From Lachnospiraceae bacterium (lineage in GTDB: Bacteria; Bacillota; Clostridia; Lachnospirales; Lachnospiraceae), in NCBI GenBank assembly GCA_022792535.1, contig JAAWBG010000021.1:43837-107836 (forward strand): a stretch of 64,000 bases of DNA, written 5' to 3'. The notes under the pieces were generated by a model. That model saw only the letters and a program-made list of their open reading frames with translations, searched no databases and was not told the DNA's origin. Both the position numbers and the translations under genes were made by a program. Shown piece by piece: positions 1-64,000 of this stretch; positions within the stretch are counted from its first letter, which is position 1, and the number at the start of each line of letters is the position of its first letter.

Positions 1-1
1 A

Positions 2-967
2 GTGGATATTAATGATATGCCAAAAGAGCATGTATTTAAGCGGGTTCGGTTATCCTATGAAGGCATGGAGACCATGAATGCCAATGACATCAAGATTATA
101 GATGCCAATGGAACAGCAAGCAATCTGAATAACTTTATGTTTTCCACAGAGAATGGAGATGCCCTAGCAACCGTAACCACCAACCTGTCTTATGCTGATT
201 GGGAGAAAAACGGATTTCCCATTGGAGACAGTGAAGTGATCTTTTTCAAGGAAACCGGAGAGCTGGTTTTCGGAGAGAATATTGCCACTTACGTCAACAG
301 TCAGAAATCTCAGCTGAACGTTACCTACACGAAACAGGGCTTCAATGAAGGGGAGATTCGACCGGAACATTATTTTGACTGTACGAATGTTACAGATAAG
401 GATAACCCTATCAATTATGTGAAGGAGAATCAAGAGATCAAATTTACAGTGGCCTTTAAACAAGAGCTTACGGTAAATACCCAGGCCAGCGATGTGCTGG
501 ACGCTTCTATCGGACGGGACGTGGATGAACTGACCAATGCAGTTCAGGCGGCGATCGCAGCTCACGATAAGGTGGATAAATTAAAAGCAATGAAAGAGGA
601 ACAGCAGTATTCCGATGAGAATTCTCAAAAAGCGCTGGCTCAGTGGATTGAGGCGGCTGAGAAAGAGGCAGTCTATGCAGACGATAATATGCAGAAGATA
701 TATGCCAGAGGAGTAACGAAATTCCAGAATTACAAAGACCGGGTGAAACTTGCCAGAACAGATTTAGGAAGCCGGGAGAACCGGCTGCAGCTTACAGAGA
801 ACAGAATGTCGAATCAGCAGTCCACCTTTGAACAGTTAAAATCTAGAAATGAAGATATGGAGCTGTCAGATATTATTATTGAATACACAGCAGCTTACAA
901 TGCTTACCAGGCTTCTTTGCAAGCCTCTGCCAAAGCAAATGGACAGACGTTGTTGAACTATCTGTAG
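2..967 (+). CDS. flgL: Flagellar hook-associated protein 3 (FlgL), 3' part; 5' end outside window
   Basis: Flagellin-like C-terminus (ENRMSNQQSTFEQLKSRNEDMELSDIIIEYTAAYNAYQASLQASAKANGQTLLNYL); directly upstream of fliW-csrA. Confidence 0.85.
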   Translation: MDINDMPKEHVFKRVRLSYEGMETMNANDIKIIDANGTASNLNNFMFSTENGDALATVTTNLSYADWEKNGFPIGDSEVIFFKETGELVFGENIATYVNSQKSQLNVTYTKQGFNEGEIRPEHYFDCTNVTDKDNPINYVKENQEIKFTVAFKQELTVNTQASDVLDASIGRDVDELTNAVQAAIAAHDKVDKLKAMKEEQQYSDENSQKALAQWIEAAEKEAVYADDNMQKIYARGVTKFQNYKDRVKLARTDLGSRENRLQLTENRMSNQQSTFEQLKSRNEDMELSDIIIEYTAAYNAYQASLQASAKANGQTLLNYL

Positions 968-995
968 GGAAATCAAAAAAAGCTGGAGGAATAAG

Positions 996-1460
996 ATGCA
1001 GGTTGAAACAAGATTGTTTGGAGAGATAGAGCTAGAAGAAGAGAAAGTGATCTTTTTTGAAAAGGGAATTATTGGATTTCCTGATTGCCAAAAGTTCACC
1101 TTGATCTATGATGAGAAAGAAGATGGCAGCCATGGCGGGATTGGCTGGCTCCAGTCCTTGGATGAGCCCACCTTCGCCCTTCCGGTAATGGACCCTCTTC
1201 TGGTTAAGGAAGACTACAATCCTCAGGTGGAAGATGAAGTATTAAAACATCTTGGCAATCTTACGGAAGAGAATACTTATGTTTTGGTAACAGTGACAGC
1301 CACAGAAGATATCACGAAATTAAGCGTGAATTTAAAAGCACCCATTGTGATCAATGCAGATGAACGGAAAGCACACCAGATCATTGTGGAAGACGACTTC
1401 CCAGTGAAATTTGCAATTTACGAGATTTTACAGGCAAAAAAAGAAAAGGCGGGTGAATAG
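996..1460 (+). CDS. fliW: Flagellar assembly factor FliW (CsrA antagonist)
   Basis: [37 protein letters not shown]...[15 protein letters not shown]; adjacent to csrA. Confidence 0.95.
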
Positions 1461-1461
1461 G

Positions 1462-1677
1462 ATGCTGGCATTGACCAGAAAAAAAGGAGAATCCATCATT
1501 TTAAATAATGATATCGAGATCAGTATATTAGAGCTGCGGGGAGATCAGGTAAAGATTGGGATCAATGCACCCAAAGAAGTGCCAGTGTACCGCAAGGAAG
1601 TATATCTTCAGATCCAGAAAGAAAATGAGGCGGCGCTGTCAGTAGACAGTCTTGCAGCCTTGCGGGATATTCTATAA
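1462..1677 (+). CDS. csrA: Carbon storage regulator CsrA
   Basis: [48 protein letters not shown]; start set to internal ATG at 1462. Confidence 0.97.
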
Positions 1678-1777
1678 ATATCAGTTAATTAGATGATGGT
1701 TCTTAATTTTTTTCGCCAGGGGACCGATATAGAGATAAGAGAATATAACGGTCAGGTTTCACATGGAGGTGATAGGA

Positions 1778-2215
1778 ATGGAAGTTCGAAAAGTAAATAC
1801 ACCATCCGCGTCTTATCAGGGAAGTGGACCGGAGGTGGCTGTAAAGCAGGAGGTAACGGTCAAGCAGGAGCCTGCGAAGAGAGCTGAAGTAGTTCAGACA
1901 GAAAAGAAAAGCCCTTCGCAGCCAGCAGCTGTCTCAGAGAATCCTGCAATTTCAGGAGAAGAAAAACAGAATCCCATAGAATCAAAGGAAATGTCCCAGA
2001 AGAACGGCATGAAACGCGCAGTGGAAGAGGTAAACCGGAAGGCGAAGAATTCAGAACTTATCTTTGGAATTCATGACGCCACTAACCGGGTGACCATCAA
2101 AGTAGTAGATAAGGGCACAAAGGAAGTAATTCGGGAATTTCCCCCGGAAGAGACTTTGGATATGATTGCAAAGGTATGGGAATTAGCCGGAATCATGATA
2201 GATGAAAGGGGATAG
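1778..2215 (+). CDS. flaG: FlaG family protein
   Basis: C-terminal ...LIFGIHDATNRVTIKVVDKGTKEVIREFPPEETLDMIAKVWELAGIMIDERG; precedes fliD; GGAGGTGATAGG upstream of 1778. Confidence 0.85.
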   Translation: MEVRKVNTPSASYQGSGPEVAVKQEVTVKQEPAKRAEVVQTEKKSPSQPAAVSENPAISGEEKQNPIESKEMSQKNGMKRAVEEVNRKAKNSELIFGIHDATNRVTIKVVDKGTKEVIREFPPEETLDMIAKVWELAGIMIDERG

Positions 2216-2226
2216 GAGGAAGAAAA

Positions 2227-3765
2227 ATGGCAATTAGAATCTCAGGATTGAATTCAGGACTTGATACGGATTCTATCGTACAGGAACTGGTATCTGCATA
2301 TCGTACAAAACAGGATAAATATACAAAGGCACAGACAAAACTTTCCTGGAAGCAGGATGCATGGAAAGAGATGAATACAAAGATTTACGATTTTTACAGT
2401 AAGACTCTTTCTAACCTGCGCCGGGTAGGTAACTTTAATAAGAAGACAACCACAGTATCTGACAGCACAAAGGCAACAGTAAGCGCTTCTTCCAGTGTTG
2501 TCAATGGAACACAGACTTTGAAGGTGAACAGACTTGCAAAGGCTGGATATCTCACAGGTACTAAGTTAACACGTGCAGATGGTGAGAAGATTACAAGGGA
2601 TACTGCGTTATCAGATCTGGGTATCGCAGGCGGAAGTCTGAAACTGAAAGTGGGAAATGAGACAAAGACGGTCAATATTACCTCAGGTATGACGGTGAAA
2701 GACTTAAATGATGCATTGAAAGAGCAGGGAGTTAGCGCTAATTTCGATGCGGAACAGCAGAGGTTTTTCTTGAACTCTTCCGAGACAGGAGAAGGCCATG
2801 ATTTTAATTTTGTGGTAGAGAATGGAGATCAGGCTTCTTATAATATTCTGAGTAAATTAGGCCTGGCCACAGAAGAGAATTATAAGGCGGCTACAGGCAG
2901 TACCAGCGTTGATTCAGATATGAACTTTGCTGTAAAAGAGAAAGCGCAGAATGCTCAGATTGTTTTGAATGGAGCAGTATTTGAGGGAGAGAGCAATAAA
3001 TTCTCCATCAATGGATTGAATATTACCGCCACAGGCGTCAGTGAAGAGATGACAATTACCACTGCCACAGACGTGGATGGCATCTATAATATGGTCAAAG
3101 ACTTCCTGAAAGAATACAATGAATTGGTGAATGCCATGGAAGCGGCTTATAATGCGCCTACTTCTAAGGGATATGAGCCTCTGACAGACGATGAAAAAGA
3201 GCAGATGTCGGATAAAGAGGTGGAGAAATGGGAAGCTAAGATTAAGGATTCCATTCTGCGAAGGGATGATACCTTACGTTCTGTATTAAGCGGAATGACT
3301 TCTAATATGTCAAAGAGCTTTGAAGTAAATGGCAAGAACTACAGCCTTGCTTCCTTTGGAATTAAGACAGCCGGCTATTTTAACGCCGCAGAGAATGAGT
3401 CTTACGCATATCACATTGACAATGATCCAGACGATTCTGTTTCATCTGCAAATGAAGATAAGCTGCGTAAAATGATTGAGGAAGATCCAGACACCGTGGC
3501 AAGTTTCTTTACTCAGCTTGCAACCAGCGTTTACGATAATCTCCATGAGAGAATGGGCTCTACAACTTTGAGCAGTGCATACAAGGTATATAATGACAAG
3601 CAGATGAAGACCGAATATGACGAGTATACCAAGACAATCAAAAAATGGGAAGATAAGTTAAAAGATATGGAAGATTATTATTACAAGAAATTCTCTGCAA
3701 TGGAGGTTGCATTATCTAAACTTCAATCCCAGACCAATTCACTTTCTTCACTTTTGGGTGGCTGA
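2227..3765 (+). CDS. fliD: Flagellar filament capping protein FliD
   Basis: MAIRISGLNSGLDTDSIVQELVSAYRTKQDKYTKAQTKLSWKQDAWKEMNTKIYDFYSKTLSNLR. Confidence 0.96.
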   Translation: MAIRISGLNSGLDTDSIVQELVSAYRTKQDKYTKAQTKLSWKQDAWKEMNTKIYDFYSKTLSNLRRVGNFNKKTTTVSDSTKATVSASSSVVNGTQTLKVNRLAKAGYLTGTKLTRADGEKITRDTALSDLGIAGGSLKLKVGNETKTVNITSGMTVKDLNDALKEQGVSANFDAEQQRFFLNSSETGEGHDFNFVVENGDQASYNILSKLGLATEENYKAATGSTSVDSDMNFAVKEKAQNAQIVLNGAVFEGESNKFSINGLNITATGVSEEMTITTATDVDGIYNMVKDFLKEYNELVNAMEAAYNAPTSKGYEPLTDDEKEQMSDKEVEKWEAKIKDSILRRDDTLRSVLSGMTSNMSKSFEVNGKNYSLASFGIKTAGYFNAAENESYAYHIDNDPDDSVSSANEDKLRKMIEEDPDTVASFFTQLATSVYDNLHERMGSTTLSSAYKVYNDKQMKTEYDEYTKTIKKWEDKLKDMEDYYYKKFSAMEVALSKLQSQTNSLSSLLGG

Positions 3766-3781
3766 TAAGGAGGACATATAG

Positions 3782-4168
3782 GTGATAGCAAACAGAGGAT
3801 ACGATGCCTACGCGAAGAATAAGATTTTAACAGCTTCTCCTGCGGAGCTGACATTGATGTTGTATGAAGGGGCAATTAAATTCTGTAATATTGCGATTGC
3901 CGCGGTTGAAGAAAAGGACATTGAGAAGGCACATATCAACATTACGAAAGTGGAAAATATTGTTTCAGAATTTATTGCAACGCTGGATCATAAATATCCG
4001 GTAGCGAAGGACTTTGAAAATGTTTATAATTACTTGCTGGAACGTTTGCTGGAGGCGAATTTGAAGAAAGATAAAGAGATTCTGGAAGAGGTCCTGAAGC
4101 ATTTGCGTACCATGCGTGATACTTGGAAAGAAGTTATGGAGCAGAATAAGACTGCAAAGGCGAACTAA
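3782..4168 (+). CDS. fliS: Flagellar export chaperone FliS
   Basis: YDAYAKNKILTASPAELTLMLYEGAIKFCNIAI; GTG start. Confidence 0.95.
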   Translation: MIANRGYDAYAKNKILTASPAELTLMLYEGAIKFCNIAIAAVEEKDIEKAHINITKVENIVSEFIATLDHKYPVAKDFENVYNYLLERLLEANLKKDKEILEEVLKHLRTMRDTWKEVMEQNKTAKAN

Positions 4169-4169
4169 T

Positions 4170-4646
4170 ATGGCAAATGAGTATTTAGATATTATGATTC
4201 AGAGCCTTCAGAAGAAAAAGAAGATTCTGGACGGAATTATTGAAAAGAATAAAGAACAACGTGAGATTCTGGAAAAAGAGGAACTGAATGCAGATGATTT
4301 TGAGCGGAATGTTCAGGAGAAAAGCGATCTGGTAGATCAGATTGAGATTCTCGATGAAGGTTTTGAAGAGTTATTCGGCCGGGTGAAAACTGTGGTGAAA
4401 GCTCATAAGCAGGAATACAGAGAAGAGATTGTGCTTATGCAGCAATTGATCACGGAGATTACGGAGAAATCTGTTACGATCCAGAGTGAGGAAATGCGTA
4501 ACCGCAGAATGGTAGAGCTTCGTTTTTCCCAGGAGCGAAAGAAGATCCGGGAGAAGAAGAATACCTCTGTGGTGGCAAATCAGTACTACAAAAATATGTC
4601 GAATCTGAATTATGTGGAGGCACAGTTTATGGATTCGAAAAAATGA
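4170..4646 (+). CDS. FliT/FlgN-like helical flagellar chaperone
   Basis: Helical, charged protein immediately after fliS; internal ATG at 4170 follows the fliS stop. Confidence 0.5.
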   Translation: MANEYLDIMIQSLQKKKKILDGIIEKNKEQREILEKEELNADDFERNVQEKSDLVDQIEILDEGFEELFGRVKTVVKAHKQEYREEIVLMQQLITEITEKSVTIQSEEMRNRRMVELRFSQERKKIREKKNTSVVANQYYKNMSNLNYVEAQFMDSKK

Positions 4647-4685
4647 TATGTGACAGAATGAAAAATCAGAATAGATCACAAGGGG

Positions 4686-5150
4686 AAAGCCGGTGCAAAG
4701 AGATGCACCGGCTTTATAATCCTTCTGGAGCTATTAAGAAGAATCATTACATAGATTATACCTCATATCTATGATAAATGAAAAGGGCAAAACATGACGC
4801 TTTTGGGAAAATTTTTAAAAATATAGAGGAAAGCCGGTGCATATAAAACACCGGCTTTTGTGGTCCTCCCGGAGCTAAAGAAGAAGGACCACTATGTAAA
4901 TTATACTCCTCACATATATAACAATTTAGAAAGGTAAAATATGACACTTTTAAGAAAAGTTTTTGAGAATTTTTTATGAAATTTAAAAAAAGAAAAGCTG
5001 ATGCAGAATAGACAATGCATCAGCTTTTCTTTTGCGGTCTTCCTGGAGCTACAAAGGAAAAACCGCTATCTAAACTTATACCCCTCGTATATATAACAAT
5101 TGAGCAGTACAAAATATGACAGTTTTTGAGAAAGTTTTTAAAAATTTTAA
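4686..5150. repeat. Three diverged tandem copies of a structured non-coding unit (~145-160 nt)
   Basis: Strong stem-loops at 4686-4715, 4830-4858 and 4991-5030, each followed by a (C/T)GGAGCTA motif (4726, 4870, 5044), a TATATAACAAT-like box and AAA-ATGACa-cTTTT...TTTTT. The second motif is inside a perfect 8-bp stem GTGGTCCT/AGGACCAC (4860-4867/4885-4892). No ORF of note. Confidence 0.75.
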
Positions 5151-5200
5151 AATTTTTAGTTATATACCTTTTGAAAGAGGTGTGATATGATTGGAGAAGC

Positions 5201-5228
5201 TAAATGATAGATTCATTTTTTACGATAT
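5201..5228 (+). promoter_or_regulatory. Sigma-D (sigma-28)-like promoter
   Basis: TAAA-N16-TACGATAT, ~50 nt upstream of the CDS at 5280. Confidence 0.45.
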
Positions 5229-5279
5229 AACTACTGATACAGAATTGTGTCACTAATTTGCAGAAGGAGAATAATTTTT

Positions 5280-6980
5280 ATGGATAACCTAGGAGAACTT
5301 TATTATGAATGTGGAATAAAATATTTTGAAGCTGAGAGATATAAGGAAGCAGTTTCTAACTGGATACAGGCTTATGATCTGGATTATGAGAAAGAAAGCA
5401 TTATAGAAAATATCTATAATTGTTTTATATTGCCCAATGAACAAGAATTTAGAAAAAATTATGAACAGAATAGAGAGGGATTTACAGAGGTACCTTTCGA
5501 AGCGTGTACTCTGGATTTTATTCCCTTGAGTGAGGATGAATTCTGTATCTTTGATCGGGAAGAGAAGACCTTTCAGGGAGTAATCGCATTGGAGGAAAAT
5601 CCACTGCAGGGAGATAAAATTGAATTCAACGATATTTTATATACAGATACCTGGGATATTCGGGAAATGACAGCAGATATGAAGGAATATGAAAGGGATG
5701 TGGTATATGTATTGGTGAATGAATTGGAACCCAAATTTGTTTCTTTTTTGAAATTGCCTCGTTTTCGAGAATTGTATTTAAAAAATGTCATTTTATTTAG
5801 AAATGAAAGAATCATGCATGATTTTTTTGAGGAATATGAAGAATTCTATCTGCCGAAACAAATTGTTACAGCAGATGGAAAAAAATATTGGGATTTAATT
5901 CATAATTTCCATGAAAAGAGGATCCATCACACGGATGCAGAACGAAAAAATATATTTTTGTCTATCTGTATACCTAGTTACAATAGGGGAGAAATTGCAT
6001 TGGAAAATGTCAGGCATTTATTGTCCTGCCCTTATGACAGTGAGATAGAGATTGTTGTGTCGAATAATGGCTCTACGAAAGGCGTAGAGGCATACGAAGA
6101 GATTAAAAATATAAAAGATTCCAGAATCCAATATCATGAATTTCCGGAAAATCAAGGGTATGCGGCAAATATATTAAAGGTGTGCAGTATGGCGAAGGGA
6201 AGATTTGCAATGTTGGTAAGCGATGAGGATCTTATGATACTGGATCATTTTGGTAAGTATCTGAGCGCCATAAAAGCAAATCAAGATTGTGGGATATTGT
6301 TTGCGGGGAGAGGTGATTTGGGCCTTAGGTGGGATCCAGAGGAAGATAATACAGTATCTATCATAGAAAAAGGAATATGGGCAATTGAAACAGCAGCCAT
6401 GTGGACGTATGTTACAGGTTTTACTTATAATATGAGGTTATGTCAAAAATTAGGAGCATTAGAAAAATTAGAGCAATTAAGATGTGGAAAAGCGATTGAC
6501 TGGCGGAATGAGGAAATGATGTTAGACAGAACAAGTGAAAGAAATTTGTGCGTAGAAATTTATACGAATAATTGTCTAGCTATGATGTTATGCCGGTATG
6601 CAGATTTTGCTCATTTCAAGTTGGATATGTTTGATGTTAAAAAGAACAATACTACGTTTAAAGGCTGCTTTGACATAGGAAGCAGACCGGAATGCAGGTT
6701 AGAAAAGCAGAACAGCCGTATGGATTTTGTGCATCAGGTATTGAATTTAAACAAAGGGGATTTTATTCGGCTGTTTTTATATGAATGTAAACGGACACAT
6801 TTTCTGATAAATCTTTCTTTTAATGCTTATCCAGAGGATATGCTGAAACTGGGATCAGAGTGGGAGATTCAGGCATGTGTTTACAAAGACCAAAAAGAAT
6901 ATTTAGATTCTTTTCCGATTCCTTTGACAGAAGAAGAATATGCCATAATTCAGGGGAAAATAGCAAGAACAGAAGAATAA
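5280..6980 (+). CDS. Family 2-type glycosyltransferase with N-terminal TPR-like segment
   Basis: IFLSICIPSYNRGEIALENVRHLLSCPYDSEIEIVVSNNGSTKG...; RBS AGAAGGAGAA; paralogous to 11116-12813. Confidence 0.8.
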   Translation: MDNLGELYYECGIKYFEAERYKEAVSNWIQAYDLDYEKESIIENIYNCFILPNEQEFRKNYEQNREGFTEVPFEACTLDFIPLSEDEFCIFDREEKTFQGVIALEENPLQGDKIEFNDILYTDTWDIREMTADMKEYERDVVYVLVNELEPKFVSFLKLPRFRELYLKNVILFRNERIMHDFFEEYEEFYLPKQIVTADGKKYWDLIHNFHEKRIHHTDAERKNIFLSICIPSYNRGEIALENVRHLLSCPYDSEIEIVVSNNGSTKGVEAYEEIKNIKDSRIQYHEFPENQGYAANILKVCSMAKGRFAMLVSDEDLMILDHFGKYLSAIKANQDCGILFAGRGDLGLRWDPEEDNTVSIIEKGIWAIETAAMWTYVTGFTYNMRLCQKLGALEKLEQLRCGKAIDWRNEEMMLDRTSERNLCVEIYTNNCLAMMLCRYADFAHFKLDMFDVKKNNTTFKGCFDIGSRPECRLEKQNSRMDFVHQVLNLNKGDFIRLFLYECKRTHFLINLSFNAYPEDMLKLGSEWEIQACVYKDQKEYLDSFPIPLTEEEYAIIQGKIARTEE

Positions 6981-7011
6981 GCAGGTAATGTAATATCTTT
7001 ACTGACAAAGC

Positions 7012-7039
7012 TAAATTAAAAATTAAATACTGCCGATAT
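7012..7039 (+). promoter_or_regulatory. Sigma-D-like promoter
   Basis: TAAA-N16-GCCGATAT; the -10 matches the known sigma-D consensus GCCGATAT exactly. Confidence 0.65.
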
Positions 7040-7045
7040 AATGAA

Positions 7046-7138
7046 AGATAAGAATGATAGGAAATCATTTTACGACGCATGGAAGCGATATACCATAAAG
7101 GCTAAGAGAAATGGATAAGCGTCCATTTCTCTTTTTTT
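7046..7138 (+). ncRNA. Candidate ~90-nt sRNA or leader attenuator with GGA-loop hairpins
   Basis: Between sigma-D-like promoter and rho-independent terminator (7105-7138). Contains AAUGAU-AGGAA-AUCAUU (7053-7069) and CGC-AUGGAA-GCG (7076-7087). Confidence 0.5.
7105..7138 (+). terminator. Rho-independent terminator upstream of rfbH
   Basis: AGAGAAATGGA-TAAGCG-TCCATTTCTCT then T-run. Confidence 0.85.
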
Positions 7139-7157
7139 ATCTTATAGGAGAAAAATT

Positions 7158-8498
7158 ATGTTTGAAAATAAAACAGAAGAGCAGGCAAGAGAAGAAATCC
7201 TGCATCTGGTGACAGAGTATTATAATCTATACCATAAAAATAAAAAAATTTTTGAGCCGGGAGATCGGATTGCCTATGCTTCCAGGGTCTATGATGAAAA
7301 GGAGATGTGCAACTTAGTAGATGCTTCTTTGGAATTCTGGCTGACCTCTGGCAGATATACAGTGGAGTTTGAAAAAAAATTCTCAGAATATCTGGGCGTG
7401 CAGTATTGTTCTTTGGTAAACTCAGGTTCTTCTGCCAATCTGCTGGCTTTTATGGCCTTGACTTCTCCTTTGCTGGGAGAACGTCAGGTGCTTCCGGGCG
7501 ATGAGATGATTACGGTTGCGGCAGGTTTTCCTACCACGGTGACGCCGGCCATCCAATATGGCGTAGTTCCGGTCTTTATTGATGTGACGATTCCACAGTA
7601 CAATCTGGACGTCAATCAGTTGGAGGCAGCGTTTTCAGAAAAGACAAAAGTGGTGATGGCGGCTCACACTCTGGGGAATCCTTTTGATCTGAAAGCAGTA
7701 AGGGATTTTTGTGACAGACACAATCTATGGCTGATTGAGGACAATTGCGATGCTCTTGGAACAAGATATATGATAGATGGACAAGAAAGATATACGGGAA
7801 CCATTGGGGACATCGGAACCTCTTCTTTTTATCCCCCTCACCACATGACCATGGGAGAAGGCGGAGCAGTCTATACAGATCAGCCTTTATTGCACAAATG
7901 CATTCGTTCTCTCCGGGACTGGGGCCGGGACTGTATCTGCACCTCTGGTCAGGACAATCTGTGTGGCCACAGATTTGACCGGCAGTATGGGGAGCTTCCG
8001 ATGGGCTATGATCATAAATATGTCTATTCCCATTTTGGATATAATTTGAAGGCAACAGATATGCAGGCGGCTATTGGCTGTGCACAAATTGATAAGATGC
8101 CGGAGTTTGCAGCCCGAAGAAGACATAACTTTGAGAGATTGCTGGCAGGGCTGAAAGGATGTGAAAAACAATTGATCCTTCCAGCGCCCTGCGAAAATTC
8201 TCGGCCAAGCTGGTTTGGATGTCTGCTTACGTGCAGGGAAGGAATAGACCGCAATGAAGTGGTTGCATATCTGGAAAACCATGGAATACAGACACGGATG
8301 CTGTTTGCAGGAAATCTAATTAAACATCCTTGCTTTAACCAGATGCGGATTTTGGGCAGGGGATATCGCGTGATAGGAGATTTAAAACATACAGATCAGA
8401 TTATGAATGATACTTTTTGGGTAGGAGTTTATCCAGGAATGACAGACGAGATGGTTGATTATATGGCAGAGATAATTCGAGAAGCAGTAAACCAATAA
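7158..8498 (+). CDS. rfbH: CDP-6-deoxy-4-hexulose 3-dehydrase (E1, RfbH/DdhC)
   Basis: DegT-fold PLP protein with SSFYPPHHMTMGEGGAVYT, where His replaces the PLP Lys as in the RfbH family. Confidence 0.92.
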   Translation: MFENKTEEQAREEILHLVTEYYNLYHKNKKIFEPGDRIAYASRVYDEKEMCNLVDASLEFWLTSGRYTVEFEKKFSEYLGVQYCSLVNSGSSANLLAFMALTSPLLGERQVLPGDEMITVAAGFPTTVTPAIQYGVVPVFIDVTIPQYNLDVNQLEAAFSEKTKVVMAAHTLGNPFDLKAVRDFCDRHNLWLIEDNCDALGTRYMIDGQERYTGTIGDIGTSSFYPPHHMTMGEGGAVYTDQPLLHKCIRSLRDWGRDCICTSGQDNLCGHRFDRQYGELPMGYDHKYVYSHFGYNLKATDMQAAIGCAQIDKMPEFAARRRHNFERLLAGLKGCEKQLILPAPCENSRPSWFGCLLTCREGIDRNEVVAYLENHGIQTRMLFAGNLIKHPCFNQMRILGRGYRVIGDLKHTDQIMNDTFWVGVYPGMTDEMVDYMAEIIREAVNQ

Positions 8499-8513
8499 GA
8501 TTCTGGAGGAAAT

Positions 8514-9440
8514 ATGAAGGTCGTAGTAACAGGAGCAACAGGATTTGTGGGAAAGTGGCTGGTGAATGAGCTTCTGAGTCAGAGAGACGATGTGACAATT
8601 ATCGTGGGAGATATAAAAAAAGTCCCGGAAGAGTGGAAAAATGTACTGGATATTGTAGAAGCTTCTCTGGAACAGATTTCAGGGCTCAATCCGGCAGATT
8701 TTCCTCAAAGAGAAGCGGAGATTCTTTTTCATTTGGCATGGAGAGGAGTATCAGGAAAAGAAAGAGCAGACAATGAAATTCAATTAGAGAATGTTCAGTT
8801 CACCTGCGATACGGTAAGGCTGGCAGAGAAACTTCATTGCAGAAGATTTGTACATGCAGGGAGTATTATGGAATATGAAGCGATAAAGTATATCCCAACT
8901 GTGAATGCCGAACCGGGAGTTGGAAATATATACAGTATAGCAAAACTTACGGCAGATCTTATGGCAAAGACAATCGCGGTGAACGCAGGGATGGAGTACA
9001 TAAATCTCATTATTTCCAATATTTACGGAGCAGGAGAACATTCAGAGAGATTTTTTAATACCACATTAAAAAAAATGATGAATCATCAGCCAATACCCTT
9101 AACTCATGGAAGGCAGTTATATGATTTTATCTATGCTTCAGATGCGGTCAGGGCTATGATACTTGCAGGTAAAAAAGGTGAGAAAAATTCTGAGTATTAT
9201 ATCGGGAACACTAGGCAGTATCCTTTAAAAGAATTTGTCCTGCAGATGAAGGAAACATTGGAAAGTCAATCAGAACTTTTATTTGGACAAGTACCTTTGA
9301 AGACTGCTATGCTGACATATCATGAATTTGATACAGCAAGGATAGAAACGTTAGGCTTTAAACCGGAAGTCGATTTTGTACAGGGAATAAAAATGACGAA
9401 AGAATGGATGATGGAAGAGAGAAGCGGAGGGAAAAAGTGA
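8514..9440 (+). CDS. NAD-dependent epimerase/dehydratase (extended SDR)
   Basis: MKVVVTGATGFVGKWLVNELL... ; YSIAK catalytic motif. Confidence 0.8.
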   Translation: MKVVVTGATGFVGKWLVNELLSQRDDVTIIVGDIKKVPEEWKNVLDIVEASLEQISGLNPADFPQREAEILFHLAWRGVSGKERADNEIQLENVQFTCDTVRLAEKLHCRRFVHAGSIMEYEAIKYIPTVNAEPGVGNIYSIAKLTADLMAKTIAVNAGMEYINLIISNIYGAGEHSERFFNTTLKKMMNHQPIPLTHGRQLYDFIYASDAVRAMILAGKKGEKNSEYYIGNTRQYPLKEFVLQMKETLESQSELLFGQVPLKTAMLTYHEFDTARIETLGFKPEVDFVQGIKMTKEWMMEERSGGKK

Positions 9441-9991
9441 TAAATTTCGAGGTGAAAAATCTTTTAGGGGAGGTAAAATTGCTCAGTCCCTTTTATATGG
9501 AAGATGAGAGGGGATATTTTTTGAAGACCATAGAAAAAGATGTTTTCAAGAAGTGGGGCCTGAATGTAGAGATACAGGAAATTTTTGAGACTTACTCCAA
9601 GCAAAAGGTTATTCGAGGACTTCACTTTCAGACAAAAGATCCACAGACTAAGATTGTACGGGTGATAAAGGGCAGGATTCATGATGTAGTTGTGGATCTT
9701 CGCAAAGGTTCTCCTGACTTCGGAAAGTCTTTGGATGTGATTTTAAATGATGAGGAACGTAACAGCTTATGGATTCCGGCAGGCTTTGCCCATGGATTTG
9801 AGGTGTTGTCTGAAGATGCTCTGGTATCTTATCAATGTATCGGGAAATATCAGAAAGAATTTGATACGGGAATCTGTTGGAACGATAAAGAGCTTGCAGT
9901 AAAGTGGGAGACAAAAGATCCAATTGTATCCGATAAAGATGCGGCACTGATGTCTTTTCGTGAGTTTGTGGAAAAATATGGTGGATTATAG
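9437..9991 (+). CDS. dTDP-4-dehydrorhamnose 3,5-epimerase-like sugar epimerase
   Basis: VIRGLHFQTKDPQTKIVRVIKGRIHDVVVDLRKGSPDFGK...WIPAGFAHGFEVLSEDALVSYQC; probable GTG start overlapping upstream stop. Confidence 0.85.
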   Translation: MINFEVKNLLGEVKLLSPFYMEDERGYFLKTIEKDVFKKWGLNVEIQEIFETYSKQKVIRGLHFQTKDPQTKIVRVIKGRIHDVVVDLRKGSPDFGKSLDVILNDEERNSLWIPAGFAHGFEVLSEDALVSYQCIGKYQKEFDTGICWNDKELAVKWETKDPIVSDKDAALMSFREFVEKYGGL

Positions 9992-10009
9992 AGAGAAAGA
10001 GAGAAGGAC

Positions 10010-11083
10010 ATGTTAGATCATTCTTTTTATCGCGGGAAAAAAATTTTGGTGACAGGACATACTGGTTTTAAAGGCACGTGGATGTGTATGATTTTGACGT
10101 TTTTGGGGGCTGAGGTGACGGGCTATGCATTGGAGCCGCCTACAGAGCCAAGCCTGTTTGAACTGTGTCATATGTCGGAAAAAATACATTCTGTTATTGG
10201 AGATATACGGGACTTGGGGAAATTGCAGAAAGTCTTTCAGGAAAGGCAGCCGGAGATCGTGATACATATGGCGGCTCAGCCTTTGGTCAGTGAGTCTTAT
10301 GAAAGACCGGTGGATACTTACGAAGTGAATGTGATGGGAACGGTAAATGTTTTAGAATGCATCCGTCATATGCCATCCGTTCGTTCTTTTGTAAATGTGA
10401 CTACCGACAAGGTGTATAAGAATAAGGAATGGGAGTGGGGATACCGGGAGGAAGAAGAGCTGAATGGGTATGATCCCTATTCTAACTCAAAATCTTGTTC
10501 AGAATTAGTTACAAGCAGTTATGTGAATTCTTTTTTTGGAGAGAGGCAGGTTGCTGTATCTACGATGCGGGCAGGAAATGTAATTGGCGGCGGAGATTTT
10601 GCGAAAAACCGGATTATTCCAGATTGTATCCGCGCGGCATATGAGAAAAAGAGAATTCAGGTGAGAAATCCAAAATCTGTTCGTCCTTACCAGCATGTGT
10701 TGGATGCAGTTATGGCATATTTGCTGGTTGCTCAGGCGCAGTATGAAAGAACAGAATATGCTGGAAACTACAATGTGGGTCCAGAAGAAAAAGATGCAGT
10801 GGAGACAGGGGAGATCGTAACTTTGTTCTGTAAATATTGGAATCAGCAGGCGAAGGAGGAGATGGAATGGATGAGCAGTGTGGGACTGGGGATCCATGAG
10901 GCAAACTTTTTGAAGTTAGATTGTTCTCGCTTAAAGAAAACATTTCAGTGGAAGCCGGTATGGGATGTGGAAAAAGCGGTAGAAAAAACAGTAGAATGGT
11001 CGGCAGCTTATCAGAGAGAAGAGAATATTTCGGAATGTATGAGGCGTCAGATTCAGGAATTTATACAGGAAAAAACATTTTGA
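10010..11083 (+). CDS. rfbG: CDP-glucose 4,6-dehydratase
   Basis: GKKILVTGHTGFKGTWMCMILTFLGAEVTGYALEPPTEPSLFELCHMSEKIHSVIGDIRD. Confidence 0.93.
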   Translation: MLDHSFYRGKKILVTGHTGFKGTWMCMILTFLGAEVTGYALEPPTEPSLFELCHMSEKIHSVIGDIRDLGKLQKVFQERQPEIVIHMAAQPLVSESYERPVDTYEVNVMGTVNVLECIRHMPSVRSFVNVTTDKVYKNKEWEWGYREEEELNGYDPYSNSKSCSELVTSSYVNSFFGERQVAVSTMRAGNVIGGGDFAKNRIIPDCIRAAYEKKRIQVRNPKSVRPYQHVLDAVMAYLLVAQAQYERTEYAGNYNVGPEEKDAVETGEIVTLFCKYWNQQAKEEMEWMSSVGLGIHEANFLKLDCSRLKKTFQWKPVWDVEKAVEKTVEWSAAYQREENISECMRRQIQEFIQEKTF

Positions 11084-11115
11084 AATAGTATAAAGTTTTG
11101 GAGGAGAAACGTAAT

Positions 11116-12813
11116 ATGGATGAAATTAATAGGTATGGCAGTATGGATGAAAATGAAATAGGAAATGCATATTATCAAGCAGCGTATGCGTATTTTGAGG
11201 AAGAACGATATGAAAATGCTGTGGAAAATTTTATAAAAGCATATACATGTGGGATTCATAGGGAAGAGATTTTGGAGAATCTATACAATTGTTTTATCCT
11301 TCCCAATGAAATGGAATTTAAAAAAAATTATGAAGAAAATAAAAGAGGATTTCTGGATCTTTCATATGAGCAGTTGGAAATAGATTTCATACCTGTGTCA
11401 GATTTAAAATTCTATCTATTCCACCGCCCGTCCAGAGAGTTTTTAGGATGTTTTCAATTAGATGATACGTCAATTATGACAGACGACGTGGATTTTGAAA
11501 GTATATTAATTGCGGATTGCTGGGATTTCAGGCAGATGCTGCCTTCCATGAAAGAAAAAACCTGGGAGGCAGTATATATTCTGCTCAATGACCAGGAAAC
11601 AAAATTTGCATCTTTTTTTAAACTGCCATGTTTTCGGGAACTGTATATGGGGAATGTAATCATTTTTAAGAATACGGATATTATGGAGCGTGTTTTTGAA
11701 AAAGATTCCGATATTTATTTACCGAAACGTATTTTATCACCCAGTGATAACTATGATCCTATTTTGAACAAGCTTCATCAAAAACGAATTGCTGATTTGG
11801 ATCAAAAGAGGAGGGCAGTGTTTTTGTCCATTCTGATTCCAAGTTATAATCGGGGAGCAAAGGCTTTGGCTGCAGTGCAGGAAATCTGCCGCACCAATTA
11901 TGACAGTGAGATTGAGATTGTGGTTTCGGATAATGGGTCTGTATTGGGTGCTCAGGAGTATCAGAAGATTCGGGATATGCAGGATTCCAGAGTGAGATAT
12001 TATCGGAACGAGGAGAATCTGGGGTTCCTAGAGAATTTTATAAGGGTGCTGGAGCTGGCAAAAGGGGAATATGCTATATTAAGTGCTGATGAAGACCTTA
12101 TGCTGCCTGAGAATTTATCCTATTATTTGAGTTTGATAAAAAAGAATAAAGATTGTGGAGTTTTTCTTACCAGCGGTATTTCAGGTAATTTTGGGTTTTC
12201 AGAGAAGGAAACAGTAAGACTCCAGGGAATTGATGGGATTTCCAGTGGGATAAGTAAAAATTATATGACTGGAGCAGGATATCACATGGAATTGATTCGT
12301 CAGCTGGGAATTACAGAATTTCTTCGCAGCCATAAAGATAATCTGATGGTTGGGTTATATCCTCATTGTGTTATAAATTTTAAACTAGTTCTGGTAAGTA
12401 ATATTTTACAATGTGGACAGCCGCCATTATGGCTGGCAGAAGAGGCAGAAGAGATAGATGGAATCGATGAAAAGGATATAAAGCCATATATGACAATGGA
12501 TTCCAGAGAAAAGCAGTGTGCTGATATGATTGAAATATTTGTTGAGGAGGGGGTACACGATTCTCTTCTTTGCTATTTATGTGGGGAACGCTTTTGGAAG
12601 TTCTTATGGCTGCTTTATATAGCGATTGATGGTTTTCCTGATTATTATAGAGAACGGGGCATTACTTGGGAAGATATGTTAGAGGAAGCAGCAGGCAGAT
12701 ATAAAAAAAATATTTCTCGATTGGAAGATCGTATAACAGTAGAAGAAAGAGAAATGATTTTGAAAAACGTAGATGAGATATATCAGAACATAAAAGAAAA
12801 CGGATTTGCTTAA
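11116..12813 (+). CDS. Family 2-type glycosyltransferase with N-terminal TPR-like segment, paralog of 5280-6980
   Basis: Shared ...EENLYNCFILPNEMEFKKNYEENKRGF and VFLSILIPSYNRGAKAL...YDSEIEIVVSDNGS. Confidence 0.8.
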   Translation: MDEINRYGSMDENEIGNAYYQAAYAYFEEERYENAVENFIKAYTCGIHREEILENLYNCFILPNEMEFKKNYEENKRGFLDLSYEQLEIDFIPVSDLKFYLFHRPSREFLGCFQLDDTSIMTDDVDFESILIADCWDFRQMLPSMKEKTWEAVYILLNDQETKFASFFKLPCFRELYMGNVIIFKNTDIMERVFEKDSDIYLPKRILSPSDNYDPILNKLHQKRIADLDQKRRAVFLSILIPSYNRGAKALAAVQEICRTNYDSEIEIVVSDNGSVLGAQEYQKIRDMQDSRVRYYRNEENLGFLENFIRVLELAKGEYAILSADEDLMLPENLSYYLSLIKKNKDCGVFLTSGISGNFGFSEKETVRLQGIDGISSGISKNYMTGAGYHMELIRQLGITEFLRSHKDNLMVGLYPHCVINFKLVLVSNILQCGQPPLWLAEEAEEIDGIDEKDIKPYMTMDSREKQCADMIEIFVEEGVHDSLLCYLCGERFWKFLWLLYIAIDGFPDYYRERGITWEDMLEEAAGRYKKNISRLEDRITVEEREMILKNVDEIYQNIKENGFA

Positions 12814-12831
12814 AGTTGGGAGAGGAAATCT

Positions 12832-13614
12832 ATGAAAGTTGTTATTTTAGCAGGGGGATATGGCACACGTATCAGCGAGGAAAGTCAAATAAAGCCCAAG
12901 CCTATGATAGAGATCGGCGGAAAACCGATCTTATGGCATATTATGAAAGGGTATGCCTATTATGGGTTTCATGATTTTGTGATCTGTGCAGGATATAAAC
13001 AGCATATGATTAAGGACTGGTTTTATGATTATTTTTTACATAACAGTGATGTGACCTTTGATTTTACTCATGGAAGCAGAGATATGACGATTCACAGTCA
13101 ATTTTGCGAGCCCTGGAAAGTTACGGTGGTAGATACCGGTCTGAATACCATGACCGGCGGCAGGATCAAACGGATACAGCCTTATATTGGAGAAGAGCCT
13201 TTTATGGTGACTTACGGGGATGGGGTCTGTGATGTTGATATAGGGAAATTATCAGAGTATCACAAATCTCATGGGAAGCTTGCTACTTTGACTGCAGTTA
13301 TGATAGAGCAGCAGAAGGGAGTTATGGATATTGGAGGCGATAATGCGGTCCGCTCTTTTCGGGAAAAGAATAAAAATGACGGTGTGCTGATCAATGCAGG
13401 ATACATGGTATTAAATCCTGAGATATTCGGATATCTGGAGGGGGATCAGACCGTATTTGAAAGAGAGCCATTTGAAAAGCTGGCAGAAGAGGGAGAATTG
13501 ATGTCCTATACCCATAAAGGTTTCTGGCAGTGTATGGATAATAAGAGGGAAAAAGATATTTTAGAAAAACTTTGGGATTTGGGACAAGCTCCCTGGAAAG
13601 TTTGGAAGGATTAA
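12832..13614 (+). CDS. rfbF: Glucose-1-phosphate cytidylyltransferase
   Basis: MKVVILAGGYGTRISEESQIKPKPMIEIGGKPILWHIMKGYAYYGFHDFVICAGYKQHMIKDWF. Confidence 0.95.
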   Translation: MKVVILAGGYGTRISEESQIKPKPMIEIGGKPILWHIMKGYAYYGFHDFVICAGYKQHMIKDWFYDYFLHNSDVTFDFTHGSRDMTIHSQFCEPWKVTVVDTGLNTMTGGRIKRIQPYIGEEPFMVTYGDGVCDVDIGKLSEYHKSHGKLATLTAVMIEQQKGVMDIGGDNAVRSFREKNKNDGVLINAGYMVLNPEIFGYLEGDQTVFEREPFEKLAEEGELMSYTHKGFWQCMDNKREKDILEKLWDLGQAPWKVWKD

Positions 13615-13650
13615 AGAGAAGGCAGAGTGATTGTTAAGGGACGGAATTGT

Positions 13651-14556
13651 ATGAATAATAAAAAAGTTAAAGTGGCTATTATTGGAACAGGTAATATTGG
13701 AACAGATATTTTATTAAAATTGGAACGTTCCGATGTTCTTGAATGCGGTATGTTTGCCGGAAGAAATTCAGAGTCCAAAGGAATTTGCATAGCAAAGCAA
13801 ATGGGGATTCCGACATCTTTAGATTCAATAAGAGCTATACAGGATCAACCAGATTGCTGCGATATAGTCTTTGATGCAACATCGGCAGGCGTACACAAGA
13901 AAAATGCGCCTATTTTAAAAGAAATGGGAAAATTTACAATTGATTTGACTCCGGCACATATTGGAAAGATGTGTGTTCCTGTTTTGAATTTAGATGATTG
14001 TTTAGAGGAGAAAAATGTTAATCTGATTACTTGCGGAGGACAGGCAACCCTTCCGATTGCATATGCAATCACCCAAGTTCATCCTGATACGAAATATATC
14101 GAGATTGTAGCCACAATCGCTTCAAAATCCGCCGGTTTAGGAACGCGGGACAATATAGATGAATTTACGCAGGTGACACGGGATGCGCTAACAGAGTTTA
14201 CAGGGATTGAACATACAAAAGCTATTATTGTTTTAAATCCTGCAGAACCTCCTGTTACAATGCGCAGTACAGTATATGCATTAATTGATCATCCGAATAT
14301 GGAGGCAATATGCGCAAGGGTACATGAAATAGAAAGTAAAATACAAAAATATGTACCAGGATATCGTATCGTGACGGAGCCGGTTTATGAAAATGGCAGG
14401 GTTACAACAATACTGCAAGTAATTGGTCTGGGAGATTATCTGCCGAAATATTCAGGCAATTTAGATATTATTACATGCGCGGCAATAGAAATAGCTGAAA
14501 ACTATGCAAAGCAAAAGATTTTAGGTGATAAGTGTGAGCAGAATAAAAATATTTGA
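13651..14556 (+). CDS. Acetaldehyde dehydrogenase (acylating), MhpF/DmpF family
   Basis: KVKVAIIGTGNIGTDILLKLERSDVLECGMFAGRNSESKG...ITCGGQATLPIAYAI...NPAEPPVTMRSTVYAL. Confidence 0.9.
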   Translation: MNNKKVKVAIIGTGNIGTDILLKLERSDVLECGMFAGRNSESKGICIAKQMGIPTSLDSIRAIQDQPDCCDIVFDATSAGVHKKNAPILKEMGKFTIDLTPAHIGKMCVPVLNLDDCLEEKNVNLITCGGQATLPIAYAITQVHPDTKYIEIVATIASKSAGLGTRDNIDEFTQVTRDALTEFTGIEHTKAIIVLNPAEPPVTMRSTVYALIDHPNMEAICARVHEIESKIQKYVPGYRIVTEPVYENGRVTTILQVIGLGDYLPKYSGNLDIITCAAIEIAENYAKQKILGDKCEQNKNI

Positions 14557-15586
14557 TTCAACATTAAGAGATGGAAATCATGCAGTAAGACATCAAATAG
14601 GGAAAGAATCTATCGAAGATTATTGTTTGGCGATGGATGGAACGGGAGTTCATACAGTAATTGTAGGGCATGGAAATGGTTTGGGAGCATCGTCTCTGCA
14701 AGTAGGACTATCATTATTGAATGAGAGAACCATGCTCCAGACAGCTAGAAAGAGTTTGGAAAAAACAAAATTGGGAATTTATATGATTCCTGGATTTGGA
14801 ACGATACGGGATAATTTAGAACCTGCGATTGCAGATGGAGTGGAAGTGTTTGAGATCGGCTGCCATTGTACAGAAGCAGATACAACCAGACAGCACATTG
14901 AGTATTTAAGGAAATTAGGAAAAGAGACGTATGGCGTATTGATGATGAGTCATATGGCTTCACCGGAGAGACTGTTGGAAGAATGTCAGAAAATGCAGTC
15001 TTATGGGGCAATGGGAGTAATTTTAATGGATTCGGCGGGGGCTTTTACATTGGAGATGGTGAAACGTGTAATTAGTACCTTGTATGAGGGATTGGATATT
15101 TGCGTTGGTTTTCATCCTCATAATAATATGGGCATAGCTGTTGCAAATGCATATATGGCTGTTTCGGAAGGCGCGGCAATCATTGATGGGACACTTCGTG
15201 GTTTTGGCGCGGGAGCAGGAAACTGTCAATTAGAAGATCTGGTGGCATTGTTAGAGAAATCAGGAATAAAAACAGGAATTGATTTTTACAGGATGCTTGA
15301 TGCAAGTGAAAATGTTATGCCGGGAATAATGGAAAAAGACATGGGGCAGGATCCGATTAGCATAGTGAGCGGACAGGCGGGAGTTTTTTCTGCATTTAAG
15401 ATACATGTTTTAAAGGCTGCAAAAGAGTTTCATGTTGATCCAAGGGATATTTTGGTGGAATTAGGACGTAGAAAAGCGGTGGGCGGACAGGAAGATATGA
15501 TTGTAGAGGTTGCTGAAAAGTTAAGCAGAGCGGGAAACATGGGAAGTACAGATAATGTAACTTATCAATTAGGGTCATTACTATAG
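14534..15586 (+). CDS. 4-hydroxy-2-oxovalerate aldolase, MhpE/DmpG family
   Basis: KIFDSTLRDGNHAVRHQ...GFHPHNNMGIAVANAYMAVSEGAAIIDGTLRGFGAGAGNCQLEDLVALLEK; overlaps upstream CDS. Confidence 0.9.
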   Translation: MSRIKIFDSTLRDGNHAVRHQIGKESIEDYCLAMDGTGVHTVIVGHGNGLGASSLQVGLSLLNERTMLQTARKSLEKTKLGIYMIPGFGTIRDNLEPAIADGVEVFEIGCHCTEADTTRQHIEYLRKLGKETYGVLMMSHMASPERLLEECQKMQSYGAMGVILMDSAGAFTLEMVKRVISTLYEGLDICVGFHPHNNMGIAVANAYMAVSEGAAIIDGTLRGFGAGAGNCQLEDLVALLEKSGIKTGIDFYRMLDASENVMPGIMEKDMGQDPISIVSGQAGVFSAFKIHVLKAAKEFHVDPRDILVELGRRKAVGGQEDMIVEVAEKLSRAGNMGSTDNVTYQLGSLL

Positions 15587-15595
15587 GAGGATAAC

Positions 15596-17386
15596 ATGAA
15601 CGTTTCAGAATTTATTTTCGATTATTATTCTAAAAAGGGAATTGACACGGCATTTATGGTTACTGGCGGGCAGGCTATGTGGCTGGACGACGCCATTGGC
15701 AAAAATGGAAAGTATGAGATTATTTGTACACACCATGAACAAAGCGCTGCAATGTCAGCAGACGCATACGGGAGGATAAAGAACAAGCCGGCATTGGCTG
15801 TAGTTACAGCAGGGCCTGGAAGTGTGAACGCTATGAATGGTGTTGTGGGAGGCTACACAGATTCTTCACCGATGATTGTAATTTCAGGGCAGGCTGCATT
15901 GTCCTTTGTTCAGTATCAGGAAACAACAAAAATTAGGCAATATGGAGTACAGGGGATCAATATAAAGCCGTTAGTTGAAAATGTCGTAAAATATTTTGTT
16001 ACAGTTGATGATCCTCAAAAAATAGAATATTATCTGGAAAAGGCCTATTGCGAGGCTGTAACAGGCAGACCAGGCCCTGTATGGATTGACGTACCTTTGG
16101 ATATTCAAAGCGCGCAGGTTGATTTAAAATATATGGAAAAATATATTCCAGAAAAAGAAAAAGATGGGCGAGTAACCGTAAGACAGGCAGTAAAACAGGC
16201 ATATCAATTGCTGCAGAATGCGGAAAGACCGGTATTTTTGGTTGGTCAGGGAGTGAGTTTGTCTGGCGCCAGAAAGGAATTTTATGAATATGTGAATAAG
16301 GTTCGCATACCAGTGATTACAGCCAGGCTTGGAATTGATTTGATTGAATCGGACAATGATCTGTATATTGGCAGACCGGGAAATTACGGGGAACGGTCTG
16401 CAAATTTTGCTATTCAAAATGCAGATGTTATCATCTCTGTGGGGTGCAGGCTGGCCTCTTCCCTTGTGGGACACAGCCCTCAGCAGTTTGCAAAAAATGC
16501 ATATGTTTTTGTAGTGGATATAGATCAAAAAGAATTAGATAAGCCAGGGGTAAAAATTGATTACAAAGCAAAGCTGGACTGCAAGGATTTTTTCACTGAG
16601 CTGCAGAAAAAACTATCGGAGCATACGCTTCCAGATTATGAAGAGTGGATTATGATATGCAATGAATGGAAAGCAAAATATCCTGTAGTGCTGCCGGAAT
16701 ATAAAGATGAAAAGCCTGTGAATTCATATTATTTTACTGGAAAGTTGTCAGAGTTAGCAGATGAAACTGCAGCAGTTATGGTTGATACAGGTTCCTGCTT
16801 CCATGTGGCTTGCCAAGCCTGGAAAGTAAAAAAGGGTCAGAAGTATCTGACTACTGGCGGGATATCTTCTATGGGGTATTGGGTTGCAGGGATAGGAGCG
16901 TGTATGGCAAACGATAAAAAAGATACGATAGTTATAACGGGCGATGGCAGTTTACAGATGAATATACAAGAACTTGCAACTATTAAACATAATAAATTAC
17001 CGATTAAAGTATTTATTTTGAATAATAACGGCTATCTTCTTATTAGGCATACACAGCGCAATTTTATGGAAGATCGTTTTGTGGGCGAAAGTCCGGATTC
17101 CGGCGTGTGGTGCCCAGACTCCATGAAAATTGCCGAGGCATATGGGATAAAAGGGATCAGAATTGATAATGTTGATGATATAGAGAAAAAAATTACAGAA
17201 GCTTTGACTTATAATGGGCCGGTAATCTGTGAAATTATGACGCCGGAATGGCAATTGTTAGTTCCGCGTATTGCATCAGATAAACTGCCGGATGGAACCC
17301 TTCGCGCAAGAAATTATGAAGATATGTTCCCATATCTTCCAGAAGAAGAGGTAAAAGAAAATATGATTGCTGAAAAACAAGCGTAA
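15596..17386 (+). CDS. Thiamine pyrophosphate-dependent enzyme, acetolactate synthase-like
   Basis: GTDAVMVTGGQ-type N-term; CTHHEQSAAMSADAYGR; VITGDGSLQMNIQELATIKHNKLPIKVFILNNNGY TPP-binding motif. Confidence 0.9.
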   Translation: MNVSEFIFDYYSKKGIDTAFMVTGGQAMWLDDAIGKNGKYEIICTHHEQSAAMSADAYGRIKNKPALAVVTAGPGSVNAMNGVVGGYTDSSPMIVISGQAALSFVQYQETTKIRQYGVQGINIKPLVENVVKYFVTVDDPQKIEYYLEKAYCEAVTGRPGPVWIDVPLDIQSAQVDLKYMEKYIPEKEKDGRVTVRQAVKQAYQLLQNAERPVFLVGQGVSLSGARKEFYEYVNKVRIPVITARLGIDLIESDNDLYIGRPGNYGERSANFAIQNADVIISVGCRLASSLVGHSPQQFAKNAYVFVVDIDQKELDKPGVKIDYKAKLDCKDFFTELQKKLSEHTLPDYEEWIMICNEWKAKYPVVLPEYKDEKPVNSYYFTGKLSELADETAAVMVDTGSCFHVACQAWKVKKGQKYLTTGGISSMGYWVAGIGACMANDKKDTIVITGDGSLQMNIQELATIKHNKLPIKVFILNNNGYLLIRHTQRNFMEDRFVGESPDSGVWCPDSMKIAEAYGIKGIRIDNVDDIEKKITEALTYNGPVICEIMTPEWQLLVPRIASDKLPDGTLRARNYEDMFPYLPEEEVKENMIAEKQA

Positions 17387-17425
17387 TTTGAGGCCGCTGC
17401 AAGGTATCCTGTGTAAGAGGTGTTT

Positions 17426-18370
17426 ATGAAAAATATAGCAGTATTTGGTGCAAAAGGTTTTATCGGAAAAAATACAGTTTGTTATTTACAGAAAAAGGAC
17501 AATTATAAAATTATTCCAGTCAGCCGGGAATCTGTGGATATATTGGATGAAGATGCTGTGAGGAAATTTTTTGAAAAGGAGCAGGTTGATATCGTTGTTC
17601 ATTGCGCAAACCAGGGTGGGACACGAAAAAAGACGGATGATAAGGCAGACATTGTCGCTAATAATTTAAGAATGTTTTTTAATATTGAACGCTGCATAAA
17701 ACCAGGAATGAAAATGATAAATTTTGGCAGCGGAGCGCAATACGATAAAGCTAGGGACCTAATAAAAGTAAGTGAAAGTGAGTTTGATATAAGGATACCA
17801 AAGGATGATTATGGTTACAGCAAATATGTTATGTCAAAGCTTATAAAAGAGCGCAGTAAAGATACAAGAAAAGGAAAGATCTATAATCCTGTCATTTTTG
17901 GTATGTATGGAATAGGCGAGGACTATACATACCGTTTCATATCAAATACAATTGTTAAGAATTTGCTGGGAATGCCCATTATTATTAATCAGAATGCGGT
18001 ATTTGATTATTTATATGTGAAAGATTATTTTAAAGTTTTAGATATGCTGCTGGAAGATAACTGGAAAATTAATGAATTTAATCTTACTCCCGTGGAATCT
18101 GTCAGTTTATTGGATATTGCAGAATTAGTAAATGAAGTGGGAGACTTTAAAAGCGAGATAATAATAAAAAATGAAGGAATGAACTACGAATATACGGGAG
18201 ATAATGCATGTTTGTTAGAAGAAATAGGTTATGATTTTAAATTTACTCCATATATAGAAGCAATAGCGAGTATGTATGAATATTATGCTGAACATCTGGA
18301 CGCGATAGATATTTTGAAAGTAAAAGAAGATAGTTTACTTCAGTTTTGTAAACAGAGAAAAATATTTTAG
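17426..18370 (+). CDS. NAD-dependent epimerase/reductase
   Basis: MKNIAVFGAKGFIGKNTVCYL; YGYSKYVMSK motif. Confidence 0.8.
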   Translation: MKNIAVFGAKGFIGKNTVCYLQKKDNYKIIPVSRESVDILDEDAVRKFFEKEQVDIVVHCANQGGTRKKTDDKADIVANNLRMFFNIERCIKPGMKMINFGSGAQYDKARDLIKVSESEFDIRIPKDDYGYSKYVMSKLIKERSKDTRKGKIYNPVIFGMYGIGEDYTYRFISNTIVKNLLGMPIIINQNAVFDYLYVKDYFKVLDMLLEDNWKINEFNLTPVESVSLLDIAELVNEVGDFKSEIIIKNEGMNYEYTGDNACLLEEIGYDFKFTPYIEAIASMYEYYAEHLDAIDILKVKEDSLLQFCKQRKIF

Positions 18371-18389
18371 TTGTAAGGAAGCATGCAAT

Positions 18390-18437
18390 AAAAATCTACT
18401 GCCGATTATTTTTATTTGTTCGGCAGTAGATTTTTAT
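18390..18437. terminator. Bidirectional terminator between convergent genes
   Basis: AAAAATCTACTGCCGA ... TCGGCAGTAGATTTTT, 16-bp stem. Confidence 0.85.
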
Positions 18438-18466
18438 GTTGTTAAATCATTTTTGAAAAAGGATTT

Positions 18467-19624
18467 TTATTCTTTCCAGATGGGGTGTTTCAGATTCCAT
18501 CCTTCCGCTGTTTTTTCCCAGATATGATCAGATCTCCAGGAATCAATAAATTCATGGAACTGCTCTTCTGTAATATCGCAGTATTTTAAGAAAGTATCAT
18601 AGTATTTCTGAGGAAATTCCCCGTCATATTTTTTCACCAGATCGATTCCTTCCTCCCGGTTAATTCTTCCATCTCGGATTTCGTGGGCGGCGTCTGCAGT
18701 AGTGCGGCCGATGCCGAACTTGATATAGGAAAGATAATAGTGGAATCCGTCCAATTTGTCGTCTAAGCTGGCATATTTAGAGTAAGTACCTTCGCTCCGC
18801 TCAGGATTGCAGACAAATCCATTGTTTTCTGAACAATAATGGTAATTTTCCTGTGGATCCCAATATTTGTAGTAACTGAAGAAGTGGATTTCCGTATTGT
18901 TTTTCTTGATATCTTCATAATCAGGAGCCATATACGGAAGCATATCTTCCTCAGTCAAACCATATTTGGTCCAGACTTCAGGTCCCATTCCTGAGAAGTA
19001 ATGTTTGTTGTGATCTGTAATCTCCCGTGTGGGCTTATCGGCGTTTTTCATGTCTCCGCCGTATTCTACTTCTCCATTCTCTCCATACATAATAAGGGAG
19101 ATACCGTATTTTACAGCGATCTGCAGAGGAAAATTTGTCTGTCCAAAAATAAAGGGCTGGAAAGGATCGCCTAAATGCTCAAAGGCAAGTTTTGTCAGCT
19201 TCCGGTTTACAGTTCCGTTGGGTCTGCCTAAAATATTATCGAATCCTCCGATATCAATAAAGGCGTCCAGATTTTTTCTTCCGATCTCTGTGGGTACAAG
19301 GGGAGACCATGTAACGGTAAGAGGATGCATACCATATTTATATTTCAGCTGGTGAGCTACGAAGCCTCCGTCTTTTCCGCCGCTGCAGGGTACGATCACA
19401 TCCCAGGAACCGTCTTTGGAACGGAATCGGTCGCAGAGTTCCTTTAATTCTTGTTCTCTTGCGTCCCAGTCTATGTTTCTTTTCACTTCATTAAATCTGC
19501 AGGCGCTGCAGACTCCTTCCTCGTCAAAAGTGATTCTGGGACGCTGGTTGGACATGGTACATTTTTTGCAGTACTTTACTTCTTCTGGTAAATGATACAT
19601 TTTGATTAAATCTCTTTTTTCCAT
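18467..19624 (-). CDS. N-acetyl sugar amidotransferase (WbpG/PseA-like)
   Basis: YCKKCTMSNQRPRITFDEEGVCSACRFNE; SGGKDGGFVAHQLKYKYGMHPLTVTWSP PP-loop. Confidence 0.88.
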   Translation of the reverse strand: MEKRDLIKMYHLPEEVKYCKKCTMSNQRPRITFDEEGVCSACRFNEVKRNIDWDAREQELKELCDRFRSKDGSWDVIVPCSGGKDGGFVAHQLKYKYGMHPLTVTWSPLVPTEIGRKNLDAFIDIGGFDNILGRPNGTVNRKLTKLAFEHLGDPFQPFIFGQTNFPLQIAVKYGISLIMYGENGEVEYGGDMKNADKPTREITDHNKHYFSGMGPEVWTKYGLTEEDMLPYMAPDYEDIKKNNTEIHFFSYYKYWDPQENYHYCSENNGFVCNPERSEGTYSKYASLDDKLDGFHYYLSYIKFGIGRTTADAAHEIRDGRINREEGIDLVKKYDGEFPQKYYDTFLKYCDITEEQFHEFIDSWRSDHIWEKTAEGWNLKHPIWKE

Positions 19625-19659
19625 AATAGTAATACTTCCTTTCTAGCTCATTTGTTCTA

Positions 19660-19784
19660 ACCAACAAAAAAGACACTGCATCAAGTGCAGTGTTCCTAAT
19701 ATCATCACAATCCAATCAAAAAAGCGATTCCATTCGCACCTGACAAAATCCATTTTGCTACGGTTAGTTGTTTCAATTTTTACA
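19660..19784 (-). ncRNA. Candidate ~125-nt CsrA-binding sRNA or attenuator leader on minus strand
   Basis: Minus strand: CAAA-AUGGAU-UUUG (19744-19757), GCGA-AUGGAA-UCGC + U6 (19724-19737), further UUGGAU and UAGGAA motifs, then ACACTGCA-CTTGA-TGCAGTGT-CTTTTTT terminator (19664-19693). Confidence 0.5.
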
Positions 19785-19790
19785 AATTAA

Positions 19791-19817
19791 TCATCGGACA
19801 TAGTGTTGCAAAACTTA
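19791..19817 (-). promoter_or_regulatory. Sigma-D-like promoter (minus strand)
   Basis: Minus strand TAAG-N15-TCCGATGA. Confidence 0.45.
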
Positions 19818-19887
19818 AGTAATGAAAATATAAATTAATTTTTGTTTATAAAATAAAAAATTATTATAGAAAAATCAAAATCGACTA

Positions 19888-19914
19888 TAAAGTCTTAAAA
19901 AAATTGACCGATAA
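19888..19914 (+). promoter_or_regulatory. Sigma-D promoter of flagellin gene
   Basis: TAAA-N15-ACCGATAA upstream of flagellin; ~215-nt 5' UTR. Confidence 0.75.
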
Positions 19915-20096
19915 AGATAGTGTAAACAAAAAGATGCGGATTGATACAAACGCATCGCAGTTTTCGGATTGCTAACCTAGGGGCGTCTGGAAACTTGAAA
20001 ATACTTAAATAGAACATGATAGCCCATAAATAAGCGGGCGTCATCACAGTCGTTTCAAGATAGAATATGAAGCGGCTGGAGTAAATTATTTTATTT

Positions 20097-20135
20097 TGCA
20101 GCATGGAGGCTGCAGTATATTCAAGGAGGAAAATC
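20097..20135 (+). promoter_or_regulatory. Predicted CsrA-binding hairpin plus Shine-Dalgarno in flagellin leader
   Basis: TGCAGC-AUGGAG-GCTGCA (6-bp stem, hexaloop with AUGGA) then TTCAAGGAGGAAAATC Shine-Dalgarno. Confidence 0.7.
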
Positions 20136-20137
20136 TT

Positions 20138-21349
20138 ATGGCAATGATCGTACAACACAATCTTACAGCAATGAATTCCAACCGTCAGTTGGGTATCACC
20201 ACAGGTTCTCAGGCAAAATCATCTGAAAAATTATCATCTGGTTACAGAATCAACCGCGCAGGCGATGATGCAGCAGGATTAAAGATTTCTGAAAAAATGA
20301 GAAGTCAGGTTCGTGGTTTGAATCGTGCTTCCACAAATGCACAGGATGGCGTATCCTTAATCCAGACCGCTGAAGGTGCTTTAAATGAAGCTCATTCTAT
20401 CCTTCAGAGAATGAATGAATTGGCAGTTCAGGGTGCTAACGACACCAACGAGAACATTGACCGTGAAGCAATCAACGAAGAGTTAGATCAGCTGACACAG
20501 GAATTGGATAGAATCTCTACCACAACACAGTTCAACAAACAGAACTTACTGGATGGTTCTTTCCAGAGCAAAAATCTTCATGTTGGCGCTAATGCAAATC
20601 AGAAGATTCAGATCAGTATCGACAACATGAATGCTGAGACATTAGGTCTGAGAAGCATCAAAGGTCAGGAATTAGGCGATACACAGAAAGGTAAAGAGAT
20701 CTCTTCTGTTACCTATAAGGGAATGACCTATCAGTGGGATGCAAGCAAAACAGGAACCTCTAACCAGGCATTGGCGCTCAGCGACTTTAAGGCTGCTATC
20801 TCCAATAAAGCTTCTGATGATCAGTATGCTCAGCAGGTTTCAGGAACAAGCATATTTTATCTGCAGACAGGCGACAGCACTACTCAGTATGCAACAGCAG
20901 CATCTGCTAAGGCAGCTGACGTCAGCGTAGCAAAAGCAGCAGCATCTGCAGATTTTGCAGCTAGTTTCGAGAAATATGTGGATACAGCAAATACAGCTGC
21001 AAATGGTCCGACAGTTGCAGCTTCCGGTGAAGAATTCTCCATGGATAAACCAGGCGTTGACAGCTATGCAAGAGCAAATGCAACTATCACTGCTGTACAG
21101 AATGCGATCAACAAAGTATCTTCACAGAGATCCGCTCTTGGTGCAATCCAGAACAGATTAGAGCATACAATTGCGAACTTAGATAACGTAGCTGAGAATA
21201 CTCAGGCAGCAGAGTCCCGTATCCGCGATCTTGATATGGCTTCTGAAATGGTTGAGTACAGCAAGAATAATATTCTTGCTCAGGCAGGTCAGTCTATGCT
21301 TGCTCAGGCAAATCAGTCTACACAGGGTGTATTGTCCTTGTTACAGTAA
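20138..21349 (+). CDS. Flagellin
   Basis: MAMIVQHNLTAMNSNRQLGITTGSQAKSSEKLSSGYRINRAGDDAAGLKISEKMR...ILAQAGQSMLAQANQSTQGVLSLLQ. Confidence 0.97.
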   Translation: MAMIVQHNLTAMNSNRQLGITTGSQAKSSEKLSSGYRINRAGDDAAGLKISEKMRSQVRGLNRASTNAQDGVSLIQTAEGALNEAHSILQRMNELAVQGANDTNENIDREAINEELDQLTQELDRISTTTQFNKQNLLDGSFQSKNLHVGANANQKIQISIDNMNAETLGLRSIKGQELGDTQKGKEISSVTYKGMTYQWDASKTGTSNQALALSDFKAAISNKASDDQYAQQVSGTSIFYLQTGDSTTQYATAASAKAADVSVAKAAASADFAASFEKYVDTANTAANGPTVAASGEEFSMDKPGVDSYARANATITAVQNAINKVSSQRSALGAIQNRLEHTIANLDNVAENTQAAESRIRDLDMASEMVEYSKNNILAQAGQSMLAQANQSTQGVLSLLQ

Positions 21350-21392
21350 TCACAGAGGTAATGCATACAAGAATTGTTATAAGAAATGGAAT

Positions 21393-21425
21393 AAAGGAGT
21401 TGGCGCTGCCAACTCCTTTATTTGT
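21393..21425 (+). terminator. Rho-independent terminator after flagellin
   Basis: AAAGGAGTTGGC-GCT-GCCAACTCCTTTATTT. Confidence 0.9.
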
Positions 21426-21464
21426 AAAAAGATTAATAGGATAAATATATGATCGGAGAAAATC

Positions 21465-21803
21465 ATGGAAGAAAAGATTCAGTCATTATTTTATAAATTG
21501 CGAAATATGGGAGCTGCTTTTTTGATTTATCAAAAAAGAGATAATATAGAGGAGACAAAGAAAATAATACCAGAAATACAAGAATTTGTACTGTGGTTTC
21601 TGGAAGGAAATAGATTTGGGATAGAAGAGGAGCTTTATCAGAATATGAGCAGCAATCTCCTTGGTATCCTGGAAGATATATTGGCAGCGCTGCAACAGAA
21701 CGATATGGTATTATTGCATGATGCAACCAATAATGGATTGCTGGAATATCTTCAATTATTTGTGGAGACAGAACAGGAGGAAGAGGCAGATGACAGTTTT
21801 TGA
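21465..21803 (+). CDS. Small uncharacterised protein, overlaps Maf start
   Basis: 112 aa ORF between flagellin and maf; 14-nt overlap suggests coupling. Confidence 0.6.
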   Translation: MEEKIQSLFYKLRNMGAAFLIYQKRDNIEETKKIIPEIQEFVLWFLEGNRFGIEEELYQNMSSNLLGILEDILAALQQNDMVLLHDATNNGLLEYLQLFVETEQEEEADDSF

Positions 21804-23652
21804 GAAGAATCTGGAGGTATTAGCTGAGCATTATCCTGAGATGGACAAGATGATTAAAGATGCTCAGGAAAATCAGGAAGAGCCGATGCTTGAAATTCTG
21901 GAAGAAACTTCTTATGATGGGGAAAAAATTTTAAAGATTAAGAAAGAAAATAAGATTTGCTATTTAAATGGAAAACGAGATACAAAGGAAATGGCAAAAA
22001 AGTGGGTGGAGACTTTGGGAAAGCTGCCTAGAAATACACCCATATTGATGATGGGAGTAGGAAATTTTTCTTATTTAAAAGAGCTGTCGGAAAAGATGGA
22101 AGAGAGCCTTACCATTGTGATCTATGAACCATCCTTACAGATCTTTTTAAAATTTTTGGAAATGACGGATCTTCAAAAGTGGATGGAAAAGCATCTGATT
22201 GTTTTTTGGGTGGACGGATTGGAAGGTATGGATGCAAGAAGTATGCGGGATACATTGGTACAGGTTCTAAAGTATGAGATGTTGGATTATACAAAATACT
22301 TTGTATTACCCAATTATGAGGTATTATTCCCGGAAGAGACAGTGAGATTTGTGAAAATGTGCCGTGATGTGGCCTTAAAAGCTTTGTCAGGTTATGAGAC
22401 AAATAATATTTTTGCCGGGGTAATGGTAAAAAATCTTTTTGCAAATGCAAGGTATCTATGTGACGGATATAAGACTACGCAGCTTATAGAGGTGATTCCA
22501 AGAGATATACCAGGAATCGTGGTGGCTGCAGGCCCCTCCCTCAACAAAAATATTAAGGAATTGAAAAAAGCGAAAGGAAAGGCTTTTATCTGTGCTGTAG
22601 ATACGGCAATCAAACCTTTAATTCGGGAAGGAATTATTCCAGATATGTTTGCGGTAATTGACGCCCTGAAACCAGTGGAATTAGTTGAAATGGAAGAAGC
22701 GCGGGATATTCCACTTTTGTCCACATTGAATGCTGCTCCAGAAGTATTGGATTATCATACAGGAATGAAGTTTTTCTTTAATGAGGGGTATCAATTTGCG
22801 GAGGATATTTTCCGAAAAAGCGGACATAAAATGGGGGATGTATCCAGCGGGGGATCTGTTGCTACGAATATTTTTTCTCTTTTGTATAAAATTGGAATTG
22901 AGACAATTATACTAGTTGGACAAGATTTGGCCTATACTGGTAATAAGTCTTATGCAGACGGAACATTCAAAGATGTCATAGAGGAAGAAGATACCAGTCG
23001 TTTTATGATGGTGGAAGGAAATTACGAAGAGAAAGTTCCCACCCAGTTAGACTTAAAATTGTTTATTGATTGGTATAATATGTATATCGACCGGATAAAA
23101 GAACGGGATGAAAATTTTCGGGTAATCAATGCTACAGAAGGCGGAGCTAAGATTCAGAATACGGAACTAATGACTCTGAAAGAAGCCATTGAAGAGGTGT
23201 GCACGAAGGAAGTGGATATTCGTGCATGTTTGGAAAAGCTTCCTCCCATGCTGAATGATGAGGCAAGAGAATGGACGATTGAGTATTTGAAAGGTCTATC
23301 GGAAGAATTTCGAAAAGTAAAGAAAGAAACCAGAAAGATGAAAAAGCTGTATCAGAAACTAGATAAGATTAGTGATAAGAAAAATATTGATAAAAAAGAG
23401 TATTTGAGTATTTTAAAGAGAATAGAGAAGCAGCGTGAAGCGGTCGAGGGGGTCAGCGTCTTTCAATTGATCTCAATTACAATGAGTAATGCCCATTATA
23501 CCTTGCTGGGAGAACAGCATTTTCAGGAAAAGTCGTTGCAGAAAGAGGGGAAAGAAATTGCTGAAATGGGAATTGCATATGTAGAAGATGCGACAAAATG
23601 TGCGGCGGTGTTTGAAAAATATTCAGAAGAAATGTTTGGTGATTTGTCATAA
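21790..23652 (+). CDS. Motility accessory factor (Maf/DUF115-type) putative flagellin glycosyltransferase
   Basis: VVAAGPSLNKNIKELKKAKGKAFICAVDTAIKPLIREGIIPDMFAVIDA...SSGGSVATNIFSLLYKIGIETIILVGQDLAYTGNKSYADGT. Confidence 0.88.
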   Translation: MTVFEKNLEVLAEHYPEMDKMIKDAQENQEEPMLEILEETSYDGEKILKIKKENKICYLNGKRDTKEMAKKWVETLGKLPRNTPILMMGVGNFSYLKELSEKMEESLTIVIYEPSLQIFLKFLEMTDLQKWMEKHLIVFWVDGLEGMDARSMRDTLVQVLKYEMLDYTKYFVLPNYEVLFPEETVRFVKMCRDVALKALSGYETNNIFAGVMVKNLFANARYLCDGYKTTQLIEVIPRDIPGIVVAAGPSLNKNIKELKKAKGKAFICAVDTAIKPLIREGIIPDMFAVIDALKPVELVEMEEARDIPLLSTLNAAPEVLDYHTGMKFFFNEGYQFAEDIFRKSGHKMGDVSSGGSVATNIFSLLYKIGIETIILVGQDLAYTGNKSYADGTFKDVIEEEDTSRFMMVEGNYEEKVPTQLDLKLFIDWYNMYIDRIKERDENFRVINATEGGAKIQNTELMTLKEAIEEVCTKEVDIRACLEKLPPMLNDEAREWTIEYLKGLSEEFRKVKKETRKMKKLYQKLDKISDKKNIDKKEYLSILKRIEKQREAVEGVSVFQLISITMSNAHYTLLGEQHFQEKSLQKEGKEIAEMGIAYVEDATKCAAVFEKYSEEMFGDLS

Positions 23653-24311
23653 TGGGACAGGATTTGATTTTAATTGGTTCCGGTGGCTGTATGAGAGAGA
23701 TACTCTGGCAAATAGAAGAAAGGAACAAAGAAATTTTCACATGGAATATATTGGGCTATGTGGATAAACAGCCTTTTGTGAGCAATGGAAGTTCAGCTAT
23801 AAACGTGGGAGATATTTGCTGTCCTTATTTAGGCGACGATAATTTTCTACTGTCCAGACATCAGAAAACAAATGTGGCAGTCAGTGTAGGAGAGCCAGAG
23901 CTGAGAAAAAGGATAGTGGAGAAGCTAAAAAAGAATCATTGGTTAAAATTCCCCAATTTGATTATGAGTGATACCAGAATCTGCCAGGATACAGAGATGG
24001 GGCAAGGATGTATCATATCTATGGATTGCCGCATATCAACCAATGTTATTCTGGGAGATTTTGTTTTTCTCAATATTGCTTCTGTGATATGCCATGACGG
24101 AAGGATTGGAGATTTTACGACGTTAAGTCCAGATACAAAAATTGCTGGACAAGTCCGTATTGGAAGCCAGTGTGAGATTGGAATGGGCAGTAAAGTGATT
24201 CAGGGAACTGCCATTGGGGATCGCGTAACTGCCGGAGCAGGAAGCGTAATTGTAAAAGATATACAGAATGATTGCAAAGTGGCAGGCGTACCGGCAAGGA
24301 AGATCGGTTAG
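23652..24311 (+). CDS. NeuD-family sugar O/N-acyltransferase (hexapeptide repeat)
   Basis: LILIGSGGCMREILWQI...; left-handed beta-helix repeats; VTAGAGSVIVKDIQNDCKVAGVPARKIG. Confidence 0.82.
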   Translation: MGQDLILIGSGGCMREILWQIEERNKEIFTWNILGYVDKQPFVSNGSSAINVGDICCPYLGDDNFLLSRHQKTNVAVSVGEPELRKRIVEKLKKNHWLKFPNLIMSDTRICQDTEMGQGCIISMDCRISTNVILGDFVFLNIASVICHDGRIGDFTTLSPDTKIAGQVRIGSQCEIGMGSKVIQGTAIGDRVTAGAGSVIVKDIQNDCKVAGVPARKIG

Positions 24312-24399
24312 GAAAAATTAAGACGATTTTCCTCTCTGGGACAGAATATTAGCTGAAACAGGGATCTTTAGAGCATAGAAATAAAGTGAGGAACTGTAG

Positions 24400-25404
24400 A
24401 TGGGGATTGTAATTATTGCAGAAGCAGGCGTAAATCATAATGGCAGTCTGGACACTGCAAAACAGATGGTTTTGGCGGCGAAAGAAGCAGGGGCAGATTA
24501 TATTAAGTTCCAGACTTTTTGTCCAGAAAAGCTGGTGTCTCTGTCAGCTGGGAAGGCAGAGTATCAAAAAAGGAATACAAAAAATCGGGAAAGTCAATTG
24601 GAAATGCTGCAGAAACTGGCTTTGACACAAGAAGATTTTTTGGAGTTAAAGGAATATTGTCAAAAACAGGGAATTGGATTTTTATCTACGCCTTTTGATC
24701 TGGAGAGTATTCATTTTTTAGACAAACTGGATCTGGATTTTTGGAAGCTGCCTTCTGGAGAAATTACAAATCTGCCATATCTGCTTGAAATCGGAAAGAC
24801 GGGAAAACCAGTGGTAATGTCTACCGGAATGTGTGAGTTAGAGGAGATAGAAGCAGCAATAACTTGGTTGAAAAAAGCAGGAACAAAAGAGATTACATTG
24901 TTACACTGCAATACAGAATATCCAACGCCCATGAGAGATGTAAATTTAAGGGCAATGTTGAACCTAAAAGATATATTTTCTCTTCCTGCGGGATACTCAG
25001 ACCATACACAGGGGATTGAAGTTCCCATAGCTGCAGCGGCTATGGGGGCCTGTATTTTAGAGAAGCATTTTACTTTAGATCGAGCCATGGAGGGACCGGA
25101 TCATTTGGCAAGTCTGGAGCCGGAAGAATTGAAATCCATGATAACAGCAGTGCGCAATGTAGAGCGGGCAATGGGAGATGGAAGGAAAGTACCTTCTGAA
25201 TCAGAGAAGAAGAATATGGCCATTGCGCGGAAGAGCATTGTTGCAAAATGCGGGATCAAAAAAGGAGAATTATTCAGTGAAGAAAACTTGACAACCAAGC
25301 GGCCAGGGACAGGAATCTCGCCTATGAAGTGGTTTGAAGTAGTAGGAAAAAGAGCGGAGAGAGATTTTGAGACAGACGAAATCATAGTCCTTGATTCTAA
25401 GTAA
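24400..25404 (+). CDS. Nonulosonic acid synthase (NeuB/LegI family)
   Basis: IIAEAGVNHNGSLDTAKQMVLAAKEAGADYIKFQTFCPEKLVS...LHCNTEYPTP...SDHTQGIEVPIAAAAMGA; C-terminal SAF domain. Confidence 0.93.
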   Translation: MGIVIIAEAGVNHNGSLDTAKQMVLAAKEAGADYIKFQTFCPEKLVSLSAGKAEYQKRNTKNRESQLEMLQKLALTQEDFLELKEYCQKQGIGFLSTPFDLESIHFLDKLDLDFWKLPSGEITNLPYLLEIGKTGKPVVMSTGMCELEEIEAAITWLKKAGTKEITLLHCNTEYPTPMRDVNLRAMLNLKDIFSLPAGYSDHTQGIEVPIAAAAMGACILEKHFTLDRAMEGPDHLASLEPEELKSMITAVRNVERAMGDGRKVPSESEKKNMAIARKSIVAKCGIKKGELFSEENLTTKRPGTGISPMKWFEVVGKRAERDFETDEIIVLDSK

Positions 25405-25422
25405 AGAAAGGAAAGTATAGGC

Positions 25423-26877
25423 ATGGTGAGTACGGAAGAATTACAGAATTCGGAGAAGATTATAGATTATTTTTTAAATAATGTTGGAATGTTGGAGAAA
25501 GTTTCTGTTGCAGAAGGAAAAGATATTATGCAGCTGGCAAGCTGTACGGGGATTTACTGTGAGGATATTGACCTAAAAACCAAATCTCTCAGCTTATTAT
25601 ATTACTGCTGCTTTTATTTAAGAGAAATAGAGATAAAAGAGCTTTGGAATATTTATTGGCTCTTAAATTACATCACCTTTGAAAATAACAAGATAGAATT
25701 AAGAGGAAATTTAGATCAGCTTTACCGTTTTATTTATAAAAAAATAGAGAAAATTGTGACAGATATAAATACATATGAAAGAATAGAGCATTCTGGCAGT
25801 AATCTTGTGGTGATAACCACAAGCCAGTTTTTGGGTCCTAATCATGCGCCCACCAGACGTGTGATGGATTATGCTTATGCGATTATAACGGAGTTAAAAA
25901 AGCGGGTAATGGTGATTAATGATGCAGGTCTTCATTTTTATCCTTGTGAATCTTTGTCACAATATATAACGCCTAATTATTTAGAGGAATATAATGCTGT
26001 AAGTAATATGAATTATAGAGGAGTGGACATTCCCTTTATGCAGTTTCCAAGATATATGCCAGATATAGAAGGGATCCATGAGATGGTAGAGATGATATAT
26101 CAGATGCAGCCAGAGGTAGTCTATAATATTGGTGCTTCTTCTCTGGTATCAGACTTGTGCCAGATGTTTACGAAGACAATTTGTATGCCTTGTAGTAATA
26201 ATATACCGACCGCTATGAGCGAATATCTTTTAGTTGGAAGAAAATTAGTGGGTGATGAAGAGCGGTTAGAACGATTAGAATCCTATCAGAAAGTAATTGA
26301 GACGGTTGTAAATTATGAACTTCCAGAAAATACAAGAGAATATAGACGTGCTGAATTTGGTATTTCAGAAGACAGCTTTGTTGTTGGTGTGATTGGAAAT
26401 CGTTTAGATATAGAGCTGACAGATGAGTTTATTGACGTAATAGAAAATATTTTGCAGCATACAGATGTTCATTTTATAATAGTCGGAGGTATGAGAAACA
26501 ACAGTAAGATCGAGAAGAAAATTTCCAAAAGTGAAAGATTACATTTTACGGGTTTTCTGGATGAGGGTAATCAGGCAATAAAATTATTTAATATTTATTG
26601 TAACCCAAAACGAACTGGCGGCGGGCGTTCCAGTTTTGAGGCTTTGGCACAGGGAGTGCCGGTAATTACTTTAAAACATGGAGATGTATACCATACTTGT
26701 GGAGATGATTTTGCAGTGGATACTTATGATGAATTTTCACAGCAGATTGATCGTTATATAAAAGATCAGGCGTATTATCAGCAAGTCAAAGAAAAAGCGT
26801 TGAAACGTGCAGAAGTATTAAGTGATATAGCAGGAACCCAAAGAAGAATTTTGGAGGAAGTTATTTCAGATAAATAA
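25423..26877 (+). CDS. Glycosyltransferase (GT-B-like)
   Basis: FVVGVIGNRLDIELTDEFIDVI...NPKRTGGGRSSFEALAQGVPVITL; paralogous to 28133-29668. Confidence 0.75.
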   Translation: MVSTEELQNSEKIIDYFLNNVGMLEKVSVAEGKDIMQLASCTGIYCEDIDLKTKSLSLLYYCCFYLREIEIKELWNIYWLLNYITFENNKIELRGNLDQLYRFIYKKIEKIVTDINTYERIEHSGSNLVVITTSQFLGPNHAPTRRVMDYAYAIITELKKRVMVINDAGLHFYPCESLSQYITPNYLEEYNAVSNMNYRGVDIPFMQFPRYMPDIEGIHEMVEMIYQMQPEVVYNIGASSLVSDLCQMFTKTICMPCSNNIPTAMSEYLLVGRKLVGDEERLERLESYQKVIETVVNYELPENTREYRRAEFGISEDSFVVGVIGNRLDIELTDEFIDVIENILQHTDVHFIIVGGMRNNSKIEKKISKSERLHFTGFLDEGNQAIKLFNIYCNPKRTGGGRSSFEALAQGVPVITLKHGDVYHTCGDDFAVDTYDEFSQQIDRYIKDQAYYQQVKEKALKRAEVLSDIAGTQRRILEEVISDK

Positions 26878-26956
26878 GATATAAGGGGCTGATGATGAAA
26901 AAGAAAGAAATGGAACGGATTGTCATAATCAAAAGATGTATTAGAGGATTAGAAGT

Positions 26957-28111
26957 ATGGAAAAGAAAAAAATCTGTGTGGTATCTGCAACCAGGGCGGA
27001 ATATGGAATATTAAAACCCTTGATTATAAAATTAAAAAAATCTTCTGAATGGGAAACTCAGCTAGTCCTTACCGGAGCACATTTGGTAGAAAAATTTGGA
27101 AATACTTACCAGGAAGTGGAAGAGGACGGAATAGAGATTTTTAGAAAAATCTCTATTAATACAGAAGGAAACACAGATTATGATATTTCTCTGATTATGG
27201 CCAATGCATTAGTAGGATTTGGCAGGTATTTTCAGGAAGAAAAACCAGACCTGCTGATTGTATTAGGGGATCGGACGGAAATCTTGGCGATCTGTGCTGC
27301 AGCGGTGAATGCTCATGTTCCCATTGCTCATCTTCATGGCGGGGAGCTGACACAGGGGGCGGTAGATGATTCTATGCGTCATGCCATAACGAAAATGAGT
27401 TATCTGCACTTTGCATCCACAGAAGAATATCGAAGAAGGATTATTCAGATGGGAGAAGAGCCAGAACGAGTATTTAATGTGGGATCATTAGGTGTGGAAA
27501 ATGTATTAAGAGAGGAATTATTGGACAGGGAAGCTTTGGGAAAAGAGATAGATTTTCCAACAGAGAAAGATTACGTAATAGTGACTTTTCATCCGGTAAC
27601 ATTGGAACCTGGGACTGCTCACCGCCAGGTGAAGGAATTGTTTCTTGCAATGCAGTCAAGAAAAGATCTTTTTTATTTGATTACCAAAGCAAATGCAGAT
27701 GCAGGAGGAGCAGTTATCAATGCCTATATGGAACAGGAGGTGAAGAAGCATCCTAACATGAGATTAGTATCTTCTCTGGGGATGAAACGGTATTTAAGCG
27801 CAGTTAAATATGCCAGATTTGTTCTGGGAAACTCTTCCAGCGGTATTATTGAGGTTCCTTCCCTGGGCATTCCAACAGTCAATGTTGGAGACAGGCAGAA
27901 AGGAAGAATTATGGCAAAGAGTATTATATCTTGTGAACCGAAATGTCAGTCTGTGTTGGATGCAATAGAGCAGGCAATGAAGATGAAATGTGAAAAGTAT
28001 GAGAGTCCCTATGGAACTGGAAACACTTCGAAGCAGATTATCCAAATTATAAAGAGTTATTTAGAGATGAAACAAGTAGATTTGAAGAAGAGATTTTATG
28101 ATATTTCATAA
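26957..28111 (+). CDS. UDP/GDP-N-acetylhexosamine 2-epimerase, hydrolysing (NeuC/LegG family)
   Basis: KICVVSATRAEYGILKPLIIKL...VLGDRTEILAICAAAVNAHVPIAHLHGGELTQGAVDDSMRHAITKMSYLHF. Confidence 0.92.
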   Translation: MEKKKICVVSATRAEYGILKPLIIKLKKSSEWETQLVLTGAHLVEKFGNTYQEVEEDGIEIFRKISINTEGNTDYDISLIMANALVGFGRYFQEEKPDLLIVLGDRTEILAICAAAVNAHVPIAHLHGGELTQGAVDDSMRHAITKMSYLHFASTEEYRRRIIQMGEEPERVFNVGSLGVENVLREELLDREALGKEIDFPTEKDYVIVTFHPVTLEPGTAHRQVKELFLAMQSRKDLFYLITKANADAGGAVINAYMEQEVKKHPNMRLVSSLGMKRYLSAVKYARFVLGNSSSGIIEVPSLGIPTVNVGDRQKGRIMAKSIISCEPKCQSVLDAIEQAMKMKCEKYESPYGTGNTSKQIIQIIKSYLEMKQVDLKKRFYDIS

Positions 28112-28132
28112 AATTCCGGAAGGGAAGTCAAG

Positions 28133-29668
28133 ATGGATCAATCAGTTGAGTGGATTAAAAGGATTGTTAGATTATGCATCAGGGAATTTAGAACGGAAGA
28201 AGAGAAAAAAGAATGTTTTGCTGAAATGGAAAGGGAATATCTGCAATTTTTAGATATAGAAAAGAAAAACATTAGAAGGATCATGATGACGCAGTTTGAA
28301 ATAAATGACATGATTTATGTGCTTTCTATGATCATACAATATATGGATGTAAAAGATTTTCAGGAAGATTTAATGGAAAATATTCTCCGAGGAGATTTTG
28401 AAGGATATACAGGAAGTGTTCTGTTTTATCATACGCTGCCTTATATAAAAGGAGAATATAGAAGAAAACGTCTCTTATATAAAAAGAATATGATAAGTTT
28501 TGGGAATATGCTGGATATCAATTATCCATACATTTCTTTGGAACAACGAGAAAAGAAGCGCATTGTGATTGTTACAGGGCAGTTATTGGGCGTTAATCAT
28601 TCCCCTACGGAAATTGTATTAAATATTGCATATGTCTTGCAAAAACATTTGAGATGGGAAGTGCTCTTATTTGTATGTCCTTGTAACAGGAAGCCGCCAG
28701 AAGATTTATGGTATGATCCCATATATGAAAATAGCTTGAAAAAGTTTTCAGACAGACCTATGAAAATGGAATTTAAAGATGCTGTATTTCAAGGGTATCA
28801 AATTGATATGGGAGACACCAGTCTGAAAGAATACGGAATGATGTTATCGCTGATCCATGCCTGGAATCCATATTTTGTACTTGATATGAGCACAACGAAT
28901 GCAGTGGCGGGGCTGATAGGGAAATTTACCACATTAGTATCCTTTCCAATGTCTATCGAGTGTCCTATTTCAGAAGCAGAAATATTGCTCAGAATTGGAC
29001 AAATGGATGAAGAAATGGAAAAAGAGTATACAGAAATGATGGGAGAACATCAAAAGCAGCTTATTTTAGAAGAAGAATTCCCAGTTATATCAAAGACGAG
29101 TAGAAAAGATTATACACGGGAAGAATTAGGACTGCCGGAAGAAAAATTTCTAATTGCGATTGTGGGAAATCGTTTAGATTTAGATGTCACTGAGGAATTT
29201 GTTCAGATCATGAAAAAGATATTAACAAAAACTTCAAAGGCTTCTTTTGTATTTATTGGAAAGAAAAAAGGGATAGAGAAACATTTTACAGATGAGATTT
29301 TTGCAGGGAATGTTTATTATCTGGGATATTGCAGTGATCTGATGGGGACTTACAAGGCGTTGGATTTATACCTGAATCCTAAACGGATGGGAGGAGGTTA
29401 TAGCGGAGGAATGGCGCTGAGGGCAGGCGTTCCAGTTGTAACTTTGCCGGAATGTGACGTAGCATATAATTGTGGGGAAGAGATGATTGTCCAGAATTAT
29501 GAAGAGATGATAGATGACGTATGTTTTTGTGTAGATGATAAAGATTTTTATGAAAAGAAGAGGGAATGTGCAGGCAAATACGGGAAGAAAAATGAAGATG
29601 AACAACTTCTGCAGTGCGTGGAGGAAATCTTGGAGGGCGTTACATCGGTTATGGAAGGAAAGTTATAA
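28133..29668 (+). CDS. Glycosyltransferase (GT-B-like), paralog of 25423-26877
   Basis: GLPEEKFLIAIVGNRLDLDVTEEFVQIM...YLNPKRMGGGYSGGMALRAGVPVVTLPE. Confidence 0.72.
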   Translation: MDQSVEWIKRIVRLCIREFRTEEEKKECFAEMEREYLQFLDIEKKNIRRIMMTQFEINDMIYVLSMIIQYMDVKDFQEDLMENILRGDFEGYTGSVLFYHTLPYIKGEYRRKRLLYKKNMISFGNMLDINYPYISLEQREKKRIVIVTGQLLGVNHSPTEIVLNIAYVLQKHLRWEVLLFVCPCNRKPPEDLWYDPIYENSLKKFSDRPMKMEFKDAVFQGYQIDMGDTSLKEYGMMLSLIHAWNPYFVLDMSTTNAVAGLIGKFTTLVSFPMSIECPISEAEILLRIGQMDEEMEKEYTEMMGEHQKQLILEEEFPVISKTSRKDYTREELGLPEEKFLIAIVGNRLDLDVTEEFVQIMKKILTKTSKASFVFIGKKKGIEKHFTDEIFAGNVYYLGYCSDLMGTYKALDLYLNPKRMGGGYSGGMALRAGVPVVTLPECDVAYNCGEEMIVQNYEEMIDDVCFCVDDKDFYEKKRECAGKYGKKNEDEQLLQCVEEILEGVTSVMEGKL

Positions 29669-30370
29669 ATGGGACATATAGCAGTGATTCCCGCAAGAAG
29701 CGGTTCCAAGGGATTAAAAAATAAGAATATAAAGGAATGTAATGGAAAACCTCTGTTGGCATATTCTATTGAGGCGGCGCAGAGAGCAGGCATCTATGAT
29801 TGTATTCATGTGTCTACTGACAGCGAACAATATGCAGAGATAGCGAAAGAGTATGGGGCGGAGGTTCCTTTTTTGAGAGACAGTGAGATGGCGTCAGACG
29901 CAGCAACAACCTGGGATACCATGCGGTTTGTGATAAAAGAGTATGAAAAAATAGGGAAAAGATTTGACATGCTCACAGTGTTGCAGCCCACTTCGCCCTT
30001 ACGAGGGTGGGAGGATATTCGAAAGGCCTATGATATATTTGTGCAGAGACAGGCGGACAGCGTGGTGGGAGTATGTGAGATGGAGCATTCTCCTTTGTGG
30101 AGTAATACTTTGCCGGAAAGCGGATGTTTAAATGGATTTATCCGGCCGGAAGTAAATGGACCGAGACAAGGGCTTCCTGCCTATTATCGCATCAATGGAG
30201 CAATTTATATTGTGAGGGTGGAATATTTGATGGAATATGGGAATCTTTATGGAGAGCAGGGATATGCCTATATTATGTCGCGGGAACATTCTGTGGATAT
30301 AGATGATGAAATTGATTTTGCATTGGCAGAATTTTTAATGAAACGGTGTGAGAAAAATGATAGCATTTAA
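29669..30370 (+). CDS. CMP-nonulosonate cytidylyltransferase (NeuA/LegF family)
   Basis: MGHIAVIPARSGSKGLKNKNIKECNGKPLLAYSIEAAQ...TVLQPTSPLRGWEDI. Confidence 0.92.
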   Translation: MGHIAVIPARSGSKGLKNKNIKECNGKPLLAYSIEAAQRAGIYDCIHVSTDSEQYAEIAKEYGAEVPFLRDSEMASDAATTWDTMRFVIKEYEKIGKRFDMLTVLQPTSPLRGWEDIRKAYDIFVQRQADSVVGVCEMEHSPLWSNTLPESGCLNGFIRPEVNGPRQGLPAYYRINGAIYIVRVEYLMEYGNLYGEQGYAYIMSREHSVDIDDEIDFALAEFLMKRCEKNDSI

Positions 30371-31496
30371 TGAACCTGTATATATAGAAAAAGGAATTGG
30401 ATATATTGCGGAAGCAATTTTAAAGAACAAAAGATTAAATGGAGACGGGCCTTTTACCGCCCAATGCACAGAATGGATGGAAAAAAAGTGCGGAGAGGGG
30501 GTTAAAATTTTGCTGACAACTTCCTGTACCCATGCATTGGAAATGGCTGCCCTTCTTGCAGAGATCAAACCAGGGGATGAAGTGATCATGCCTTCTTATA
30601 CCTTTGTTTCCACTGGGGATGCTTTTGCTCTTCGGGGTGCAAAGATTAGATTTGTAGATATCAGAAAAGATACGATGAATATAGATGAAACTTTGATAGA
30701 AAATGCCATTACAGACAAGACAAAAGCAATTGTTCCCGTTCACTATGCAGGGGTGGGATGCGAGATGGATACTATTTTAGATATAGCGAAAAGGAATCAT
30801 CTATTTGTAATTGAAGACGCGGCCCAGGGAATGATGGCTTCTTATAAAGGAAGATACTTAGGAACCATTGGAGATTTTGGAACCTATAGTTTTCACGAGA
30901 CGAAAAATTATACAATGGGAGAAGGAGGGGCTATCCTCATAAATAATGAAAAATATGTACATAGGGGTGAGATTATTCGGGAAAAGGGAACCAACCGCGC
31001 CCAATATTTTAGAGGCGAGGTGGATAAGTACAGTTGGGTTGACATGGGATCTTCCTATCTTCCAAGCGAGATGAACGCGGCATATCTGCTTCCGCAGTTA
31101 GAACAGGCAGAGGCCATCAATCACAGAAGACTGGAGCTGTGGAACCTGTATGATCAGGAATTAAAAGAGTTAGAAGAAATGGATAAAATTGAATTGCCCT
31201 GCATTCCCAAGGAATGTCAGCATAATGGTCATATGTTTTATGTGAAAACAAGAGATCTAAAAGAACGCACAAAATTGATCCAATATTTAGAACAGAATGA
31301 TGTAAATGCAGTATTTCATTACGTACCGTTACACTCATCCAAAGCTGGAAAAAAATATGGAACCTTTGTGGGAGAGGATAAATATACTACCAGTGAAAGT
31401 GAACGGTTAGTCAGACTTCCTATGTTTTATGCTTTAAAGGATGAGGAAGTAAAATATACAGCCCAAATGGTAAAAAATTTTTATTCCCGCGAGTAA
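30348..31496 (+). CDS. DegT-family sugar aminotransferase, closest in motif to WecE/RffA
   Basis: GDGPFTAQCTEWMEKKCGEGVKILLTTSCTHALEMAALLAEIKPGDEVIMPSYTFVSTGDAFALRGAKIRFVDI...HYAGVGCEMD. Confidence 0.88.
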   Translation: MRKMIAFNEPVYIEKGIGYIAEAILKNKRLNGDGPFTAQCTEWMEKKCGEGVKILLTTSCTHALEMAALLAEIKPGDEVIMPSYTFVSTGDAFALRGAKIRFVDIRKDTMNIDETLIENAITDKTKAIVPVHYAGVGCEMDTILDIAKRNHLFVIEDAAQGMMASYKGRYLGTIGDFGTYSFHETKNYTMGEGGAILINNEKYVHRGEIIREKGTNRAQYFRGEVDKYSWVDMGSSYLPSEMNAAYLLPQLEQAEAINHRRLELWNLYDQELKELEEMDKIELPCIPKECQHNGHMFYVKTRDLKERTKLIQYLEQNDVNAVFHYVPLHSSKAGKKYGTFVGEDKYTTSESERLVRLPMFYALKDEEVKYTAQMVKNFYSRE

Positions 31497-31522
31497 TAAG
31501 ACATGACTGCGGAGGAGAGGCA

Positions 31523-32233
31523 ATGAAAAAAGTAGCGATTTTGCAATCAAATTACATACCATGGAAAGGATATTTTGATATTATAGATGCAGTAGATGAA
31601 TTTGTTTTGTATGATGATATGCAATTCACAAAGAATGATTGGAGAAATCGAAATATCATAAAGACATCTAATGGAACACAACGGCTCACAATTCCAGTGG
31701 TAACAAAAGGAAAATTTTACCAGAAGATTATAGAAACAGAAGTTCTTTCCTCAAAATGGATAAAGAAGCATTGGCATGCAATACAATGCAATTATGCAAG
31801 GGCGGCTTGTTTTGATGAATATGCGGGAGTGATTCGGGAGTTATATGAAAAATGTGAAGAGGAAAAGTATTTAAGTAAAATAAATTATATTTTTCTAAAA
31901 GGAATCTGTGACATTTTAGGAATAGAAACTAAGATTTCTTGGTCGTCAGAATATGATTTTGGAGAAGGAAAAACGGAGAAATTGGTAAATATTTGTAAAC
32001 AGGCTGGAGCAGACGAATATCTGTCAGGTCCGGCGGCTTCAGATTATATTGATAAAAAATTATTCGATGATGCGGATATTGTTTTGACTTATATGGATTA
32101 TTCGGGATATCCAGAATATCCACAGTTGTATGGAACATTTGTACATGGCGTTACTATTTTGGATATGATATTTAATCTGGGAAGCCAAACAAGAAAATAT
32201 ATGAAGAAAGCCGCTTTTCAAGATAGAACATAA
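31523..32233 (+). CDS. WbqC family protein
   Basis: VAILQSNYIPWKGYFDIIDAVDEFVLYDDMQFTKNDWRNRNIIKTSNGTQRLTIPV. Confidence 0.88.
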   Translation: MKKVAILQSNYIPWKGYFDIIDAVDEFVLYDDMQFTKNDWRNRNIIKTSNGTQRLTIPVVTKGKFYQKIIETEVLSSKWIKKHWHAIQCNYARAACFDEYAGVIRELYEKCEEEKYLSKINYIFLKGICDILGIETKISWSSEYDFGEGKTEKLVNICKQAGADEYLSGPAASDYIDKKLFDDADIVLTYMDYSGYPEYPQLYGTFVHGVTILDMIFNLGSQTRKYMKKAAFQDRT

Positions 32234-32257
32234 AATGTTATTGGAGGAAAACAGAAC

Positions 32258-32896
32258 ATGCAATACGAGAAAATCTATCAGAGAACAGAAGCGTATTTTA
32301 ATGAAAAGATAGAAAAATTTGGTTCTAATTCTATAGGAGTAGGATGGAATGGGAACGATGCCCAGAGAATTCGATATGATCAATTGGCGAAATTATTAAG
32401 TGCAGATGGAGAGAATTTTTCTGTGTGTGATTATGGCTGTGGATATGGCTATTTTTATTCTTATTTAAAAGAAAAATTTCCTGATTGGAAAGGGATATAT
32501 GCAGGATTAGATGTTTCTGATAAAATGATAGAAGAGGCGAAAAGAAAGTTTGGCCAGAATGAGGCGAAAAGGATTTTTATCAATGATTCTAAATTGAATG
32601 ACACTTATGATTATATTGTGTCAAGCGGTATATTTAACCTAAAATTAGAAACATCTGAAGAAGAATGGAAAAAATACATTTTAGAGACGATCAACAGATT
32701 TCACAGTCATAGCGAAAAGGGGTTTGCATTTAACGCTTTGACGAAGTATTCGGATAAAGATAAAATGCGGGAAGACTTGTACTATTCAGACCCTTTATTT
32801 CTCTTTGATTATTGTAAAACAAATTTTTCAAAAAATGTAGCGTTGCTGCATGATTATCAGTTGTATGATTTTACCATTATTGTCAGGAAATTTTGA
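32258..32896 (+). CDS. SAM-dependent methyltransferase
   Basis: FSVCDYGCGYGYFYSYLKEKFPDWKGIYAGLDVSDKMIEEAKRKF. Confidence 0.85.
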   Translation: MQYEKIYQRTEAYFNEKIEKFGSNSIGVGWNGNDAQRIRYDQLAKLLSADGENFSVCDYGCGYGYFYSYLKEKFPDWKGIYAGLDVSDKMIEEAKRKFGQNEAKRIFINDSKLNDTYDYIVSSGIFNLKLETSEEEWKKYILETINRFHSHSEKGFAFNALTKYSDKDKMREDLYYSDPLFLFDYCKTNFSKNVALLHDYQLYDFTIIVRKF

Positions 32897-32925
32897 TTGG
32901 ATGATGAAATAGGTGTCTTGAATCA

Positions 32926-32958
32926 GAAAAAATCATGGTTGAAACAGCCATGATTTTT
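32926..32958 (+). terminator. Rho-independent terminator
   Basis: AAAAATCATGG-TTGAAACAG-CCATGATTTTT. Confidence 0.8.
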
Positions 32959-33021
32959 CTATATAATAGAATCGTACAGCATTTCTGGATTATGCAGTTT
33001 TATAGAGGGAAAGTGATACTT

Positions 33022-34437
33022 ATGGGAAGATACAGACCACTGCCAATTGGAATTGACGATTTTCAGGAAATGATAGAAAAAGGTTATTATTATGTGGATA
33101 AGACATTGTTTATTCAGGAATTATTGGATCGAAAAGGCAGTGTGAATCTCTTTATGCGTCCCAGGCGTTTTGGAAAAACCCTGACCCTTAGTATGGTAAA
33201 ATATTACTTTGAACAGGCATATGATTTTAAAGGAAACAGAATAGATCATTCTGGTTTATTCGCTGGTTTGAATATTATGAAGGTTTCAGAATCTTATCAC
33301 GGGATGATGGGACAGTTTCCGGTGATCTTTCTTACATTGAAGGCTGCAAAACAGGAAAATTTTTCCCTTGCATATGCTATGATTGTCAGAGAGATTGCAG
33401 ATGAATTCAGGCGGCACAGCCACATTGCAGGCAGCAGTAATTTGTCAGAAGAAGAGAAAGAACGGTATCGTTGTATATGCAGAGAACAGGATGACCCTGT
33501 TCTTATTTATGATTCGTTAAAATTTTTAAGCCAATGTCTTTATAAAGTATATGGGAAAAAGGCAATTATTTTGATAGATGAATATGATGTTCCTTTAGAG
33601 GCTGCCTATTTTGCACAGTTTTATGATAAGATGATAGGATTTATTCGTTCTTTGTTTGAGTCTGGGTTGAAGTCCAATCCATATCTGGAGTTTTCTGTGA
33701 TAACGGGCTGTCTTAGGATCAGTAAGGAGAGCGCTTTTACTGGTCTGAATAATTTGAATATGATGTCTGTTTTGGACGAATTGTATGCAGAGTATTTTGG
33801 TTTTACACAGAGTGAAGTGGACAAAGCTCTTATTTTTTATGGCAGGGAAAATCTCTGGAACTTTTTATTTTTTACCGGATATTTGAAAAAAATGTCCGAT
33901 ACTATGGAAGGCAGGAATATAAAGATAAAGCTGGCGATTCCAAATGAGGAAATAAAATACATTTATGAAAATATTATTATAGATTGGTTCCAGGAACGTA
34001 TCAAGAAAGAGAACATGAATGAATTGTACCAGCCTCTTGAGAAAGGGAACTGTAAATTGGCTGGAGAATTGATCAGCACTCAGTTATCGCAAACAATCAG
34101 TTTCTATGATTATGCAGAAAATTTTTATCATGGCTTTATGCTGGGGCTGTTAAGCCAGGCCCAGTCTTATGTTGTGAAATCAAATCGGGAAACTGGAAAT
34201 GGACGGGCAGATATTGTGATGTATACGCCCAGCAGACGTGGAATGGCCATAATATTGGAATTAAAACTGGCAGATACCATTGACAAGCTCCAGGAAACCT
34301 GTGAAAAGGGTTTGCAGCAGATAGCGGACAAAGGATATGATAGGGAATTGATTGAGGACGGTTATAAAAATATTCAAAAATATGCCGTTGCATTTTATAA
34401 GAAAGATTGTGAAGTTATGTGTCGGAAATCTTTATAA
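33022..34437 (+). CDS. AAA-ATPase-like / PD-(D/E)XK nuclease family protein (DUF1703 type)
   Basis: LPIGIDDFQEMIEKGYYYVDKTLFIQELLDRKGSVNLFMRPRRFGKTLTLSMVKYYF; C-term GRADIVMYTPSRRGMAIILELKLA. Confidence 0.9.
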   Translation: MGRYRPLPIGIDDFQEMIEKGYYYVDKTLFIQELLDRKGSVNLFMRPRRFGKTLTLSMVKYYFEQAYDFKGNRIDHSGLFAGLNIMKVSESYHGMMGQFPVIFLTLKAAKQENFSLAYAMIVREIADEFRRHSHIAGSSNLSEEEKERYRCICREQDDPVLIYDSLKFLSQCLYKVYGKKAIILIDEYDVPLEAAYFAQFYDKMIGFIRSLFESGLKSNPYLEFSVITGCLRISKESAFTGLNNLNMMSVLDELYAEYFGFTQSEVDKALIFYGRENLWNFLFFTGYLKKMSDTMEGRNIKIKLAIPNEEIKYIYENIIIDWFQERIKKENMNELYQPLEKGNCKLAGELISTQLSQTISFYDYAENFYHGFMLGLLSQAQSYVVKSNRETGNGRADIVMYTPSRRGMAIILELKLADTIDKLQETCEKGLQQIADKGYDRELIEDGYKNIQKYAVAFYKKDCEVMCRKSL

Positions 34438-34537
34438 AATATGTTGAAAGGGGCGGTTGTTTGGTTCATTGCCCGCGGAAATAGAAGAATAGAACAGCTG
34501 TCAAGGAAGACAGCGAATAAAACAGGAGGTTTCACAA

Positions 34538-35614
34538 ATGAAAAGTGAAGAACTCAGCCGTTTCCTTATAATGGGAAATGCAACGGTTGTGGAAGCAATG
34601 CAGAAAATTGATCTGAATTCAAAGGGAATTTTATTTATTATAGAGGAAGAAGAGAAACTGGTGGGTGTGGTCACAGACGGAGATATCCGAAGATGGCTGA
34701 TTCGAACGGGAAATCTGCAGGGAGAAATGCAGGAGATTATGAACAGAAATCCCAAAGTGATTTCCTGCAAAGAGCGGAAAAAAGCGAAGGAATATATGGC
34801 AAAACATCTGATTACTGCTTTGCCGGTAGTGACCAGAGAAAATAAGATCAAAGATATTATCTTTAAAGAAGAAAGTAATCTTACAGAGAAGAAAGAAGAG
34901 AAATTATCTCTCCAGGAGATACCAGTTGTTATCATGGCAGGAGGGAAGGGGACGAGGCTTTATCCTTATACGAGAATTCTGCCGAAGCCCCTGATACCTA
35001 TCGGCGATATTCCCATTATGGAGCGTATTATCAATGCGTTTCGGGAGTATGGGGTAAAAAATTTTTACGCAACGGTCAATTATAGAAAAAGCATGATTAA
35101 ATCTTATTTTTCAGAAAATATTGCGGATTATCAGCTGACCTACGTGGAGGAGGATAAACCTCTGGGAACAGCAGGGAGCCTTCCTCTGATCCAGGAGGAA
35201 TTTCATACGCCGCTGGTGGTGACCAACTGCGATATTTTGATTCATGCAGATTACACAGATATTTACAAGCATCATTTGGAGACGGGAAATGAGCTGACCA
35301 TTGTGACTGCTCTGAAAAATATTGTGGTCCCTTATGGTGTGATTCATTCCAGCGAAAACGGCAGGATTCAATCTATGGAAGAGAAACCAAAACTTTCCTA
35401 TTTTGTGAACACGGGAATGTATGTGTTAAGTCCCAAGGTGTTGCAGGAAATTCCGGAGGATACTTTTTTCCACATGACAGATTTGGCGGATCAACTGCTG
35501 GCGGAGGGACGCAAAGTGGGAATGTACCCTATCAGTGAAGATTCTTTTTTGGACATGGGAGAATTCGAAGAGATGCGCCGTATGGAAGAAAAGCTGGATT
35601 TAAAGGCGGAGTGA
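34538..35614 (+). CDS. CBS-domain nucleotidyltransferase (PtmE-like)
   Basis: N-terminal CBS pair; VVIMAGGKGTRLYPYTRILPKPLIPIGDIPIMERIINAF. Confidence 0.85.
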   Translation: MKSEELSRFLIMGNATVVEAMQKIDLNSKGILFIIEEEEKLVGVVTDGDIRRWLIRTGNLQGEMQEIMNRNPKVISCKERKKAKEYMAKHLITALPVVTRENKIKDIIFKEESNLTEKKEEKLSLQEIPVVIMAGGKGTRLYPYTRILPKPLIPIGDIPIMERIINAFREYGVKNFYATVNYRKSMIKSYFSENIADYQLTYVEEDKPLGTAGSLPLIQEEFHTPLVVTNCDILIHADYTDIYKHHLETGNELTIVTALKNIVVPYGVIHSSENGRIQSMEEKPKLSYFVNTGMYVLSPKVLQEIPEDTFFHMTDLADQLLAEGRKVGMYPISEDSFLDMGEFEEMRRMEEKLDLKAE

Positions 35615-35702
35615 AAAGAAGATAAAAAGGTTTTACATAGATAGAGGGCCAAAAGGTCTTGTTAAGATGCTTTATGGCATGTTTAAAGAAAGGAATCGGC
35701 AT

Positions 35703-36683
35703 ATGAAAAAAGTTTTAGTGACAGGAGCGGATGGATTTATTGGAAGCCATCTGACAGAGAGCTTATTGGAAAAAGGATATGACGTGAAAGCCTTTGCTTA
35801 TTACAATTCTTTTAATACCTGGGGATGGCTGGACAGCCTGCCGGCGGACAAATTAAAAGAGATTGAAGTATTTACAGGAGATATTCGAGATCCCAATGGA
35901 GTGCGGGAGGCTATGAAAGGGGTAGATGAGGTGTTTCATCTGGCGGCGCTGATCGCGATTCCTTTCAGCTATCATTCGCCGGATTCCTATGTGGATACCA
36001 ATATCAAAGGAACCTTGAATGTACTTCAGGCGGCCCGCCAGTTAGAGACTCAGAGAATTCTGGTGACGTCTACTTCTGAAGTGTATGGAACTGCTCAGTA
36101 TGTGCCTATTGATGAGAAACATCCCTATCAGGGACAGTCTCCATATTCGGCTACCAAGATCGGAGCGGATCGGCTGGCAGAAAGTTTTTACCGCAGTTTT
36201 AACATGCCAATCTCTATCGTGCGTCCCTTTAATACTTTTGGGCCAAGGCAGTCGGCAAGAGCGGTGATCCCTACTATTATTTCTCAGCTTTTGGCTGGAA
36301 AAGAAGAGATCAAATTAGGTTCCTTAACCCCCACCAGGGATTTTAACTATGTGAAAGATACAGCGGCAGGTTTTATCGCCATTGCAGAGTCAGATCGAAC
36401 GATTGGAGAGGAGATCAATATTGCTACTCAGCAGGAGATTTCTATTGGAGATCTGGCTCAGGAAATCATCTCACAGATCAATCCCAAAGGGAAAATCCTC
36501 TGCGATGAACAGCGCCTTCGGCCAGAAAAGAGCGAGGTCAATCGTCTCTTAGGATCAAATGCAAAGATCCAGCAATTGACAGACTGGAAACAGCAGTATA
36601 CTTTTACTCAGGGAATTGCAGAGACTATCGAATGGATGAGGCAGAACATGAATGCCTATAAAGCAGATATCTATAATGTTTAA
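35703..36683 (+). CDS. NAD-dependent 4,6-dehydratase (LegB-like)
   Basis: MKKVLVTGADGFIGSHLTESLLEKGYDVKAFAYYNSFNTWGWLDSL...HLAALIAIPFSYHSPDSYVDTNIKGTLNVLQAAR. Confidence 0.88.
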   Translation: MKKVLVTGADGFIGSHLTESLLEKGYDVKAFAYYNSFNTWGWLDSLPADKLKEIEVFTGDIRDPNGVREAMKGVDEVFHLAALIAIPFSYHSPDSYVDTNIKGTLNVLQAARQLETQRILVTSTSEVYGTAQYVPIDEKHPYQGQSPYSATKIGADRLAESFYRSFNMPISIVRPFNTFGPRQSARAVIPTIISQLLAGKEEIKLGSLTPTRDFNYVKDTAAGFIAIAESDRTIGEEINIATQQEISIGDLAQEIISQINPKGKILCDEQRLRPEKSEVNRLLGSNAKIQQLTDWKQQYTFTQGIAETIEWMRQNMNAYKADIYNV

Positions 36684-36802
36684 TACTGGATATACAGAAT
36701 ATCTCAGAAAGACAGTTGGTATTCGAAAGATTACATTGTATTCCTTTTGGAAATCCAATATACTGAAAGTTAGAATAATAATTTGAAGGATGGCGGAGTG
36801 AA

Positions 36803-37834
36803 ATGGAATTAGAACAACAATTTTTAAGCCTTCTTGGGATTGTAGAAGGCCTTCAGAGAAGGGTGTATCAATTAGAAGAAGAAAACAAGCTGCTGATTCG
36901 AGGCCAAAAACAGATGCTGGAGTGGTGGGAGCAGAACCAGCAGGATAATCTGAATTTTCAGGAAAATGCTATCTATGAATTATATGATGGAATGAAAGCA
37001 CAACTGGATGGATTTTTTCCTAAAATTCTGCCAGGAGAATCTGCAGTGGAAGAGATCATAGCTCATGGAAAATCTTTGGCAAGATTTGGGGACGGAGAGT
37101 TTGCAGCAATTGCAGGACGTATCCGCCACAGATTTCAAACAGAAATAGAGGAAAACTTAGGTGAGAGATTGAAGGAAGTGCTTCAGTCTGAAGATGAAAA
37201 TCTTCTGGTGGGAATTGCAGATAATTATGGAAGCCTGGAAAAATATACAGAGCAGGCGAGACGTGAGATCCGCTGCTATCTGAATCCTCAGGTGCGGAGG
37301 GAGCATCTGGCGCTTCTGGATTCTAAAAAAGTATATTACGACGCTTATGTGACTAGGCCGTATGTGATGTATCAGGATAACCAGACCGATGCGCCAGGGA
37401 AACGCTTTAAAAATCTGAAACGGATCTGGGAAGACAGAGAATGTGTTTTGGTAGAAGGCTGTTTTACAGGTCTGGGCGTTGACAACGATCTGTTTGACAA
37501 TGCAAGAAGCATTCAAAGAATTCTGGGACCTGCCGAAAATGCATTTGCCAGATATCCAGAGATTTTGGAGGCATGTAAGAACCAGAACAAAGAGGCACTG
37601 TTTCTTTTAGCTTTGGGGCCTACAGCTACGGTTCTTGCCAGTGATCTGTGCAAGGCGGGGTATCAGGCTGTTGACATTGGCCATTTAGATTTGGAGTATG
37701 AATGGTTTTTGAAAGGGGAAGGATGCAGGACCCTTGTAACTGGAAAGTATAATAATGAGATTGGAGAAGAGCAGGATCTGTCGCCTATTGAAAATGAAGA
37801 TTATCGAAGTCAGATTATTGCGGATTTTTCCTGA
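36803..37834 (+). CDS. GT-D fold (DUF1792-like) glycosyltransferase with N-terminal coiled coil
   Basis: SLARFGDGEFAAIAGR...CVLVEGCFTGLGVDNDLFDNARSIQRILGPAENAFARYPEIL...LLALGPTATVLASDLCKAGYQAVDIGHLDLEYEW. Confidence 0.82.
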   Translation: MELEQQFLSLLGIVEGLQRRVYQLEEENKLLIRGQKQMLEWWEQNQQDNLNFQENAIYELYDGMKAQLDGFFPKILPGESAVEEIIAHGKSLARFGDGEFAAIAGRIRHRFQTEIEENLGERLKEVLQSEDENLLVGIADNYGSLEKYTEQARREIRCYLNPQVRREHLALLDSKKVYYDAYVTRPYVMYQDNQTDAPGKRFKNLKRIWEDRECVLVEGCFTGLGVDNDLFDNARSIQRILGPAENAFARYPEILEACKNQNKEALFLLALGPTATVLASDLCKAGYQAVDIGHLDLEYEWFLKGEGCRTLVTGKYNNEIGEEQDLSPIENEDYRSQIIADFS

Positions 37835-37843
37835 GGAAAACAA

Positions 37844-39010
37844 ATGAATATATTATTTTATCGTTATAATAGTATCTGTGAACCTGATATCATAGCGGTT
37901 ATGAGAAGATTGGGACACACAGTGACAGAGATCACAGAGGAGATGCGCAACAAGGAATTGGGAGCCAGGGGACAGATGAACTTGGTCAGCGCAGCGCTGA
38001 AAAAGGAAGAAAGTCAGATTGTATTCAGCATTAATTTTTTTCCGGTGGTTTCGGAGGTCTGTAATATTTTTCATATTCCCTATGTGTGCTGGATTGTGGA
38101 CAGCCCGGTGATGGAGTTATATTCTCATTCCATTCGGAACACATGGAACCGGGTTTTTTTGTTTGACTATGCATTGTATGAAGAATTTCACAGGGAGAAT
38201 CCCAAAGGAATATTTTACCTGCCTCTGGGGGCAGATTATGTCCGGCTGGATGAAGTGATGGAAACGATTACAGAAGAAGACCGGAAGAAATTCTCCGCAG
38301 ACGTTTCCTTTATCGGGTCTCTGTACACGGAGAAATGTCCTTACAATCGACTAAAAGAGGAAGGATGGCTGAAAGGATATCTGGACGGTTTGATTGAAGC
38401 CCAGTTAAAAGTATATGGTTATAATTTTTTGGAAGAATGTATTACAGACGAAGTGCTGCAGGCATTTAAGAAAAAAGTGCCCTTTTACCAATTTCCAGAA
38501 AAGGCTGATCACAATGACCGGGCGGCAATGGCTCATCTCTATTTGGGAAATAAGGTGACAGAGCAGGAGAGACTGCGGCTGCTAAAGCGGATTTCAGAGG
38601 AATATAAGCTGGACTTGTATACTGCAAGTGATTTCAGCCCTCTGCCTCATGCGAATTACCGAGGACTTGCCAAAACCGCCACAGAGATGCCCAAGATTTT
38701 TCATCTGTCGAAAATCAATCTGAACTTTACCTCAAAACCCATCCGAACAGGGCTGCCCCTGCGCCTGTGGGATATTTTGGGAGCAGGAGGATTTGTGCTG
38801 ACCAATTATCAGAGCGAGATTCCAGAATATTTTGAGCCAGGAAAGGATCTGGAGCTTTATGCCAGTGAAGAAGAATTGCTTGAAAAGATCCGGTATTATC
38901 TGGAACATGAGGAAGAGCGGCAGGAGATTGCCAGGAATGGATATCAGAAGGCAAAAGAGAAATATTCACTGGAACTGCGGGTGGGGCAGATCTTAAAGAT
39001 AGTGTCTTAA
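37844..39010 (+). CDS. CgeB/DUF3880-like glycosyltransferase
   Basis: CWIVDSPVMELYSHSIRNTWNRVFLFDYALYEEF...KINLNFTSKPIRTGLPLRLWDILGAGGFVLTNYQSEIPEYFEPGKDLELY. Confidence 0.85.
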   Translation: MNILFYRYNSICEPDIIAVMRRLGHTVTEITEEMRNKELGARGQMNLVSAALKKEESQIVFSINFFPVVSEVCNIFHIPYVCWIVDSPVMELYSHSIRNTWNRVFLFDYALYEEFHRENPKGIFYLPLGADYVRLDEVMETITEEDRKKFSADVSFIGSLYTEKCPYNRLKEEGWLKGYLDGLIEAQLKVYGYNFLEECITDEVLQAFKKKVPFYQFPEKADHNDRAAMAHLYLGNKVTEQERLRLLKRISEEYKLDLYTASDFSPLPHANYRGLAKTATEMPKIFHLSKINLNFTSKPIRTGLPLRLWDILGAGGFVLTNYQSEIPEYFEPGKDLELYASEEELLEKIRYYLEHEEERQEIARNGYQKAKEKYSLELRVGQILKIVS

Positions 39011-39112
39011 ATCGTATTTGAAAAGGATACCATAACTCAGGTTTAAATTAAGATGCGGCCATTCAACCTATAAAAGAACAGAGGTCAAAGAGAAAGAGGA
39101 GGAACATACATT

Positions 39113-39484
39113 ATGGAAGAACTACGCGCACAGCAGATAGAAGCATTGGAGGTACTTTGTGATTACAACCAGAAACTGGTAAAAAGCATTCGCAATATTA
39201 TCTCAGAACTAAAAGGAGAACGAAAGGAAGATACAGATCAGTTTTTAGATGAGATCATAAAAGGAATCAACTGGGAAATCGGTGTTTTGAATGGAACCAT
39301 GTCGCTGATCAATGAGAAGGAAGAACGGATCAAAAAAGAGGAAATTAATGCCAGTATTTCCAAATTAAGCCAGGTATTGGCAGAGAAAAAGGATGCAGAG
39401 GTTGCAGAAGCGCTGGAAGAGGCGCTGCCAGTATTTGAAAAGTTTGGAGACGCTGCCGGGAAAGTATTAGAGGAAGAGAAATGA
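39113..39484 (+). CDS. Small helical protein of unknown function
   Basis: 123 aa, charged, coiled-coil-like; RBS GAGGAGG. Confidence 0.55.
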   Translation: MEELRAQQIEALEVLCDYNQKLVKSIRNIISELKGERKEDTDQFLDEIIKGINWEIGVLNGTMSLINEKEERIKKEEINASISKLSQVLAEKKDAEVAEALEEALPVFEKFGDAAGKVLEEEK

Positions 39485-39549
39485 GAGCAGCAGTTTGGCC
39501 TCCAGCTTCTCTGCCACGCCTGATACACACAAAGTGAATCTTTCAATTG

Positions 39550-39596
39550 AAAATGGGGCAGAATTATGTTAAAATAACAGCGAAGCCCCATTTTTT
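39550..39596 (+). terminator. Rho-independent terminator
   Basis: AAAATGGGGC ... GCCCCATTTTTT. Confidence 0.7.
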
Positions 39597-39622
39597 AGTG
39601 GGATGGAAAGGGGGATTGCAGA

Positions 39623-39847
39623 ATGGCAAAGATTACGTACGCAAGAGAAAAGTCAAACATAGCAGAGGCAATTTCCGTTGATAAGTTTGAACGAAGTATT
39701 ACGAGGATTTCCAAGGAAATTGAGGAACAGGAAGAGAGAAAACGTTTTCCGGTAAGACGGTTTGGACCGGGGAGCATAGAAGCGGAATTGAAAGAGATTA
39801 CCATGTTGGACAGCATTTTATCACCATATGAATTACTTTCGAAATAG
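39623..39847 (+). CDS. Small uncharacterised protein upstream of RADAR locus
   Basis: 74 aa MAKITYAREKSNIAEAISVDKFERSITRISKEIEEQEERKRFPVRRFGPGSIEAELKEITMLDSILSPYELLSK. Confidence 0.45.
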   Translation: MAKITYAREKSNIAEAISVDKFERSITRISKEIEEQEERKRFPVRRFGPGSIEAELKEITMLDSILSPYELLSK

Positions 39848-39937
39848 ACTTTCATTTGCAGCCTGCCGTTTAAGGGGCCATATGGCTGCCTGGGCTGTGA
39901 AGTCGAAAATTTTCAAAGTTACATGAGGAGGAGAAAT

Positions 39938-42838
39938 ATGAAGGGGACGAAGGAAATTACGCACAAAGTGGGCATAAAATTATTGAATGATGTACAGCTG
40001 CACAATACCTTTCCGGGTTTTGACGATTTGTGGCGTAAAATTGAAGATTACCGTAAAGTAAATATCGAATCAATACAGAAAAGACGTTATCAGGATACAC
40101 TTATGTATGATAATGTCTTTTCTATTTTGGGAGAGAGAGGAACAGGGAAGACGTCTGTACTATATACCTTGAGCAAGAAGATAGAGGATACTTATCAGGG
40201 AGATCTTGTGCTTCCTATTATTATGCCGGAGATTATACCAGAGGAGTGCGATATTTTAGACTGGGTGCTGGCGGTAATCAGTGAAAAACTGGAAAATTTT
40301 GCGGAGAAACAGGAGATGGATTATGCCCAGAGATGTCATGTGGAGAATACCGAAAGTCTGCGGAAGAAGTTGAAAAAGATTTGTGAGCTGAGTTTTTCTG
40401 TAAAATATAATCCTGATTCAGAACATTCCTTTTATGAGGTAGTCAGCAATTCAGAGCGCCAGGCCCAGAATGCCTTTTCTTTTGCCAGGGAGTTAACGGA
40501 ATTCTGGACGGAGCTTGCGGAGGCCCTGCGGAAAAACAATCGCTCTGAGCCAGAAGAAAATGCTATGATTTATTTTTTCTTTGATGATGTGGACCTGGCG
40601 CCTGAGAGGGTGAACAATCTGTTTTCTGTTGTCACGAAATACTTAGCCCATCCTAATATTATTGTAGTGATCACTGCAGATGAGAACCAGATCATGGAGG
40701 TAACGGAGATCAACGTTACAAACCGGATGAGGAAACTGCCCAAAGAATGGCAGGTATACTTGGAGAAGAACAGTGTGAATACGGGATGGTTTTTACGGGA
40801 ACAAGTGGATGTCAATTACAAGGATTACGAAAGTGCGCGGGCTTATCTGTTGAAAATTCTTCCCACGTCTACCCGTTATTATCTGAAAGAGTTTCGGCGT
40901 ATATCAGAGAAGCAGAATTTTATTATGGAAGATGATATTTCTTTGAATGAAGCGGTGAAAGAGCTGCTCAATCAATTGTGTTCAAAGGAAAGGGGAATGG
41001 ATATTACGGACAGCGAGCTGGCCTTTTATTTCCATTTTGTGGGAAATTCTTCCAGACAGATGGGAAATGCTTACTATATTATACGTCAATTTTTGGAAGG
41101 CGCCATGCGTCTGGCAGAGCAGGCAGAGGAAAAGGAGGAACTCAGGCAGGAATATGTCAAGGGATTGTATGAGGCGATGAAACAATTTGTCTATCTGATG
41201 CTCCGCTCTAATACAGAAAAATTTGATAAAGTAAAAAATGAGGAAGAGTTTACGGATAAATTTCTTCTCTATCAATATAACCAATGGGATATGTACATAA
41301 ATTACCGATATATTCCAGAGTTTTATGGGGAAAACATGGATTATGAAAATGAAAATGCCAACGGGTATGGGACTAAGAAGAAAGATTTTATGGATATGTC
41401 CATTGCCTTGTATGCACTGGGATTTTTCCTTGACAGAGTTTTAATGATGTTAAATAAAAAGATTTCCATTTCTATCTGTCCCAAACATCAGAAATATTAT
41501 GCGCAGAATGAATTGGCTGGATTTGTAAATAAACGAGTATTTTCCAATCGAAAAATGATTCGAACCAATATGGAGATGCAGGATTTTCTGGAACATTACG
41601 AAAATTTGTTCCGGGAAATTAACAGATTGTATAAATTTGACAGAAACAGCGCCAGGGACGTCTACGATTATCTTCACTGTTTTGATCAAAAAGAGTGGAG
41701 AGGAACCCGCGGGATGGTAAAAAAATGGTTTTATAAGGATCGGGAATGGTTTGAGAATATTCTGGCGATTGTATCCATGGCATATGAAAATGTTTACATT
41801 TTTGGCGAAGAATTATCTGCTAAAACAGATATTATGACAAAGGAGCTGGATCTTGATTTTGTCAATACGGTAAGAAAAGATGTGAGGGCGGAGATTGAGG
41901 ATTTTATGTGCCTCAGAAAATTAAAAAAACAGAAACAACTGAAAGATGAGGCTGCATGGCAGGCAGGGAAACGGAAAACTTTGATGGACGAAGTGATGTT
42001 TCAGGCAGAGGGTCATAATCATTATATCTACTTGGAGAGCGTGTATGAGAGATGTAAAGAGATGATCCTTGAGCTGAAAATAGGAAGCAGCGAAGATCCG
42101 GAACAGGTGGAAGGGATTACTATCAATGATATGATGTATTACTGTTCGGAAAGTACCAAAAAATCTTTGGAGAATTTGTTGTGGAATGTGAAAGAGATCG
42201 GCGCTGTGGAAGAGTATATGGAAGAACTAAAAGACAGTATTGAATACCGCTATAAGAAATATTATAACCTGGTGGAAATATTGGATGAAGAGGCATATTT
42301 CGCTAACATGGAAGAACTTGGCGATTCTCAGGCAGAGAGCTATGACATGTACCGGAAGATGATCGAGCAGGAATTTATGGGCGGAACCAGGGTTTTCAAC
42401 AACCGGATTCTGAATTTTGCCAGAAGTGTGAAAAAGATTTTAGATAAGACGGGACAGGTGATGGAATCAGAAGAGCGGAAAAGAGTTTATGAGAATTATA
42501 CGGTGCCTTATTACAGGCTCTTAAAAAGTGTTTCCGTTTGTATTCCAGAGGAACGGTTGGGAGAGGCGATAGACTTCTGCCTGGATATTATCAGCTATAT
42601 CTGCGTGGTGGAATGGTATCTGGCAGGAAGGGTTACCTGGAAAGAACAGGGAGGAGAAGTATATACAGCCAGAGAATTATTCAATGCCTCTCCGAAAAGG
42701 AAACATATGTATTACGCTGTGTTTTACAGGATATGCGAGGAGATTATGGATGACCGAAAGGAAGAGTGGATGGGGGAAACCTTAGATACTATTGTAAAAG
42801 AGACAAGACAGGAGTATGTGGATTATATTTTAAGATAA
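39938..42838 (+). CDS. rdrA: RdrA-like P-loop ATPase of RADAR anti-phage system
   Basis: Walker A SILGERGTGKTSVL; Walker B MIYFFFDDVDLAPERVNNLFSVVTKYLAHPNIIVVITAD; ~970 aa; followed by a large adenosine-deaminase-like ORF. Confidence 0.82.
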   Translation: MKGTKEITHKVGIKLLNDVQLHNTFPGFDDLWRKIEDYRKVNIESIQKRRYQDTLMYDNVFSILGERGTGKTSVLYTLSKKIEDTYQGDLVLPIIMPEIIPEECDILDWVLAVISEKLENFAEKQEMDYAQRCHVENTESLRKKLKKICELSFSVKYNPDSEHSFYEVVSNSERQAQNAFSFARELTEFWTELAEALRKNNRSEPEENAMIYFFFDDVDLAPERVNNLFSVVTKYLAHPNIIVVITADENQIMEVTEINVTNRMRKLPKEWQVYLEKNSVNTGWFLREQVDVNYKDYESARAYLLKILPTSTRYYLKEFRRISEKQNFIMEDDISLNEAVKELLNQLCSKERGMDITDSELAFYFHFVGNSSRQMGNAYYIIRQFLEGAMRLAEQAEEKEELRQEYVKGLYEAMKQFVYLMLRSNTEKFDKVKNEEEFTDKFLLYQYNQWDMYINYRYIPEFYGENMDYENENANGYGTKKKDFMDMSIALYALGFFLDRVLMMLNKKISISICPKHQKYYAQNELAGFVNKRVFSNRKMIRTNMEMQDFLEHYENLFREINRLYKFDRNSARDVYDYLHCFDQKEWRGTRGMVKKWFYKDREWFENILAIVSMAYENVYIFGEELSAKTDIMTKELDLDFVNTVRKDVRAEIEDFMCLRKLKKQKQLKDEAAWQAGKRKTLMDEVMFQAEGHNHYIYLESVYERCKEMILELKIGSSEDPEQVEGITINDMMYYCSESTKKSLENLLWNVKEIGAVEEYMEELKDSIEYRYKKYYNLVEILDEEAYFANMEELGDSQAESYDMYRKMIEQEFMGGTRVFNNRILNFARSVKKILDKTGQVMESEERKRVYENYTVPYYRLLKSVSVCIPEERLGEAIDFCLDIISYICVVEWYLAGRVTWKEQGGEVYTARELFNASPKRKHMYYAVFYRICEEIMDDRKEEWMGETLDTIVKETRQEYVDYILR

Positions 42839-42850
42839 GAGGGGAAACTT

Positions 42851-43435
42851 TTGAATAAATTCAGACTAAACCAGATTTTAGAGATATTGACGTTTCCCTA
42901 TACGGATACAGGGCTGATTCAGAAGGATGCGCTGGCGGAACGGGAAGACGCCTATTGTGCATACCTGGATCATACCGAGCGGTTCAGTGTGAAAGGGAGA
43001 GGAGAGACGTCGAAAAGATATGAGGAAGCTCAGAAAAATTTTGGGAAATATCTTTGTAGAATTTGCTCTGGCAGACCGAAATCACTGGATGATGTTCTGC
43101 TGGTGGGAGAGAAATTTTTCTCCCACAATCGAATTACAGAAGATATGAGCCATAAATGGAAAGGGGCGGCCCGGAGGGAGATGGTAGTCAAATGCTACAT
43201 AGATAATATTTTTTGGATTGCCAATTCTCTGCTGACGTCCAGAGATGGGATTCTTGCCATCCGAACTTGGAAAAACAAGGCTGGAAGAGAATTTCCGGAG
43301 GATATTTTAGGAACTAGCAGCGCTTTTGATAAAGTTGAGATTTGGAATACGCTGACTCGGATTGTAACGCCGGATCTGTTTCTTGCAGCTTTTGTGGCAA
43401 TGAATGGGAATCGAATGGAAATGTTTTATAAATAA
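42851..43435 (+). CDS. N-terminal part of RdrB-like protein (TTG start), ended by in-frame TAA at 43433-43435
   Basis: Same frame as 43469-45655; frame stays open from 43436 to 43469 (GATISLADKLL-MANLKRGMAETHLHIN). Confidence 0.65.
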   Translation: MNKFRLNQILEILTFPYTDTGLIQKDALAEREDAYCAYLDHTERFSVKGRGETSKRYEEAQKNFGKYLCRICSGRPKSLDDVLLVGEKFFSHNRITEDMSHKWKGAARREMVVKCYIDNIFWIANSLLTSRDGILAIRTWKNKAGREFPEDILGTSSAFDKVEIWNTLTRIVTPDLFLAAFVAMNGNRMEMFYK

Positions 43436-43468
43436 GGGGCAACGATCTCTCTGGCAGATAAGCTGCTG

Positions 43469-45655
43469 ATGGCCAATTTGAAACGAGGCATGGCAGAGAC
43501 ACATTTACATATCAATGTATCCAGTGATTATCTGATGTTGTGGGAGAAGACCACAAACCTTGCCATATGGAAGGAGTATATTTTTAATCCAGAAAGTAAG
43601 TTTGAGGGACAGGATTATGTGCTTTTTCACCTATCGGTTTATCGGTGTGCAGCGGCATATTTTTTAGAATATGAAGCTTGGAAACCAGGCAGTGAAAAAT
43701 TTTTCCCAGAGATATTTCCTGAATTAATTCAGAGTATGCAAAAGCCGGACGCCGGCAAATGGGAAACCAGGGAAGAAAAGATCCTCTATTTTGAAGAGAT
43801 GGAGAAAAGGTGCAGAAAGTATATGGGAGAGATAGACGTCCTTAAAATGCGTGAGAAGGATATTCTTTCTTACGTTTTATATGAGCGGTATGAGGAGCTG
43901 GATACCAGCCCGGAGTACTTTTTTCTGGCAAAATCTCTGGGATATATTAGGGAATCTCAAGACATCCAGTATGCCAAATTGTTTTTGCAGTACATACGAA
44001 TAAAAAACACCTTTTTCTCAAAAATTTTCCAGCGGAATATTGTACAGGGGTTGAACTGGTTTCAAAATTATTTTTCCAAGGCTTCTGGTTCTTTCCGAAG
44101 AGGCATTACCCAGGAGAGACGCTGGGATTATATTCTGAAAACCCAGGTCAATAACAACGCATTGAAAAAACTGGAATTTCGAATGTCCGTAGACACAGAG
44201 CGGAAATTTTATGATGAAAATAATCCTCTGGTACAGTTGGAATTGCAGAAGGAGATTTTAAGAGAGATTGGGAAATTTTTGAGCCATTACAGGAAATATA
44301 TTCATGGCAAAGAAGATGCTCCCACGATTGGAATTGTCCTGCATTTTAATAAGCGGAAATCTCTTGATAATAGTTCAGGGTATTTTTGCTGGAGGCGTGC
44401 TGCAGAATCACAGATCTATAATACCCAGCATAAAATTGCACTGCGCAGAAAGTGCGTGAATATTGCCAGGGCAATTGCAGTGATCAGAAATGAGATTCCT
44501 TATCTGGATGAATATCTGGTGGGCTTGGATGCGGCGTCAGATGAAAATGCAGTGGAGCCATGGCTGTTTTCTCCGGCCTACAATGAGGTGCGGAACCGTT
44601 TGTATTCTGATATGGTGAAGGCTTTTGGGAAGGATGGGAAGAAAATTTACAAAAGAATCCAAAACATTGGTCTTACTTATCATGTGGGAGAAGATTACAG
44701 ACATATTATGTCGGGGCTCAGGCACATTGACGAGGTAATTGAGAAATACAATTATCGTTCCTGTGATAGAATTGGTCATGGAATTGCATTGGGAGTGGAT
44801 GTAGATTATTGGATGGAAAATAATCGAAATGTCTTAATGCCCTTGGGAGAATATCTGGATAATCTGCTCTGGGTGTGGGGCGTTGTGATTGAAAATAAAT
44901 ATGAACTTCCAGTTTCCGCTTATGCGCTGGAAGGAAAAATACTGGAGATAGCGTCAAAAATATATTGTAATATGGCAGGAATTACCGTTCATGTTCTATA
45001 TCAGGCATATCAAGAAAAATTCAAAAGGAATTTGAATGAAATGTTTTGGCAGCAGGATGAGGATTTTGAAAAGAGGGAAAGGAAAGATCCAAGTCTGGGA
45101 ATGGCCTGCCGCTATGATGCGGAACCAGGAACAAAAGAGAGTTTGTGGAATGTATCTAAGATTATCTGCACCTATTTTTGTTCTATATATGAGGATAAAT
45201 ACAACCAGGTGATTTGGCTGGAGACAACAGAGGAAGATGCGAAACTCCTGAAAACGCTGCAGATCTATATGATGGAAAAGATTCAGAGACGGGGAATCTA
45301 TATTGAGACCAATCCCACTTCTAATCTGGCCATTGGTGAGATTGAAAGTCTGTACAGTCATTATATCCTCAACTTGAACAGCCTGGAAGAGGAAAGGCCC
45401 AGGCACAATCTGATGGTTACCATCAATTCAGACGATCCTATGGTATTTAATACCAATGTGGAAAATGAGCTGGCCTATATGTATCACGGGCTGATTCATG
45501 GAGGATATGATTCAAAAACTACCTTGGAATGGATTGATAAGGTAAGACAATATGGATTGGAAAGCAGTTTTATCCAAAAGGTAAAAACGGTACAGGAGAT
45601 GGAAGGAGAGATTACAATAATAGAAAAGGCAATAGAGAATTTTATGAAAAGGTAG
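43469..45655 (+). CDS. rdrB: RdrB-like adenosine deaminase (RADAR system), catalytic part
   Basis: MAETHLHIN (metal-binding HxH), GLTYHVGEDYRHIMSGLRHIDEVIEKYNYRSCDRIGHGIALG, METNPTSNLAIG-like and TINSDDPMVF deaminase motifs. Confidence 0.82.
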   Translation: MANLKRGMAETHLHINVSSDYLMLWEKTTNLAIWKEYIFNPESKFEGQDYVLFHLSVYRCAAAYFLEYEAWKPGSEKFFPEIFPELIQSMQKPDAGKWETREEKILYFEEMEKRCRKYMGEIDVLKMREKDILSYVLYERYEELDTSPEYFFLAKSLGYIRESQDIQYAKLFLQYIRIKNTFFSKIFQRNIVQGLNWFQNYFSKASGSFRRGITQERRWDYILKTQVNNNALKKLEFRMSVDTERKFYDENNPLVQLELQKEILREIGKFLSHYRKYIHGKEDAPTIGIVLHFNKRKSLDNSSGYFCWRRAAESQIYNTQHKIALRRKCVNIARAIAVIRNEIPYLDEYLVGLDAASDENAVEPWLFSPAYNEVRNRLYSDMVKAFGKDGKKIYKRIQNIGLTYHVGEDYRHIMSGLRHIDEVIEKYNYRSCDRIGHGIALGVDVDYWMENNRNVLMPLGEYLDNLLWVWGVVIENKYELPVSAYALEGKILEIASKIYCNMAGITVHVLYQAYQEKFKRNLNEMFWQQDEDFEKRERKDPSLGMACRYDAEPGTKESLWNVSKIICTYFCSIYEDKYNQVIWLETTEEDAKLLKTLQIYMMEKIQRRGIYIETNPTSNLAIGEIESLYSHYILNLNSLEEERPRHNLMVTINSDDPMVFNTNVENELAYMYHGLIHGGYDSKTTLEWIDKVRQYGLESSFIQKVKTVQEMEGEITIIEKAIENFMKR

Positions 45656-45695
45656 TAGCCTTGTTGTTATTTTGAAAAATTTTCGATCATATACA

Positions 45696-45723
45696 TTGCA
45701 AAAATGGTGATCTTTGCTATAAT
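45696..45723 (+). promoter_or_regulatory. Sigma-A-like promoter upstream of second flagellin
   Basis: TTGCAA-N16-TATAAT. Confidence 0.55.
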
Positions 45724-45785
45724 AAAATTAATACTAGTTATTTGTCTTGCGAGAGATATGATATGGAAAGAAGGGAGGTTTTTGT

Positions 45786-46598
45786 ATGAGTATTTCATCC
45801 ATTGGAGGCAGACAGAATTTTTACAGTAATCAGAGTCTGTATACGAAGCAGAATCAGAATCTGCATCGGAATTTCCGGCAGTTAGCCAGCGGCAAACGGA
45901 TTAATTCTGCCGCAGATGACGCAGCAGGTCTTGCGATTGCCACAAAGCTTTTATCTCAGCGCAACGGATATGATGTGGGAACCAGGAATGCAGCCACTTC
46001 TCAGGATATGGTGAATGTGGCGGAAGGCGGATTGTCTAAGATTTCAGATTCGCTGCAGCGGATGCGGGAGCTGAGCATTCAGGCGTCTAATACAGCCATT
46101 TATGGAGAGGATGACAGAGCGTCCATTCAGCAGGAGATTGATCAGCTGAAAGGTTATATTTCCGACGCGGCTGGGAACACACAATTCAATAATATGAATC
46201 TTTTAGATGGTTCCATGGGCAGATCCCATGTGGCATCCAGCCCCAATGGCGGCGGTATGGATATCAATATGCCGGATGCAGTGCTGAAGTCCCTGGGAAT
46301 TGAAGATTATGATGTGACCGGAGACTTTGATATCTCATCCATTGACAGCGCATTAGAAAAGGTATCTTCAGCCAGAAGCGGGCTTGGAGCAGCCTACAAT
46401 CGGCTGAGCCATACCATCAACTATAATTCCTATGCATCTTATAATACTACAGCGTCTCAGAGCCGGTTAGAAGATCTGGATTATGCCGGAGCTGTTTCTG
46501 ATATGAAGAAAAATAGCCTGTTACAGGAATATCGGATTATGATGCAGAAGAAGCAGCAGGAAGAATACGGAAGAGTGAATCAGCTTATGAGGTTCTAA
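45786..46598 (+). CDS. Divergent flagellin with atypical C-terminus
   Basis: NQNLHRNFRQLASGKRINSAADDAAGLAIATKLLSQRNGYDVGTRNAATSQDMVNVAEGGLSKISDSLQRMRELSIQASN; ends LLQEYRIMMQKKQQEEYGRVNQLMRF. Confidence 0.9.
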   Translation: MSISSIGGRQNFYSNQSLYTKQNQNLHRNFRQLASGKRINSAADDAAGLAIATKLLSQRNGYDVGTRNAATSQDMVNVAEGGLSKISDSLQRMRELSIQASNTAIYGEDDRASIQQEIDQLKGYISDAAGNTQFNNMNLLDGSMGRSHVASSPNGGGMDINMPDAVLKSLGIEDYDVTGDFDISSIDSALEKVSSARSGLGAAYNRLSHTINYNSYASYNTTASQSRLEDLDYAGAVSDMKKNSLLQEYRIMMQKKQQEEYGRVNQLMRF

Positions 46599-46640
46599 AG
46601 CATCTTGTTGATCCAGAAGATCTCATTTAGTAAAAGGTAA

Positions 46641-46672
46641 AGGTTCAGGTGTTTTACGCCTGAACCTGACAA
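46641..46672 (+). terminator. Rho-independent-like hairpin after second flagellin
   Basis: AGGTTCAGG-TGTTTTACG-CCTGAACCT. Confidence 0.6.
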
Positions 46673-46701
46673 TGACAAAAATATTAGAAGAAATATAACC
46701 G

Positions 46702-46742
46702 AAAAACCTCCGGGCAGGATTAGCGCTCCGGAGGTTCTTTAT
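46702..46742. terminator. Terminator between convergent flagellin and FliD-like genes
   Basis: AAAAACCTCCGG ... CCGGAGGTTCTTT. Confidence 0.75.
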
Positions 46743-46749
46743 TGTGATA

Positions 46750-48048
46750 TTAACAATAGCGATCCATCATCATACCAGAATAGATGGAAGTAATATAAGG
46801 GGTTACCAGGCTTTTTCCTGGATTCTTGTAGGTAACGATAATTTTATCCACATATTTCATAGGATCTAGAGAAGCATTGTTCGCCTTGGTATTTAACAGA
46901 TTTTTAAAATCATTTAACACAGAAAGATGTTCTTCTGAATTCTCCTCTGAAACAGATTCCGTCAACAAAGCTTTGTCTATGGAGATCTCGCCATCTTCGT
47001 TTACCATAAGTCCCATGCTTTCCAGGTCGTTCTGGAAGGTAAATGCGGTACTGCTCATATCTCGGTACAGTTTTACACTTTGATGCTGAGAGCCTGAATA
47101 TTTGCTGGCTGTGTGCAGAATGGAATTGTAAGAGTCTACCAGGGTCTGAATATTTTCGGCCATGGCGTCTGCATTTGTCTTAAAGCCAATAACAGCAGGA
47201 TTGCCCTCCTCGCTGACTCCGTGAAGAGATAATTCAAATACATGATTGATGGTAAAGGTATTTGAATGGGAGGAATGGCCTGTTCCGTCTAACAGGAAAA
47301 CAGCGTTCTTGGCTTCCTGGGATACATGGTCAATTCCAAGGGCTTCCACTGCAGAGATGGAGCTTCGTGTTCCCTGTGGGAAAATGGAGAAAAGAAAAGA
47401 TTCTCCATCGCTGATTCCTGTGGAAACAGATTCAATCTGCAATGCGCTTAAACCATTTTGATCCTCCACAACAGAACCTGTTAACCCGATGTCAGCATTG
47501 CTGATCAGATTGGCCAGCTTATTCTGTGTGGTGTAATTGGTATCATCAGAATGGATATTAAATTGAAATTCAAATGTTGAAGTGCTGTTTTCTAAATCAA
47601 AAGAATAAGAACCAGGAGAAAGAGATAGACGGTCTTTATCCAAAAAATTTCCCAGATTGATCTGAGGGGACGCCAGCTCTTTTACCTCCAAAGAGAAGCT
47701 GCCCATTTCCTCTGATTCTTTATGATTCCCAATGTATTCAGCAGAAACTACATCTTCCTGAGAGGAAAATGCAATTTTTTTCTGAAAAGCGTTTCCGATA
47801 CCCTCTTCTGCGTCAGAAAGAGAAGCAACCACATTTTTAATGATACGCGTACTTTCCTTGATATCTATGGCAAACTTCTGAACATCCCCTGAGTGCTTAA
47901 TCTTATAGAGGGGGGAATCTTTATTGATTTTGACGATTGTATTATAGATATTACGCAATTCACTTTTCTTATGTGAATCGTAGCGGGACGCCGACTGATT
48001 GGCATATGTGCTTAAATAATAATTATAAGCGGTATCAATAGCGGCCAT
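46750..48048 (-). CDS. Divergent FliD-like / flagellar cap-like protein
   Basis: DIKESTRIIKNVVASLSDAEEGIGNAFQKKIAFSSQEDVVSAEYIG...; C-terminal helical segment with DSYNSILHTASKYSGSQHQ; opposite a flagellin gene. Confidence 0.6.
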   Translation of the reverse strand: MAAIDTAYNYYLSTYANQSASRYDSHKKSELRNIYNTIVKINKDSPLYKIKHSGDVQKFAIDIKESTRIIKNVVASLSDAEEGIGNAFQKKIAFSSQEDVVSAEYIGNHKESEEMGSFSLEVKELASPQINLGNFLDKDRLSLSPGSYSFDLENSTSTFEFQFNIHSDDTNYTTQNKLANLISNADIGLTGSVVEDQNGLSALQIESVSTGISDGESFLFSIFPQGTRSSISAVEALGIDHVSQEAKNAVFLLDGTGHSSHSNTFTINHVFELSLHGVSEEGNPAVIGFKTNADAMAENIQTLVDSYNSILHTASKYSGSQHQSVKLYRDMSSTAFTFQNDLESMGLMVNEDGEISIDKALLTESVSEENSEEHLSVLNDFKNLLNTKANNASLDPMKYVDKIIVTYKNPGKSLVTPYITSIYSGMMMDRYC

Positions 48049-48102
48049 ACAAATCCCCTCCTTTCATCCGTGAAATCATGCCGAAGCATGGGGGCACAAA
48101 GT

Positions 48103-48113
48103 TACTCCATGTA
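48103..48113 (-). promoter_or_regulatory. Predicted CsrA site in leader of FliD-like gene
   Basis: Minus strand ...AUACAUGGAGUAAC (UAC-AUGGA-GUA), with GAAAGGAGGGG Shine-Dalgarno downstream. Confidence 0.45.
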
Positions 48114-48160
48114 TACTTTTGTGATAACCATATAAAACACATAACTATAATTTACCTATT

Positions 48161-48187
48161 ATATCGGATGATTTTCAGAATTACTTA
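48161..48187 (-). promoter_or_regulatory. Sigma-D-like promoter of FliD-like gene
   Basis: Minus strand TAAG-N15-TCCGATAT. Confidence 0.55.
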
Positions 48188-48298
48188 ACAGTTGTACCTT
48201 ACATGACAGCGTATTTTTCATATTTTGACAAGATTAGGAAAAATGGATGTGAGAAGGTGCATGAAAAAAGATAGATCTCTGTAATTAATGGAAAACTA

Positions 48299-48328
48299 TT
48301 GACGGAAACCTCCCAAATGTGCTATAGT
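48299..48328 (+). promoter_or_regulatory. Sigma-A promoter for rpmG-secE-nusG
   Basis: TTGACG-N18-TATAGT. Confidence 0.6.
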
Positions 48329-48394
48329 GTACTAGCGATGGAAGTAGGTCTTTTTTTTATGCCTAAAATTAGAAAGTAAGTGGAGGTGGAAGTT

Positions 48395-48544
48395 GTGCGC
48401 ACAAGAATTACATTGGCATGTACAGAATGTAAGCAACGTAATTACAACATGACAAAAGATAAGAAAACTCATCCAGACAGAATGGAGACAAAGAAATACT
48501 GCCGATTCTGCAGGACACACACATTACACAAGGAAACCAAGTAA
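48395..48544 (+). CDS. rpmG: 50S ribosomal protein L33 (GTG start)
   Basis: [49 protein letters not shown]; not in supplied ORF track. Confidence 0.95.
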
Positions 48545-48629
48545 CAAAATGGAGCGGCGTGGAGGCTGAAAGAACTGTTCAGCTATCCCTGAAAAGATGG
48601 TGCGGAAATCGTACCGCTGGAGGTAAGAA

Positions 48630-48836
48630 ATGGGAGAAACCAATACAGAAAAGGCTTCAAAAACGAGCTGGTTTACCGGTCTTAAGGCTGAGTTTGAAAA
48701 AATTATCTGGCCAGACAAAAAGTCACTTGGCAGGCAGACAACTGCTGTAGTAGCAGTTTCTGTTGTTTTAGGTCTGATCATTGCAGTATTAGACGTGATC
48801 ATCAAATACGGCGTGGATAACCTGGTGAAATTATAG
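48630..48836 (+). CDS. secE: Preprotein translocase subunit SecE
   Basis: WFTGLKAEFEKIIWPDKKSLGRQTTAVVAVSVVLGLIIAVLDVIIKYGVDNLV. Confidence 0.95.
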   Translation: MGETNTEKASKTSWFTGLKAEFEKIIWPDKKSLGRQTTAVVAVSVVLGLIIAVLDVIIKYGVDNLVKL

Positions 48837-48852
48837 GAGGCATAGGTGATTT

Positions 48853-49371
48853 ATGGCAGAGGCAAACTGGTACGTAGTTCATACCTATTCAGGTTATGAA
48901 AACAAGGTGAAAGAGAACATTGAAAAGACAATCGAGAATCGGCACTTAGAAGACCAGATCCTGGAAGTCAGGGTTCCGATGCAGAGCGTTGTGGAAATGA
49001 AAAATGGTGTTAAGAAGACTGTTGAGAAAAAAATGTTTCCAGGATATGTTCTGATCAATATGGTTATGAATGATGATATATGGTATGTGGTAAGAAATAC
49101 CAGAGGTGTTACCGGATTTGTCGGTCCGGGCTCCAAACCCGTACCGCTCACTGAAGCTGAAATGCGGCCATTAGGTATCCAGGTGGATAAAAATGTGGTG
49201 GTGGATTTTGAAGAAGGCGACTCAATCCGAGTGGTCGGAGGTGTCTGGAAAGACACAGTCGGTATTATTCAGTCCATGAATCACGGAAAACAGATGGTTA
49301 CAATCAATGTTGACCTGTTCGGTCGTGAAACACCGGTAGAAATAAGTTTCACAGATATTAGAAAGTTGTAA
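48853..49371 (+). CDS. nusG: Transcription termination/antitermination protein NusG
   Basis: MAEANWYVVHTYSGYENKVKENIEKTIENR...GFVGPGSKPVPLTEAE. Confidence 0.98.
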   Translation: MAEANWYVVHTYSGYENKVKENIEKTIENRHLEDQILEVRVPMQSVVEMKNGVKKTVEKKMFPGYVLINMVMNDDIWYVVRNTRGVTGFVGPGSKPVPLTEAEMRPLGIQVDKNVVVDFEEGDSIRVVGGVWKDTVGIIQSMNHGKQMVTINVDLFGRETPVEISFTDIRKL

Positions 49372-49432
49372 GATGCATAGGTTACAGACGTTCTCAGAGC
49401 GGCTGTAAATAAATTAAAGGAGGAATTTCCAA

Positions 49433-49858
49433 ATGGCAAAGAAAGTAGAAGGATATATCAAGTTACAGATTCCTGCTGGAAAAGCTACACCTGCACCACC
49501 AGTTGGACCTGCACTTGGACAGCATGGAGTAAATATTGTCGAATTTACCAAACAGTTTAACGCTAAAACTGCTGATCAGGGAGATTTAATCATTCCAGTA
49601 GTGATTACTGTATACTCAGACAGAAGTTTCAGCTTCGTGACAAAGACCCCGCCAGCAGCAGTATTGATCAAGAAAGCATGCAACATCAAATCAGGATCTG
49701 CAGTGCCGAACAAGACGAAAGTGGCGACTATTTCCAAAGCAAAAGTTCAGGAAATTGCAGAATTGAAAATGCCGGATTTGAATGCTGGTTCTTTAGAGGC
49801 AGCAATGAGCATGATCGCAGGAACTGCAAGAAGCATGGGAGTTACTGTTGAGGAATAG
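49433..49858 (+). CDS. rplK: 50S ribosomal protein L11
   Basis: [41 protein letters not shown]. Confidence 0.99.
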
Positions 49859-49860
49859 GC

Positions 49861-50035
49861 CGAAAGCAACTTAATGAACGCAAACCGGAGGTGAAGCGTG
49901 AATTTAGTGCGAGGCCATTCTGTGAGATTAGCGAGGTCAAGCGATAAGCGCAGACAGAGGTTAGCGAACAGAATTACCTTAACAAGACTTAGCGGTGGCA
50001 AGCCGCGGACGAAGACAACGTGTTAGTCGAGGGTA
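49861..50035 (+). repeat. Diverged copy of the repeat family found after rplJ
   Basis: GCGAGGCCATTCTGTGAGATTAGCGAGGTCAAGCG...GGTTAGCGAACAGAATTACC, same order of blocks as 51603-51867. Confidence 0.7.
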
Positions 50036-50127
50036 ACTACCATATCATAAATTTGCAATGGTGATCACAGGATTACCGAGATTGTGGGAGGGAAGGCTCC
50101 CGATATCACCACTAGGAGGTTATTAGA

Positions 50128-50820
50128 ATGAAACGAGGAAAGAAATATGTAGAAGCTGCAAAAGCTATCGACAGAGCAGTGCAGTATGATACAGCAGAAG
50201 CAATCAGCCTTGTAAAAAAGGTTTCAGTTGCTAAATTTGATGAAACAATCGAAGCTCACATCAGAACTGGTTGTGACGGACGTCATGCAGAACAGCAGAT
50301 TCGCGGCGCTGTTGTATTGCCTCATGGAACTGGTAAAACCGTTCGGGTTTTAGTATTTGCAAAAGGTGATAAAGTAGACGAGGCATTGGCGGCAGGAGCT
50401 GATCATGTAGGAGGAGATGAGTTGATTCCAAAGATCCAGAACGATGGATGGCTGGACTTTGACGTTGTAGTTGCTACTCCTGATATGATGGGTGTTGTGG
50501 GACGTCTGGGACGTGTACTTGGACCCAAAGGCTTAATGCCGAATCCAAAAGCAGGAACCGTTACGATGGATGTTACAAAGGCGGTAAATGACATCAAAGC
50601 CGGTAAGATTGAGTACAGATTGGATAAGACAAATATCATCCATGTGCCAATTGGAAAAGCATCTTTTACAGAGGAACAATTAGCGGACAACTTCCAGACC
50701 CTTATGGATGCCATCATAAAAGCAAGACCATCAGCTTTGAAAGGACAATATTTGAAGAGCGTTACGCTGACTCCTACTATGGGACCTGGCGTAAAGATCA
50801 ATGTTGCAAAACTTTCCTGA
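50128..50820 (+). CDS. rplA: 50S ribosomal protein L1
   Basis: [48 protein letters not shown]. Confidence 0.99.
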
Positions 50821-50874
50821 TTCGGGAATGCATTTTGTGTTGACATCTAAAATAGACAATGATATACTGAACAA

Positions 50875-51010
50875 GCAATTGCCGAAGACAGCAGGTGCCC
50901 TAAGGCGTAACCCTATGACCTGCCGAGGAGATTTACAGGACATTTATGTCAGTAAATGATGAAGATTATTTCAAGCCTCTTTGTCTCGGACAAAGGGGCT
51001 TTTAAATTAA
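50875..51010 (+). ncRNA. Ribosomal L10 leader (autoregulatory) with terminator
   Basis: CCGAAGACAGCAGGTGCCCTAAGGCGTAACCCTATGACCTGCCGAGGA followed by AAGCCTCTTTGTCTCGGACAAAGGGGCTTTT, upstream of rplJ. Confidence 0.85.
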
Positions 51011-51071
51011 TTGTGTGAAGACATTTAATTTAAAAGCTCACAAGAAAATAATATAAGGAGGTGCACAATTC

Positions 51072-51608
51072 GTGGCAAAAGTAGAATTAAAACAGCCTGT
51101 GGTACAGGAAATTTCTGATCACATCAAAGATGCACAGTCTGTAGTGCTGGTAGATTACCGTGGATTAACTGTGGACGAAGACACACAATTGCGTAAACAG
51201 TTGAGAGAAGCTGGTGTAGTATACAAAGTATATAAGAACACATTGATGAACTTTGCATTTAAAGGAACAGATTTCGAAAGCATGAGTTCTCTGTTAGAAG
51301 GACCGAATGCCATCGCTGTTTCCAAAGATGATGCAACAGCACCGGCAAGAATTCTTGCAAAATTTGCAAAGGGAGCTCCAGCATTAGAGTTAAAAGCAGG
51401 CGTTGTAGAGGGAACTTTCTATGATGCAGATGGAATCAAGGCGATTGCTTCCGTTCCATCCAGAGACGAACTGCTGTCCAAATTCCTTGGAAGCATTCAG
51501 TCACCGATTGCAAACTTTGCTCGTGTTATCAGCCAGATTGCAGAACAGGGCGGCCCGGCAGACGCGCCGGCAGAAGAAGCTGCTCCTGCTGAGACCGAAA
51601 GCAACTAG
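51072..51608 (+). CDS. rplJ: 50S ribosomal protein L10 (GTG start)
   Basis: KQPVVQEISDHIKDAQSVVLVDYRGLTVDEDTQLRKQLREAGVVYKVYKNTLMNFA. Confidence 0.98.
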   Translation: MAKVELKQPVVQEISDHIKDAQSVVLVDYRGLTVDEDTQLRKQLREAGVVYKVYKNTLMNFAFKGTDFESMSSLLEGPNAIAVSKDDATAPARILAKFAKGAPALELKAGVVEGTFYDADGIKAIASVPSRDELLSKFLGSIQSPIANFARVISQIAEQGGPADAPAEEAAPAETESN

Positions 51609-51867
51609 CGATTGGCGAGCCAAAGGCGAAGACAGAGCGTGTTGCGAGGTCGTTCTGTGAGATTAACGAAACCGAGCGGAAGCGAAAGTTGAGTTTAGCG
51701 AACAGAACTTCATAGAAAGATAACTAGCGATTGGCAAGCCGAAGGCGAAGACAGAGCGTGTTGCGAGGTCGTTCTGTGAGATTAACGAAACCGAGCGGAA
51801 GCGAAAGTTGAGTTTAGCGAACAGAACTTCACAGAAAGATAACTAACGATTGGCGAGCCGAAGGCAG
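51603..51867 (+). repeat. 119-bp tandem repeat (two full copies plus a partial third)
   Basis: Copies start at 51603, 51722 and 51841 (AACTAGCGATTGGCGAGCC...); period exactly 119; contains inverted arms GTTCTGTGAGATTAACGAA / TTTAGCGAACAGAAC. Confidence 0.95.
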
Positions 51868-51933
51868 ATATTCAGATCAAGAATATTATCATTGAAAATC
51901 AAACAAATATAAGTAAAATGGAGGGAAACTATA

Positions 51934-52311
51934 ATGGCAAAATTAACAACTGCAGAATTTATTGAAGCGATTAAAGAATTAAGCGTATTAGAGTTAAATG
52001 AATTAGTAAAAGCATGTGAAGAAGAATTTGGAGTATCCGCAGCAGCAGGTGTTGTAGTTGCAGCAGCAGGCGGAGACGGCGCAGCAGCAGGCGAAGAGAA
52101 GACAGACTTCAACGTAGAGCTGACAGAAGTTGGACCGAACAAAGTTAAAGTTATCAAAGTGGTTCGTGAAGTTACCGGCTTAGGCTTGAAAGAAGCAAAA
52201 GAAGTTGTTGACGGCGCACCAAAGATCGTAAAAGAAGGCGCAGAGAAAGCAGAAGCAGAAGATATCAAGGCAAAATTAGAAGCAGAAGGCGCAAAAGTAA
52301 CATTAAAATAA
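51934..52311 (+). CDS. rplL: 50S ribosomal protein L7/L12
   Basis: [40 protein letters not shown]...[43 protein letters not shown]. Confidence 0.99.
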
Positions 52312-52334
52312 TCGCGATTCAGCGGATTGAGAAT

Positions 52335-52391
52335 AAAAAGGCAGAGTTGTTTTTCATGCTTGCATGAAGAAAGGCAACTCTGCCTTTTTAT
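52335..52391 (+). terminator. Rho-independent terminator after rplL
   Basis: AAAAAGGCAGAGTTG ... CAACTCTGCCTTTTT. Confidence 0.9.
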
Positions 52392-52408
52392 TTGAAAGCG
52401 CAACGCGC

Positions 52409-52435
52409 GCCCATGAAATCTTTGATTTCATGGGC
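52409..52435. repeat. Perfect inverted repeat
   Basis: GCCCATGAAATC-TTT-GATTTCATGGGC. Confidence 0.85.
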
Positions 52436-52575
52436 AATCCGCGGGAGCATTTAGCTTATAGGGCCAACATATTTTGGGATTTTTACAAATTTTTGATAGA
52501 TTTCCATTTTAGAATTCGTAATAATAAATGTAAGATAAAACAAATCGGCGCGCAGGTTTGGAAACGAGGATAATT

Positions 52576-53127
52576 ATGAAGATTGGAGAAAAAAATTATA
52601 GTCAGCAATTACAATTGCACAATGAAAAAGCGCTCATGTATGTAATCGATGAATATGGCGGATTGTTAATGGCAGTCATTCGGAAACATCTTTTTGGCCT
52701 GCCAGGGCGGCAGGAAGAATGTTTTGACGATGTGCTCCTGAAAATCTGGCAGAACATTTCTCACTTCGATGAAAGCAAAAACTCATTTAAAAACTGGGCG
52801 GCAGCCATTGCAAGATATCAGTCCATTGACTATCTAAGACAGTACCAGCGGGAATTGGCAACAGTTAATTTGGACGATACAGTGATTGTGAAAGAAGATA
52901 ATATGCTGGCAGGAATGATAGAAGACGAGATATCAGAGGAAGTAGAGAAAATGCTGAGATACCTGAAGCCTCAGGACAGAGAACTATTTTTGAAACTATA
53001 TGTGGAAGAAAAGACTGTAGAACAGGTAAGCGAAGAAACAGGAATGAAAAAAGAAATGATTTATAATCGTCTTTCCAGAGGTAAACACAAAATTCGCAGA
53101 CAGTTTCGGGCAGAAAGAGGGGTCTAG
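52576..53127 (+). CDS. RNA polymerase sigma-70 family (ECF-like) factor
   Basis: QEECFDDVLLKIWQNISHFDESKNSFKNWAAAIARYQSIDYLRQ...VEQVSEETGMKKEMIYNRLSRGKHKIRRQF. Confidence 0.92.
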   Translation: MKIGEKNYSQQLQLHNEKALMYVIDEYGGLLMAVIRKHLFGLPGRQEECFDDVLLKIWQNISHFDESKNSFKNWAAAIARYQSIDYLRQYQRELATVNLDDTVIVKEDNMLAGMIEDEISEEVEKMLRYLKPQDRELFLKLYVEEKTVEQVSEETGMKKEMIYNRLSRGKHKIRRQFRAERGV

Positions 53128-53129
53128 GT

Positions 53130-54320
53130 ATGGAAAAAAACATTTATAGATTACTGAATGAAGTGGAAACGGATTTTAATGAATATGAAGAAATAGAATT
53201 ATCCTCCGAAGAAAAAGAGAGACATAAACAGAGAGTTTTAATGGAGGTAAAGAGAATGAGACGAAGAGCAGAAAAAGATTATAAAAAACATAGTACATGG
53301 AAAAAAACTGCAGTTGCAGCGGCGGTCTGTGCAATCACAATCGGAACTGTGGGACTTGCCAATTCAGCTCAGGCAAAAGAATTATTCAGCAATGTATTTG
53401 GGAAGCTGATCGAGAATGCTCAAGGTGGAAAATATGAGATGGAAGATACGGAGAGATATTCAAAGATTGGCGAAAATGCAGTGGCAGTTCAGGAAGAAGT
53501 GGATAAGCGGCAGGGAGAGGACTATATACTGACGGCAGAAAGTAACGGAGTATCCATTTCTGTATCTGATGTATACTGTGACGGATACGTTTTATATTAT
53601 ACTGCAACATTGCAGACTGACCGGGAAGATCTAAAAGCTGCAGATGGAATTGTGTTGGAAAAAAAGGATGGCGAACCCTATAACATCAATATTAATGGAA
53701 TCGACGTGGCAGAAGTGATAAGACCCTTTGAAAAATCAGCAGATGGAACCTTTGTGGCAGTTCAGCAGTTAGATCCTATGAATCCACATTCTGTGGATCT
53801 CTCTACAGGAAGTGAGAAACCGGTTGATCTGGGAATTGACGAAAATGGAACGATAGTGGTAGATTGGACGGTACGAGAACTCATTGGAAATCTTTGGGAC
53901 AGTTGGGACAGCCAGGGAGAATATCAGGAGACCGCTGATGTGACAGGAGAATGGCACCTGCGTTTTCCGGTAACAGTTGATCGGTCTCAGAATGAAACCT
54001 TTGATATTAATAAAGAAGAAAACGGGATTCTGGTAAAGAGTGGAACGAAAACAAAAGCAGGTCTTGTGTTAGAAGTTGAACTTCCAGATTTCAGAAAAGA
54101 GCCTTACAATGACAAATACAACGATCCAAACATGGGAATCAAAGACAGCCAGGGGAATTACCTGCAATGGCTGAATCAAAAATCCGACCTGCATGAAGAT
54201 GGCACATGTACAGCACAGATCATGGTATTATATGATGGACAGAAAGAGTTATCTTTCTATGTGGATACCAGAGATAAATACCAAAATAAGATCGCAGATA
54301 TTGGATTCCAGGTACCATGA
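53130..54320 (+). CDS. DUF4179-type membrane protein, putative anti-sigma factor
   Basis: STWKKTAVAAAVCAITIGTVGLANSAQAKELFSNVFGKL membrane segment; adjacent to sigma gene. Confidence 0.85.
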   Translation: MEKNIYRLLNEVETDFNEYEEIELSSEEKERHKQRVLMEVKRMRRRAEKDYKKHSTWKKTAVAAAVCAITIGTVGLANSAQAKELFSNVFGKLIENAQGGKYEMEDTERYSKIGENAVAVQEEVDKRQGEDYILTAESNGVSISVSDVYCDGYVLYYTATLQTDREDLKAADGIVLEKKDGEPYNININGIDVAEVIRPFEKSADGTFVAVQQLDPMNPHSVDLSTGSEKPVDLGIDENGTIVVDWTVRELIGNLWDSWDSQGEYQETADVTGEWHLRFPVTVDRSQNETFDINKEENGILVKSGTKTKAGLVLEVELPDFRKEPYNDKYNDPNMGIKDSQGNYLQWLNQKSDLHEDGTCTAQIMVLYDGQKELSFYVDTRDKYQNKIADIGFQVP

Positions 54321-54361
54321 GAGATTAATGATATTATGCGCTAGATAAAAAAGTTTAGTTT

Positions 54362-54407
54362 GCGCCCATAAACCACCGTTCACGAACAGGCGGCGGTTTA
54401 TGGGCGC
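54362..54407. terminator. Inverted repeat/terminator-like hairpin after anti-sigma gene
   Basis: GCGCCCATAAACC ... GGTTTATGGGCGC, 13-bp perfect outer stem. Confidence 0.7.
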
Positions 54408-54609
54408 TTCTGTATGGATAGGTTTCAAAATCTGTTCAGGCCTACGCATTTGCTATTCGCAAAATGCGTCTTACGAGGCTTCTTCGCTGCTATGCAGCTA
54501 TTTTTGCTCATAAATGGGCGTTCTCTCATAGCCTGATATTATGTACTCATTGATACAGACATAATTCGTTCATAACACCAGGATATGGTTGAACTGTTAG
54601 AAAAAATCC

Positions 54610-54639
54610 TTGACATGCAATCAGCGCTTGTGCTATCAT
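54610..54639 (+). promoter_or_regulatory. Sigma-A promoter of rpoBC
   Basis: TTGACA-N18-TATCAT. Confidence 0.7.
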
Positions 54640-54717
54640 ATAGGGTGCACTATTGTGGTAAGGTGTGCTTATTGTAATGTAATAGAGAAATGATAGAAAA
54701 CGAGAGGTGAAACGTCA

Positions 54718-57700
54718 ATGGAGAAGAACAGAATACGTCCGATTAAAGCAGGAAAAAGCGTTCGTATGAGTTACTCGCGACAAAAGGAAGTATTAGAAAT
54801 GCCGAACCTGATTGAGGTTCAGAAGAATTCTTACAACTGGTTTATCAATGAAGGGTTGAAAGAAGTATTTGCTGATATTTCTCCCATCGCAGATTACAGC
54901 GGCCAGTTAAGCCTGGAGTTTGTAGATTTTACATTGTGTGAGGACGATGTAAAATATTCAATTGCAGAATGTAAGGAACGGGATGCAAATTATGCTGCTC
55001 CTTTAAAAGTAAGAGTAAGATTTTACAACAAAGAAGCAGTAGAAGAAGTTAAGGATTATGAAATCTTCATGGGCGATTTACCACTTATGACGGAGACAGG
55101 AACTTTTATTATCAACGGGGCGGAGCGTGTTATCGTCAGCCAGTTGGTTCGTTCTCCTGGTATATATTATGGAATTGCACACGATAAGGTGGGTAAGACT
55201 TTATATTCCTGCACTGTAATCCCCAATCGTGGCGCTTGGTTGGAATATGAGACAGATTCCAACGATGTGTTTTATGTCCGTGTGGACAGAACCAGAAAAG
55301 TCCCGGTTACAGTTCTGATTCGTGCACTTGGAATTGGAACCAATCAGGAAATCATAGATTTGTTTGGCGAAGAGCCAAAGATCATTGCAAGTTTCGGCAA
55401 GGATGTTGCCACCAATTATCAGGAAGGTCTGCTGGAATTATACAAGAAGATTCGTCCGGGAGAACCGCTGACTGTGGAAAGCGCCGAGAGTCTGATCAAT
55501 GCAATGTTTTTTGACCCCAGACGTTATGATCTGGCAAAAGTGGGAAGATACAAATTCAATAAAAAGCTGTCTCTGCGGAACCGTGTGAACGGACAGGTTC
55601 TTGCAGAAGACGTTGTGGATGCTTCTACCGGCGAGATTATCGCAGAGCAGGGAACAACGGTTACCCGTGAGCTTGCAGACGATATTCAGAATGCGGCGGT
55701 TCCATTTGTGTGGATTCAAGGGGAAGAGCGGAATATCAAGGTACTCTCTAACTTGATGGTAAATGTGACCAATTATGTGGATATTGACGAACAGGAAGCA
55801 AGGAAACTGGGAATCACAGAGTTGGTATATTATCCTGCATTAGAAGCAATCTTAGCAGAGAACAGTTCTCTGGAAGAGATCAAAGAGGCCCTTCACCGAG
55901 GGGTGACAGACTTAATTCCAAAACATATCACCAAGGAAGATATTTTAGCTTCCATCAATTATAATATGCATTTGGAATATGGCCTTGGAAATGATGACGA
56001 TATTGACCACTTGGGCAATCGGCGTATCCGTGCGGTTGGCGAGCTGCTGCAGAACCAATATCGTATTGGTCTGTCCAGAATGGAACGAGTGGTGCGGGAA
56101 CGTATGACAACTCAAGATCTACAGGGAATTTCCCCTCAGAGCCTGATCAATATCAAACCGGTAACTGCGGCAGTAAAAGAGTTTTTCGGTTCCTCCCAGC
56201 TATCTCAGTTTATGGATCAGAATAATCCTCTGGGCGAACTGACTCATAAGAGGCGTTTGTCTGCATTGGGACCTGGCGGTCTGTCCAGAGACCGTGCCGG
56301 ATTTGAGGTCCGTGACGTACACTATTCCCACTATGGAAGAATGTGTCCGATTGAGACCCCTGAAGGACCGAACATCGGTCTGATCAACTCCCTGGCAACT
56401 TATGCAAGAATCAACGATTATGGATTTGTGGAAGCACCCTATCGTAAAATTGATAAATCCGACCCGAAAAATCCGCGAGTTACAGACGAAGTTGTCTACA
56501 TGACAGCAGATGAAGAGGACAATTACCATGTGGCTCAGGCGAATGAGGCGCTGGATGCAGAAGGTCATTTTGTAAGGAATTCTGTATCTGGACGTTATCG
56601 GGAAGAGACTCAGGAATACGAAAAGACCATGTTTGACTATATGGACGTTTCTCCGAAGATGGTATTTTCTGTGGCTACCGCATTGATTCCATTCCTGGAA
56701 AATGATGACGCCAACCGTGCGCTGATGGGATCCAACATGCAGCGTCAGGCAGTTCCTCTTTTGACCACGGAAGCTCCGGCAGTAGGTACTGGTATGGAGC
56801 CGAAAGCAGCAGTAGACTCTGGTGTGTGCGTGGTTGCCAAACATGCAGGTGTGGTAGAGCGGTCTGTGTCCAATGAGATTACGGTTAGGACAGAGGATGG
56901 GAAACGCGATGTATACAAATTGACGAAATTTTCCCGAAGCAATCAGTCCAACTGTTACAACCAGAGACCTATCGTGTACAAAGGCGATAAGGTAGAAGAG
57001 GGACAGGTAATTGCAGACGGTCCTTCCACCTCCAATGGAGAACTGGCTCTGGGTAAGAATCCATTGATTGGATTTATGACCTGGGAAGGATATAATTACG
57101 AAGATGCAGTTTTATTAAGCGAACGACTGGTGCAGGAAGACGTTTATACTTCTGTGCACATTGAAGAATATGAAGCAGAAGCCCGTGATACCAAGCTGGG
57201 ACCGGAAGAGATTACAAGAGACGTTCCCGGTGTGGGAGACGATGCTCTGAAAGATCTGGATGAGAGAGGAATCATCCGTATTGGAGCGGAGGTTCGTGCG
57301 GGAGATATTCTGGTAGGAAAAGTAACTCCTAAGGGAGAGACAGAGCTGACAGCAGAAGAACGTCTGCTGCGGGCAATTTTCGGTGAAAAAGCAAGAGAAG
57401 TAAGAGATACTTCCCTGAAAGTACCTCACGGAGAATATGGTATTGTGGTGGATGCAAAAGTATTCACCAGAGAGAATGGAGATGAATTGTCTCCAGGCGT
57501 TAACCAGGCAGTCCGCATTTACATTGCCCAGAAACGTAAAATTTCTGTGGGTGATAAGATGGCGGGACGTCATGGAAATAAAGGTGTGGTTTCCCGTGTG
57601 CTTCCAGTGGAAGATATGCCATTTCTTCCCAATGGGCGGCCCTTGGATATTGTGCTGAATCCGCTGGGCGTGCCTTCCCGTATGAACATCGGGCAGGTGC

Positions 57701-58593
57701 TGGAGATCCATTTAAGCCTTGCGGCAAAAGCCCTTGGATTCAATATTGCAACGCCGGTTTTTGACGGTGCAAGAGAAGACGATATTATGGATACCCTGGA
57801 TCTGGCCAACGATTATGTGAACCTGTCCTGGGAAGAATTTGAAGCAAAGCATAAAGAAGAACTGCTTCCGGAGGTCATGGAATATCTGTATGAAAACCGT
57901 GATCACAGAGAAGTGTGGAAAGGAGTACCTCTTTCCCGTGACGGTAAAGTAAGGCTTCGGGATGGAAGAACTGGAGAATATTTTGACAGTCCGGTAACCA
58001 TCGGCCACATGCATTATCTGAAACTGCATCATTTGGTAGACGATAAGATCCATGCCCGTTCTACCGGCCCTTACTCACTGGTAACGCAGCAGCCTCTGGG
58101 CGGAAAAGCTCAGTTTGGCGGACAGCGTTTTGGAGAGATGGAAGTATGGGCATTGGAGGCGTACGGCGCATCCTATACCTTGCAGGAGATCCTTACGGTG
58201 AAGTCGGACGATGTAATCGGACGTGTGAAGACTTACGAAGCTATCATCAAAGGAGATAATATTCCAGAACCAGGAATACCAGAATCCTTTAAGGTACTTT
58301 TAAAAGAACTGCAGTCTCTGGGACTGGACGTAAAAGTACTGGATGAGAACAGAGAAGAAGTGGAATTGATGGAGACCAGTGAATATGGCAATACAGATCT
58401 GAATTCCATCATCGCAGGTGACCGCAATTTTGCATTTGAAGAGGAAGAATCTTTTGGCGCCATGGGCTTCAGCAAACAGGAATTCAGTGAGGAAAATGAA
58501 GAACTGGTAGATATCGAAGAAGATGAGGAAGAGGAAGAAGCATTAGAGTTAGAAGACGATTTCGCCGACTTTGAAAGTGTTCTTGATGAATAG
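54718..58593 (+). CDS. rpoB: RNA polymerase subunit beta
   Basis: Canonical RpoB motifs incl. [47 protein letters not shown]. Confidence 0.99.
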
Positions 58594-58628
58594 TCAATAT
58601 TCTGCAGGAAAAGAAGGGAGAGTCACAC

Positions 58629-61600
58629 ATGCCGGAAACAATGAACAAAGAGAAATATCAGCCAATTACCTTTGACGCCATTAAGATCGGTCTGGCGTCA
58701 CCTGAAAAAATCAGAGAATGGTCTCGTGGCGAAGTAAAGAAACCGGAAACCATTAACTATAGAACCCTGAAACCAGAGAAAGACGGACTGTTCTGCGAGA
58801 AAATTTTTGGACCCAGCAAAGACTGGGAGTGCCACTGTGGAAAATACAAAAAGATTCGCTATAAAGGCGTGGTCTGCGACCGCTGCGGTGTGGAAATTAC
58901 CAAAGCCAGCGTGCGGAGAGAGCGGATGGGCCATATTGAACTGGCTGCGCCAGTTTCCCATATCTGGTATTTCAAGGGAATTCCCAGCAGAATGGGATTG
59001 ATCCTGGATCTGTCCCCAAGAACGCTGGAGAAAGTATTGTATTTCGCATCCTATATTGTGCTGGACAAAGGCAGCAGTGATCTGCAGTACAAGCAGGTAT
59101 TGTCAGAGGCGGAATATCAGGAAGCAAGAGAAAAATATGGCAGCGATTTCCGGGTAGGAATGGGAGCTGAGTCCATCAAGGAACTGTTAGAAGCCATTGA
59201 CCTGGAAAAAGATGCATTGGAGTTAAAAACAGCGTTGAAAGACGCCACAGGCCAGAAACGTGCCCGGATTATCAAACGCCTGGAAGTGGTGGAAGCATTT
59301 CGGGGATCTGGCAACAGACCGGACTGGATGATTATGGATGTGATTCCAGTGATTCCCCCGGATCTGCGTCCTATGGTACAGCTGGATGGCGGCCGTTTTG
59401 CCACCTCTGATCTGAACGATCTGTACCGTCGGATTATCAATCGGAACAATCGTTTGAGAAGACTGTTAGAATTAGGCGCTCCGGATATTATTGTGAGAAA
59501 TGAAAAACGTATGCTCCAAGAAGCGGTAGACGCCTTGATTGATAACGGAAGAAGAGGACGTCCTGTGACTGGACCAGGAAACCGTGCCCTGAAATCACTG
59601 TCTGACATGTTAAAAGGAAAATCAGGACGGTTCCGTCAGAACCTTTTAGGAAAACGTGTGGACTATTCAGGACGTTCCGTTATTGTGGTAGGACCAGAGC
59701 TGAAGATTTACCAGTGCGGTCTTCCCAAAGAAATGGCCATTGAATTGTTCAAGCCTTTCGTGATGAAAGAGCTGGTATGCAATGGAACAGCTCATAATAT
59801 CAAGAGTGCAAAAAAGATGGTAGAACGTCTTCAGTCAGAGGTGTGGGATGTACTGGAAGAAGTAATCAAGGAACACCCGGTTATGCTGAACCGTGCGCCT
59901 ACTCTGCATAGATTAGGAATTCAGGCTTTCGAGCCCATTCTGGTGGAAGGAAAAGCCATCAAGCTGCATCCTCTGGTGTGTACTGCGTTTAACGCCGACT
60001 TTGACGGTGACCAGATGGCAGTTCATCTTCCCCTATCTGTGGAAGCTCAGTCTGAGTGCAGATTCTTATTGCTGTCACCCAACAACCTGTTGAAACCATC
60101 AGACGGCGGTCCTGTGGCGGTTCCCTCTCAGGATATGGTGCTGGGAATCTATTACCTGACTCAGGAGAGGCCGGGAGCAGAAGGAGAAGGAAAGTTCTTC
60201 AAAAATGTAAATGAAGCTATCCTTGCTTATGAAAATGATGCGCTGACCCTGCATTCCAGAATTACTGTCCGTGTCACAAAGACAATGCCAGGAGGAGAGC
60301 AGATCAGCGGCAATGTGGAATCTACGTTGGGACGTTTTATTTTCAATGAGATTCTGCCTCAGGATCTGGGATTTGTGGACAGAAATGACCCAGAAAGCTT
60401 TTTAAAGCTGGAAATTGATTTTCATGTAGGCAAAAAAGGATTGAAGCAGATCCTGGAAAAAGTAATCAATATTCATGGCGCTACCCGGACAGCAGAAGTG
60501 CTGGACGATATCAAAGCCATGGGATATAAATATTCTACCAGAGCGGCTATGACGGTTTCCATTTCCGATATGACAGTGCCGGAGAAGAAGCCTGCTCTTA
60601 TTAAAAACGCCCAGGATACTGTGGATAAGATTACCCGGAACTATAAACGTGGTCTGATCACAGAAGAAGAGCGTTACAAAGAAGTGGTAGAGACCTGGAA
60701 AGAGACAGACGATATTCTGACCAAAGAGTTGCTGGATGGCCTGGATAAATATAACAACATTTATATGATGGCAGATTCCGGCGCCCGTGGTTCTGACAAA
60801 CAGATCAAACAGCTTGCAGGAATGCGTGGTCTGATGGCAGATACAACCGGACGTACGATCGAGCTGCCTATTAAGTCGAATTTCCGTGAGGGACTGGACG
60901 TACTGGAATATTTTATGTCTGCCCATGGAGCACGGAAAGGACTTTCTGATACCGCGCTGCGTACTGCAGACTCTGGTTATCTGACCCGGCGTTTGGTAGA
61001 CGTGTCCCAGGAATTGATCATCCGGGATATTGACTGCTGCGAAGGAAAAGATGCGCCAGGCATGTATGTAAAAGCCTTTATGGATGGAAAAGAAGAGATT
61101 GAGAGCCTTCAGGAACGAATCACCGGACGGTTTTCCTGTGAAGATATCTGCGATGCAGAAGGAAACGTTTTAGTAAAAGCAAATCACATGATTACGCCGA
61201 AACGTGCGGCTCTTGTGATGAGCAAAGGGGTCAACGACAAAGGAGAATCTCTAAACAGAGTGAAGATCCGTACTGTTCTGACCTGTCGTTCTCACAATGG
61301 AATCTGTGCAAAATGTTACGGAGCCAATATGGCTACCGGTCAGGCAGTTCAGGTGGGAGAATCTGTTGGAATTATCGCGGCTCAATCCATTGGTGAGCCA
61401 GGTACGCAGCTTACTATGCGTACCTTCCATACAGGCGGTGTTGCCGGAAACGATATTACACAAGGTCTTCCCCGTGTGGAGGAGTTATTTGAAGCACGTA
61501 AACCTAAGGGACTTGCGATTATCACAGAATTTGCAGGAATTGCGACCATTAAAGATACCAAGAAAAAGCGTGAGATTATTGTGACAAATGAGGAGACTGG

Positions 61601-62294
61601 TGAAACCAAGGCATATTTGATTCCTTATGGTTCCAGAATTAAGATCATGGATGGAGCTGTGCTGGAAGCCGGTGACGAGCTGACAGAAGGTAGCGTGAAT
61701 CCTCACGATATTTTAAAGATCAAAGGTGTTCGGGCCGTACAGGATTATATGATCCAGGAAGTGCAGCGTGTATACCGTCTTCAGGGTGTGGAGATCAATG
61801 ATAAACATATCGAAGTGATCGTGCGCCAGATGTTAAAGAAGATCAGAATTGAGAACAACGGAGATTCCGATTTCCTGCCTGGTACTTTGGTGGATATTCT
61901 GGATTACGAAGATACCAATGAGAGATTGGAAGAGGAAGGCAAAGAACCGGCAGATGGAAAACAGGTGATGCTGGGAATTACGAAGGCCTCTCTTGCCACA
62001 AATTCCTTCCTATCTGCAGCTTCTTTCCAGGAGACAACAAAAGTGCTGACAGAGGCAGCCATCAAAGGAAAAGTAGACCCGTTGATTGGATTAAAGGAAA
62101 ATGTTATTATCGGTAAATTGATTCCAGCCGGAACGGGCATGAAACGTTACCGCGACATTAAACTGTCTACGGATGTGGATGAGATGGACGATATCTTTTT
62201 CGAGGAAGAGATGCTGGATTTCAGCTATATTCCAGAGGATGAGCAGGGTGAAATAGAGGAAATAGCGGAAGAAGTTATGGCAGAAATAGAATAA
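58629..62294 (+). CDS. rpoC: RNA polymerase subunit beta'
   Basis: [38 protein letters not shown]. Confidence 0.99.
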
Positions 62295-62478
62295 AGAAAA
62301 AATAGAGGGTAGATAAAAGAAAAAAATATCGGAGGGAGCTGTCCCAGTGAAAATATATTGCAGATAGGAATCTGGCAGATGACAGGTCAGAACACACCGT
62401 TATTGCAGTATAAAAATTCATGGTGACAGTTCCTTTTGGATTCTATTCAGGAAATAGTAGAAGAAAGGTTGGTGCAAA

Positions 62479-63738
62479 ATGGATACATTTTTGACAATGA
62501 CTGTAATACTGCTGGCTTTCGTAGTGCTGTTGGGATATTTTAACGAGAAAGTCACAAAGTTAACCCATGAAATTGCGCTGATGCTGTTCAGCGTTGGAAT
62601 CGGCGGTTTATTGGTGATCGCAGGCATTGCTTTTCAAGGAACAGAGACGGTGCTGCAGAGTCTGAAGGATTTCAGAATCTTTGATCTGGAAGAATTTTTG
62701 ATGGAAGGAGTTCTGTGCTTCATGTTGTTTGCAGGCTCTTGTCATATGCGGCTCAGAGATTTTAAGAGACATGCCCGTCCAGTTTTTGTGCTGTCTATTG
62801 CAGCCACTTTTTTAGGCGCTGTATTTTATGGACTTTTGTTCTACGGCGCAGGCAGGTTGTTAAGTCTTTCTCTGGATCTTCCGGTCTGCCTGATGTTTGG
62901 AAGCATTGTTGCGCCTACAGATCCCATAGCAGCCACCAGTATTTTGAAAAAATTCAATCTTCCATCCAATATCAGCTTTATCATAGAAGGGGAATCTCTT
63001 CTAAATGACGGTGTGGGAGTTGCCTTGTTTGTGTTTTTTTCCAGTATGGTCACAGCAGAAGAAAACAGTGGGTTTTTCCCGGTAATGGCAAAAGAGATTT
63101 TTGGGGCCCTTCTGGTGGGAGTAGTGGTGACTGGCATTTGCTTTCCTATTTTCCGGCGGACCTGCGACGGGGCGAGACAGATTTTCACCAGTCTTCTGGC
63201 AGTTTCCCTGTCCTATGTGCTCTGTGAAACTTTTGGATTTTCCGGGGCGATTGCCTCTGTGGTATGCGGCGTTCTCTTTTCCGCACTGCGCAATTATGTG
63301 GAAGCAAAAGAAGAGAAAATGGACTTGGAATTGTTTGATAACTTTTGGGAGGTCTTGGATACGCTTTTGAATTCTGTGCTGTATGTGATGCTGGGCTTAT
63401 CTTTTGTACATATCCTTCAGATGCCAAAAGTGCTGACCTTATCTTGTGTGGCAGTGCTGGCAAATATGATTGGAAGGTCGGGAAGCCTTGCGGTATCTGT
63501 ATTATTTACAGGCCCCCTGCCGGATGGGTATGATAAGCCTGCTTTTGTCAAGCTCCTTACTTGGGGCGGACTCAGAGGCGGACTTTCCGTTGCTCTTGCC
63601 ATGAGTACCCAGAGCATGCTGGATGAGAGCCTTTTTTATATTATTCTGGGCGGAACTTATGCCATTGTATTTTTCACCACTATTATTCAGGGTCTTACCA
63701 TGCCTAGCGTATACCGCAAGATTCAAGGAGGCCTGTGA
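62479..63738 (+). CDS. CPA1-type Na+(K+)/H+ antiporter
   Basis: Multi-spanning; GSIVAPTDPIAATSILKKFNLPSNISFIIEGESLLNDGVGVALF; TWGGLRGGLSVALAMS. Confidence 0.93.
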   Translation: MDTFLTMTVILLAFVVLLGYFNEKVTKLTHEIALMLFSVGIGGLLVIAGIAFQGTETVLQSLKDFRIFDLEEFLMEGVLCFMLFAGSCHMRLRDFKRHARPVFVLSIAATFLGAVFYGLLFYGAGRLLSLSLDLPVCLMFGSIVAPTDPIAATSILKKFNLPSNISFIIEGESLLNDGVGVALFVFFSSMVTAEENSGFFPVMAKEIFGALLVGVVVTGICFPIFRRTCDGARQIFTSLLAVSLSYVLCETFGFSGAIASVVCGVLFSALRNYVEAKEEKMDLELFDNFWEVLDTLLNSVLYVMLGLSFVHILQMPKVLTLSCVAVLANMIGRSGSLAVSVLFTGPLPDGYDKPAFVKLLTWGGLRGGLSVALAMSTQSMLDESLFYIILGGTYAIVFFTTIIQGLTMPSVYRKIQGGL

Positions 63739-63776
63739 ATAAGATCGCAAATTTCGGGAAAAATTAGAAAAAGTCC

Positions 63777-63805
63777 TTGACATGGCGATTTTATCTTTAT
63801 ATAAT
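63777..63805 (+). promoter_or_regulatory. Sigma-A promoter of rpsL operon
   Basis: TTGACA-N17-TATAAT. Confidence 0.8.
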
Positions 63806-63945
63806 GATTTAGCGTGCATATGAATATGCACTTATATTGTTTCATAGGATTCGCGTGCCAAAGGCCCTTTTGACGCCTGAATCCTTATAGGAAATCCTGC
63901 AGAAGCAGGAGATTCCATGATGAAAGTTTACAGGAGGTGAAAAGA

Positions 63946-64000
63946 ATGCCAACATTTAACCAGTTAGTAAGAAAGGGAAGACAGACATCTGAGAAGAAAT
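63946..64000 (+). CDS. rpsL: 30S ribosomal protein S12, 5' end only
   Basis: MPTFNQLVRKGRQTSEKK preceded by AGGAGGTGA. Confidence 0.95.
   Translation, partial: MPTFNQLVRKGRQTSEKK

Follow-up and report, generated by a model that had tools for sequence, protein, structure and literature searches.

The stretch of Lachnospiraceae DNA analysed here (64,000 nucleotides, called the window) carries a compact element directly 5′ of rfbH, in which a sigma-D promoter, two GGA hairpins and an intrinsic terminator follow one another. Is this a gene for a free small RNA, or a leader through which CsrA could control the glycan genes that follow? The first-pass annotation had proposed either a small family of motility-coupled, CsrA-binding sRNAs or a glycan operon that CsrA controls by attenuation. 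The parts of the element are as follows.

7012–7039, plus strand: sigma-D promoter, as read from the sequence (TAAA at 7012–7015, N16, GCCGATAT at 7032–7039)
About 7046–7138, plus strand: predicted leader or small RNA of ~93 nt, its 5′ start placed from the promoter
7053–7069, plus strand: hairpin 1, AAUGAU-AGGAA-AUCAUU, with its GGA at 7060–7062
7076–7087, plus strand: hairpin 2, CGC-AUGGAA-GCG, a canonical ANGGAN hexaloop with its GGA at 7081–7083
7104–7138, plus strand: intrinsic terminator, with arms AGAGAAATGGA (7105–7115) and TCCATTTCTCT (7122–7132) and a T-run to 7138
7113–7115, plus strand: GGA in the terminator 5′ arm, paired inside the stem
7158–8498, plus strand: rfbH of the CDP-sugar pathway, the first gene 3′ of the element (NCBIfam NF011936, 711 bits)

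A conserved element 5′ of rfbH

The promoter, hairpins, terminator, T-run and rfbH all lie where the first-pass annotation had placed them, and its estimate of a ~90-nt RNA agrees with the predicted transcript of 93 nt, which has a strong fold and a terminator. Computed on 7040–7139, this fold beats 200 of 200 shuffles (z −4.05), and the terminator scan returned one site, with 13 pairs at 7104–7133, against 0.1 expected. Both GGA-loop hairpins are indeed present, but only hairpin 2 has the canonical ANGGAN loop, hairpin 1 being an AGGAA pentaloop. The promoter spacing falls within the N16–17 published for sigma-28 promoters of the related Butyrivibrio fibrisolvens (PMC3720852). Since the exact sigma-D pattern has only 2 matches in the 3.19-Mb genome versus 5 for a reversed control, the consensus match alone is not significant; the significance of this promoter lies in its conservation.

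This conservation is considerable. Among 29 genomes of the genus, BLAST and a covariance model located the element (family 1a) in six, namely the window genome, G013, G014, G020, G022 and G042, with ~80% pairwise identity from the −35 box to the terminator. Mean pairwise identity among the six copies is 83% in the promoter (29 nt) and 78% in the transcript, and it is 31% in the 100 nt upstream and 26% in the 100 nt on the other side. Conservation in six genomes between unconserved flanks rules out a chance origin. The hairpin 2 core ACGCATGGA(A/G)GCG is retained in all six copies, as is AGGA in hairpin 1, whose stem is weaker and shifted in the relatives. A stretch AUAYACCAU, or a close form of it, is also conserved in family 1a without any predicted pairing role. 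Because the stems hardly vary, the six aligned copies display no two-sided covariation, and the structure of family 1a, as judged from sequence, rests on loop conservation and on the variant copies.

Two such variants (family 1b), having a different terminator, are a second copy in G020 and a copy in G194, a member of another genus, where it lies just 3′ of a flagellin gene. A GGA in the terminator 5′ arm is found in 8 of 8 family-1 copies, its place being shifted in G020. In G023, a homologous promoter drives a glycosyltransferase gene with no terminator in between. The carriers named by a pattern scan are Petralouisia muris NM01_1-7b, Lachnospiraceae bacterium A2, isolate C51_74_MI_BP, Eubacterium sp. 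S35_Bin1 and one uncultured Lachnospiraceae MAG; a spirochaete match (L092), whose flanks are unlike the element, was discarded as chance. The matches of models R1/R3 in other genera proved on inspection to be mostly ordinary terminators, with G194 the only convincing member, and the one in G060 is a flaG leader with a sigma-D promoter and a CACAUGGAGGUG hairpin.

Promoter, transcript and terminator are thus conserved together, and inspection revealed no constant reading frame, as would befit a discrete noncoding RNA gene. A short ORF over hairpin 2 (MEAIYHK...) was rejected: single-base insertions break its frame in the window and G014 copies, and it lacks a constant start or ribosome site. 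Rfam gave no match to the element above its curated threshold.

A second family and the CsrA-type sites

The design recurs on the other strand of the window. It is listed here with the flagellin leader, for comparison, and with fliW and csrA, which encode the presumed protein partners.

19662–19817, minus strand: whole family-2 element, composed of two GGA hairpins and a terminator behind a −10 box near 19797
19724–19757, minus strand: the two family-2 hairpins, CAAA-AUGGAU-UUUG and GCGA-AUGGAA-UCGC, with hexaloops spaced by 20 nt
18467–19624, minus strand: N-acetyl sugar amidotransferase gene, starting 41 nt after the family-2 element
20098–20142, plus strand: flagellin leader with a dual CsrA-type site, formed by the hairpin UGCAGC-AUGGAG-GCUGCA and by AAGGAGG at the ribosome site, the two GGAs being offset by 20 nt
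996–1460, plus strand: fliW (Pfam; nearest solved structure the FliW of 5dmb)
1462–1677, plus strand: csrA (Pfam; nearest solved structure the CsrA of 5dmb)

The first-pass annotation had taken the element at 19660–19817 as a recurrence of the one before rfbH. The two do have the same design, but comparison found no clear sequence homology, and they are treated here as separate families. Six genomes carry family 2, and G012 has it twice. Most of its copies have the promoter TAAA-N15-TCCGATAT, those of the window and G022 being weaker, and all of them have two exact ANGGAN hexaloops (CAAA-AUGGAU-UUUG and GCGA-ANGGAN-UCGC) at an invariant spacing of 20 nt. Two base pairs of its terminator have changes on both sides. 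In copies L058, L060, L062, L064 and L066, the first terminator and its T-run are directly followed by another hairpin, CGCAGAUU...AAUCUGCG. Among 397 genomes of the bacterial family, searched for both element families with strict filters, no strong match to family 2 turned up beyond the genus. Nor did a new family emerge when the csrA regions of other genus members were scanned for more elements with a promoter and a terminator. One or both families are carried by 10 of the 29 genus genomes; the elements are therefore not essential to the CsrA-FliW circuit.

As for that circuit, CsrA was found in 29 of 29 genus genomes, and FliW adjoins csrA in every region fetched. The CsrA of the window retains L4, R6 and R44, as read from its sequence. 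Most genus genomes also have extra CsrA-domain genes, with up to ten CsrA-domain matches per genome. Two of them, in the window genome, are at G000:C12:24899-25048 and G000:C71:7014-7163 (L130 and L131, ~95–110 aa; L131 starts MLKLTVKAGEYLLVGDEIKVVFTGG), and the C71 gene lies directly 5′ of a flagellin gene.

In solved CsrA/RsmE complexes the bound loop is an ANGGAN hexaloop, the stems of selected CsrA ligands mostly have no more than 4 pairs, and a CsrA dimer can bridge two sites at a distance of 10–63 nt, the best spacing being above 18 nt (PMC7652899). Hairpin 2 of family 1 and both hairpins of family 2 present such a loop on a short stem, hairpin 1 of family 1 does not, and the GGA offsets of both families (18–21 nt in family 1, 20 nt in family 2) are inside the dual-site range (PMC7652899). 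In flagellin-type leaders of the genus, the dual GGA offset is exactly 20 nt in 27 of 27. From these features, CsrA would be expected to bind the element RNAs.

Only six ANGGAN hairpins with at least 4 pairs exist in the window: those in the leaders of flaG, flagellin, a fliD-like gene and a sugar-nucleotide gene at 34538, and the two of family 2 (with three pairs, hairpin 2 of family 1 falls just under this cut). In 798 kb made up of the window and 40 loci, which are related, so that the counts are not independent events, such hairpins number 94 outside versus 42 inside genes, while control hairpins with [TCG]NGGAN loops number 18 outside versus 90 inside. The noncoding enrichment thus needs the A at loop position 1.

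Several other leaders carry similar sites. The fliD-like gene (46750–48048) has a sigma-D type −10 box and a CsrA-type hairpin, UUUC-ACGGAU-GAAA, beside its ribosome site (48168–48050, minus strand), and a resembling leader occurs in L088. At 34498–34541, a hairpin GCUGUC-AAGGAA-GACAGC, with the loop type of the flagellin leader, lies 5′ of the site where ribosomes would bind to translate a CBS-domain sugar-nucleotidyltransferase gene. At L070:12902-13035, L076:5637-5760 and L090:14429-14600, a sigma-D type promoter, a flagellin-type GGA hairpin and an ORF of 14–28 aa, possibly a leader peptide, precede glycan genes.

Placement before glycan genes and the competing readings

What the first-pass annotation overlooked is the placement of the copies. 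Of the 14 copies, 11 (arguably 12) have their terminator end 19–95 nt 5′ of a same-strand sugar or glycan gene, which differs between most copies. These downstream genes, named by profile matches or judged from sequence, are the following.

Family-1 copy of the window: rfbH
Family-1 copies of G014 and G042: acetaldehyde-dehydrogenase-like gene
Family-1 copy of G022: glycosyltransferase-like gene
Family-1b copy of G194: deacetylase-like gene
Family-2 copies of the window and G022: N-acetyl sugar amidotransferase gene
Two copies of G012: rfbH, and a cupin-type sugar isomerase-like gene
Copy of G019: aminotransferase-like gene
Copy of G021: cupin-like gene

In G013, an apparent broken glycosyltransferase start lies ~78 nt 3′, beside a transposase-like ORF. 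The exceptions are both G020 copies, whose nearest downstream genes are 860 and 676 nt off. The window genome, G022 and G012 have two copies each, before different genes. Since glycan genes mostly run in one direction here, the shared strand counts for less than the short distance. A gap of 19–45 nt is too small to hold another promoter, which leaves the downstream genes dependent on read-through or on an upstream transcript. Elsewhere in the window (4680–5130), three diverged tandem units of ~150–175 nt, which contain a GGAGCTA motif and hairpins resembling terminators, were observed between a flgN-like gene and a glycosyltransferase gene.

The promoter, hairpins and terminator, together with this placement, are shown by the comparison of genomes, and 11 of the 14 copies have the layout of an attenuator, that is, promoter, leader and intrinsic terminator directly 5′ of a same-strand gene. 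By analogy, the copies resemble a leader employed repeatedly for operons with one kind of function more than a free sRNA, and placement before differing glycan genes favours a leader or attenuator. As for the first-pass annotation, the cross-genome comparison bears out a sigma-D promoter, hairpins of CsrA type and a small family, and between its two options placement tips the choice towards attenuation. Our favoured reading, at just under even odds (roughly 0.48), is that the element is a sigma-D leader RNA of a flagellin-glycan operon in which CsrA occupancy sets terminator read-through.

Under the leader reading, sigma-D RNA polymerase would start at ~7046, the two GGA hairpins would bind a CsrA dimer, and the polymerase would then meet the intrinsic terminator just 5′ of rfbH. 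How often the polymerase then continues into the sugar genes would depend on how far CsrA fills the GGA sites, among them the one in the terminator 5′ arm, a plausible CsrA contact. Since FliW and cytoplasmic flagellin set CsrA activity, the leader would link the provision of sugars to the making or export of flagellin. The terminated ~93-nt RNA, with a dual site like that of flagellin mRNA, may double as a CsrA decoy. We infer CsrA binding, the control of read-through, its direction of effect and the decoy role alike. Several points speak against the leader reading: folding found no competing antiterminator, opening the GGAs of family 1 costs about 7–12 kcal/mol, mostly in the terminator, hairpin 1 is non-canonical with a varying stem, the two G020 copies stand apart, and carriage is limited to 10 of 29 genomes. 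The fuller version, a riboswitch-like leader family that reads free CsrA (the flagellin-FliW export state) by read-through and whose terminated form is a CsrA decoy, is doubtful.

The main and serious rival, although rather unlikely, is a trans-acting CsrA sponge, in which the sigma-D ~93-nt RNA mimics the flagellin-mRNA site and titrates CsrA alongside FliW, its position before glycan genes being incidental or giving weak read-through expression. The strong conserved terminator without an antiterminator and the dual GGA sites spaced as in the flagellin leader agree well with a sponge, but two or three GGA per RNA are few beside the ~18 of CsrB, and a near-constant short gap to glycan genes, with several copies per genome before different genes, is unexpected for a free sRNA. 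The G020 copy without a gene within 860 nt 3′ has been retained, as a sponge would be; however, the −10 box of this stand-alone copy is damaged, having lost its G (CCAATAT).

Improbable is a conserved sigma-D leader for another ligand, be it a CsrA-like paralogue, another RNA-binding protein or an mRNA pairing with the unpaired AUAUACCAUAAA. The two further CsrA-domain genes of the genome, one beside another flagellin gene, and the retained AUAYACCAU of family 1a would suit such a leader, but its loop sequence and spacing match the flagellin and flaG leader sites of the same genomes. A LoaP/RfaH-type antitermination factor is unlikely here, since only one nusG-family gene, and no specialised NusG paralogue, was found in the assembly (93% complete). 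That the promoter and terminator merely lower glycan expression, with functionless GGA hairpins, is very improbable: each part is common and shuffles yield ~2.65 ANGGAN hairpins (≥4 bp) per 64 kb, but in both families few parts are as well conserved as the hairpin cores, and the noncoding enrichment depends on the A at loop position 1.

Known systems and meaning for gut Lachnospiraceae

The closest points of comparison each agree with the element in part. The B. subtilis hag leader, with its CsrA-FliW partner switching, has in common CsrA and FliW, an upstream GGA plus a second site, and the sigma-D gene class, and its dual-site geometry resembles the flagellin leaders of this genus; however, hag is repressed at its ribosome site, whereas the GGA hairpins of the element are followed by a terminator and a glycan gene instead of the start codon of flagellin. 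The gammaproteobacterial CsrB/CsrC and RsmY/RsmZ are likewise noncoding RNAs with GGA hairpin loops and a terminator. CsrB, however, has ~18 repeats (PMC7652899) in place of two loop GGAs and a third paired in the terminator, and is under the control of BarA-UvrY type systems, whereas the element has a sigma-D promoter before glycan genes in FliW-bearing Firmicutes. The E. coli pgaA leader, with CsrA-promoted Rho termination, is also a polysaccharide-operon leader with CsrA sites tied to transcription termination, but it terminates via Rho, whereas the terminator of the element is intrinsic and its CsrA binding is predicted. McaS and other base-pairing sRNAs (at least 2 GGA motifs) illustrate that few GGA sites can titrate CsrA, but they differ in bacteria, promoters and genomic position. 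The literature covered, with subscription papers mostly outside it and hence as weak evidence, describes neither glycan leaders under CsrA control nor sponge RNAs for CsrA in Firmicutes.

In gut Lachnospiraceae, the supply of flagellin sugars may be linked to flagellum assembly by an RNA switch or decoy that would be new for this group. The riboswitch-like reading, if true, would mean that in these Firmicutes CsrA is acted on jointly by FliW and a regulatory RNA. The elements provide concrete candidates in gut Lachnospiraceae. If CsrA controls them, sugar supply would stand under the same checkpoint as flagellin translation, which would bear on the decoration of commensal flagellins.

Follow-up and report, generated by a model that had tools for sequence, protein, structure and literature searches.

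A sigma-D-driven leader with paired ANGGA hairpins and an intrinsic terminator precedes sugar operons in a Lachnospiraceae genus and may act as a CsrA-responsive attenuator

Introduction

The DNA analysed here (the window) is a 64,000-nucleotide stretch from a Lachnospiraceae bacterium. Its minus strand carries, from 19817 to 19667, a promoter of the sigma-D type, followed by a pair of neighbouring ANGGA-loop hairpins and then an intrinsic terminator. DNA and covariance searches of 29 genomes found seven copies of this arrangement in six species of one Lachnospiraceae genus, namely the window copy and six copies in five other species. Each readable copy immediately precedes, on the same strand, the gene that opens a surface or flagellin-sugar operon. 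Judged by sequence comparison, the element appears to be a cis-acting, terminator-containing leader cassette and not primarily a free CsrA sponge. An earlier note on this DNA had offered both a CsrA-titrating RNA and a CsrA-controlled attenuator, and the evidence from the sequences favours the attenuator. We propose, at rather less than an even chance, that a portable sigma-D cassette with an intrinsic-terminator attenuator run by CsrA and FliW couples flagellin-sugar nucleotide operons to the flagellin-export checkpoint.

Promoter, Hairpins and Terminator of the Leader

The promoter (19791..19817, minus strand) reads TAAG-N16-CCGATGA. The spacer is 16 when the -10 element is read as CCGAT, and the N15-TCCGAT given in the earlier note is the same site. 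The sigma-D-like promoter described there was confirmed and is kept in all copies. Five other copies have TAAAGT-N14-CCGATA, which marks the window's TAAG as a variant of a real promoter site. The window's genome encodes a sigma-D family factor, with one FliA/WhiG-type sigma factor above the cut-off.

Behind the promoter lie hairpin P1 (ACC-GUA-GCAAAA-[UGGA]-UUUUGU-CA-GGU; 19739..19766, minus strand) and, directly 3' of it and coaxially adjacent, hairpin P2 (GCGA-AUGGAA-UCGC; 19725..19738, minus strand). Both were defined by folding and alignment of six leaders, both have an ANGGA loop, and the distance from GGA to GGA between the loops is 20 nt. In the G014 and G006 copies P2 is GCGAA-AGGA-UUCGC. 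All four GGA motifs first claimed for the minus-strand leader are present (AAUGGAUU, AAUGGAAU, UUGGAUU and UUAGGAA) and two of them are in hairpin loops. Conservation is limited to these two; the others fall within an insertion unique to the window copy. When the leader was shuffled 20,000 times with its dinucleotides preserved, 0.245% of the shuffles had at least two ANGGA hairpin loops. Only one further minus-strand ANGGA hairpin pair in the 64-kb window is equally close, with weaker stems and inside coding sequence.

The intrinsic terminator (19673..19693, minus strand) folds as ACACUGCA-CUUGA-UGCAGUGU. As DNA it reads ACACTGCA-CTTGA-TGCAGTGT-CTTTTTT, and the T-tract reaches 19667. As first described, it precedes the amidotransferase ATG at 19624, and its pairing is maintained by two double (compensatory) changes among the copies. 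The unit from promoter to terminator would give an RNA of about 120 nt, and the end of the terminator is 43 nt from the amidotransferase gene.

Copies in Related Genomes

The cassette is present in 6 of the 29 congeners, while csrA is present in all 29. A covariance search, which the earlier note had suggested for the loop and terminator arrangement, recovered relatives, and ANGGA is kept in both loops of all copies. A loose core pattern run against 85,488 species genomes returned only six copies besides that of the window, all in Lachnospiraceae and several from mouse gut. The same pattern had no match among 2.9 million viral contigs. A family sample of 397 genomes gave weak matches only, without promoter and core. 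Weak model matches outside the seven copies (20-32 bits) were taken as chance because promoter and core are absent. Rfam gave no relevant match to the leader, at the gathering threshold or at E up to 10, the CsrB/CsrC/Rsm models included.

A 37-nt core is nearly invariant among the copies and the flanks diverge. The core sequence is CCGYAGCAAAAUGGAUUUUGUCAGGUGCGAAWGGAWUCGCUU, in which the variable loop letter falls on the N of ANGGA. The promoter spacer and the spacer between P2 and the terminator vary between species, the core far less. Because the P1 and P2 stems never vary, covariation gives no test of these two hairpins.

The window and G007 copies share one common locus and the remaining copies are at different loci. 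G014 has two cassette copies, 96 kb apart and before different sugar operons, that are nearly identical over about 370 nt, which suggests recent duplication or gene conversion. The likeness of these copies (L050 and L051, both on G014:C1) covers the cassette and about 270 nt ahead of it.

Genes Behind the Leader

In the window the gene behind the leader encodes an N-acetyl sugar amidotransferase of the WbuX family (TIGR03573; 18467..19624, minus strand), and a WbuX amidotransferase is also found behind the G007 copy. The other leaders precede a WbuC-like cupin, below the family cut-off (G013), a PseC/LegC-like aminotransferase (G027), and an RmlC-like epimerase and RfbH (the two copies of G014). 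Six of the seven copies are readable in this respect; that of G006 runs off the contig edge. The start codon lies about 30 to 95 nt after the terminator, or after a second hairpin that follows the terminator in some copies. By eye, no obvious promoter was seen between terminator and gene in the six copies inspected. A same-strand gene directly behind a terminator, without an obvious promoter of its own, is most simply reached by read-through, so the element is best regarded as a leader. Where the second hairpin is present, read-through may be low. The attenuator suggestion of the earlier note therefore stands as to the leader position, which holds before the sugar-operon start in every readable copy, and its CsrA part stays putative.

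Flagellin, CsrA and FliW in the Window and the Genus

In Firmicutes the best-studied target of CsrA and FliW is the translation of flagellin. The flagellin gene (20138..21349, plus strand) is divergent from the leader and has its own sigma-D promoter (19888..19913, plus strand). Its leader holds a hairpin that resembles the hag-type CsrA site, UUGCAGC-AUGGAG-GCUGCAG (20096..20115, plus strand), ahead of AAGGAGG. This AUGGA hairpin is common to most flagellin leaders of the genus, which makes CsrA control common to flagellin and the sugar-operon leader plausible, not proven. The window also encodes FliW (PF02623; 996..1460, plus strand), in agreement with what had been claimed for this genome, and CsrA (PF02599; 1462..1677, plus strand). 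Two more csrA-like genes lie outside the window in the same genome.

A second AGGA-loop hairpin, of the type uggua-aaAGGAuu-uacca, was seen about 30 nt after sigma-D promoters at L150 (G013:C8) and L151 (G014:C23). It is common to two species that also have the main element.

Accessory csrA-like and flagellin operons of the genus adjoin a tyrosine recombinase gene (PF00589). At most such loci a sigma-D promoter points away from the csrA-flagellin operon. Inverted sites of 27 bp (TGCAAC-n15-GTTGCA) bound the recombinase and promoter region. At all 13 loci examined their 7-nt spacers match each other in inverted orientation, yet the spacers differ between genomes. An example is L143 (G000:C12, 2143-3416); the other loci of the set are L112, L120, L122, L127, L142, L157, L165, L173, L175, L177, L182 and L188. 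By their sequence layout these loci look like a Hin-like invertible promoter switch with a tyrosine recombinase. The putative switch would be in the OFF orientation at the 12 loci with a promoter. At L188 the two sites are about 190 bp apart and the recombinase is outside them. The second accessory csrA-flagellin operon of the window's genome (L055, G000:C71, 6947-8638) has one such site before csrA, and no recombinase was found beside the operon.

Proposed Attenuation by CsrA

The terminator of the leader could be governed by an alternative pairing. The proposed 5' strand of the antiterminator, CAGGUGC (19736..19742, minus strand), overlaps the 3' side of P1 and the 5' side of P2, and each of the six distinct leaders has its complement, GCACUUG, in the 5' arm and loop of the terminator. 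The antiterminator pairs are kept in 42 of 42 cells across these leaders, against 29-43% when the pairing is slid. When the RNA ends at the terminator loop, the antiterminator has the lowest predicted energy of all folds in five of the six leaders and comes within 0.3 kcal/mol of the best fold in the remaining one, and in the full-length RNA the terminator fold is favoured by 2.9-5.4 kcal/mol. Against shuffled terminator arms the antiterminator is only weakly unusual (p 0.01-0.29). Another candidate, in which CUAACC as 5' strand pairs with GGUUAG in the T-tract and the sequence after it, was rejected because it could not form until termination had occurred and some copies lack it.

A bridging CsrA dimer is reported to accept GGA motifs 10-63 nt apart, with an optimum above 18 (PMC7652899). 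The two ANGGA loops of the leader fall within this range, so that their 20-nt spacing suits such a dimer, and both CsrA and FliW are encoded in the genome. We suggest, at somewhat less than even chances, that the leader is an attenuator in which hairpins stabilised by CsrA oppose the antiterminator CAGGUGC/GCACUUG. Expression of the sugar operon would then need read-through of the terminator. When flagellin is backed up in the cell and occupies FliW, CsrA would be free. The free dimer would bridge the P1 and P2 loops and keep both hairpins closed, which would hold CAGGUGC off GCACUUG and lead to termination. When flagellin is exported, FliW would take CsrA away, the antiterminator would form, and the sugar gene would be transcribed. 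One switch would then govern both the supply of sugar and the translation of flagellin, the latter through the AUGGA hairpin and the Shine-Dalgarno site in flagellin's own leader. The terminated RNA of about 120 nt might additionally titrate a little CsrA.

If true, the FliW/CsrA checkpoint would extend to transcription of flagellin's sugar supply, so that flagellin would not be made without decoration, nor decoration without flagellin. The presence of the cassette before different sugar genes would suggest how newly acquired glycan modules join flagellar control. The setting of such wiring would be gut commensals whose flagellins meet host immunity. The literature searched holds no case of CsrA control of an intrinsic terminator, and no description of the element came up in searches for work on CsrA and flagellin glycosylation, CsrA and antitermination, or CsrA sponges in organisms that have FliW.

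Alternative Readings

The near-invariance of the core extends past the loops to the adjacent hairpins and to the fixed internal loop GUA/CA of P1, and this is more than CsrA needs. A reader other than CsrA is for this reason a serious rival, if a somewhat unlikely one. The core of the terminator-containing leader would then be read by an unknown RNA-binding antiterminator, by a small ligand or, as for the put and EAR RNAs, by RNA polymerase itself. Like EAR/ops-type elements, the leader stands in front of sugar operons of which some have several genes, but processive antitermination would be pointless for the window copy, which controls one gene only. The occurrence of ANGGA in both loops of all copies at a CsrA-bridging distance argues against such a reader, as does the lack of an Rfam match. 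Antitermination by LoaP is disfavoured by the loop type and by the count of NusG-family genes, which is one in 28 of the 29 genomes and none in a genome that is 63% complete; a second NusG (LoaP) was not found. The window has a ribosomal protein L10 leader (RF00557; 50864-51014, plus strand) downstream of the single nusG.

The discrete promoter-to-terminator unit, with two conserved GGA motifs and four in the window copy, could also be a stand-alone sigma-D-dependent sRNA that titrates CsrA in the manner of CsrB and leaves only leak-through for the downstream gene. The second hairpin past the terminator in some copies would insulate such an RNA. We consider this unlikely. Two conserved sites fall short of the five or more GGA motifs of a many-sited sponge, the cassette is missing in 23 of the 29 csrA-bearing congeners, and FliW is already in the genome. 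A trans-acting RNA has no need to lie beside the start of a sugar operon, where every readable copy of the cassette lies, and a general sponge does not explain near-invariant sequence outside the loops. The sponge of the earlier note is disfavoured on these grounds.

Less probable again is a plain promoter and leader that sugar clusters have come to share through recombination, with hairpins that do no more than guard the 5' end and a terminator that keeps expression at a fixed low level. The near-identical G014 copies and the different loci occupied agree with it, but between species both spacers have diverged far more than the core. A short leader peptide (frame ...ITVAKWILSGA...) as the cause of conservation is highly improbable, because the frame, open with ATG in G013, G014 and G006, lacks any start codon (ATG, GTG, TTG or CTG) in G007 and G027 and has only a TTG without ribosome site in the window, and because the core changes are non-synonymous (N/K, I/F).

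Comparison with Known Systems

EAR, put and ops/JUMPStart are conserved elements near the starts of polysaccharide operons or ahead of terminators. The leader described here resembles them in its place, near a sugar operon start and before a terminator, and differs in having no sequence relation found to them and no Rfam match. The LoaP/dfn leaders (PMC12691694) likewise have a small hairpin ahead of a leader terminator. They depend on a UNCG tetraloop and a NusG paralog, whereas the loops here are UGGA/ANGGA and neither LoaP feature was found. CsrB, CsrC, RsmY and RsmZ are also short terminated RNAs with ANGGA in hairpin loops. In contrast to the present element, which lies in an operon leader and has two conserved sites, they are many-sited and free-standing. 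In the pgaA leader of Escherichia coli, CsrA promotes Rho-dependent termination with rut sites (PMC7652899). Both are leaders of polysaccharide-type operons in which CsrA remodels the RNA toward termination, the CsrA part being putative here, but the pgaA case depends on Rho and ours has an intrinsic terminator and a possible antiterminator. In the hag/fliC leaders of Bacillus subtilis and Clostridioides difficile, CsrA covers the Shine-Dalgarno site and represses translation (PMC7652899, PMC11898703). The sites of the present leader are both ahead of an intrinsic terminator and away from the start codon, unlike those of hag/fliC. The two systems are alike in having a pair of GGA sites of which one is in a hairpin, in being driven by sigma-D, and in the presence of CsrA together with FliW.

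Follow-up and report, generated by a model that had tools for sequence, protein, structure and literature searches.

The rdrB gene of this locus is cut in two by one codon, and the question is whether the cut marks a recently disabled gene, a naturally two-part protein or a stop that the cell reads through. Within the window, by which we mean the whole 64,000-nucleotide stretch of DNA analysed, the rdrB frame (42851-45655) comprises 935 codons and is open save for a single in-frame TAA at 43433-43435. The resulting open reading frames share an identical frame: the 5' part (42851-43435) starts at a TTG and encodes a 194-aa N-terminal extension terminated by the premature TAA, whereas the 3' part (43469-45655) begins at an ATG without a ribosome site and encodes, in 728 codons, the adenosine-deaminase barrel with its insertions. 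Between the stop and that ATG lies a linker of 11 open codons (GATISLADKLL, 43436-43468) that is conserved as protein, and the coordinates of the split frame given by an earlier sequence-only reading were all confirmed. The cassette genes and the features within them lie on the plus strand.

A divergent RADAR cassette

The stop lies in a chromosomal RADAR cassette, composed of a 74-aa gene, rdrA and rdrB, in a Clostridia species congeneric with Eubacterium sp. 14-2. Searches with the 728-aa part gave RdrB matches in PADLOC (2.5e-37), in NCBIfam (NF041744, 1.2e-57) and against the solved Escherichia coli protein (3e-17), and sequence motifs, an alignment (A1) and PADLOC together identify it as an RdrB deaminase with zinc-binding histidines and a catalytic glutamate. 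In E. coli RdrB the zinc-binding and catalytic residues are H152, H154, H498, E501 and H530 (PMC9994260). Their equivalents in alignment A1 are an invariant H-x-H zinc motif at 43502-43510 (H152/H154), an H-x-G-E motif at 44681-44692 (H498/E501) and the histidine of a GH pair at 44777-44779 (H530), in keeping with the earlier remark that the deaminase catalytic motifs are all intact.

Just upstream of rdrB lies rdrA (39938-42838), the intact AAA+ ATPase partner, a 971-aa open reading frame for a KAP-type ATPase with the Walker A sequence GERGTGKT. A profile built from this protein and its relatives matches E. coli RdrA (8fnt/8hr7) at 4e-8, and the NCBIfam RdrA family NF041743 gives a match at 5e-8; the window RdrA protein by itself gives no match to the PADLOC RdrA models, which do match six of the seven members of its alignment (best value 1.4e-16). 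Translation of rdrA likely begins at 39938, an ATG with a strong ribosome site, rather than at the first ATG of the open reading frame at 39923.

Both proteins fall below the NCBIfam equivalog cut-offs, with RdrB scoring 196 of the 800 bits required and RdrA 31.9 of 600. Because the intact RdrB of the sister genome also falls short of the NF041744 cut-off (188.8 bits), the low RdrB scores reflect the divergence of the whole branch, in line with the published observation that sequence conservation between RADAR systems is low (PMC9994260). Compared with E. coli RADAR RdrB (PDB 8fnw, 8fnv and 8hr7; NF041744), the window protein shares a barrel with the H-x-H, H-x-G-E and GH zinc and catalytic residues and an adjoining RdrA, but differs in its low identity and sub-cut-off NF041744 score, in the stop before the barrel and in the N-terminal 194 aa, for which we found no convincing match in PDB, PHROGs, Pfam, PADLOC or NCBIfam. 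Among viral contigs we found only three distant RdrBs, all matching over the C-terminal part, and phage records contained no RdrB.

One chain in every full-length relative examined

Syntenic orthologues are present in three other species of the genus, where RdrB, 65-79% identical to that of the window, is a single protein of 931-936 aa (936 aa in G024, 931 aa in G021 and 933 aa in G003). At the position of the TAA all three carry CAG, a glutamine codon, within the sequence Y(R/G)QGA(N/S)ISLADKLL. The closest of them, which we use as the sister throughout, is Eubacterium sp. 14-2 (L001, NZ_KE159568.1; its sequence is identical to that of G024/L033): its RdrB is 79% identical and syntenic, and shares with the window both the gene order (74-aa gene, rdrA, rdrB) and the TTG start, but it has an intact 936-aa frame with CAG in place of the TAA. 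Single-frame RdrB genes also occur in nine further genomes (G005, G020, G057, G182, G014, G467, G448, G248 and G423) and on two plasmids, of Cetobacterium somerae (882 aa) and Bacillus cereus (907 aa). Apparent in-frame stops in two genomes (G014:C222 and G376) were rejected as natural gene ends.

The sequence-only reading had proposed an alignment to RdrB homologues to see whether the residues on either side of the stop are normally fused; they are, in all full-length relatives examined. Among these 14 relatives (three orthologues, nine genomes and two plasmids) there is no split homologue, and since no homologue that we found encodes two proteins here, the idea of a natural split fails by the very comparison with which it was put forward. 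A literature search likewise returned nothing on a split or disrupted RdrB. The window thus has a premature stop, at codon 195, where its orthologues encode an amino acid, as expected of a pseudogene; in all orthologues the RdrB chain runs without interruption from the N-terminal extension onward, and in the window it does not. RdrB is furthermore the only gene so affected: when the window genes were compared with the sister-genome region, the other 22 shared genes, amounting to ~8,600 codons, had no in-frame stop.

The position of the stop suggests that it divides an N-terminal assembly extension from the deaminase barrel. The H-x-H motif lies 23 codons 3' of the stop and the equivalents of all five E. 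coli residues lie downstream of it, and in the NF041744 alignment residue 208 of the sister protein corresponds to model position 143, which fits a cut just before the barrel. In the E. coli dodecamer, the N-terminal extension of RdrB (insertion 1) and insertion 2 build the two-fold interface, and defence is lost when the three-fold interface is mutated (PMC9994260). As the N-terminal part shows no detectable similarity to the solved protein, it is by position that we equate it with the E. coli extension; a single-sequence structure prediction of the intact sister RdrB reached a mean pLDDT of 33.7, and the model was not used.

A probable recent nonsense mutation and its competitors

Selection on both halves of rdrB points to a young stop. 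Synonymous sites are near saturation between window and sister (dS ~1.3 or not computable), dN is 0.08 before the stop and 0.14 after it, and the pairwise dN/dS of ~0.06-0.1 indicates that both halves have been under purifying selection on the window branch. At positions conserved in both outgroups, the window carries 2 private changes before the stop against 10 in the sister, and 28 against 28 after it; the same count for RdrA gives 19 against 32. There is accordingly no excess of changes relative to the sister and no sign of relaxed selection on the window branch, and a simple Poisson bound limits any neutral period to no more than about 1-6% of the branch, with the range depending on assumptions. 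In the linker, a single amino-acid change accompanies five synonymous differences from the sister; it has been conserved as protein and was therefore translated during most of the branch. With both flanks of the stop, and the linker, kept under selection, the TAA must be a recent arrival; the exception would be continued translation of the entire frame together with its linker.

We therefore consider it likely that the TAA is a recent nonsense mutation in the rdrB of a divergent RADAR system, amounting to an ordinary loss of function. This possibility, raised by the sequence-only reading, gains support from the fused orthologues with their glutamine and from selection kept until recently; that all examined related genomes with a full-length copy have it in one piece speaks for ordinary recent loss rather than for a new two-part protein. 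A single substitution, most simply CAA to TAA at a codon that is CAG in the orthologues, would end translation after 194 residues and leave the N-terminal extension as the sole product; the deaminase barrel would rarely or never be made, and ATP-to-ITP conversion and phage defence would be lost in this strain. The place of the stop and the lack of a ribosome site behind it make it most likely that RADAR is off here, with only the 194-aa extension being made, and we class the locus as disrupted rather than functional RADAR.

Two observations count against this reading. The stop falls near the junction of extension and barrel, which is where one would look for a functional split, and a random stop would have roughly a 3% chance of falling within about 25 codons of that junction. 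The change from CAG to TAA, moreover, needs two substitutions, an objection tempered by the near-saturated synonymous sites and by the use of CAA for 17% of glutamine codons (31 of 178) in 14 window open reading frames. As to why the gene was lost, overexpression of RdrB is toxic in E. coli (PMC9994260), which makes escape from autoimmunity or cost a plausible motive, and selection against the cost of a toxic defence could plausibly have favoured the allele. It may also stem from drift, or from a consensus error or minority strain in the draft genome. Phase variation at the stop was set aside, the sequence there having no repeat tract.

The strongest competitor, though an unlikely one, is a TAA that entered through an error of assembly or consensus or that represents a minority strain, with the population itself having a sense codon at 43433. 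It is favoured by the state of the genome, a draft of 150 contigs with 92.7% completeness and 4.9% estimated contamination, and by a frame otherwise intact and under selection; against it, the 22 other shared window genes have no such stop, and single-base consensus errors are uncommon in short-read assemblies.

More doubtful is a scenario in which a low level of re-initiation or readthrough supplies RdrB as two chains or at low dose, so that a tuned-down, less toxic RADAR would be kept by selection. Improbable too is a functional two-chain RdrB, in which ribosomes terminate at the TAA and re-initiate at the ATG 31 nt downstream and extension and barrel act as subunits. Such an arrangement would suit a stop that separates extension from barrel, the location of the catalytic residues, all within the downstream frame, and the conservation of both halves. 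None of the 14 full-length relatives is split, however, and the linker, which would go untranslated, is nevertheless conserved as protein. The ATG at 43469 is an ordinary methionine common to the fused orthologues, and the earlier remark that it has no evident Shine-Dalgarno sequence was borne out: its predicted anti-Shine-Dalgarno pairing is -2.6 kcal/mol, compared with about -8 to -14 kcal/mol for most real starts nearby and an average of -3.6 over 66 internal ATGs, whereas the ribosome site at the upstream TTG start of rdrB is fair (-8.1 kcal/mol). The TAAGGGG at the stop does resemble a Shine-Dalgarno sequence, as had been pointed out, but at ~30 nt before the ATG it is too far away to serve it. 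Without a split recurring in homologues or a start signal downstream of the stop, the proposal of two subunits made by re-initiation finds no footing. Were the barrel made in this way, part of its assembly interface would be missing.

Least probable of all is low-level production of full-length RdrB by stop readthrough or ochre suppression, also among the earlier suggestions and consistent with the conserved frame and linker on either side of the stop: TAA is the normal stop here, ending rdrA, flagellin, nusG and other neighbours, it does not recur inside the other shared genes, and no suppressor tRNA with a UUA anticodon was seen among the tRNA genes read (31 matches, a set that may be incomplete in this draft genome).

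Genomic context and a second broken RdrB

The 74-aa open reading frame before rdrA (39623-39847) has a strong ribosome site and is found in all four cassettes of this branch (46-78% identity); it was not found at loci without the cassette and matched no known family. It may have an accessory or regulatory role in RADAR of this type. The cassette adjoins a flagellin gene: in the window and in Eubacterium sp. 14-2 it lies upstream of that gene, in G021 and G003 downstream. The corresponding region was also read in 18 other genomes of the genus and contained no cassette in any of them; the cassette thus behaves as an insertion. The arrangement suggests that the stretch between glycosyltransferase, flagellin and fliD-like genes is a hot spot for insertions (39600-45786 in the window; L033-L035 and L113-L130 elsewhere).

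A second RdrB of the genus is also broken. In G023 (L041, 14801-17229), an internal deletion of ~290 bp with a frameshift disrupts an rdrB that, as in the window, adjoins an RdrA-like gene. That gene belongs to another RdrB branch and its lesion is a deletion with frameshift instead of a nonsense TAA, and the two losses are therefore independent.

Taken alone, one nonsense mutation in a draft assembly would be ordinary. The locus gains its interest as a very recent natural disruption of RdrB next to an intact RdrA, in a genus where a second RdrB has been independently broken, and the two losses accord with the view that nucleotide-modifying defences with a high cost are frequently lost. For its part, the intact sister cassette provides a clean comparison for the barrel's need of its N-terminal extension.

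Upstream of the cassette, a 123-aa open reading frame (39113-39484) has a weak ferritin-like score below the Pfam cut-off. Whether or not RADAR is present, it is common at this place within the genus, and it probably belongs to the flagellar and glycosylation cluster.
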